Shown here: in pieces, positions 1 through 28,003 of the stretch
How positions within the stretch are numbered: position 1 is the stretch's first letter
How the letters are laid out: the number at the start of each line of letters is the position of its first letter
Source: a virus
Strand: one strand, 5' to 3'
IMG/VR virus record: IMGVR_UViG_3300038466_000120
Span: 1 to 28,003 of that record
Length of the DNA stretch: 28,003 nucleotides
Made by a program: the position numbers and the translations under genes
Notes under the pieces: generated by a model
Seen by the model: the letters and a program-made list of their open reading frames with translations, nothing else
Told to the model about the DNA's origin: nothing
Databases searched by the model: none

Positions 1-522
1 TTATAACAGTTCCCTTTCGTCAACCGGGAGGGAGAGTTCGACATAATGAAGGAAATAATTTGTCTCGGGGGCCAGCTCCCGGATTCCCACGAAATCGACC
101 TGGACGGGTTCGCTGTTTAAGGCGGACCCGGTTATGGTTTCGTTGCCGTAGAAAGCCTGGCAGATCAAATCAACAAGCGCCTGGAATGTTTTCTCGGATG
201 CGGCGGCATCGTCGATCTGGTAATATCCCTTGATTTTATAGCTGTGCGCATTCCGCAGGGTTGACTCGTTATCCTCAAATGGTTCTGTTTTCTCCCTGCT
301 GACCGTCCAGCCGTTTAAAATGCCCCCGGTGGTCATAAGAGCCAGCCATTCTACATATGACCGGCTCTGCCTCTCCTGGCCATACACAGCCCCTATTCCG
401 GATACGCCTCCGAGGATGGCAACAATTGCATCGACAATCTCCGGGATTGTCCCGCCAGCCCATGCGCCGGAAGCCCATGCATCAGCATCCCAAGAAGTCG
501 TTACCCACGAAGTTCCTATCAT
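1..522 (-). CDS. Tail completion/terminator-like protein, second copy
   Basis: This 173-aa protein is clearly homologous to the product of 10962-11405. Both share the blocks SGIG, EW-ALMT-GGI-NGWTVSREKT, KIKGYY--DD-AASE, ALNS-PV-VD and ELAPE in the same order. The copy at 10962 sits where lambda has its tail completion and terminator genes, so I infer this is a paralogue of a tail-end protein. It carries an extra N-terminal stretch of about 25 residues, rich in Trp, Ala and Asp (SWDADAWASGAWA), that the other copy lacks. Its ATG follows the stop of the upstream fibre gene directly (TAAATG), so it is probably translated by coupling. It ends in TAA at 1-3 and is complete. No catalytic motif is visible. 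The homology is sure; the exact role of this copy is not. Confidence 0.75.
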   Translation of the reverse strand: MIGTSWVTTSWDADAWASGAWAGGTIPEIVDAIVAILGGVSGIGAVYGQERQSRSYVEWLALMTTGGILNGWTVSREKTEPFEDNESTLRNAHSYKIKGYYQIDDAAASEKTFQALVDLICQAFYGNETITGSALNSEPVQVDFVGIRELAPETNYFLHYVELSLPVDERELL

Positions 523-2028
523 TTATACTGGCCCCCAAGGGGTTCCGGTTGAGCCATCTCCGGTAAGAGCCTTATCATTTATAGACTGAACATTCGCATC
601 TATCTGGTTTGCAACGGTGAACGTCAGCTTATCAGTCTGAACTTTGACAGCATCTACTACCGTGTCGACTGTTGCAAGATTCGCTGCCGTTGCAAGAGGG
701 CTTGTTGCCGCCGTGATTGCAGCTTCTACTGCGCTCTGGTCAGCCGGATCCGTGGGCAGATTATCGGTCTTTGCCTTTATTGCTGCAATCTCCGTGTCCA
801 AGTATCCTGCAACCGTGCCAAGCAGGGTTTGAGTCGCAGGGTCTGTTGTTGACCTGGCGTTGAATTCCGCCACCGTGGGAATATCTGCGATAGCTGCCGT
901 ATGGTCGGCTGTCTGGACTACTCCCAAGTCGGAAACGATAGTATAATCAGCAGATGGGAGGCTTCTTGCGTTGAATTCTGCAACTGTCGGTATATCTTGA
1001 ATGAGAGCATCAAGAGTAGTCCCGGTATCCACCAGAATCGCTGCCGTTTCGGTTTTGACTGCCGGGAGGTCTGTGTCATGGATATTGTCTACCACCACTT
1101 TTATTGCATCAACTACGGTGTCCACAGTGGCAATCGGGGCATTGATATTGTCTCCGAGTATCTTTCCGGCTGTGCCTGCTCCATAAGCTCCCGGTATTGG
1201 AGTAGCCCACGGGTCGCCTGCCGAACCTGCCGCATTAAGAGCGTTGCCTGTGCTTCCTGCTCCGAGATGTCCGGAGATGGCCTCATCCCACACCGCATCG
1301 GCCACCTGTGATGCGGTCGGAGCAGAGGCAGCATCCAGAATCAGGTCGAGCCTTCCACCGTTAGCCCAGTCTGTTTGGAGTTCGTTTGTGTCTGAGAGTA
1401 TGGCGGCAATCTCCGTGTCAAGAAAGTCGTCAATGGTATTCAGCTTCGTGTCCAAAGTCGTTCCGGTGTCTTCAAGTATTAAAGCAAGGTGGCCTCCTGC
1501 GGCTTCTATTGCTGTCTTAATTTCCGCTGCCGTTGGAAGCGCATCAATCAGAGCTGGAATATCAGTAGTTGTGTCGCCGGCGATAGTATCAAGTTTTCCA
1601 TCAAGAGTGGTTCCGGTGTCGGTTAGAATATCATTTATGTCCGCTCCATTATCGTTTGCCGTTTGAACCGTTCCACCTATGGAGATAACATCAACAGGAG
1701 GTGATAGCATGCACTCAAGAAAAGTGGTGTCAACTCCGGTGCAAACCACTATAAGCTGCACCGTTTCACCGACATTCCCAGTCCAGACATCGGGCCAGTC
1801 AATCCGATATACTCCGTATCCGACATGGAAAGCCTTGTTGTCAGCATGAGCTGAATCTGCCGCAGCCAGAGCCGTAGCATCCGCCTTTGTTGATATGGCC
1901 GCTTTATGAGTGACATAATACAGGTCGATGTCGGTTATGGTTACATCAGTTTTTGGGAGATGGTTGGTTGAATCTCTCAGCGTGAAATACATCGTCTGGT
2001 CTGTCGCGCCCTTTTTTACTGGATACAT
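523..2028 (-). CDS. Repeat-rich tail fibre-like protein
   Basis: This 501-aa acidic protein is rich in Ala, Thr and Asp and almost free of Cys. The first ~120 residues look like a beta-rich domain (TMYFTLRD, YGVYRIDWPD). The rest is built from imperfect repeats: IL-DTGTTLD-KL-TI occurs several times, IPTVAEFNARS twice and ATVDTVVDA-KV twice. Such heptad-like arrays are usual in trimeric tail fibre shafts. The C-terminus is GTPWGPV. The start codon overlaps the stop of the upstream gene (TAATG) with GGAAG before it. It lies among tail tip genes and before the second tail completion copy. The fibre role is inferred from composition, repeats and position; no receptor-binding domain can be named. 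Confidence 0.65.
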   Translation of the reverse strand: MYPVKKGATDQTMYFTLRDSTNHLPKTDVTITDIDLYYVTHKAAISTKADATALAAADSAHADNKAFHVGYGVYRIDWPDVWTGNVGETVQLIVVCTGVDTTFLECMLSPPVDVISIGGTVQTANDNGADINDILTDTGTTLDGKLDTIAGDTTTDIPALIDALPTAAEIKTAIEAAGGHLALILEDTGTTLDTKLNTIDDFLDTEIAAILSDTNELQTDWANGGRLDLILDAASAPTASQVADAVWDEAISGHLGAGSTGNALNAAGSAGDPWATPIPGAYGAGTAGKILGDNINAPIATVDTVVDAIKVVVDNIHDTDLPAVKTETAAILVDTGTTLDALIQDIPTVAEFNARSLPSADYTIVSDLGVVQTADHTAAIADIPTVAEFNARSTTDPATQTLLGTVAGYLDTEIAAIKAKTDNLPTDPADQSAVEAAITAATSPLATAANLATVDTVVDAVKVQTDKLTFTVANQIDANVQSINDKALTGDGSTGTPWGPV

Positions 2029-3137
2029 TAATTCTTCCCTCCTGTTCTGTCTCCGAATCTCGGAGAGCTTCCGCCCGCAACATCGGGATCTTCTATCTGG
2101 TCAAAAAAACCAGCGATCTTCGGCACATCAGTATTTGTTTCGGAAAATGCTCCGGATGAACTATCTTCTCTACTCCACAAGGTTGCGTTTTCTCCTCCAA
2201 AAAAGAGCGCACCATAAGCGGATTCGCTCCGTATTACGGTAAGTGTTATCGCTCCTGCTGTTGTAGGAGCCACAGCCAATACGTAATCCGTGTCTTTTGC
2301 CATCTCGTAAGGTGTGGTAAATTGGAAATAACAGGCACGTCCCGGCACGCCTGACCGAAAGTCCGCATCATAAATATTTGAAACAGCCACCTGCGTAGGT
2401 GTTCCTGCAGGGTCGGAATATAATACAAATTTATAATTTTCTCCGGCATCCGCAGTGACGAAAGCAATCCCCCCGGTAATCCTCATTTTGACGGGAAAGT
2501 TTAATAATATCCCCCGCTCTTTTGGTGATGCAAAATTTGTTATTACAGGGTTTGATATTGCTAAAAATCCACCTATCGGGCAAACCCATCCACCAATATT
2601 AAGAGCCAAATTAATGCCTCCCGGAGTAGTAGCTCTTGTCCAGGCGCCCGCTGAGGTTATCCCATAATCCAGATAATAAGGGAATCCAGAGTTCATCCCT
2701 GCGAACGCTGCGCTCCCATATAGAATTCTACCGTTAAAAGACCCGGAGGCAGGACGTTTTATAATAACCGCTATAATATCTCCCTTTGTTACAGATACTC
2801 CTGTCCCGCCATTAATGTCGCAAGATTTTACTACACTGTCATCTGTGCTCGCTATATTTACTGTCCCCGTCGCAACATTTGTAGGGCTATCTATAAGAGT
2901 CCCGGATGGGAGTCCCGTTGCTGTGTCCACGGTTTCGAGGCGAACACTCATATTTGCATCTCCGGTAGTAACTGTATTTGTCCCAAATGCGATCTGCGTT
3001 AATGTGCCTGTTTTCGGGCATTCAAAGGCCCATCCAACCCCCTCTCCATCAGCGTCGACGGTGTAATAGCCGGGAGAAACATCTAAAAAGGGGGATATGG
3101 GATAACATATAAATCCCGGTATTGTATCCATCGCCAT
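2028..3137 (-). CDS. Beta-rich tail tip or baseplate-associated protein
   Basis: This 369-aa protein is rich in Gly, Thr, Val and aromatic residues and has no signal peptide or membrane segment. It appears to hold two beta-sandwich-like halves. In the first, GWAFECPKTGTLTQIAFGT, SVRLETVD and LPSGTLI recall carbohydrate-binding or jelly-roll folds. In the second, MRITGGIAFVTADAGENYKFVLYSDPAGTP appears (described here in two parts: MRITGGIAFVTAD and YKFVLYSDPAGTP). The C-terminus is polar and flexible. AAGGTG lies six bases before the first ATG, and a second in-frame ATG is two codons later. It stands between two fibre-like genes, so a virion surface role is likely. I do not recognise a named family. 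Confidence 0.6.
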   Translation of the reverse strand: MAMDTIPGFICYPISPFLDVSPGYYTVDADGEGVGWAFECPKTGTLTQIAFGTNTVTTGDANMSVRLETVDTATGLPSGTLIDSPTNVATGTVNIASTDDSVVKSCDINGGTGVSVTKGDIIAVIIKRPASGSFNGRILYGSAAFAGMNSGFPYYLDYGITSAGAWTRATTPGGINLALNIGGWVCPIGGFLAISNPVITNFASPKERGILLNFPVKMRITGGIAFVTADAGENYKFVLYSDPAGTPTQVAVSNIYDADFRSGVPGRACYFQFTTPYEMAKDTDYVLAVAPTTAGAITLTVIRSESAYGALFFGGENATLWSREDSSSGAFSETNTDVPKIAGFFDQIEDPDVAGGSSPRFGDRTGGKN

Positions 3138-3139
3138 AA

Positions 3140-3379
3140 TTACACCTTAAAACTAGTCATTGAGATTGCGGTTTTTATCTTCTCCCAGTCTGTTTCATAC
3201 TGGAGCTTTATATTTGTCAAAGCGTTTTTTAATATCTGGTCAAACTGCCTGTCTTTATCAATGCCCCCTGCTATCTCGCTCCGGGTCATCGCATATCGCC
3301 TTGTTTCACCTTCGTGCGTAACGCTGATAGTGATATGCTGACAGGTGTTTTTCCCAAGCTCAATGCTTACCGTTGCCAT
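3140..3379 (-). CDS. Small hypothetical protein in the tail fibre module
   Basis: This is a 79-aa soluble protein. The first half looks like beta strands (TVSIELGKNTCQHITISVTH), and the second half is helical and charged (DRQFDQILKNALTNIKLQYETDWEKIKTAI, seen at about residues 42-72). There is no membrane segment. A strong ribosome-binding site (GGGAGG, five bases before ATG) supports the start. It ends two bases before the next gene, so it belongs to the tail operon. No family recognised; a small structural or fibre-assembly protein is possible. Confidence 0.6.
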   Translation of the reverse strand: MATVSIELGKNTCQHITISVTHEGETRRYAMTRSEIAGGIDKDRQFDQILKNALTNIKLQYETDWEKIKTAISMTSFKV

Positions 3380-3406
3380 CTATTCCCTCCCCGCCCTTTC
3401 ACCAAA

Positions 3407-3463
3407 TTAAACTATCGGCAAAATCTCATGTCCTGTGACTACCGGTCTATATGCTTTTGCCAT
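3407..3463 (-). CDS. Possible 18-aa micro-ORF in the gap between fibre genes
   Basis: The 166-bp gap between 3380 and 3545 contains one short ATG frame. It encodes MAKAYRPVVTGHEILPIV and has GAGG nine bases before the ATG. The peptide has no recognisable motif. The same gap, in frame with the upstream fibre gene after its TAA, also encodes about 31 sense codons. It may therefore be a decayed end of a longer gene. Weak evidence only. Confidence 0.2.
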   Translation of the reverse strand: MAKAYRPVVTGHEILPIV

Positions 3464-3545
3464 TGGTTTCATCCTCAATAAGTATTGAATTCTTTTGTTC
3501 GATTCTTTTGGTTATCTCCCCTGCAAAGCTTCCGAAAAATTCTCC

Positions 3546-4919
3546 TTAATCTATCCGACAAAACGAGAGTGACGTAGCTCCAACATAAGTATTATCACCA
3601 AAAATTGACCTGTTGCCGGAAGCACCGTTACAATATAATCCCAGATGTATTGTATCACCGGCATTCAACATGACACCAAATTTACTCGGCGATACGTTTA
3701 TTTGATAAGCAGCCGCGGCCTCGTCATGCACCTGTTTTGCAACTGTTGTCGCTGATGCGTATGTCGCTGACCCGGTTTTAATTATACCATTGGTGGTCAT
3801 GTTTCCACCGGAGCAATTCATGACAGAACTTCCAATGAGATTGTATTTCCCTGATTGTTTTAGTATGATTGAAATTGCCGAGTATTCGACAATTTCGCTG
3901 CCTTGAACTAACGTTGTCGCCAGATTCTTACTATACCCGTAATCACTCTTAGGGTTCCACATAACCTGCGGAGCATCCAAAACCGTTGCTTGAATGGTAT
4001 GGTCGGGAGTGTCGGCTGTGTTGTACTGATAGCGGATTTTGCCTACGCGGGCGCAATAGTCGGTAATGACTTTTGTATAAGTCGAACCTGCTTCAAGCAA
4101 AAAGAAGTCATCATCAGTTGCAGTGGTAGAGGCAGGAACTCTTGTAAATCCAGAGTAGCCACCTAATGCCCAGACTATTCCACCAGCGGCCGCCCAGATT
4201 GCATAGATGTAAGCATTCTTAATTTCAGCGTCCAGACTGCCTTTTGACCAGTAGTTAGCTGCATCTGCCATGATGAATTGAGACGTGCCGGAAAGATATG
4301 CTGCTGCCCTGCTTCTGAATGTGTAGCCATTCCCATCAGGGATTGCCACGACAATGATGTTTGAGGCATCAGGAACCGCACCGCCAGACTTTGTGAATAT
4401 GTCCAGTTTATTCACGGAAGCGTTGACAACTAGTTTGAGGTTCTTGATTAATTGCGGGTTGGTCAGGGGTGCAATCGCCTTAGCCGCTTCTGCGCCTGCA
4501 AGGTCTTCTGCGGCAGAGGCGAAAACTACTGCGGCCGGTGCAGAAAATGTCACCGTCCAGTCGGTATATGTTCCACTGCCCAGTATAGTCGTCACGTTTA
4601 CCACCAGCGCCCCAGTACCGGCATTATAAGAAGTCACGTCCCCATGCATCCAATTAGAGGGTGAGGATGTGCGGGCGATTTTTATGCTCATGCCCGGCTG
4701 ATAACTTTTCGACACATCAACCGTGAGAGATTTAGATCCGGTTCCGATAGCCAGACTGGTCGTGCTGGTTGCAGTGGTATCGTTAAGATCAAGCGCCGCC
4801 GCCTGAGCGTTAGCCTCGCTTACAAAAGTAGCGAGCGCCCCCAATAAAGCGTCGGCTTTCGTTGAAAAATCAGATGGTGACGCTCTGCTTGGCGCAGGCG
4901 GCAAAGGTGTAATGGCCAT
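3546..4919 (-). CDS. Tail fibre-like protein
   Basis: This is a 457-aa protein. The N-terminus (TPLPPAPSRASPSDFSTKAD, then FVSEANAQAA) is of the type that anchors phage fibres to the tail tip. A beta-rich domain follows (residues ~45-130). A middle part is rich in aromatic and Gly residues (IYAIWAAAGGIVWALGGYSGF). The last ~100 residues end in a compact motif (GDTIHLGLYCNGASGNRS, then TYVGATSLSFCRI) that resembles the C1q/TNF-like tips of other fibres. AGGAGG lies before the ATG. Only 11 bases separate it from the upstream gene. The fibre assignment rests on composition and position. The TAA stop is followed by more sense codons in the same frame (see findings). Confidence 0.6.
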   Translation of the reverse strand: MAITPLPPAPSRASPSDFSTKADALLGALATFVSEANAQAAALDLNDTTATSTTSLAIGTGSKSLTVDVSKSYQPGMSIKIARTSSPSNWMHGDVTSYNAGTGALVVNVTTILGSGTYTDWTVTFSAPAAVVFASAAEDLAGAEAAKAIAPLTNPQLIKNLKLVVNASVNKLDIFTKSGGAVPDASNIIVVAIPDGNGYTFRSRAAAYLSGTSQFIMADAANYWSKGSLDAEIKNAYIYAIWAAAGGIVWALGGYSGFTRVPASTTATDDDFFLLEAGSTYTKVITDYCARVGKIRYQYNTADTPDHTIQATVLDAPQVMWNPKSDYGYSKNLATTLVQGSEIVEYSAISIILKQSGKYNLIGSSVMNCSGGNMTTNGIIKTGSATYASATTVAKQVHDEAAAAYQINVSPSKFGVMLNAGDTIHLGLYCNGASGNRSIFGDNTYVGATSLSFCRID

Positions 4920-4930
4920 GATAAATCCTC

Positions 4931-6100
4931 CTAAGTGAGTCCTTCAATTTCAATATTGCATTCTGCATAAACCAGATGCGGAATAACTATCGAAAAATCC
5001 TTATAAAATCCGTAAACGATTAATGGCGAAAAATTCTCAACGCCAATCCATACAAGTAATGTACTGCGATACAGCGCAAGCAGGTTTTGCACATCGGGGA
5101 TCGACGCAAACTCAATTTCTATGTCGCAGGACATCCGCTTTGAAAACGCACGCTCAGACACACTGTAAACCCCGTATTCGTCAACCGCTTTAATCGAATA
5201 GTCGTGTATTCCAATATTTGGATTCCATCGGGTCGTGCCGATTGTTGATTGCAGTCCCAAAACGATCGCGCCGACTTTGGCCGTCTCCCCCGTGTAGGTG
5301 ATCGTAACATCTACAACCGCATTCAGGTATGGAGGGATATCGAGTATCGCTATGTCCGTTGTTCTGAATATCGAACTGAAAAAGTAGGTGTACCAGTCGA
5401 TCGTGGTTCCAGCCCCCGAGATAACTGTCGTCTGGAGATCGGTCGTATGGTCATAAACCACGCCCTCAACCGGATCGGTTAAAACAACCTGGACCGTTAT
5501 GGCGTCAAGGTTCAGAAATGCGATGCTGTCATATACCTGCCCCGGCGTGATACAGTATGTAATTGATGTGGCCTGAGAGGTCTGCGACCCGACTTTATTA
5601 TCAAAGGCTTTCCAACGGTTTGTAGCCGATACTTCTTTCCACCACAAAGGAGTATCAAGAGCGAGGTCAGTAGCCGGATCATTCCCCACATTCGGAGCAC
5701 TTGAAAATACCGGGTTAGCTGCGCCTTGATCTGCTAAAAGGACGGCGGTTCCGGTAACCCCGACGATCTCCCCCAGGGTAAACGCCCCGGAGCGATCCTT
5801 GATATAATACGTAAGGGAAGTTATATATTGTTCAATAATGCAGGTTTGAAGGCTGGTTTGACCGGTGATTTTCCAGTCAGGCAACCACGGAGTAGAGGGG
5901 GCAACGTCCAGAGTCAGGATTTCTCTGGCTGTCGGCGGCAGGGACTCATAAATCTTATGGCTGGAATCAACCCTGACCTGATCCCCGCCGTAGTAGGTAG
6001 TTCCGGCTGCATAGGCGGCGACAGTTTCCGGGACATTGGACCCGCCGGATCCGTCCGGCAGCATGGCCGTTGTAATCGTGATCGGACGGATTATTTTCAT
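4931..6100 (-). CDS. Minor tail / tail tip protein with chitin-binding-like motif
   Basis: This is a 389-aa protein. Near residues 28-52 is the pattern AAGTTYYGGDQVRVDSSHKIYES, cited here as its key residues Y-Y-GDQV and KIYES. This resembles the short aromatic carbohydrate-binding motifs (CBM5/12-like) common in tail tip proteins. The remainder is beta-rich with many Trp and Tyr. The C-terminal ~100 residues (CDIEIEFASIPDVQNLLALY) look like a tail-domain fold. Its ATG overlaps the TGA of the tape measure gene (ATGA), with GAGGAG upstream, so translation is coupled. Position directly after the tape measure fits a distal tail or minor tail protein. Confident that it is a tail gene, less so about the exact role. 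Confidence 0.65.
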   Translation of the reverse strand: MKIIRPITITTAMLPDGSGGSNVPETVAAYAAGTTYYGGDQVRVDSSHKIYESLPPTAREILTLDVAPSTPWLPDWKITGQTSLQTCIIEQYITSLTYYIKDRSGAFTLGEIVGVTGTAVLLADQGAANPVFSSAPNVGNDPATDLALDTPLWWKEVSATNRWKAFDNKVGSQTSQATSITYCITPGQVYDSIAFLNLDAITVQVVLTDPVEGVVYDHTTDLQTTVISGAGTTIDWYTYFFSSIFRTTDIAILDIPPYLNAVVDVTITYTGETAKVGAIVLGLQSTIGTTRWNPNIGIHDYSIKAVDEYGVYSVSERAFSKRMSCDIEIEFASIPDVQNLLALYRSTLLVWIGVENFSPLIVYGFYKDFSIVIPHLVYAECNIEIEGLT

Positions 6101-9069
6101 ATAACACGCTCCTCTGGTATTCCGTCGCCATCCCAGCGATCAAGGATTCGAGCGGCCGCGCCGGTGTTTTTTGCAATCGCATAAGAGGCAGCTTTCATTT
6201 CGGCGCGGAGCTGCCGTATTTCCGAAAGCAGATCATTCCCGCCCAGCTCGACGGGGATTGATCTGCCGTCCGGAAGCGGTATATGCGCTTCTTTGCCGTG
6301 AACCGTAATCGGATAACCCGTATCGGGCCCGATCGATATCCCGCCGTAACGATATGATCCGGCTTGCCCGCCTGGGCCCGCTTCGGAGTCTCCCGACATC
6401 CCTTCACCGCTATACCCACCGCCACCGCCATATCCACCAGCCATCGCATTTGAAATCGCGTCTTTGGCATCCGACATTGCTGTTGCCAATGCCTCTGCGA
6501 TACCGGGATTAAGACTGAGAATGGCCTGCGCATTTTTATTGTGCGCCCATCCGCCATAAACATCTCCGGCTAAACTACCAAACAAACCACCCAACAAGGC
6601 TCCGAGAGGACCGCCAAGTATTCCTCCGGCAATAGTTCCGCCCCACGCGCCTGTTGTGCCCGCGCTAAATCCAGTATCCACACCGAAAGACTCGGCTATC
6701 GCATTCATTATGCCCTGCATGGCTGGCCCTATAAGCGCCGCTGGAGTCATCGCGCCCCTTATAGCCACACTGGGAGGAACGCCCGATAAGATACCCATCG
6801 CAGCCTGCAAGCCTGATGCTAAAGCAGTTTTACCATACGCGCTCGCCATATTTTTGCCTATCTGCGATCCTGCGGCGATTCCTGCGATAGAGCCGGTAGG
6901 TATTCCTCCGGACGGGCCTGAACTTCCTCCTGATCCTCCACCCATCATAGATCGGATTTGATCTGCAATCCCCTTCGGAATGACCATCTCGCCTTTTTGC
7001 AGGATGGCCATCATCTCGTCATTGCTCAGATTTCTACGTGCGTTAGCTGCTCCGATTTGACCGCCGACATACCAGGCGCCATCGTGGAACCAATCTATTC
7101 CGGCAAGCCAGTCAAAAGCGGCGCTACCGGCTGCGCCTGCTGCACCGCTGATTGCGCTTACCAGTGGGGAGACAACCACATCGGCAATCTTCTGTGTGGC
7201 CATTTCAGCCACGGTGTCGGTGAAAGTTCTTAGCAGGCCGTCGAAGAAAGACTGCCAGTAATCATCAAAGGATTTCAGATCGCCTTTTATGCCGTCGAAG
7301 AGTACGTTGGAAAGCGTTGATTTGCTATTGCTTGCGAAAGATTTAAATATTGCAAGCCCGCCTTTGGCCCAGGTCATCTGATCTTTAAGCGAATTATCGT
7401 AACCAACCTTTATCCCTTTAAAAAAGTTATTGCCTGAAAGAGTCAGGTTATTGTCTATTTTTTTCTTCTGATCCAGATACCATTTGTCAATGGTGTTCTG
7501 GTCAATCTTGAGGTCTTCGTATGCCTTCTTCTCTTTATTAAGGGTCGCCAGTTGGAATATGTAATAGGTTCCCGTATCTTCCTTCATGTCGCCGTACATC
7601 GTGCGATAAGCATCGGCCTTGTCTTTGGCGTTTTCTTTCAATTCCTTTGCAGCATCATCTTCATATTCCATGCCGAGTTCAAAAGCTTTCACGTCGGCAT
7701 CCATTTTCTTCTTTTGCGCTTCTTCGATTTCCTTGAAGTTGTCCGTTTTTATTTTAGTCCACTCATCTTCCATTTTCATGCCAAATTCAAAAGCTTTTAC
7801 GTCGGCGTCGAGCTTTTTCTTCTGCGCATCCTCAATTTCTTTTGCCAAAGCAAGAGCGGCCTTCTGTGCTTTTGCAGCAGCAGCCGGAGCGCCTTTTTCG
7901 TCTTCACGCGCCTGTAAAATTTTTGTAAGCCGATCTATCTCCGCCTGATATGGATTTTTTGCAGATTTTTTTGAAACAAACCGGCTCTCCGACCAAGAAT
8001 TTTCAGCTGCAACAATGCTGTCGAGATATTTATTCTGATCTTTAACAGACATCTTGCTGAGCGCCACATAGTCAAAATCTTTGCTTTTCATCAGGGCAAG
8101 CCGCGCTCTTGCAAGTTTTGCCTGTTCGTCCTGCTCTGCCGAGCCTAAAACAACCCCCACTACATCCGCCAGGCTTGCTGAGATTGTTGTCTTGAGGTTT
8201 TTCCATTTCGCTTCAAGGCGTTCAATCGCATCAGAGGTTTTATCGACCTCTTTGATCTGCTGCTTCTGTTTATCAATCGCAGCTATCATAGTGATTGAAT
8301 ACATAGCCTGCGTTTTTTCAACGGTTGTCATTTTGGATGTCAGATCGCCAAAAACAGATTCAAGATCAAGGGCGGTCCCGAGGTAGTTTTTTAATCCTTT
8401 TGTTCGGCCCGTTTCGAGGGCTTCCGTTAAATCCCTCAAGGCTGTTGTAGCATCTACCCCAACGGCATCGCCGAGAATTCTTGCGGCATCAGCAAGGTTT
8501 GCAAGCTGATCGGGTTTAAGCCCTTTTGATATACCGGCAAGTGAAATTTGCATTAAATCGGAATCAGCAATAAGGCCATCACTGGCACGGCGCATGTCTG
8601 ATAAGATAGAAGTTGCCGTGGTAGAATATTTTCCGGCAAGATTATCGAGGATTCCCGACTGCTCCCTGTATTCGGCCCCGACTTTCGCCATATCCCACGC
8701 CTGCTTTGCAACGATTCCGGCGGAGGCAATGACCGCTGAGGCCGCAATCCAGTTTGACTTTAATTTATCGATCAGGGTTGTTTGTTTACCGAACTGCTCG
8801 TTATTGATTTGCGCAATCGTATTAGCTGCGGCTTTCTGCGCGCGGGTAATTTCTTCGGTTGATGACATGGTTTTGTTTTTTATGAAATCGGCGGCAGCAA
8901 GTGCGTTGGCTCGCATCATGCTATAAACCTGATCTGATTTTATACCAAGGCTTTTATATGCATCCTCGACCTTGATCGTTCCGGATATAAGGGCGGTGTT
9001 TGCTTTCTTTAACCCCTGCTCTAAATGGGAAGAATCAGCGGTTATGATAAGTTTTACTTCGTTCGCCAT
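6097..9069 (-). CDS. Tail tape measure protein
   Basis: This 990-aa protein is the longest in the window. It is helical and Lys/Glu/Ala-rich in its first two thirds and Gly/Ala-rich and hydrophobic later (SISGAAGAAGSAAF, IAGGILGGPLGALLGGLF). That pattern is typical of tape measure proteins, which set tail length and pass into the host envelope. A segment of about 35 residues is duplicated in the middle: EIEDAQKKKLDADVKAFEFG is followed by EIEEAQKKKMDADVKAFELG. A motif seen in many lambdoid tape measures (LQKGEMVIPKGIADQI) lies near residue 690. AGGA precedes the ATG. It follows the tail chaperone pair, as gpH follows gpG/gpGT in lambda. A length of 990 codons suggests a tail of roughly 150 nm by the usual rule of thumb. 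Confidence 0.92.
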   Translation of the reverse strand: MANEVKLIITADSSHLEQGLKKANTALISGTIKVEDAYKSLGIKSDQVYSMMRANALAAADFIKNKTMSSTEEITRAQKAAANTIAQINNEQFGKQTTLIDKLKSNWIAASAVIASAGIVAKQAWDMAKVGAEYREQSGILDNLAGKYSTTATSILSDMRRASDGLIADSDLMQISLAGISKGLKPDQLANLADAARILGDAVGVDATTALRDLTEALETGRTKGLKNYLGTALDLESVFGDLTSKMTTVEKTQAMYSITMIAAIDKQKQQIKEVDKTSDAIERLEAKWKNLKTTISASLADVVGVVLGSAEQDEQAKLARARLALMKSKDFDYVALSKMSVKDQNKYLDSIVAAENSWSESRFVSKKSAKNPYQAEIDRLTKILQAREDEKGAPAAAAKAQKAALALAKEIEDAQKKKLDADVKAFEFGMKMEDEWTKIKTDNFKEIEEAQKKKMDADVKAFELGMEYEDDAAKELKENAKDKADAYRTMYGDMKEDTGTYYIFQLATLNKEKKAYEDLKIDQNTIDKWYLDQKKKIDNNLTLSGNNFFKGIKVGYDNSLKDQMTWAKGGLAIFKSFASNSKSTLSNVLFDGIKGDLKSFDDYWQSFFDGLLRTFTDTVAEMATQKIADVVVSPLVSAISGAAGAAGSAAFDWLAGIDWFHDGAWYVGGQIGAANARRNLSNDEMMAILQKGEMVIPKGIADQIRSMMGGGSGGSSGPSGGIPTGSIAGIAAGSQIGKNMASAYGKTALASGLQAAMGILSGVPPSVAIRGAMTPAALIGPAMQGIMNAIAESFGVDTGFSAGTTGAWGGTIAGGILGGPLGALLGGLFGSLAGDVYGGWAHNKNAQAILSLNPGIAEALATAMSDAKDAISNAMAGGYGGGGGYSGEGMSGDSEAGPGGQAGSYRYGGISIGPDTGYPITVHGKEAHIPLPDGRSIPVELGGNDLLSEIRQLRAEMKAASYAIAKNTGAAARILDRWDGDGIPEERVI

Positions 9070-9090
9070 TGATATTTTCCTGTGGGTTTT

Positions 9091-9438
9091 CTACTGCATT
9101 GACACTCTTGCTTCACACTTTTTCTGGCACATGGAACATGCCGCCGGATGGCTGCATGATTTCGTTTTTGGACTGTTTTTGTCTCCGTAGTACTGATTCA
9201 GGTAATCAGCTTCAAGCGCTCTTATCTTTCGGAAGATAGTTTCATCGATCTTAATATCCATCCATTCAGCTACCCGGCCAAGGGCTAAATAATCGAGCCC
9301 GATCGGTCCGGCCATGCCCATTCTGAACTGCGTGCCGGCATTGGCCCACAAATCAAGAGCTTCCTCATTTTCTTCGCGAACTTCCGGCGCCGGCCCTATT
9401 CTGCCGCCGTCTCTCCACCGCCGGAAGTCTGTGAGTTT
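9091..9438 (-). CDS. Tail assembly chaperone distal part (gpT-like, DUF1799), made by -1 frameshift
   Basis: The open frame encodes about 114 residues from the frameshift site to its stop. It contains RIGPAPEVREENEEALDLW and then GTQFRMG-AGPIGLDYLAL, matching my memory of DUF1799 phage proteins. It ends in a Cys-rich tail (SCSHPAACSMCQKKC) that may bind zinc. The frame has no ATG or GTG between the slippery site at 9435-9441 and a weak TTG at 9351. The conserved-looking sequence begins well upstream of that TTG. It lies in the -1 frame relative to the gpG-like gene. I therefore infer it is expressed only as a C-terminal extension of that protein, giving a fusion of about 200 residues, as with lambda gpG-T. 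Confidence 0.8.
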   Translation of the reverse strand, partial: KLTDFRRWRDGGRIGPAPEVREENEEALDLWANAGTQFRMGMAGPIGLDYLALGRVAEWMDIKIDETIFRKIRALEADYLNQYYGDKNSPKTKSCSHPAACSMCQKKCEARVSMQ

Positions 9439-9441
9439 TTT
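9380..9441 (-). promoter_or_regulatory. Programmed -1 ribosomal frameshift signal
   Basis: On the minus strand the gpG-like reading frame reads gaA AAA AAC, a canonical X XXY YYZ slippery heptamer (9435-9441). Six bases later a perfect 10-bp stem starts: ACTTCCGGCG (9428-9419) pairs with CGCCGGAAGT (9389-9380). The loop of 29 bases contains the zero-frame TAG stop (9396-9398). Slipping back one base enters the DUF1799 frame. Heptamer, spacer and stem are all as expected for lambda-type tail chaperone frameshifts. A AAA AAC is usually less efficient in bacteria than A AAA AAG. Confidence 0.8.
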
Positions 9442-9692
9442 TCGGATTCTTCCGACCCATAAGTAAGCATCATTATGTCGGTAAATATCCTGACATATTC
9501 TCTGTTTGGTAATTCATCGGCAGCAGCCACGGCATCACCAAGAATCATGCCTACAATCTCATCGGCCAGGATATCTGCCTCAGCCGGATCGATCTTCGCC
9601 AGGCTGAAGCCTTTTTTACGGAGAGCCTTTATCTCGCCTCTTTTCAAGCCTCTTATTTCAAACGTTTTTTCGCCATATTCCTTTGTCGGCAT
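9396..9692 (-). CDS. Tail assembly chaperone (gpG-like)
   Basis: This 98-aa protein comes from the ATG at 9692, which has GGAG eight bases upstream. An earlier in-frame ATG at 9719 lies in repeat DNA and is unlikely to be used. The protein is helical and charged (FEIRGLKRGEIKALRKKG, DPAEADILADEIVGMILGDA) and ends in a flexible tail SQTSGGGETAAE. In lambda, gpG and the frameshifted gpGT bind the tape measure and recruit tail tube subunits. Here the order tube, this gene, frameshifted extension, tape measure is the same. The slippery site covers codons 84-86 of this start. The role is inferred from order, size and the frameshift. Confidence 0.8.
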   Translation of the reverse strand: MPTKEYGEKTFEIRGLKRGEIKALRKKGFSLAKIDPAEADILADEIVGMILGDAVAAADELPNREYVRIFTDIMMLTYGSEESEKNSQTSGGGETAAE

Positions 9693-9708
9693 GTTTTCTA
9701 CTCCTCTT

Positions 9709-9738
9709 TCGATGTCCAATATTCTATATTCGATGTAC
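9709..9738. repeat. CGAT-type heptad repeat (family C)
   Basis: Degenerate units of about seven bases built on TCGATNT, TATATTC and CGATGTA. It lies between the tail tube and gpG-like genes and creates the false upstream ATG at 9719. Related arrays are at 21171, 24741, 26330 and 27178. Confidence 0.6.
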
Positions 9739-9767
9739 GCCGAAGGTCCGCCAATCTGTATGGCGGA
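9739..9767 (+). repeat. Dispersed palindromic element, copy 1
   Basis: The core is TCCGCC, nine bases, GGCGGA (9747-9767), preceded by GCCGAAGG. It ends one base before the tail tube stop codon. The same element occurs at 15149-15189 and, inverted, at 23464-23493. A six-bp G/C stem with a nine-base loop could form a hairpin in either strand, as REP-type elements do. Confidence 0.7.
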
Positions 9768-10691
9768 TTAAGTAAAAGCTATTGAAATTTCATCATCCCC
9801 GGCATTTCTGTTCAACGATGCATTGATTCCGAGCGATCTGATCCCGGAGTTTTCGGACAGCTTCTCCTCCGTATATTGCACCTTTGGATTGGTGATCGTG
9901 CAGATGTTCCCGGCGGCTCCTGACACCAGGGCGGTAAGCGCCCCTTCGCTTGCGCTTCTCCACTTACCGAAGAAGTCGTATGTCGCTACGAGCACCATCT
10001 CGGGGTCGAGCGTTAATACCGGATCTCGGTCGGTAATGGCAACGCTCTTGTGTCCGCTTGCGCTATTGACATCAGGCCGGAGCGTAAGGACATTCCCCAT
10101 GCTGAATTCGAGGCTGCCGACCAGCGCCGCGTAAGAATCCACCAAAAAGGCAGCAGACAAAAACGGCTGCGGTTTCGTGGTTTCGTACGATACCCCTGTG
10201 GTAAGCAGGGCCACGTCTGTAACCGAGAAATCGGCTCCGATAAACGAGAAATGCAGCACGCCCGGTTTGCCCTTTTCCAGTTTCAGAGACACGTTGCCCC
10301 GTGCTCCCCACATAAGGTAGCACGCTCCATCGTTATACATTGCCATCGTCAGTGAGCTGATCGAAGTTGACGCCGGAAGATATGTAACCGATGTCACGGC
10401 TACGACCGTTTCCCCGAATCCGCATGCCTTTAACAACTTGCCGAGTGCCGGAGCGGTTCCGGCTGTGCCCGAACCTTTAAGCTCCACATCAAAGTCAAGC
10501 GATGCCTGACGCGCTCCCGCTACCTCCGAAAATTTTGACAGAGAGGAAGAGACATTTCCTCTTTTATGCATCTCGATTCCCGGTGTCCATGTAATGTTTT
10601 CGGCAAGAAAAGCATCAGCCCCGGCAAGTGCGATAGCTGTACCTTCCGTCACCTCAATCTTTGCCGCTATTTGTGCTCGTTTAACTATCAT
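9768..10691 (-). CDS. Major tail tube protein
   Basis: This 307-aa protein is rich in beta-prone residues. The N-terminus MIVKRAQIAAKIEVTEGTA is typical of phage tail tube proteins of the TTP superfamily. Motifs such as FDVELKGSGTAGTAPALG and KLLKACGF are common in this group. Its length exceeds lambda gpV (about 246), as in many mu-like and D3-like phages. GGAGG lies nine bases before the ATG. Position between the tail completion gene and the chaperone pair matches lambda gene V. It would polymerise as hexameric rings around the tape measure. Confidence 0.85.
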   Translation of the reverse strand: MIVKRAQIAAKIEVTEGTAIALAGADAFLAENITWTPGIEMHKRGNVSSSLSKFSEVAGARQASLDFDVELKGSGTAGTAPALGKLLKACGFGETVVAVTSVTYLPASTSISSLTMAMYNDGACYLMWGARGNVSLKLEKGKPGVLHFSFIGADFSVTDVALLTTGVSYETTKPQPFLSAAFLVDSYAALVGSLEFSMGNVLTLRPDVNSASGHKSVAITDRDPVLTLDPEMVLVATYDFFGKWRSASEGALTALVSGAAGNICTITNPKVQYTEEKLSENSGIRSLGINASLNRNAGDDEISIAFT

Positions 10692-10712
10692 TTTCTATAA
10701 CCTCCGAAATAA

Positions 10713-10783
10713 TAGGGTTCAGGGTTCAGGGTTCAGGGTTCAGGGTTCAGGGTTTCCTATACCCTCGACCCTATCCCCTATGC
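10713..10783. repeat. GGGTTCA heptad array (family A)
   Basis: Five to six near-perfect copies of GGGTTCA in a row (10713-10755), then degenerate copies in the opposite sense (ACCCTCG, ACCCTAT). It fills the space upstream of the tail tube gene. It also supplies the stop codon and last residues of the 45-aa protein at 10740-10877. Confidence 0.9.
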
Positions 10784-10877
10784 CCTGCTTTATTAATTCC
10801 AGATATTCCTCTTCCGTGATCTCGTTTCCTTCGGCATCCAGGTGTCTGGTTCCGCCAGTGTTGCATTTATCTTCCAT
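10740..10877 (-). CDS. 45-aa small acidic protein
   Basis: This frame starts at an ATG with AAGGAG nine bases upstream, a good ribosome-binding site. It encodes a 45-aa acidic protein. The first 33 residues (from MEDKCNTGG, then LDAEGNEITEEEYLELIKQ) look like ordinary helical coding sequence. The last ~12 residues (GDRVEGIGNPEP) come from the family A repeat, whose antisense register supplies the TGA stop. It sits between the tail completion and tail tube genes. No family recognised. Real on the strength of its ribosome-binding site and composition. Confidence 0.55.
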   Translation of the reverse strand: MEDKCNTGGTRHLDAEGNEITEEEYLELIKQGIGDRVEGIGNPEP

Positions 10878-10886
10878 GGTATAAAT

Positions 10887-10957
10887 CTCCTTGTTTCTGG
10901 TTTCTGGTTTGTGGTTTCTGGTTAAACTATAAACCAGAGACTAAAGACCAGAGACCA
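10887..10957. repeat. TTTCTGG heptad array (family B) with inverted half
   Basis: Copies of TTTCTGG/TTTGTGG run from 10890 to 10924 and are followed by inverted variants (ACCAGAG, ACTAAAG). TCTGGTT (10918-10924) and AACCAGA (10933-10939) can form a 7-bp hairpin with an eight-base loop. It separates the tail completion gene from the 45-aa gene. Confidence 0.8.
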
Positions 10958-10961
10958 ATCT

Positions 10962-11405
10962 TTATATCCATTCCCGTTCTTCCGCCTGCAAAGTAAGTTC
11001 TGCGATGTGAACAAAATATTCCGGCGCCAGCTCCTTTATTGTGATCGAATCCACCGTTACCGGATCGCTGTTTAAGGCAACTCCGTTTAAGGTTTTCTTG
11101 CTGTTGAAAGCCGTCTTGATCCTGTTTACAAGAGCCTGGAGCGTTGCTTCGGAAGCTGCCGGATCATCAAGCCTGTAATATCCCTTGATCTTAAATATGT
11201 GCCGGTTCAGGATCGTTGGATATCTATTTTCAACGTCAGTCTTTTCCCTGCTCACAGTCCAGCCGTTTATGATCCCGCCCGAGGTCATGAGCGCCTGCCA
11301 TTCCGCAAACGATCTGCTGTACCGCTCATAATCGTGAACTACACCGATCCCGGAGACAGCGCTAATAATGGATACTATTTGTGCAAGCAAAACAGCCTGG
11401 CCCAT
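10962..11405 (-). CDS. Tail completion/terminator-like protein, first copy
   Basis: This is a 147-aa protein from the ATG at 11405. Upstream ATGs at 11432 and 11438 are less likely: the 11405 start forms a TAATG overlap with the preceding gene and has AGGAG nine bases upstream. Its place after the gpFII-like gene and before the tail tube is that of the lambda tail completion and terminator genes. Shared blocks with the protein at 1-522 include GGIINGWTVSREKT, KIKGYYRLDDPAASE and ELAPE. I do not see sequence similarity to lambda gpZ or gpU that would settle which it is. The role in finishing the tail at the head-proximal end is inferred from position. Confidence 0.7.
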   Translation of the reverse strand: MGQAVLLAQIVSIISAVSGIGVVHDYERYSRSFAEWQALMTSGGIINGWTVSREKTDVENRYPTILNRHIFKIKGYYRLDDPAASEATLQALVNRIKTAFNSKKTLNGVALNSDPVTVDSITIKELAPEYFVHIAELTLQAEEREWI

Positions 11406-11728
11406 TACCGGTTTCTCCTGCTGATATGGCATTGCCACATAAGGCCGTCACCAATCAAATTTGCATAGATCACATTCCAGGTGCCGGCGCCGATAACAAT
11501 CGCATCCCCCGGGGTAACAACCGGCACGTCTGAAACCTTGATATCCATCATCGCATCGGTATTGAGCGCATCCATGCCCTCCATGGGCGAGGGATTTCCG
11601 TAGTCTATCAAAGCTTTTATGCTCTGCGCCGATCCGCCGGCATGAGTGTATGTGACGGCAGTCGCAAAATCATCCGTGTTGAAAAAAACCGCATCCAGAT
11701 CAGAGGCTATTTGAGAGGCAAGGGTCAT
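11405..11728 (-). CDS. Head-tail attachment protein (gpFII-like)
   Basis: This 107-aa protein starts MTLASQIASDLDAVFFNTDDFA and contains a beta-rich second half (DIKVSDVPVVTPGDAIVIG, TWNVIYANLIGDG). This resembles the lambda gpFII-like family (sometimes labelled ATP-binding sugar transporter-like), which forms the head-tail interface. The order FII-like, tail completion, tail tube supports it. No clear ribosome-binding site precedes the ATG, because a family A repeat occupies the upstream DNA. Its stop overlaps the next start. Confidence 0.75.
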   Translation of the reverse strand: MTLASQIASDLDAVFFNTDDFATAVTYTHAGGSAQSIKALIDYGNPSPMEGMDALNTDAMMDIKVSDVPVVTPGDAIVIGAGTWNVIYANLIGDGLMWQCHISRRNR

Positions 11729-11734
11729 ATAAAT

Positions 11735-11768
11735 AGGGTCCAGGGTATAGGGTACAGGGTTTAGGGCT
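11735..11768. repeat. GGGTNNA heptad array (family A)
   Basis: Units AGGGTCC, AGGGTAT, AGGGTAC and AGGGTTT follow each other without gaps. It fills the gap between the holin-like gene and the gpFII-like gene, displacing any obvious ribosome-binding site for the latter. Confidence 0.85.
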
Positions 11769-11770
11769 GT

Positions 11771-12031
11771 TTAATGTTCCGCACTATGGGGAAACAGAAA
11801 ATTTGCCGCCACATCGATAGCCTTATCAACCAGAGGCTCAAGCGTGGTCAGTGTATCTTTCTGGCCTCCGGTGGATACATCCTGGGTGCCATCATACATG
11901 GCTTTAACTCCTGCCAAAACCGCCGCTTTTTTATCAGCGCCCGAACTTGCCGTGGTAAAATACTTTTCAGCAAGCGTCACAAGCTGAACAATAAGCGGTA
12001 TTAATTTGATAAATAATTGAATATATTGCAT
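11771..12031 (-). CDS. Holin-like small membrane protein
   Basis: This is an 86-aa protein with a hydrophobic N-terminal helix (residues 1-22, IQLFIKLIPLIVQLVTLAEK) and then an amphipathic region (GADKKAAVLAGVKAMYDG). This layout resembles the LL-H-type holins, which have one N-terminal membrane segment and a soluble helical rest. It follows the endolysin gene, which strengthens the lysis role. AAGGAA precedes the ATG. It could also be an antiholin or an unrelated membrane protein. Confidence 0.55.
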   Translation of the reverse strand: MQYIQLFIKLIPLIVQLVTLAEKYFTTASSGADKKAAVLAGVKAMYDGTQDVSTGGQKDTLTTLEPLVDKAIDVAANFLFPHSAEH

Positions 12032-12045
12032 GATATAATTCCTTC

Positions 12046-12459
12046 CTACTTTGAAAAGATTATGAGTTTATCGGTGTTGTTCCTAATATCAAAGTGAAAC
12101 CATGAAACCCCTGTTTCTATTGCTGTGATCAGATCGAAGCAGCCGTATTTTTTATCGATGCATTCCTGTATAACCTCTTCATTCGAGATATCTGAAAATT
12201 TGCAGTCAAAAGCCCTGCCGAATTTATGCTGGCTGAATTCCGCACCGGTACCTGAATCAAAAGGCCGAAAGCCCCGGAGCTGATATTCCCCGCCGAAATA
12301 CCAGTCGTTTATTGTCATCTTGCCGTACCGGCTTCGCAGCCGGTCGAGAGTGATGAGCGCCCTGTCGTCAAACAGGGTCCAGAGCTTCCATGTCGGCTTC
12401 GTTTCGTGAAGCTCTTTCGGGACCAGTTCGTATATGCGGAAAAAAGTGCATTTATACAT
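12046..12459 (-). CDS. Endolysin, M15-type peptidase
   Basis: This 137-aa protein carries the zinc peptidase pattern SQHKFGRAFD (His78, Asp85) and WFHFD (His122). This is the H-x6-D plus H-x-D set of the M15 D-Ala/L,D-carboxypeptidase fold used by many phage endolysins. The length matches compact single-domain enzymes. There is no signal peptide, so release would need the neighbouring holin-like proteins. It cleaves peptide bonds in peptidoglycan cross-bridges or stems. The upstream gene ends only a few bases away. Confidence 0.8.
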   Translation of the reverse strand: MYKCTFFRIYELVPKELHETKPTWKLWTLFDDRALITLDRLRSRYGKMTINDWYFGGEYQLRGFRPFDSGTGAEFSQHKFGRAFDCKFSDISNEEVIQECIDKKYGCFDLITAIETGVSWFHFDIRNNTDKLIIFSK

Positions 12460-12462
12460 CTA

Positions 12463-12816
12463 TCAGCCTATTATCCTCGTGATTGCCTGTTTGCCGAAGG
12501 TCGCAATAAACCATATTATTGCTGTTACAAAGGTCAGTTTTATGACATTTTTAAAAAGATTATCTCTTAACTCTGTAACCCATGTCTGAAACCAGCCGAA
12601 TGAGTCTATGCACTTTTCAATGATCTCAACTTTATCTTTTATAGCCTCAATGTGGGATTTCATGCCGTTTTCAATAGTATTTTTTAAAACGGCTATATCG
12701 GCAGTATGGTTATTGTTCTGCTGCAAAATTTCATCTAATTTAGCATCGAGTCCTCCGTGAAGGCTGCATACCTGATTACTATCCAGCCTTCTTTCCCTTC
12801 CGTTCCATTCAGGCAT
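12463..12816 (-). CDS. Coiled-coil protein with C-terminal membrane segment, lysis cassette
   Basis: This 117-aa protein has a polar start, a helical, probably coiled-coil middle (DAKLDEILQQNNNHTADI, LKNTIENGMKSHIEAIKDK) and one membrane helix near the end (NVIKLTFVTAIIWFIATFG, residues ~89-107). Such proteins (XhlA-like) often stand beside endolysins and help holin function. GAGGAG lies seven bases before the ATG. It directly precedes the M15 gene. Function is inferred from topology and neighbours. Confidence 0.6.
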   Translation of the reverse strand: MPEWNGRERRLDSNQVCSLHGGLDAKLDEILQQNNNHTADIAVLKNTIENGMKSHIEAIKDKVEIIEKCIDSFGWFQTWVTELRDNLFKNVIKLTFVTAIIWFIATFGKQAITRIIG

Positions 12817-12817
12817 C

Positions 12818-12994
12818 TTAAGACTCCTCGATTTCCAGTAAGCCGACCCTAACCGGACGATAATTTATGCATGCCGGGTTCTTTGCCGGATCGTATGAGC
12901 AGATCCGGCAGTCCCCGGCGCCGGCATCAGTTATCGGCGAATACTCAGGCCGAAAGAGTTGATGCAGACAGAGGATCTGCGTTTCCGGCATCAT
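12818..12994 (-). CDS. 58-aa Cys-containing small protein
   Basis: The frame encodes about 58 residues from the ATG at 12994 (MMPETQ); an earlier TTG at 13027 is possible. It contains CRICSYDPAKNPACINYRP, a C-x2-C-x8-C arrangement that might bind metal. The frame overlaps the end of the 94-aa gene by about 50 bases and has only a weak ribosome-binding site. Its last codons (EIEES) contain the GAGGAG used by the next gene. Likely real because of the tight fit with the neighbour, but unassigned. Confidence 0.45.
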   Translation of the reverse strand: MMPETQILCLHQLFRPEYSPITDAGAGDCRICSYDPAKNPACINYRPVRVGLLEIEES

Positions 12995-13229
12995 TAACCG
13001 CTTTTTCAATAAAAGGATCCAGGGCAATCAATAACCCCTTATCCTTGATCTCTTTTTCAAACCCGATAACCTCTCCGCGCTTGAATTCGATCGGATGCAA
13101 AACCTCATATCTGCCCTTTTTAAAAGAGATGAGATTCTGCATCCTTGTTTTTGCCTGGGCATCATTAAGCATCACGACATTACCCGCCGCGATAACCGCC
13201 CTTTTATCCACAACAATATATTTCTTCAT
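12945..13229 (-). CDS. Small hypothetical protein after the major capsid gene
   Basis: This is a 94-aa protein with a Lys-rich beta-prone N-terminus (MKKYIVVDKRAVIAAG, KGRYEVLHPIEFKRGEVIGF). It resembles the short DUF7210-like proteins that often follow phage capsid genes, but I am not sure of the match. AAGGA lies before the ATG. The gene starts a unit of small proteins between capsid and lysis genes. A head completion role is possible. Confidence 0.6.
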   Translation of the reverse strand: MKKYIVVDKRAVIAAGNVVMLNDAQAKTRMQNLISFKKGRYEVLHPIEFKRGEVIGFEKEIKDKGLLIALDPFIEKAVNDAGNADPLSASTLSA

Positions 13230-13249
13230 AAAATCCTTATAGTTAATCA

Positions 13250-13320
13250 GTAAATAGTAACGAGTTACAAGTGACAGGCTAAAAGCTTTTTCTTGTTACT
13301 ATTTACCCGTTACTATTCAC
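13250..13320. repeat. GTAACTA-type heptad repeat with long inverted repeat (family F)
   Basis: GTAAATAGTAAC (13250-13261) and GTTACTATTTAC (13295-13306) are a perfect 12-bp inverted repeat with a 33-base loop. A further degenerate copy follows (GTTACTATTCAC, 13309-13320). It lies in the gap after the major capsid gene and could act as a hairpin in mRNA, but there is no T-run. Confidence 0.75.
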
Positions 13321-13326
13321 TATGCT

Positions 13327-14250
13327 TTAGGTAAATGTATACATGCAGGCATGCTGCCAGTAGCCATAGCCCACATTCCGGATCGCCTTCACGCCGTACT
13401 GATGCTTGTTTTCTTTGAACTCAAGCTCGGAACCTTCGGCAATCGCCGATACCGTGATCCCCTCTTCTTCCTGGCGGATAAACGGTTTTGTCTGACCATC
13501 TGCCCGGAACACATAAAATATAGCTCCAGATGAGAGCCTCGGGTTAATGGCAAGAGAAAAACTGAATCCATCGATATTCTTGATGAGATTGCTCTGGCCG
13601 GATGCGATATAATCATTGTTGAGCACAGCCGCGAAAGGCGGTAAATATACCGTGGGAACCATGAGCTTGAACTTGCTTGCGCCTTCGTTCATCGGCTCGC
13701 CCTGATCATCCTTGAACCCTAATATCGCTGCAACGCAAGCCATTACAGCCGCTTCCGCTTCCGCTGCTGTGGGCTGTGTGGATGTTGCGGCCGCACCTGT
13801 AAGATCATTGTCCTGCGTGCCGCTGTCGCCCTCACTGTGGTCGGTATCGAAAAAATACTGACCATCGTAACAGACGGCGGAAGATCCGGCAGCAATCAGG
13901 GTTGACAGCAACGATGCCCAGTGAACATTCGCCCTTTGAGCAAGTTCCGCCACGCGCAGCATGACCTGGCCTGTTTTGTCCCGCCTGATCTCATCTACCA
14001 GGACTTCGAGAGTTGCTTCAAAAGTCTTGTTGCGGATCGTGATGCCGTTTTCCTTGAAGCCTTTGGCATTCCTGCCGCCGATCCATTCACGCATCGCAGG
14101 CGCCATGCCAAGCCATGCGTAGGTTTCTGTTTCCTGGTTGCTCTCAAACAGCATGGAGAGATCCGGGATCCACCCCATTCCGAGATCCGCGGCCAGCTTG
14201 TTATAAAATTCGCCGATTATCGCCCGGCTTGATAATGTTCCTGCACCCAT
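13327..14250 (-). CDS. Major capsid protein, Mu gpT-like
   Basis: This 307-aa protein begins SSRAIIGEFYNKLAADLG and has WIPDLSMLFESNQETETYAWLG, cited by its key parts MLFES-QE-E-Y-WLG and MREWIG-R. It continues ITIRNKTFEATLEVLVDEI and FFDTDHSEGDSGTQDN. These are hallmarks of the Mu-like major head subunit gpT family (HK97 fold). No N-terminal propeptide is evident. Strong AAGGAGG precedes the ATG. The gene follows protease and decoration protein as in many mosaic phages. It forms the icosahedral shell. Confidence 0.92.
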   Translation of the reverse strand: MGAGTLSSRAIIGEFYNKLAADLGMGWIPDLSMLFESNQETETYAWLGMAPAMREWIGGRNAKGFKENGITIRNKTFEATLEVLVDEIRRDKTGQVMLRVAELAQRANVHWASLLSTLIAAGSSAVCYDGQYFFDTDHSEGDSGTQDNDLTGAAATSTQPTAAEAEAAVMACVAAILGFKDDQGEPMNEGASKFKLMVPTVYLPPFAAVLNNDYIASGQSNLIKNIDGFSFSLAINPRLSSGAIFYVFRADGQTKPFIRQEEEGITVSAIAEGSELEFKENKHQYGVKAIRNVGYGYWQHACMYTFT

Positions 14251-14294
14251 TTTCGTTTCCTCCTTATTTATATATTTTTTACTTTTTAGTTTCT

Positions 14295-14330
14295 AAACCC
14301 TACACCCTGGACCCTAAACCCTGGCCCTAA
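14295..14330. repeat. ACCCTNN heptad array (family A)
   Basis: Five units (AACCCTA, CACCCTG, GACCCTA, AACCCTG, GCCCTAA) stand between the major capsid and decoration genes. They end exactly at the decoration gene stop codon. Confidence 0.85.
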
Positions 14331-15095
14331 TTAAGTTTCTTTCAGCCAGGTTCCTCTGCGCCCGACTACTACTGGGCCGTTTACCGAGCCATGAAGCAGG
14401 TCGATGAAATCTCCGCGCTGTGCTGTCGCAAGAGTATTAACGTAGTCCTTATTGTCTGCTCCACTTGAATCAGGTGCGATGATAAGATCGGCTGCAACCG
14501 GGTCTGCGGAGACCTGCGCCGTGCCGTATGCCGCACCGCACATCAGTCTGTAAAGGCCTCCGACTGCTGTGGCTGCAAGAGTGACAACTGTCGTTATCGA
14601 GCAGAATATCAGTTTGCCGGTGTCTTCAAGATCGAGTGTTTTGGTGGCTGCGTCAAGGGCTTCGCACACCCATCCTTCATACGGGTTTTCATCGTTGAGT
14701 GCGTCGAACTTGACCTCAACCACTCCGGATGAAACCCACCTGGTTACCCTGCCGATATACACCGAGCCGACAGGGGTGAATACGAATGCATTGTCATCTG
14801 TGGCAAAGACAGGCTGCCCCACGTCCGTGATTACCGCACCGGATACTGATAGAACCGCAACGCCCTTTGTGATTGTTTTCACATATAGAGCCGCTGCCGC
14901 ACCCAGAGAGTTATCACACTTGGTCTGTGCAAACCCTACGAACTTGTCCACACTTGTCAGAGGGCGAGCATGGCCTGTTGCTTTTACAAGACCGACTGCC
15001 GCACCCTCGTAGATTATATCCGCAGCAATAACCAGATAATCTTCCAAATCTCCGAGCACTTTGATTCTCGGAGTATCAACTGCTAAAGTCGTCAT
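14331..15095 (-). CDS. Capsid decoration (cement) protein-like
   Basis: This is a 254-aa protein. Its first ~110 residues (DYLVIAADIIYEGAAVGLVK, FVGFAQTKCDNS, LYVKTITKGVAVLSVSGAV) resemble the DUF2190-type cement proteins that stabilise expanded capsids. The C-terminal half (GKLIFCSITTVVTLAATAVG, LIIAPDSSGADNKDY) looks like a second beta domain, seen in phages as a surface or fibre-like addition. AGGAGG lies before the ATG. It stands between the protease and the major capsid gene, the place of lambda gpD. The two-domain form is longer than lambda gpD (about 110). Confidence 0.7.
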   Translation of the reverse strand: MTTLAVDTPRIKVLGDLEDYLVIAADIIYEGAAVGLVKATGHARPLTSVDKFVGFAQTKCDNSLGAAAALYVKTITKGVAVLSVSGAVITDVGQPVFATDDNAFVFTPVGSVYIGRVTRWVSSGVVEVKFDALNDENPYEGWVCEALDAATKTLDLEDTGKLIFCSITTVVTLAATAVGGLYRLMCGAAYGTAQVSADPVAADLIIAPDSSGADNKDYVNTLATAQRGDFIDLLHGSVNGPVVVGRRGTWLKET

Positions 15096-15148
15096 CGTTT
15101 GTTCCTCCTTGTTTATATATTTTTATAAAGACATTTTAACCTTCACTT

Positions 15149-15218
15149 GCCGAAGGTCCGCTCCGCCTATCAGTCTGGCGGATGGCGGAAACCCTTGACC
15201 CTAAACCCTATACCCTGC
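15149..15218. repeat. Dispersed palindromic element, copy 2, with family A heptads
   Basis: GCCGAAGGTCCGC (15149-15161) is followed by TCCGCC, nine bases, GGCGGA (15162-15182) and a partial extra copy ATGGCGGA. Family A heptads (CCCTTGA, CCCTAAA, CCCTATA, CCCTG) follow to 15218. The region fills the 128-bp gap between protease and decoration genes and leaves the AGGAGG site of the latter intact. Confidence 0.75.
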
Positions 15219-15223
15219 TTTTT

Positions 15224-15760
15224 TCATCCTTTCGGTATCAGGATCTTGATCTTGCCTGCTGCTTCCGCCAGCTTGAACGCAACATACTGCCCTTCGGACT
15301 TGAACTCATCCCGGATATCCTGCTTTGTAGCAAAATCCTTCTTTGCCTGCTCTTCGACCGACAAAATTACGCCCGATCCGGAACCATCCCCTGCCCCTGG
15401 ATTCGCCGCCCCTGCTCCCTGGATCGCCGCAAGCATCTCGGCCTTCTTCTTATCCTCCGCGCTCGGTGCCGGCTGGGCAGGATTCATAAGCTTGTAAGCA
15501 CTAAACAGCTCACCCGGTGTGCCGGCTGCAACCACTGCGGCAAAACCCTTCTTGGCTTCCTCCCCGAACTGAGCCTCAAACAAACCGAGAATCCTGCCCG
15601 TTTCGGCCTTGACTGCCTCGTCAACCGCGGCCTTTACCGTGCCGGCCACATCAACGCTTTTTGCCCCCTGATCCTTGAGCTGTGCGGCTAATTCAGGAAA
15701 TGCGGCCTCAAGCTCTGCGGTATTGGAGGGCGCCACTGCTTTTTCTTTTCCAAACAACAT
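15224..15760 (-). CDS. Internal in-frame start: probable scaffold protein (Nu3-like)
   Basis: Within the protease gene an ATG at 15760 has AGGGG six bases upstream. It begins a 178-aa product (MLFGKEKAVAPSNTAELE onward) that covers only the helical C-terminal region. Lambda gene C contains the Nu3 scaffold in the same arrangement. The product would template shell assembly and then be degraded. Evidence is the ribosome-binding site, the domain boundary and the family precedent. Confidence 0.6.
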   Translation of the reverse strand: MLFGKEKAVAPSNTAELEAAFPELAAQLKDQGAKSVDVAGTVKAAVDEAVKAETGRILGLFEAQFGEEAKKGFAAVVAAGTPGELFSAYKLMNPAQPAPSAEDKKKAEMLAAIQGAGAANPGAGDGSGSGVILSVEEQAKKDFATKQDIRDEFKSEGQYVAFKLAEAAGKIKILIPKG

Positions 15761-16627
15761 GGTCAACCCCTTTCCAGAGGGCAATCCCCCTGATTTGATG
15801 TTAGATGCAAGCTCCTTTGCCAGTCCGTGCGCATCGTCTATAGTGCCGATGTAATCCGCAAGGCCGATCTCCACAGCCTGCTCTCCGATAAATATGCGTC
15901 CATCCGCCATATTCTCTTTGACCTCTTCGGCGGATACGTTCCTGTTTCGGGCTACATCACCCACAAATATTGAGTAGATGTATTCCAGCTCTTTCGAAAA
16001 AGTCTCTTTTGCAAGGTCTGATAAAGGTTCCGCATCGTTCCCCAGCGCCTTGTACTTTCCTGCAGTCAGGTATGTGACCTTGACTCCGTGCATCTTATCC
16101 ATCTCGGAGCAGTCTGTATGAATCATCAGCACCCCAATAGAACCGGCATCGGCAGTTTTGCCCAATACGACTTTGTCAGCCGAGCTTCCGAGCCAGTATG
16201 CTGCCGATGCCATCATGCCGCCACTATATGCCACGATTGGCTTCTCTGACCTTGCCTCATGGATTAAAGCGGAGAGCTCATTGATGCCCGATACGGTTCC
16301 CCCGGGTGAATCAACATCAAGAAGGATGGCTTCCACTTTCGGATCTGTGATTGCCGCCTGGAGCATGGCCGTCAATTCCAGGACGCTTGTTCCGCCGAAC
16401 AGGAAGGAGAAGAAAGAGCTTCTTTTGGTTATCGCTCCGGTAATGGGTATAACTGCAACTCCATCATATATTTCATAATCCTTCTCTGCGTTCATGCTTT
16501 CAGCGAGCTTTTGCGCATCGATGTCAATGGTTGCTCCCTGCATTTCCTGGAAACTGCGCTGAAGAACATCAAATTTCTCCGGACGCATCCCCCACATTGA
16601 ACCTTTTGAAAAGTCTGTTTTCTGCAT
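15224..16627 (-). CDS. Head maturation protease, S49 family, with C-terminal scaffold
   Basis: This 467-aa protein is homologous to SppA and lambda gpC. ILLDVDSPGGTVSG (residues 101-114) forms the oxyanion strand. The catalytic serine is Ser141 in GGMMASAAYW, and the lysine is Lys193 or Lys191 in TAGKYKALG. The first ~270 residues are the protease. The last ~170 are helical, charged and Ala-rich, as in a scaffold (AELEAAFPELAAQLKDQGAK). In lambda the same gene also encodes the Nu3 scaffold from an internal start, and one is visible here at 15760. AAGGAG lies nine bases before the ATG. The protease trims portal and scaffold during head maturation. Confidence 0.92.
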   Translation of the reverse strand: MQKTDFSKGSMWGMRPEKFDVLQRSFQEMQGATIDIDAQKLAESMNAEKDYEIYDGVAVIPITGAITKRSSFFSFLFGGTSVLELTAMLQAAITDPKVEAILLDVDSPGGTVSGINELSALIHEARSEKPIVAYSGGMMASAAYWLGSSADKVVLGKTADAGSIGVLMIHTDCSEMDKMHGVKVTYLTAGKYKALGNDAEPLSDLAKETFSKELEYIYSIFVGDVARNRNVSAEEVKENMADGRIFIGEQAVEIGLADYIGTIDDAHGLAKELASNIKSGGLPSGKGLTMLFGKEKAVAPSNTAELEAAFPELAAQLKDQGAKSVDVAGTVKAAVDEAVKAETGRILGLFEAQFGEEAKKGFAAVVAAGTPGELFSAYKLMNPAQPAPSAEDKKKAEMLAAIQGAGAANPGAGDGSGSGVILSVEEQAKKDFATKQDIRDEFKSEGQYVAFKLAEAAGKIKILIPKG

Positions 16628-16631
16628 ACTT

Positions 16632-18245
16632 CTATTCTCCTTGACCCTTGACCCCAGCCCCTGAACCCTGATCTCCGCCCCCAGTTCCCTCTCCCGCGTC
16701 CCCGACCTCCTGCTCAGTCAAACCTCGCTCCCGCATCATCTCCTGCTCTTCGGCAAGCTGATCAAAGGTAGTCCGGATATCCCCGCCGCGCTCAGCAATG
16801 GCTTCCGCCCTGGTCTTGAGATTAGCCGTTATCGCCAAAGTATCGGCTCTTACCGCCTGAACCGGTTCGATATCGCCCTTCGGAGCGCCGCGCCATTCGG
16901 CATTTGTGACCGGGTTCATATTCGTGTAAAAATCCTGCACATTGATATTGCCGCGCAAATACGCCTCTTCCATCAGCATCGTATAAATCGGCTGGCAAAA
17001 ATTCTGCCCCAGCCAGACCCGGCCCTTGGTATAAACACGCCAGGCATCTAACAAAGCAGAACGAAATCCGGAGAAATTAAGGCCCTGGGGATCTTTAAAA
17101 AGGACGGCGTAAGGCATGTTCAAAGCCAGCGCCATAGCTTTTTTTATCGTGATTACAAAGGGATCGAAAGTTGATCCGGGACGGTTTGCAGCTATCGGAT
17201 GCGGCTTTTCATTCATTTGGCCATACATGATCTGCCCCGGCACCATCTCCTGGTACCGGACTTTGTTCGTATTATTGACCGACTCGCCGGAAAGGCTCTG
17301 CATCAGGTTTGCCTGGGTATACGGGTCCATACCCGGCGCCGTCTCGATGAAAAGTGAAAATGCGGCGGTCACGATATTAGACACCAGCTCGGCATCCAAA
17401 TAGTCGTTTAGATCCCGGAAGAATTTCATGGCCGGCGCAAAAAAAGGCATGCCCCGGTATTGATCGGCATCATTCTGAACATACCCATGGAGCACGTTCC
17501 AGCGATGGCCTACCCGGGCCGGTATGCGGACATAGTCATTTACGGCCCGCGAGCGCCCCGCGGCCTGCTCCCCTTTTTCCAGCCAGTAAGCAACCGGCTG
17601 GCCATAGTTGCCGACCTCAACGCCGTTTTTTATGCTGGTGTCGTTCATTTTCTTTACAGGCGTTCCAAGCCGAAGCGGATTGATAACCTGGCAGGCAAGA
17701 GAATATGGTCTGGTAGGATCATCGTTTATCATGGGCAGCAGAATAAGATATTCTCCGTACTGCATTAGCTGCCGCTGTGCCATAAACTGTATTGCCCCGA
17801 AGTTCATTCTCTGCCCCGCATCGGCAAACGGACTCCATGTCGCATATACGGCACGCTGCTCCGCCTGGATGCGCCGGATCTCTTCCTTGTCGATTTTGAG
17901 AAAATCCTGGTTTAATGTGGGATGGGGCGTAAGGCCGGAGCCGACAATCGTAGTGGCAATACCATCTGTTATGCCGGCAGCATGAGGATCGTTGTTTACA
18001 AGATCGATGGAGCGCCCGACGATTACGTCGCGCTCCCCCGACTCTTCGAATTCGGAATTAAATCGTTTCGGAAGCCAATTTTTGAGCGATCCTGACTTTT
18101 TTGCAGCGGTCCGGCGGTAGCCGTAAGAAATGGAGGGAACAATAGGCTTGTTGTCGGGACCGAACAGAACGGGTTTGCCGACGGATGCGGCGATATAGTT
18201 TACCGCTGTTTCAAACATCTCTTTTTTGCGGGCAACCTCTTTCAA
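16632..18245 (-). CDS. Portal protein, lambda family
   Basis: This 537-aa protein matches lambda gpB-type portals: FNSEFEESGERDVIVGRSID near the start, VINPLRLGTP, GMPFFAPAMKFFRDLNDYLDAE and MNEKPHPIAANRPGSTFDPF in the middle (the last three cited as separate blocks). Twelve copies form the vertex ring through which DNA passes. The start is TTG at 18245, preceded by GAGGAGGG and overlapping the gpW stop (TTGA), so translation is coupled. A later ATG at 18218 lacks a good site. The last ~20 residues (GEGTGGGDQGSGAGVKGQGE) are low-complexity and derive from family A repeat DNA at 16633-16670. Confidence 0.93.
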   Translation of the reverse strand: MKEVARKKEMFETAVNYIAASVGKPVLFGPDNKPIVPSISYGYRRTAAKKSGSLKNWLPKRFNSEFEESGERDVIVGRSIDLVNNDPHAAGITDGIATTIVGSGLTPHPTLNQDFLKIDKEEIRRIQAEQRAVYATWSPFADAGQRMNFGAIQFMAQRQLMQYGEYLILLPMINDDPTRPYSLACQVINPLRLGTPVKKMNDTSIKNGVEVGNYGQPVAYWLEKGEQAAGRSRAVNDYVRIPARVGHRWNVLHGYVQNDADQYRGMPFFAPAMKFFRDLNDYLDAELVSNIVTAAFSLFIETAPGMDPYTQANLMQSLSGESVNNTNKVRYQEMVPGQIMYGQMNEKPHPIAANRPGSTFDPFVITIKKAMALALNMPYAVLFKDPQGLNFSGFRSALLDAWRVYTKGRVWLGQNFCQPIYTMLMEEAYLRGNINVQDFYTNMNPVTNAEWRGAPKGDIEPVQAVRADTLAITANLKTRAEAIAERGGDIRTTFDQLAEEQEMMRERGLTEQEVGDAGEGTGGGDQGSGAGVKGQGE

Positions 18246-18457
18246 TCGTCCCTCCTCAAAGTCCCGACATTGATTGCCGGACCGGACGCCGATTCCCGCC
18301 TGTATCGTACAAGAAGGACTTCCTCGCGCTTCTGGAGTTCCGCCAGGCTTGCCATTGTTTTGCTGCGCCCGGAAATGGAATAAGACTGCGACTCCATCAC
18401 CGCAGAAATAGCCGACTGAACTTCTTCAAGCTGCTCAAGAGTTGTTTTTATCGCCAT
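18242..18457 (-). CDS. Head-tail connector, gpW-like
   Basis: This 71-aa protein starts at the ATG at 18457, with GGAG five bases upstream. A GTG two codons earlier is in the ribosome-binding site and unlikely. The sequence TLEQLEEVQSAISAVMESQS and LAELQKREEVLLVRYRRE matches the small helical gpW fold. It precedes the portal gene as W precedes B in lambda. It would join the portal ring after DNA packaging. It is the first gene of the putative late operon. Confidence 0.85.
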   Translation of the reverse strand: MAIKTTLEQLEEVQSAISAVMESQSYSISGRSKTMASLAELQKREEVLLVRYRRESASGPAINVGTLRRDD

Positions 18458-18470
18458 GTGCACTCCGTTT

Positions 18471-18546
18471 GAGGGTTTAGGGTTCAGGGTCCAGGGGTTA
18501 GGGTAAAAACTTAACCCTTCCTTGACCCTATAACCTTGCCCCTATA
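18471..18546. repeat. Family A heptads forming the late leader
   Basis: Units GGGTTTA, GGGTTCA, GGGTCCA and GGGTTAG run to 18504. Inverted units (AACCCTT, GACCCTA, TTGCCCC) follow to 18546. AGGGT and ACCCT at the switch form a short 5-bp hairpin. The array lies between the proposed late promoter and the gpW start, so it would form most of the 5' leader. Confidence 0.8.
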
Positions 18547-18553
18547 CGCTGAT

Positions 18554-18562
18554 TTTATAACA
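18554..18562 (-). promoter_or_regulatory. Probable late promoter, extended -10
   Basis: Minus-strand TGTTATAAA is a TGn-TATAAA extended -10 element, with transcription expected to begin near 18547. No TTGACA-like -35 lies 16-18 bases upstream (only CGTTTT or GTTTTG), which suggests dependence on an activator. It follows a terminator and precedes gpW and all structural genes. Confidence 0.5.
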
Positions 18563-18599
18563 TGGGTTTTTTGGCCAAAACGCAGAATGAGGGTTTTTG

Positions 18600-18641
18600 A
18601 TAACAGAATGCATGTTATTCATAACAGAATGCATGTTATTC
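18600..18641. promoter_or_regulatory. Two tandem 21-bp palindromic sites, probable activator binding sites
   Basis: A 21-bp unit (ATAACA, seven bases, TGTTAT, then TC) occurs twice without change (18600-18620 and 18621-18641). Each unit has 6-bp inverted arms. The centres lie about 63 and 84 bases upstream of the expected late start, two helical turns apart, like class I activator sites. The binding protein is unknown; candidates in the window are the helix-turn-helix proteins at 21207 and 25510. Confidence 0.7.
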
Positions 18642-18660
18642 ATATTGACATGGAAAATAG

Positions 18661-18702
18661 AGGGGTCAGAGATAGGGTTTAGGTGTTAGGGTTTAGGGTA
18701 TA
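18661..18702. repeat. GGGTTTA heptads (family A), degenerate
   Basis: Degenerate copies (TAGGGTTTA, TTAGGGTTTAGGGTATA) stand between the terminator and the tandem palindromes. Together with 18471-18546 they account for most of the 311-bp non-coding gap from 18458 to 18768. Confidence 0.75.
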
Positions 18703-18713
18703 GAAAAAGACAT

Positions 18714-18748
18714 AAAAAAACCACTTTCCCGGCAACAGGAAAATGGTT
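18714..18748 (-). terminator. Rho-independent terminator ending the accessory/early unit
   Basis: On the minus strand AACCATTTTCC pairs with GGAAAGTGGTT (18748-18738 with 18729-18719) in an 11-bp stem with one G-T pair and an eight-base loop. A run of seven T follows (18720-18714). It lies about 20 bases after the stop of the 40-aa gene. Confidence 0.88.
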
Positions 18749-18768
18749 CTTTTGTCATTCTAATTCGG

Positions 18769-18891
18769 TTATGGTTTTATGTTCTCAAGTTTTTTAATGT
18801 GGACAACGACGCCGTTTTCGAATTTAATTTCCAGCGTCCCCCAGAAACTCTTGCTGTTTAATTCCTTTATTAACTTTATAAGCTTCTCCAT
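18769..18891 (-). CDS. YezD-like small protein (DUF2292)
   Basis: A 40-aa frame begins MEKLIKLIKELNSKSFWG and continues LEIKFENGVVVHIKK before ending ENIKP. The pattern of an N-terminal helix, an F/W-G-x-L-x-I-x-F strand, then G-x-V-V-x-I-x-K, matches the YezD/DUF2292 family of small proteins. Their function is unknown. GAGGTGAT lies just before the ATG and overlaps the stop of the ParB-like gene, so the two are coupled. It is the last gene before the terminator. Confidence 0.8.
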   Translation of the reverse strand: MEKLIKLIKELNSKSFWGTLEIKFENGVVVHIKKLENIKP

Positions 18892-18894
18892 TTA

Positions 18895-19779
18895 TCACCT
18901 CGCCGCAGGAATATCTGATTCCGATCTGTAAAGAAGGGTATGCAACGACCTGTTGTCTCTGTAAGCATTCCATGCCGAAATGCTTCTATATATGAATTCA
19001 TGATTAGATATTTTTCTGACCTTATATGCGGATGTAGGGCTGTTTACATTCTTTAAAAATTCTCTCAATAAATACTGAGGCATGTTTTTTGTGAGGTTTT
19101 CTCCGGAATTAACTATTTTCCAAAATAAAAGCGATGCCGCCTCATCCTGCCTGTATGTCTGGAACATAGAATATACAACCGGCGCTCTCCATAAGTGCTT
19201 TGCAGAATGTGAATTTGTCATAATCGATGCGACATGATAACCTTCATCTAAATATTGTTTTAATAACATAACGCTTTTCTCTTTATTGGTGCCGTATGTT
19301 GTTCCATATTCTTTCCGTCCGGTGGTTAATCCTTTTCTTTGATCGAGCTTTGCCGCGGCAACGATGATGCCGGTAAAGTCTAACGACCAGACCAATCTGA
19401 GCGCATTCGCTTCGGCTTTAATCATATCTTTCAACGATCTCGGCTTATTATCGAATTGCCGAAAAAGCATGGAGAGACCCGCCGGATTCAGCATGCCATA
19501 TTTCTCAACACTGCAAGGGACGGTTTCTTCGCATTCGACAACGGCATGACATACGTGTTGACCGTCCATCATCACATCTCTTCCGCCTAAACGAGAAGCG
19601 ATGCATACATTGCCGATCCGGAACCTGCCATCTGAAATTTTTTCAACAAGCTCCTTGACGTAATCTTCTTTTACGGGCCGCTGGGATTCATAATTGTTAT
19701 AGTTTAAATAATGTTTCGCGAGATCAGGATCCAGCTCAACAGTTCTTCTTTCTATTAATTTACTTTTTAAATTTATCAT
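18895..19779 (-). CDS. ParB/DGQH-type domain protein
   Basis: This is a 294-aa protein from the ATG at 19779, which has GGAGG five bases upstream (the earlier ATG at 19791 lies before that site). Residues ~1-90 carry the ParB/sulfiredoxin-like pattern: RTVELDPDLAKHYL, then RPVKEDYVKELVEKISDGRF, then MMDGQHVCHAVVE. The DGQH motif is the hallmark of ParB-like and DndB-like domains. The C-terminal 200 residues are helical and not recognised. It may bind DNA or nucleotides, but the role in the phage is unknown. Base composition looks AT-richer than the structural genes, suggesting separate origin. Confidence 0.65.
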   Translation of the reverse strand: MINLKSKLIERRTVELDPDLAKHYLNYNNYESQRPVKEDYVKELVEKISDGRFRIGNVCIASRLGGRDVMMDGQHVCHAVVECEETVPCSVEKYGMLNPAGLSMLFRQFDNKPRSLKDMIKAEANALRLVWSLDFTGIIVAAAKLDQRKGLTTGRKEYGTTYGTNKEKSVMLLKQYLDEGYHVASIMTNSHSAKHLWRAPVVYSMFQTYRQDEAASLLFWKIVNSGENLTKNMPQYLLREFLKNVNSPTSAYKVRKISNHEFIYRSISAWNAYRDNRSLHTLLYRSESDIPAAR

Positions 19780-19797
19780 CGTAACCTCCATTTATTA

Positions 19798-20340
19798 TTA
19801 GATAGTTATCAAATCATACAGCAACTTGACATTATGTAAAGCCGCCTCTTTTGTGGTTTTTTCCCAATTTTCTAATTTTGCGTTTTGAACTTCAAAATAA
19901 AATTCGTCGAATGCCTTTTTAAAGCTGACTTCATAAATACTCTCATTCTGTATTCTCAGTTTATCCGCCGGATCAAGTGGGGCGCTCAATCGTCGATAAC
20001 GGCTCTTTGTCGGTTCCGGTTTGGCTGAAGAAGTAATCTGCGGCGGCCTGCCAGCTCCCTCACGGGCGCCGCCGCCCTGCGGATGCCTGTCTTTGATAAT
20101 TTCCGGAGTTGAATCTTTAATGGTTTCAAGAGGCTGTGATTTTTTCACGACATTTGTCGTCAAGCCTTCTTGTAGGCGTTCTGCTCTTTTTATAAGTGTC
20201 TTCGGTTTTATATTCACTTCAAAAATCTTCTCTACCCAGGCGGAGAGGTCCTTGCCGATGGAGTAAGGTTTCTCTCCCCGCTCAAGACCGGCTTTAATTT
20301 CCTGCTCTATATAAAGCTCGCATGCTTCACGGTTTGCCAT
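19798..20340 (-). CDS. Hypothetical DNA-binding-like protein with GGAREGAGRP motif
   Basis: This is a 180-aa basic protein. The N-terminal ~60 residues (YSIGKDLSAWVEKIFEVNIK, then PKTLIKRAERL) look like a winged or helix-turn-helix unit. In the middle is GGGAREGAGRPP, a motif frequent in phage and plasmid DNA-binding proteins. The C-terminal part is helical (SFKKAFDEFYFEVQNAKLEN). AAGGAG precedes the ATG, and the gene overlaps the end of the upstream gene by 14 bases. It lies directly upstream of the ParB-like gene, and the two may work together. No named family. Confidence 0.6.
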   Translation of the reverse strand: MANREACELYIEQEIKAGLERGEKPYSIGKDLSAWVEKIFEVNIKPKTLIKRAERLQEGLTTNVVKKSQPLETIKDSTPEIIKDRHPQGGGAREGAGRPPQITSSAKPEPTKSRYRRLSAPLDPADKLRIQNESIYEVSFKKAFDEFYFEVQNAKLENWEKTTKEAALHNVKLLYDLITI

Positions 20341-20794
20341 TATTATCTCCTTTCAAACCCTCTCTTGTGATGGTGACGCCGGCAACCCTGCCCGGCCTCC
20401 AGAAATGACTGCCTTTGCGGACTATGTGGACTTCGATGTTTTTTATCCCTGCGTCTTCTTCTATCAATTCAAAGACTTTATCCACATGGTTTTCTGCGTT
20501 CTGGATCACGGTTTCAAGCAAAAAGCCGAACTTCTCACTGGTTTCGTCATCCATGAATTCGAGAAGGGAGCGAAGCGCCCCGAAATGCAGGTTCAGGATA
20601 TCATAAAGGGTAAGCGTGGTATGGCTCACCCTGCCCTCTGCCGGATGCATGTAGACAACCTTCCCGTTTTTGCTCACTCTTTTTTCAATGCCTTCGTCGA
20701 GCGGAAAAAACTCCGGCATTATTCTGGAATGTCCTGCGGATTTTACTGGTTGACTTAATGAAACTGCTGACTTAACGACGTGGCTTTGGTTCAT
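20327..20794 (-). CDS. Hypothetical protein of the accessory block
   Basis: This is a 155-aa soluble protein. Features include VSKNGKVVYMHPAEGRVSHT, a helical centre (LHFGALRSLLEFMDDETSEK, LLETVIQNAENHVDKVFELI) and a basic C-terminus (FWRPGRVAGVTITREGLKG). A second in-frame Met at residue 26 might be an alternative start. AAGGAGG lies before the ATG, which overlaps the stop of the 87-aa frame (ATGA). No family recognised. Confidence 0.6.
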   Translation of the reverse strand: MNQSHVVKSAVSLSQPVKSAGHSRIMPEFFPLDEGIEKRVSKNGKVVYMHPAEGRVSHTTLTLYDILNLHFGALRSLLEFMDDETSEKFGFLLETVIQNAENHVDKVFELIEEDAGIKNIEVHIVRKGSHFWRPGRVAGVTITREGLKGDNNGKP

Positions 20795-21054
20795 GTTGGT
20801 GCCTCCTTGTTGCTTAGTAGTTTCGCCAGATGTGAGTGGCGGGTCTCAACTACCGCAACAAGCCGGCTGAGCTTATTTCCCTTACGGGTATTATATTCGG
20901 CCCTATTGACCCGCCAGAACTGCGAAAGGATTGTCTTGAAAAAGGAGACAAAAAAACCGCTGCTGACGGGTGCGGAGAAGCCGCTTGTTGTGATAGTATT
21001 TCCCGTATATGATAAATCTGCGGTATTTGTCAAGATAATATTTGATGGTGTCAT
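20791..21054 (-). CDS. Possible 87-aa protein, start uncertain
   Basis: The frame ends in TGA overlapping the next ATG (ATGA). Its last ~40 residues (RVNRAEYNTRKGNKLSRLVA, then VETRHSHLAKLLSNKEAPT) look like real basic coding sequence. The first ~40 residues are of low quality, and a promoter-like sequence (21004-21033) and hairpin plus T-run (20950-20984) fall within them. There is no ribosome-binding site before the ATG. The gene may start later from a non-ATG codon, or the frame may be chance. Confidence 0.4.
   Translation of the reverse strand: MTPSNIILTNTADLSYTGNTITTSGFSAPVSSGFFVSFFKTILSQFWRVNRAEYNTRKGNKLSRLVAVVETRHSHLAKLLSNKEAPT
20950..20984 (-). promoter_or_regulatory. Possible leader attenuator: two exclusive short hairpins and T-run
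   Basis: Minus strand GCGG-cttct-CCGC (20984-20972 region) and CCGC-11 bases-GCGG share the same CCGC, so only one can form. The second is followed by seven T (20956-20950). Stems are only 4 bp, so this is tentative. Confidence 0.25.
21004..21033 (-). promoter_or_regulatory. Possible promoter of the accessory block
   Basis: A perfect TTGACA (21033-21028, minus strand) is followed 18 bases later by TATACG (21009-21004); CATATA at 16 bases is an alternative. The sequence around it is AT-rich. It would drive the genes down to the terminator at 18714. Confidence 0.4.
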
Positions 21055-21170
21055 TTATTTATTTTATCCAAATATCCTTAAAAAATCGACTTCACCAGAT
21101 CGCGTATAAGCGGCTATCTCTACCTGGGCAGGGTACTGACAAGGGTCTCAAAAGCATGTTTCCGGTTTTC

Positions 21171-21200
21171 CGATGTACGATGTACGTAATTCGATGTGCG
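21171..21200. repeat. CGATGTA heptads (family C)
   Basis: CGATGTA, CGATGTA, CGTAATT and CGATGTG stand next to each other just after the stop of the winged-helix gene. Between 21055 and 21170 I see no gene or other signal. Confidence 0.8.
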
Positions 21201-21206
21201 GCTTCT

Positions 21207-21416
21207 TCATTCAGCGGACTCATCTATCACTTTTGACCGGATCAGGGTTGCCCGTTTAAAATACTCTTTTATGTTGTCGGTATGGGCGTACCATTTGCCA
21301 TCGATCACGGTTGCCGGCAAACCTTTTTCAACAAGTTTTTTAAAAGTATTCGTTGTAACGCCGAGGTATTCGGTTATCTCCGCCAGCCCGATCAATATTT
21401 CCGAATTTTTCGCCAT
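21207..21416 (-). CDS. Winged-helix/MerR-like DNA-binding protein
   Basis: This 69-aa protein contains the helix-turn-helix core IGLAEITEYLGVTTNTFKKL, then KGLPATVIDGKWYAH and IKEYFKR. This is the layout of AlpA/excisionase-like and gpNu1 N-terminal winged helices: helix, turn, recognition helix, a wing with a Trp/Tyr, and a last helix. It could be a transcription regulator or a terminase partner, as it lies after the large terminase. AGGCGGGG is next to the ATG. A candidate for binding the tandem palindromes at 18600. Confidence 0.75.
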   Translation of the reverse strand: MAKNSEILIGLAEITEYLGVTTNTFKKLVEKGLPATVIDGKWYAHTDNIKEYFKRATLIRSKVIDESAE

Positions 21417-21436
21417 CCCCGCCTTTCCTGGTTTTT

Positions 21437-21470
21437 AACCGTGAACCGTAAACCGTGAACCGTGAACCGC
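21437..21470. repeat. AACCGTG heptads (family H)
   Basis: Five units (AACCGTG, AACCGTA, AACCGTG, AACCGTG, AACCGC) in a row. They fill the gap between the large terminase stop and the winged-helix gene. Confidence 0.9.
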
Positions 21471-21472
21471 TT

Positions 21473-23569
21473 TTATCTTTTACTCATCCACCCCGGCCTT
21501 TCCACCCCGGCGCCTGTTTCATGCCTCTGATCCGCGCCCACTCCCTGCTTTCCGGTTCCTGCCTCCTGTTTTCCTGCTCCCTTGCGGGAAGCCAGCAAGC
21601 GGAGGCCACCACCGGGGAACTCCATTTCCGCGCACACCCCCGCCAGAATCTCCGCATCAAATAGATGGTTCGGACGATTGTGGACATTTATCCATTCCTC
21701 GCGCCCTTTTTCATCTATCTGTTTCTCTTCAGCAAGAATTTGTGCGGCATAATCGGTGCCGGTACCGGCATGTAAAAACGCTGCTCCGGGCAAGTCGCGG
21801 GTGTCATCTTTCGATGCCAATTGCAGACGAAAATGGTATTGATCCTTCGCCTTGCTTGTATCCACCGATAGAATACGCAAAGCCTCCGGAAGCTTCTTAC
21901 CCGACGGCGTTGACACGATCCCGGAACCGAGGTTTAACATACCGGGCATTGCTGAGCTGGAGCCCTTTGTTCCCCAAATAGCTGCTCCGCCACGCCCGCG
22001 ATTCTTGATAAGCCAGAAATAAGTCTCCTCCGTCATCGTCATGTCTTCAAACTTTTTGCTTCCGCCCGTATCTATTGCGGCCCTGAATATCCTGAGCGAG
22101 CGGCCCGTATTACCGACAGGATATGAAGATTCGAAAATCAGGCTTTCAACATCTTTCCAGATGGCGAGAAAACCATAATGAATCAGCCAGGACGTCATGT
22201 CCGCCGACCAGGCACGGACCGCAAACCAGAATCCATGCTGCTGAACATCCACGCCACAGGTGAGAGCAATCGCGGCTTCAGGTGCAGTTTGTGCCGGCAG
22301 ATCGCAACGGGCAGCAAGGATTTGCTCGGATTTTTTGGAAATCACGGTCAGTTTCCAGGGCTCCGCCTTGTCTTCATTATAAAATTTCTTAAGTTCGGTC
22401 ATGCTTGTTAGGCCACGCAAGAATCGGGCAGCAGTCAATGAAAGCGAATTAAAGGTTGACAACCAGCCCGGCAGATGGAAGCCGATCTTTTTGGGCTTTT
22501 TAATTGATAGATAGGTCTGCAGACCCATGGGCATGCGGCCTGAATCATTAGGAACACGTTCGCGCCAGTCACCATATCTTACAGCTTGGTCTCGCAAATA
22601 ATCATCCCATTTTGCGCTGCAATGAGCACACTGATACCAGGCAAGTTTTTCGGTCTCGATCTTTCCCGGATCCTCCGAATGGCATTTCCCGTCTGCTCCA
22701 GGCTCAACTTTATGCGCCCATTTGATCTGATCAAAAATCATCTTCTGATCCCGACCACATGATGGGCACCTGACCCAATAGTCGAATATAACCTGAGCTT
22801 CATTGGTAAGCGCCTGCGAAATGAAGTTTCCCTCCGTAGTCGGGGTTGAAAGTTTAAATATCTTTTTTGAGTCTTTGTATGTTATTGCCCTCGCCTCTCC
22901 CAGTGAAATTGAATCGGTTTCCTTCTTGCTGGCTGTTGCAGGATATTTATCCGTCTCGTCAAAAACCACATACCTCATCGACGAGTTTGATAGAGTGGAT
23001 ACGGAGTGTGCCCAGGCAAGATGTATGGACATGTGGATAAGGTTTATGCGACGCAAAGTGAAATCGTCTTCTACCCCGGTCATATATGATCGCAATTTTG
23101 GAGAAGCCTGAATCATCTTCTGGATGCGATCTTCCATATTTTGCTCAGAAATGCGTTGATCCGGAAAAACATAAAGAACCGGACCGGGATCCATATCTAT
23201 GCGGGACCCAATGAAATTATGAACGCACTCCGTTCCACCAGTTTGCGGACCTTTGCAAATAATCACAGTTTGCACTGACCGAAATCCAGCGGCATCCATA
23301 ATCCCCACAAGATACGGCGTGCGCTCATTTTTCCACGGCCCCGGCCTGGATGATACAGCAACTACTCTGTTTTTCTCCGCCCACTCCGACACCGGGATGT
23401 GTTTCCGGCGCTTGAATATCTTGCGCTCCGCCCGGGTAGGGGAGAAAGAATAGGTGCAAGGGGTTCCGCCATACTGATTGGCGGACCTGCGGCAGGGATC
23501 AGGGTTCAGGAACAAACCCGCCAGCCAGGGCATGGTTTCAGGATTATATGTTACCGTACATATCTGCAT
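21473..23569 (-). CDS. Terminase large subunit, GpA family
   Basis: This 698-aa protein is the packaging ATPase and nuclease. HIPVSEWAEKNRVV (residues ~57-70) opens the conserved part. The adenine/Walker A region is CKGPQTGGTE (105-114), a GpA-type P-loop lacking the usual Lys. Walker B is MRYVVFDETD (Asp204, Glu205). Cysteines 268, 271, 314 and 317 form a zinc ribbon. The nuclease domain follows (LTCGVDVQQHGFWFAVRAW). The first ~40 residues are unusual: part comes from a dispersed palindrome (PCRRSANQYGGTP). No ribosome-binding site precedes the ATG, one base after the upstream stop. The C-terminus (KQEAGTGKQGVGADQRHETG) is low-complexity and repeat-like. Confidence 0.93.
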   Translation of the reverse strand: MQICTVTYNPETMPWLAGLFLNPDPCRRSANQYGGTPCTYSFSPTRAERKIFKRRKHIPVSEWAEKNRVVAVSSRPGPWKNERTPYLVGIMDAAGFRSVQTVIICKGPQTGGTECVHNFIGSRIDMDPGPVLYVFPDQRISEQNMEDRIQKMIQASPKLRSYMTGVEDDFTLRRINLIHMSIHLAWAHSVSTLSNSSMRYVVFDETDKYPATASKKETDSISLGEARAITYKDSKKIFKLSTPTTEGNFISQALTNEAQVIFDYWVRCPSCGRDQKMIFDQIKWAHKVEPGADGKCHSEDPGKIETEKLAWYQCAHCSAKWDDYLRDQAVRYGDWRERVPNDSGRMPMGLQTYLSIKKPKKIGFHLPGWLSTFNSLSLTAARFLRGLTSMTELKKFYNEDKAEPWKLTVISKKSEQILAARCDLPAQTAPEAAIALTCGVDVQQHGFWFAVRAWSADMTSWLIHYGFLAIWKDVESLIFESSYPVGNTGRSLRIFRAAIDTGGSKKFEDMTMTEETYFWLIKNRGRGGAAIWGTKGSSSAMPGMLNLGSGIVSTPSGKKLPEALRILSVDTSKAKDQYHFRLQLASKDDTRDLPGAAFLHAGTGTDYAAQILAEEKQIDEKGREEWINVHNRPNHLFDAEILAGVCAEMEFPGGGLRLLASRKGAGKQEAGTGKQGVGADQRHETGAGVERPGWMSKR
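23464..23493 (-). repeat. Dispersed palindromic element, copy 3, inside the terminase gene
   Basis: Inverted relative to copies 1 and 2. Read on the minus strand it gives TGCCGCAGG, then TCCGCC, nine bases, GGCGGA. It encodes residues ~26-37 of the terminase frame, before the first conserved terminase motif. A short family A piece (GGGATCAGGGTTCAGG, 23496-23511) follows it. Confidence 0.75.
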
Positions 23570-23570
23570 A

Positions 23571-23768
23571 CTATAGTTTCTGGTTTCTGGTTTCTGGTTT
23601 CTGGTTTTTACAATATCTATGTGATTCCGCGAACGCCTCGCCCTGTTTTACCACGTCGTCAATCAGCGCCGGCAAATGCAATTCTCTGCGACCTCCGCAG
23701 TTCTCGCAAAAAAACTCATTCGGCCGTTTACTGTAATCAAGTTTAATATGCTTCGTTATTTTCTTCAT
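23571..23768 (-). CDS. Small zinc-binding-like protein, second copy
   Basis: This is a 65-aa protein with FFCENCGGRRELHLP and AFAESHRYC: C-x2-C followed by H-x2-C about 30 residues later, a likely single zinc site. The same layout occurs in the protein at 24530-24724, so the two are paralogues. The last 12 residues (NQKPETRNQKL) are encoded by family B repeat DNA. The ribosome-binding site is weak. Its TAG lies one base before the terminase ATG, so terminase translation may depend on it. Function unknown. Confidence 0.65.
   Translation of the reverse strand: MKKITKHIKLDYSKRPNEFFCENCGGRRELHLPALIDDVVKQGEAFAESHRYCKNQKPETRNQKL
23577..23607. repeat. TTTCTGG heptad array (family B)
   Basis: Four tight copies of TTTCTGG. 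It codes for the end of the small zinc protein on the minus strand as the 7-residue period PETRNQK, and lies next to the terminase start. Confidence 0.9.
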
Positions 23769-23769
23769 A

Positions 23770-24540
23770 TTAAATCTTCGCGTCCTTCGCGTCTTCGCGG
23801 TTCAAATTCTCTTTTTCCACGAATATCACCTGAAACCTCTCCGTACTTGCATAATCATTAAGCACCGCCCCGATCTCCGCCGTAACCATCGCCGCCATAT
23901 CCGGCGCTTTGCTGTGTTCCCCCTTGCATACGGCGATCCAGTCATAGGCTTTCGTTTGTGCCATTTGCCGGAGGGATGTTTCGAGCACAGCGGCCCGGGC
24001 AGCCAACTCCATTTCAAAATCACTCCTCAATAAATACCGCCCCGCTTCCTTCTCCCGATCCCACACCAGTTTGGCGATCTGCTCCCTGAGTCTGTTCGAT
24101 TCCAGCTCAAGTTTCTCTTTCTGCAGTTGATCGATATCGGCATCGCTGCCCGCCTTCTGCTTTGGCGTAAGATATGCCCGCTTGTATAATTCCACATCGG
24201 AGAGCAAAACCGACCCGTCCGGCTGCACCCGGAGAAGCCCCTTTTCAGCATCTTTATAGAGCTTCGACTTGCCGACCTTTAATCCGTCTTCTTTAAGACT
24301 CACAAAAACGGCGTACTTATTACCAAACGAAGGCCGCTCCGCGCTTGCCGACTTCACCAGGGAGACGAATTCATCAAGCGCCGCTTCCGCTGCCTGCATG
24401 TTTTTCAGGCTTGCAGCAGAAGGATCCTTCTGATACGCTGTGGCGCAGGTCGCAGCCCCGTTATACAACAGCACACCCTTCCGCGCCCGATCCGGCGCAC
24501 ACCCCTTAATAAGCTTTTCAAAGGATTCTTTATCCAACAA
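23770..24540 (-). CDS. Terminase small subunit-like protein
   Basis: This is a 256-aa protein. VGKSKLYKDAEKGLLRVQPD and LSDVELYKRAYL resemble a winged-helix DNA-recognition unit at residues ~110-150. A long helix follows (IDQLQKEKLELESNRLREQI), then KLVWDREKEAGRYLLRSDFE and AARAAVLETSLRQMA, as in gpNu1-type small terminases. It precedes the large terminase by one small gene. The start is TTG at 24540 with GAGG six bases upstream, overlapping the previous gene by 11 bases. The last ten residues (NREDAKDAKI) derive from a short CTTCGCGTC repeat (23774-23803). Confidence 0.75.
   Translation of the reverse strand: MLDKESFEKLIKGCAPDRARKGVLLYNGAATCATAYQKDPSAASLKNMQAAEAALDEFVSLVKSASAERPSFGNKYAVFVSLKEDGLKVGKSKLYKDAEKGLLRVQPDGSVLLSDVELYKRAYLTPKQKAGSDADIDQLQKEKLELESNRLREQIAKLVWDREKEAGRYLLRSDFEMELAARAAVLETSLRQMAQTKAYDWIAVCKGEHSKAPDMAAMVTAEIGAVLNDYASTERFQVIFVEKENLNREDAKDAKI
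23774..23803. repeat. CTTCGCGTC repeat (family E)
   Basis: Three units (CTTCGCGTC, CTTCGCGT, CTTCGCGG) at the end of the small terminase gene. They encode its C-terminal EDAKDAK. Confidence 0.7.
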
Positions 24541-24724
24541 CCGCCTCTTTATCAGGGTTTTTAAGTTCTATGCAGTCTTTATGAATTTCGGCAAAATCCC
24601 CGAGCCATTTGTCGATCTCGCCCACTGTCATCGGCAGCAGAAGCTTTTCCCCGCCATGGCACCGCTCGCAATATATTATACCGGTATCCACCTCAATACA
24701 TATCCATTTCGGTAGTTTAGTCAT
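24530..24724 (-). CDS. Small zinc-binding-like protein, first copy
   Basis: This is a 64-aa protein with IYCERCHGGEKLLLP and FAEIHKDC, the same C-x2-C ... H-x2-C pattern and spacing as the protein at 23571-23768. It lacks the repeat-derived tail of that copy. GAGGAGG lies before the ATG. Its stop overlaps the small terminase start. The two copies flank the small terminase gene. Function unknown; binding nucleic acid or a terminase subunit is possible. Confidence 0.7.
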   Translation of the reverse strand: MTKLPKWICIEVDTGIIYCERCHGGEKLLLPMTVGEIDKWLGDFAEIHKDCIELKNPDKEAVVG

Positions 24725-24740
24725 TCAACCTCCTCTTTTT

Positions 24741-24783
24741 GTACATCGAACATTGTACGACAAATATCGAATAATGTACATCG
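24741..24783. repeat. CGAA/TGTAC heptads (family C)
   Basis: Units GTACATCGAACATTGTACGA and ATATCGA, ATAATGTACATCG are partly palindromic (GTACATCGAA...TTGTAC). It lies between the zinc-finger/RHH gene and the small zinc gene. Confidence 0.65.
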
Positions 24784-24797
24784 CTTTTCCCTTCAAC

Positions 24798-25379
24798 CTA
24801 AACCCCTTCAGCCTTTCCTTCAACCGCCTCAATATAGTTCTGCAATATCCACAAGATTTCCTGATCCGGACGGCGGCGATGGTTTTCAGCGGATTCGTTC
24901 AGCCATTTCAATATTCCCTGATCCCGATCATCTTTAAACTCAAGATACAACCCCGCTTTCTCCTTATCGGGGTCAAGCGTTCGATGGATTCCGGCTATGA
25001 CTTCAGATGTGTAGGCTTCAAGTCCCGTCGGCTCTCCGATCTTCGGCTTGTTTCTTGTCCCCCAGGATAATTTCCGACCGCTTTTTGCATTCACTTTAGC
25101 CTGGGCAAGCGCAGCCTCTTTCATGCCTTCCGGCGCAGCCTTCCATGCCCCATTACATCTACCGCACAGACCCATTGCCGGAAGAGACATATCCTCTCTC
25201 TCGCAGTTTTTGCATGTTCCCCGCACGCTCATAACCTCATCCCTCCTTTTAATTATTATGCTCGGGTCCAAACAAACATTCAGCCCCTGGGCATATTTCA
25301 CCCGCTTGTCACATTTCAGGCATATACTGTTATTTTTATCAGTATCGCCGTTTCCGCAATCATGACAAGGGCTTCTCAT
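24798..25379 (-). CDS. Zinc-finger protein with ribbon-helix-helix-like C-terminus
   Basis: This is a 193-aa protein. The N-terminus holds two four-Cys zinc sites: CHDCGNG followed by CLKCDK (residues ~5-24) and CKNCERE followed by CGRCNG (~56-75). The middle is basic (KSGRKLSWGTRNKPKIG). The C-terminus (LYLEFKDDRDQGILKWLNES, then EILWILQNYIEAVE) fits an Arc-like ribbon-helix-helix unit. The combination suggests a DNA-binding regulator. Its ATG overlaps the TGA of the 57-aa gene (ATGA). It could be an early regulator of terminase or late genes. Confidence 0.65.
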   Translation of the reverse strand: MRSPCHDCGNGDTDKNNSICLKCDKRVKYAQGLNVCLDPSIIIKRRDEVMSVRGTCKNCEREDMSLPAMGLCGRCNGAWKAAPEGMKEAALAQAKVNAKSGRKLSWGTRNKPKIGEPTGLEAYTSEVIAGIHRTLDPDKEKAGLYLEFKDDRDQGILKWLNESAENHRRRPDQEILWILQNYIEAVEGKAEGV

Positions 25380-25549
25380 CTTATGATCAACCTCTCAGGC
25401 GGCGGCTCCACACCAAGCTCAAGGAGTTCAAGCCTGATCCGGCAGATCCGGGCCCTTGCCCGCTCGATCTTCTCTTTCTCCCTGACCAGTTCCCGCAAAT
25501 ACGATTCAATCACCGGCCCGTTTCTGAGATCTCTGTATGGTGGTGGCAT
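25376..25549 (-). CDS. 57-aa charged coiled-coil protein
   Basis: This frame codes for MPPPYRDLRNGPVIESYL, then a charged helix (RELVREKEKIERARARICRI) and RLELLELGVEPPPERLIIR. AGGGG lies about eight bases before the ATG. It overlaps the upstream gene by 40 bases, and its TGA overlaps the next ATG, so it sits in a tight coupled run. No family is recognised; the helix could dimerise. Confidence 0.65.
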   Translation of the reverse strand: MPPPYRDLRNGPVIESYLRELVREKEKIERARARICRIRLELLELGVEPPPERLIIR

Positions 25550-26139
25550 CTCTCTTCCCCTTTATTGGACGGATAGTAACCAGCCAGAAGATCCACCAGC
25601 CAGTATTTATCGACCTTCCTAAAATCGATCACGGCAACATATTCGACCACAAAATCTTTAATCCACTGGTCTTTGATATACCACTGATCTCCGCCCTGGG
25701 CAGGCGTGCGCTCCGTTCCGCGCTTTTGAGCTTTGAGCCAGCCTCTGTCGATCCATGCCGTGATCGAGTGGTCGTCGATCCCGAAACATTGCGCAACGGA
25801 CCGGCATGATTGCCCGGCCAGATTCTTTAGAAACCGCATCCTTTTCCGTTTTATTACGATGCCGTTTTCGCTCCGGGCAAACCCGGCAGCTTTTAGCTTC
25901 ATCTTGATATTATGAGGAGTTCTGTGCGCATTACGTTCAAGAATCCCGAGCTCACCATCCGACCAGTTCGGCTCTTTCTTCTGCTTTGCGATCCAGCCTT
26001 GAGTAATCGCATATCTCGACACTCTCCAGCGGGGTAGTCCCAGCCGCCCGGCCAACCCCCTGATCTCGCCGTTTCCTGTGTCTCCACGATAAGTCCGCTC
26101 GATCGCAGCATGTATTTCAGGCGTTATCACATATTTCAT
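25510..26139 (-). CDS. Multi-domain helix-turn-helix protein
   Basis: This is a 209-aa basic protein. At least three DNA-binding-like units are visible: EIRGLAGRLGLPRWRVSRYA (residues ~23-43), a Myb/SANT-like WSDGELGILERNAHRTPHNI with KMKLKAAGFARSENGI (~58-95), and CRSVAQCFGIDDHSITAWID (~111-131). The C-terminus is acidic and aromatic. Its ATG overlaps the stop of the SEC-C gene (TAATG). It lies in the early operon, so it may be a transcription regulator. It is a candidate for the late activator that could bind the palindromes at 18600. Confidence 0.7.
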   Translation of the reverse strand: MKYVITPEIHAAIERTYRGDTGNGEIRGLAGRLGLPRWRVSRYAITQGWIAKQKKEPNWSDGELGILERNAHRTPHNIKMKLKAAGFARSENGIVIKRKRMRFLKNLAGQSCRSVAQCFGIDDHSITAWIDRGWLKAQKRGTERTPAQGGDQWYIKDQWIKDFVVEYVAVIDFRKVDKYWLVDLLAGYYPSNKGEERCHHHTEISETGR

Positions 26140-26321
26140 TAATTATAATCCGCCTTTACATATATCTTTTTCGTTTTATCCAGACAGCAGCGCTTAAACT
26201 TTTTTCCGGACCCGCAGATGCACGGCTCGTTTCTCCCGGTCCGGATCTTACGGATAAAGGTGATGCCTTTGCGTTTTTTCGGTTTAGTCGCATCCTGAAC
26301 AGGTGTTTCATCGTAGCTCAT
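26139..26321 (-). CDS. SEC-C motif zinc-binding protein
   Basis: This is a 60-aa protein with a basic N-terminus (KPKKRKGITFIRKIRTG) and a clear SEC-C motif NEPCICGSGKKFKRCC (Cys-x-Cys-x8-Cys-Cys). SEC-C motifs bind zinc and occur at the end of SecA and in many small proteins. Here it may act as a nucleic-acid or protein adaptor. It starts directly after the primase stop (TAAATG). Confidence 0.85.
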   Translation of the reverse strand: MSYDETPVQDATKPKKRKGITFIRKIRTGRNEPCICGSGKKFKRCCLDKTKKIYVKADYN

Positions 26322-27845
26322 TTACATCTCCCTTTCGATCTCCGATATTCGACTTTCGATATTTTCGCGCCCCAACTCCGCGCTCCCCAGGCCCATCAAA
26401 CAGGCCCTAACTTCCTTATTCAGAAACACCAGCTCCGAGATTCGCCCCGACTTATCCGGATTCGACAGCGCCCATGAGGGCGCCTCCTTAATTTTAAGAT
26501 GTCCTTGCCCTACGCTAATGACCACAGGCGAGCTTTTAACGAGGGCCGCGAGTTCTTTTAAGGGAGAAACCTTTTGCGCCACGCCCTTCTCATTATCAAT
26601 CAAAGAAGTGGATCGTCCAATCGTCCCGGTAACAAAAGTTTCTGGTTCCTGGTTTCTGGTTCCTGGTTTTTTCTGAACCCTAAACCCTTGCCCCTCGACC
26701 CTATCCTTCCACGCCCACGCTTCCGGCAACCCAGCCCTGATCCACTCCGCAATATCAACCCCGGCTTTAAAAGCATCCCCGGGATCCTTCCCGACCGGGA
26801 CCGGCCAGCGCCGATGATTATCCGGGAATCTCTCTTCCCACCATTCGATCGCTTTCCTGCCGGCCTGGTCAAAGTCGAGAGCGTTCAGGATCACCGGCGC
26901 TTTCTTCAACAAGTCGTATGTTTCAAGCTCCGGATGCCGCTGAGCAGATCCGAGGGCAACCACCCCGATCTTGTTTGCCCTGATTTGCCCGTAAACCATG
27001 ATTGCATCAAGCTCCGACTCGATGATCACATACGCCCGGCAGGCGCCGCCCGGGACCAGACACCTCATACCCGATCCGGGCATCACATAATATTTCGGAT
27101 TTTCCTGCTCGGTCCGGATCCGAATCCTTTCCACGCGGAAAGGGGTTCCTGGTTCCTGGTTTCTGGTTTCTGGTTTTTCGATGTACGATGTTCGATATTC
27201 GATGTACGGTATTATTAATCCGACCGGGATCCACAGCTTTTTCTTTGTTTTTCTGTCGTCTTTAAGCGCAGCTTCCAGCCCCCAGGACTCCCGGGGCCGG
27301 TAGAGATCCTTGCCATCTTCACCCGGGTTCCAGCCAAGCATGAATTCTTTTACCCGAACGATATTTATTCCGCGATTTTCCAGCCAGGAAAGTTGCTTGT
27401 CATTATTCAGAAGATTTTCATGCGCCCAGGTTACGAGCTTTTCTGCTTTTTCCTGCCAGATCTCCGGCGGTGCCTGCGCCGGATCCGGAACAAACTCCTG
27501 TTTTTTGGGCGTTTTCTTGACCTTTGACCCTTGACCCTGAACCCTGTACCCTGAACCCTCAACATCTATTCCATATCTCTCAGCCACCCGGGCCACGGCA
27601 TCCGGAAACGTGATCCCGTCTTTCTTCACCAGGAACTCAAACACATCCCCGGCCGCTCCGCACCCAAAACAATAAAACATCTGTTTATCCGGGCTCACCG
27701 AAAACGACCCCGACTTCTCCGAATGAAACGGACACAACCCAAAATAATATTTGCCGTTCTTTTTTAACCCGACCGACTGCCCGATCACCTCAACGATATC
27801 GGCCGCTCTTTTGATCTCCTCTATTTTTTCAGGTGGTATGTTCAT
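26322..27845 (-). CDS. DNA primase (CHC2 zinc finger and TOPRIM)
   Basis: This 507-aa protein starts at the ATG at 27845, which has AAGGA five bases upstream. An ATG at 27899 lies in repeat DNA and is rejected. The CHC2 finger is Cys38, His41, Cys59, Cys62 (CPFHSEKSGSFSVSPDKQ, then FYCFGCG). TOPRIM residues are Glu276 (IIESELDAI) and Asp324/Asp326 (LDFDQAGRKA). The polymerase core matches DnaG-type enzymes that make RNA primers. Three segments are repeat-derived: residues ~97-110 (RVQGQGSKVK), ~216-236 (YIEKPETRNQEPGTP) and ~382-404 (VEGQGFRVQKKPGTRNQEPE). The end, ESRISEIEREM, is also from family C repeat DNA. The insertions fall between domains or in a loop and keep the frame. Confidence 0.92.
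   Translation of the reverse strand: MNIPPEKIEEIKRAADIVEVIGQSVGLKKNGKYYFGLCPFHSEKSGSFSVSPDKQMFYCFGCGAAGDVFEFLVKKDGITFPDAVARVAERYGIDVEGSGYRVQGQGSKVKKTPKKQEFVPDPAQAPPEIWQEKAEKLVTWAHENLLNNDKQLSWLENRGINIVRVKEFMLGWNPGEDGKDLYRPRESWGLEAALKDDRKTKKKLWIPVGLIIPYIEYRTSYIEKPETRNQEPGTPFRVERIRIRTEQENPKYYVMPGSGMRCLVPGGACRAYVIIESELDAIMVYGQIRANKIGVVALGSAQRHPELETYDLLKKAPVILNALDFDQAGRKAIEWWEERFPDNHRRWPVPVGKDPGDAFKAGVDIAEWIRAGLPEAWAWKDRVEGQGFRVQKKPGTRNQEPETFVTGTIGRSTSLIDNEKGVAQKVSPLKELAALVKSSPVVISVGQGHLKIKEAPSWALSNPDKSGRISELVFLNKEVRACLMGLGSAELGRENIESRISEIEREM
26330..26368. repeat. TCGATNT heptads (family C) at the primase 3' end
   Basis: Units TTCGATC, TCCGATA, TTCGACT, TTCGATA and TTTTCGC encode the last ~12 primase residues on the minus strand. 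Confidence 0.65.
26639..26706. repeat. Family B then family A heptads inside the primase gene
   Basis: TTTCTGG and TTCCTGG units (26639-26670) are followed by GAACCCT, AAACCCT, TGCCCCT and GACCCTA units (26674-26706). They code in frame for the linker at residues ~382-404. Confidence 0.9.
27146..27213. repeat. Family B then family C heptads inside the primase gene
   Basis: TTCCTGG, TTCCTGG, TTTCTGG, TTTCTGG (27146-27176) then CGATGTA, CGATGTT, CGATATT, CGATGTA (27179-27207). They code for residues ~216-236 where related primases have a short turn before the IRIR strand. Confidence 0.9.
27518..27560. repeat. Family A heptads inside the primase gene
   Basis: Units TGACCTT, TGACCCT, TGACCCT, GAACCCT, GTACCCT and GAACCCT. 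They code for residues ~97-110, just after the CHC2 domain. Orientation is the stop-free one on the coding strand. Confidence 0.9.
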
Positions 27846-27859
27846 GATTTTCCTTATAA

Positions 27860-28003
27860 AACCTTGCCTTACCTGCCAAACCTTACCATGCCCGACCACA
27901 CCGGGCCATACCGCGCCTTACCACGCCTCGCCTGCCACGCCTTACCACGCCGCGCCCCGCCCGACCACGCCTTACCACGCCGCGCCACGCCGCGCCCGGC
28001 CTT
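27860..28003. repeat. GC-rich pentad array upstream of the primase (family D)
   Basis: About 140 bases made of five-base units, mainly ACGCC, TTACC, GCGCC and CGACC, often in the order TTACC-ACGCC-GCGCC. It runs to the window edge. It supplies the false upstream ATG of the primase frame. I see no gene in it and no clear primase promoter. Confidence 0.9.

Follow-up and report, generated by a model that had tools for sequence, protein, structure and literature searches.

The stretch of DNA analysed here (the window) covers positions 1 to 28,003 of IMG/VR virus record IMGVR_UViG_3300038466_000120, 28,003 bases in all, and carries the gene for a DnaG-type phage primase together with genes encoding a GpA-type terminase, a lambda-family portal protein, an S49 peptidase and a Mu gpT-like head protein. 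The primase is composed of a zinc domain, an RNA polymerase/TOPRIM core and a C-terminal domain. The zinc domain was identified by Pfam as CHC2 (PF01807, E=2e-34 over residues 4–96), while Toprim_2 was matched at 20.5 bits, slightly under its curated cut-off of 22.1. The protein was assigned to the PHROG DNA primases, and Foldseek returned Aquifex aeolicus DnaG (2au3) as the top match, followed by the Bacillus DnaG zinc domain and by polymerase domains of other DnaG proteins (Aquifex, Staphylococcus, Bacillus). The original prediction held that the CHC2 and TOPRIM motifs are intact. Indeed, the CHC2 ligands C38, H41, C59 and C62 and the TOPRIM acids E276, D324 and D326 are all present, and five of them (C38, C59, C62, E276 and D324) do not vary across 44 homologues. 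The conserved Glu plus DxD arrangement and the Foldseek matches to DnaG polymerase domains identify a TOPRIM fold. Comparison of the window primase with two relatives, L002 (70% identical) and L052 (63% identical), gave core dN values of 0.165 and 0.225 against dS values of 1.01 and 1.09, respectively. The primase core is under purifying selection, with dN/dS of about 0.16–0.21.

At the permissive threshold used for the count, the whole window contains 17 period-7 arrays, compared to 3, 3, 0, 1 and 2 arrays of periods 5, 6, 8, 9 and 10. Despite ~90% of the bases being coding, 13 of the 17 arrays fall between genes. Of the other four, three are inside the primase gene and one makes up the end of the portal gene (Table 1). 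These numbers agree with the original prediction that the primase arrays are made of DNA that is intergenic elsewhere. The arrays have the features of short tandem heptamers, that is, head-to-tail 7-bp units found mainly between genes at many loci per genome. Intergenic arrays of family C occur in both orientations, and both C arrays of the primase gene read in the open orientation. The large intergenic block of families C and A is like the primase arrays in kind, and the syntenic gap in the related record G001 (13650–13866) contains heptad arrays too.

The sole large non-heptad array of the window lies upstream of the primase gene, at 27890–28003, where GC-rich 10-bp-type repeats (CCTTACCACGCC...) run off the record end. 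A 21-bp-period repeat (CAGAATG..GTTATTCA) at 18577–18657, located in the gap that follows the portal-side gene, is kept near-exactly in G001 (45- and 35-bp exact matches) amid variable heptads and is possibly a regulatory site. Window positions 18736–18848 correspond to 355–467 of a second related record, G002, in two adjoining near-exact intergenic matches of 66 and 46 bp within otherwise dissimilar regions, which may represent a shared module edge or a short mobile sequence.

Table 1 The primase gene and the heptad arrays located in the window
Feature	Position	Strand	Detail	Source
DnaG-type phage primase, 507 aa	26322..27845	-	ATG at 27845, stop at 26322	Pfam, PHROG, Foldseek
Site 1, family C heptads	27515..27564	-	GGGTTCA/GGGTACA/GGGTCAA; codons ~95-110; zinc/polymerase domain linker	Period-7 detection
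Site 2, family B then A heptads	27141..27208	-	TACATCG/AATATCG, then CAGAAAC/CAGGAAC; codons ~214-235; tip of hairpin 209-217/236-244	Period-7 detection
Site 3, first half, family C heptads	26673..26705	-	Codons 381-391 (DRVEGQGFRVQ)	Relaxed period-7 match
Site 3, second half, family A heptads	26637..26672	-	Codons 392-403 (KKPGTRNQEPET)	Period-7 detection
Degenerate family B array, primase C-terminus	~26336..26363	-	Codons 495-503 (NIESRISEIE)	Relaxed threshold only
C-type array, last portal protein residues	16639..16661	-	GAGVKGQGE	Window array scan
Intergenic heptad block, families C and A	10711..10958	.	Like primase arrays in kind
Intergenic family A array adjoining terminase gene	23571..23611	.		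Window array scan

Period-7 detection in the primase gene found exactly three arrays, at codons 95–110, 215–234 and 393–402, while 2000 codon shuffles gave a mean of 0.004 arrays and a maximum of 1. Those 13-mers of the primase gene that have further copies in the window are confined to residues 98–107, 213–230 and 380–399; that is, the arrays consist of repeats present elsewhere in their own genome. The gene is a single open frame that runs through all the arrays, as had been claimed for three in-frame arrays. Two further features had been overlooked, the degenerate array at the primase C-terminus and the C-type array that ends the portal gene. At the primase C-terminus L052 shows a clear period-7 match (RSNIEDRI). 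The portal gene is the second gene in the window in which a heptad array has turned coding, here at the C-terminus.

A repeat unit of 7 shares no factor with the codon length of 3, so that whichever frame a heptad array is read in, the product is one and the same cyclic heptapeptide, as computed for CAGGAAC (RNQEPGT) and GGGTTCA (GFRVQGS). Therefore, only the orientation and total length of an array matter, and an array is open or closed in all frames alike.

Placement of the arrays in the primase fold

An AlphaFold2 model of the window primase, built with 44 natural relatives, has a mean pLDDT of 85.5. Values below 50 occur only at residues 99–110, 220–224 and 384–422, which are the three array sites. 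In the model, strands 209–217 and 236–244 pair as a hairpin with site 2 at its tip. The arrays had been placed at two domain boundaries and at one turn ahead of the RIRIR strand, in segments expected to be exposed, and both expectations are borne out; all three sites are predicted to be disordered or exposed.

Alignment to repeat-free homologues had been expected to show gaps exactly at the three residue ranges. This proved to be the case at site 2, where the loop comprises 26 residues in the window primase and 7–9 residues in 82 of 97 homologues (mode 8). In L052 this site is empty, with the short form LMNGNVVERVRIR, while L002 has the intermediate form LLVPDFRSPIPVIERIR. Given the length distribution and these two forms, site 2 is, as judged from the aligned sequences, a clean insertion in which the turn was replaced as well. 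By contrast, the expected gaps did not appear at sites 1 and 3, where every homologue has a linker, of variable length and unrelated sequence, and where those of the window primase rank 17th and 11th longest of 97. Unrelated linkers of similar length, which the original prediction had named as evidence against insertion, are thus present in homologues at sites 1 and 3 and not at site 2. The DNA periodicity at sites 1 and 3 shows that these linkers now consist of repeats, which does not imply addition to an otherwise closed structure. The site regions have a dN of 0.455 compared to 0.165 for the core (window primase and L002), and amino acid change in them is 2–3x faster than in the core in comparisons with the relatives, which looks like relaxed constraint.

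The arrays had also been taken to represent three independent gains, a view that did not hold. The site 1 C array is common to the window primase, L002 and L052, and the site 3 C array to the window primase and L002, while the B+A array at site 2 and the A array at site 3 are private to the window phage. Site 3 of L052 carries a different heptad, of CATGCCT type. Since some arrays are common to relatives and others private, the distribution points to at least four events of at least two ages, comprising gains and replacements rather than three equal independent events.

Other repeats at the orthologous segments

Hairpin-tip loops of 12 or more residues occur in 11 of the 97 homologues, and seven or eight of these are recognisable repeats. 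Heptads fill the tip in the window primase, in L066 (ATCGAAC type) and in L075 (GGGACCG type), all with shuffle P <= 0.0005, and weakly in L002 (P 0.03). Other repeats found there are the VIPAQAGIQ palindrome in L011/L026, ISTEGRNL in L055 and a palindromic GC-rich element in L118. In the model of L011, the VIPAQAGIQ peptide caps the equivalent hairpin (196–205/215–224), and a second copy lies within the low-confidence segment 372–381. The hairpin-tip sequence of L008 shares GGGGGTGGCGCAAAG with site 3 of the same protein and is probably a repeat; a search for it as a dispersed repeat gave one exact match in viral contigs, to itself, and none in 198 genomes of the G009 phylum. The long loops of L054, L073 and L027 match no recognised repeat. 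Thus, with L008 lacking copies elsewhere and these three loops unrecognised, not every loop expansion is a repeat.

Site 3 also holds various sequences: VIPAQAGIQ is present in one copy in L011 and in two copies in L009, CHCE-type sequence in L055 and L116, heptads in L098, CFAKASQG in L103 and EPVEGL in L082; heptads are also found at site 1 of L056 and L066. The CHCE, CFAKASQG and EPVEGL sequences are presumed to be repeats partly from their likeness to common bacterial ones. Copies were located for several of the fillings: a 27-mer of the L011/L026 palindrome is found again in the genome it comes from and has 62 matches in a related genome, the phage record of L118 contains its GC-rich element elsewhere too and has the primase at both ends, the L055 27-mer is found in two other records (twice in one), and the CFAKASQG 25-mer recurs within its own locus. 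Record IMGVR_UViG_3300044712_001278 has the primase with the GC-rich insert at both ends (L155, L157), the insert copies differing slightly; either the assembly is permuted and its ends are redundant, with strain variation between them, or there are two genes.

A whole-gene motif scan placed the palindromic motifs at positions 215–216 or 382–418 of the window primase, with one 9-mer exception; as the motifs were picked after inserts had been noticed at the linkers, the scan tests position, not discovery. It was used in place of an inverted-repeat scan of the genes, which was swamped by chance stems, and a 16-mer library from all fetched loci was too noisy for unbiased repeat detection. Of 14 period-7 segments, nine map to one of the three sites, for which a binomial test gives a P of about 6e-4 or lower, although the related sequences are not independent.

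Heptads are also present outside phages. The bacterial genome G096, from the phylum sampled, has dense heptad arrays with many different units, and 8 of 118 genomes belonging to this phylum contain family A arrays. Heptad arrays are thus chromosomal as well as phage-borne. Host DnaG as the usual array target was considered and dropped, since none of three chromosomal DnaG genes from heptad-bearing genomes contains a period-7 array. In G096, two arrays (L145, 8509–8621) apparently encode the N-terminal portion of an open frame of 653 codons (NKKPETRNQRNQ...LETDNPKPETRNSKL).

Known repeat systems and interpretation of the primase arrays

The original prediction regarded the arrays as a rare case. 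However, homologues carry other heptads and unrelated palindromic repeats at the same linkers, and in-frame capture of repeats has been published (PMC10969869, PMC2700814, PMC4679880). In-frame insertion in protein genes is established for the Rickettsia palindromic elements (RPE) (PMC10969869). Like the primase arrays, RPE are genomic repeats taken in frame into genes that are unrelated or essential, the encoded peptide being compatible with the structure. However, RPE are ~100–150-bp palindromic elements of one genus, while the window inserts are simple period-7 direct repeats and do not qualify as RPE proper. Unlike in RPE, orthologous sites of one protein family, the primase, receive several unrelated repeat families.

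Heptamers within genes have also been described. In Geobacter metallireducens, predicted regulatory RNA elements with four heptanucleotide repeats lie within and between genes (PMC2700814). The hairpin insert of L075 shares the GGGACCG unit type with these elements, whereas window families A, B and C are other units and are carried by a phage; moreover, the Geobacter study made no alignment to repeat-free orthologues (PMC2700814). TAACTGA direct repeats are found in Beggiatoaceae, Cyanobacteria and Bacteroidetes, upstream of starts in Beggiatoaceae, and the stop-codon consequence of 7-bp units was already noted for them (PMC4679880). These repeats resemble the window arrays in being period-7, mainly intergenic and horizontally scattered, and within ORFs they occur only in the stop-free orientation, mostly at protein ends (PMC4679880). 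However, TAACTGA is one fixed unit, while the window phage carries several units in one genome, mixes them in composite arrays and has arrays in linkers within a core enzyme. The VIPAQAGIQ palindromes (GTCATTCCCGC...GCGGGAATCC) appear to be dispersed repeats that are read in frame within the same segments of the primase (L009, L011/L026), but each is a single palindrome and not a heptad array.

We found no description in the searchable open-access literature of orthologous segments of one protein taking several unrelated repeat families. What is new is that orthologous linkers repeatedly accept unrelated repeats; in-frame repeat capture and heptamers in genes were already known. The homologues provide a comparative series of empty, short, heptad-filled and palindrome-filled states at orthologous points of one enzyme. 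With this series, the conversion of noncoding repeat to protein can be followed and tested, as opposed to being inferred from single cases. One prediction is that array copy number in genes may shift only by three heptads (21 bp), while intergenic arrays are free of this restriction.

The reading we favour, with a probability of roughly 0.75, is that tolerant segments of an ordinary, selectively maintained DnaG-type primase took up spreading repeats, filtered by tolerance. Short period-7 arrays, numerous in the phage genome and in bacterial chromosomes alike, would turn over between genes. An array landing in a gene would be retained only if its orientation is stop-free, the frame is preserved and the segment is a tolerant one outside the fold. 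Disordered or exposed segments, such as the zinc/polymerase linker, the beta-hairpin tip and the TOPRIM/C-terminal linker, would tolerate added sequence, and in other lineages the same segments would be filled with whichever repeat each carries. Retention would come about through tolerance rather than benefit. More tentatively, the three segments may be general landing pads, at which the lineages infected by these phages repeatedly install the currently spreading repeats by repeat-copy recombination. If so, one could read from the filling of a segment which repeat was active at that time in the host or in the phage population, and the spread of repeats would keep supplying a replication enzyme with new linker sequence.

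It is unlikely that the arrays are instead functional DNA or RNA sites, for a regulator or for RNA binding, with the peptide incidental. The majority of window arrays are intergenic, and a regulatory role has been proposed for heptamer arrays in other organisms (PMC2700814, PMC4679880), but relatives have unrelated repeats or none at the same primase sites, which argues that no particular DNA sequence is required. Moreover, the family mix at one site varies between close relatives.

Slightly less probable still is that the repeats were selected as adaptive linkers, whereby a longer zinc/polymerase tether or hairpin tip alters the helicase or template interaction. DnaG requires its zinc and polymerase domains to move relative to each other, and the three segments have been lengthened repeatedly by differing sequences, as such selection would have it. 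Yet the hairpin tip is short in most homologues and empty in a close relative, and the elevated dN of the site regions has the look of relaxed constraint. That the arrays are chance low-complexity sequence or an assembly artefact is highly improbable, even though the sequences are metagenomic assemblies: the primase gene holds three arrays where codon shuffling gives close to none, two more records from other metagenomes show heptads in frame at these sites, and the arrays (up to 68 bp) are below typical read length.

Movement of arrays among related phages

If tolerant segments took up spreading repeats as proposed, the arrays would probably arrive ready-made, via short-homology recombination or gene conversion between arrays, and not by slippage in place. 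The longest exact match between the records of L002 and L052 (G001 and G002) measures 71 bp and contains the site 1 block; the flanking coding sequence is clearly lower in identity between the two. This pattern, a single case, suggests recent exchange of an array-centred block at site 1. The C+A layout of site 3 recurs intergenically in G002, at 5890–5940. The exact composite junction patterns (B+A, C+A) had no match in viral contigs, leaving a fixed composite unit unsupported there. Arrays as general recombination boundaries between related phages were likewise considered and dropped, as the enrichment of exact-match tracts near arrays is slight (3 of 23 between the window and G001, versus ~6% of the sequence).

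The related phages also share a 52-bp exact match (L126 81–160 in G001, 29669–29720 in G002), part of which is the 3' end of a tRNA-Val gene. The G002 copy adjoins a gene at 29797–30897 that has a homologue in G001, and by position this gene and the 52-bp match are a candidate integrase and attachment site.
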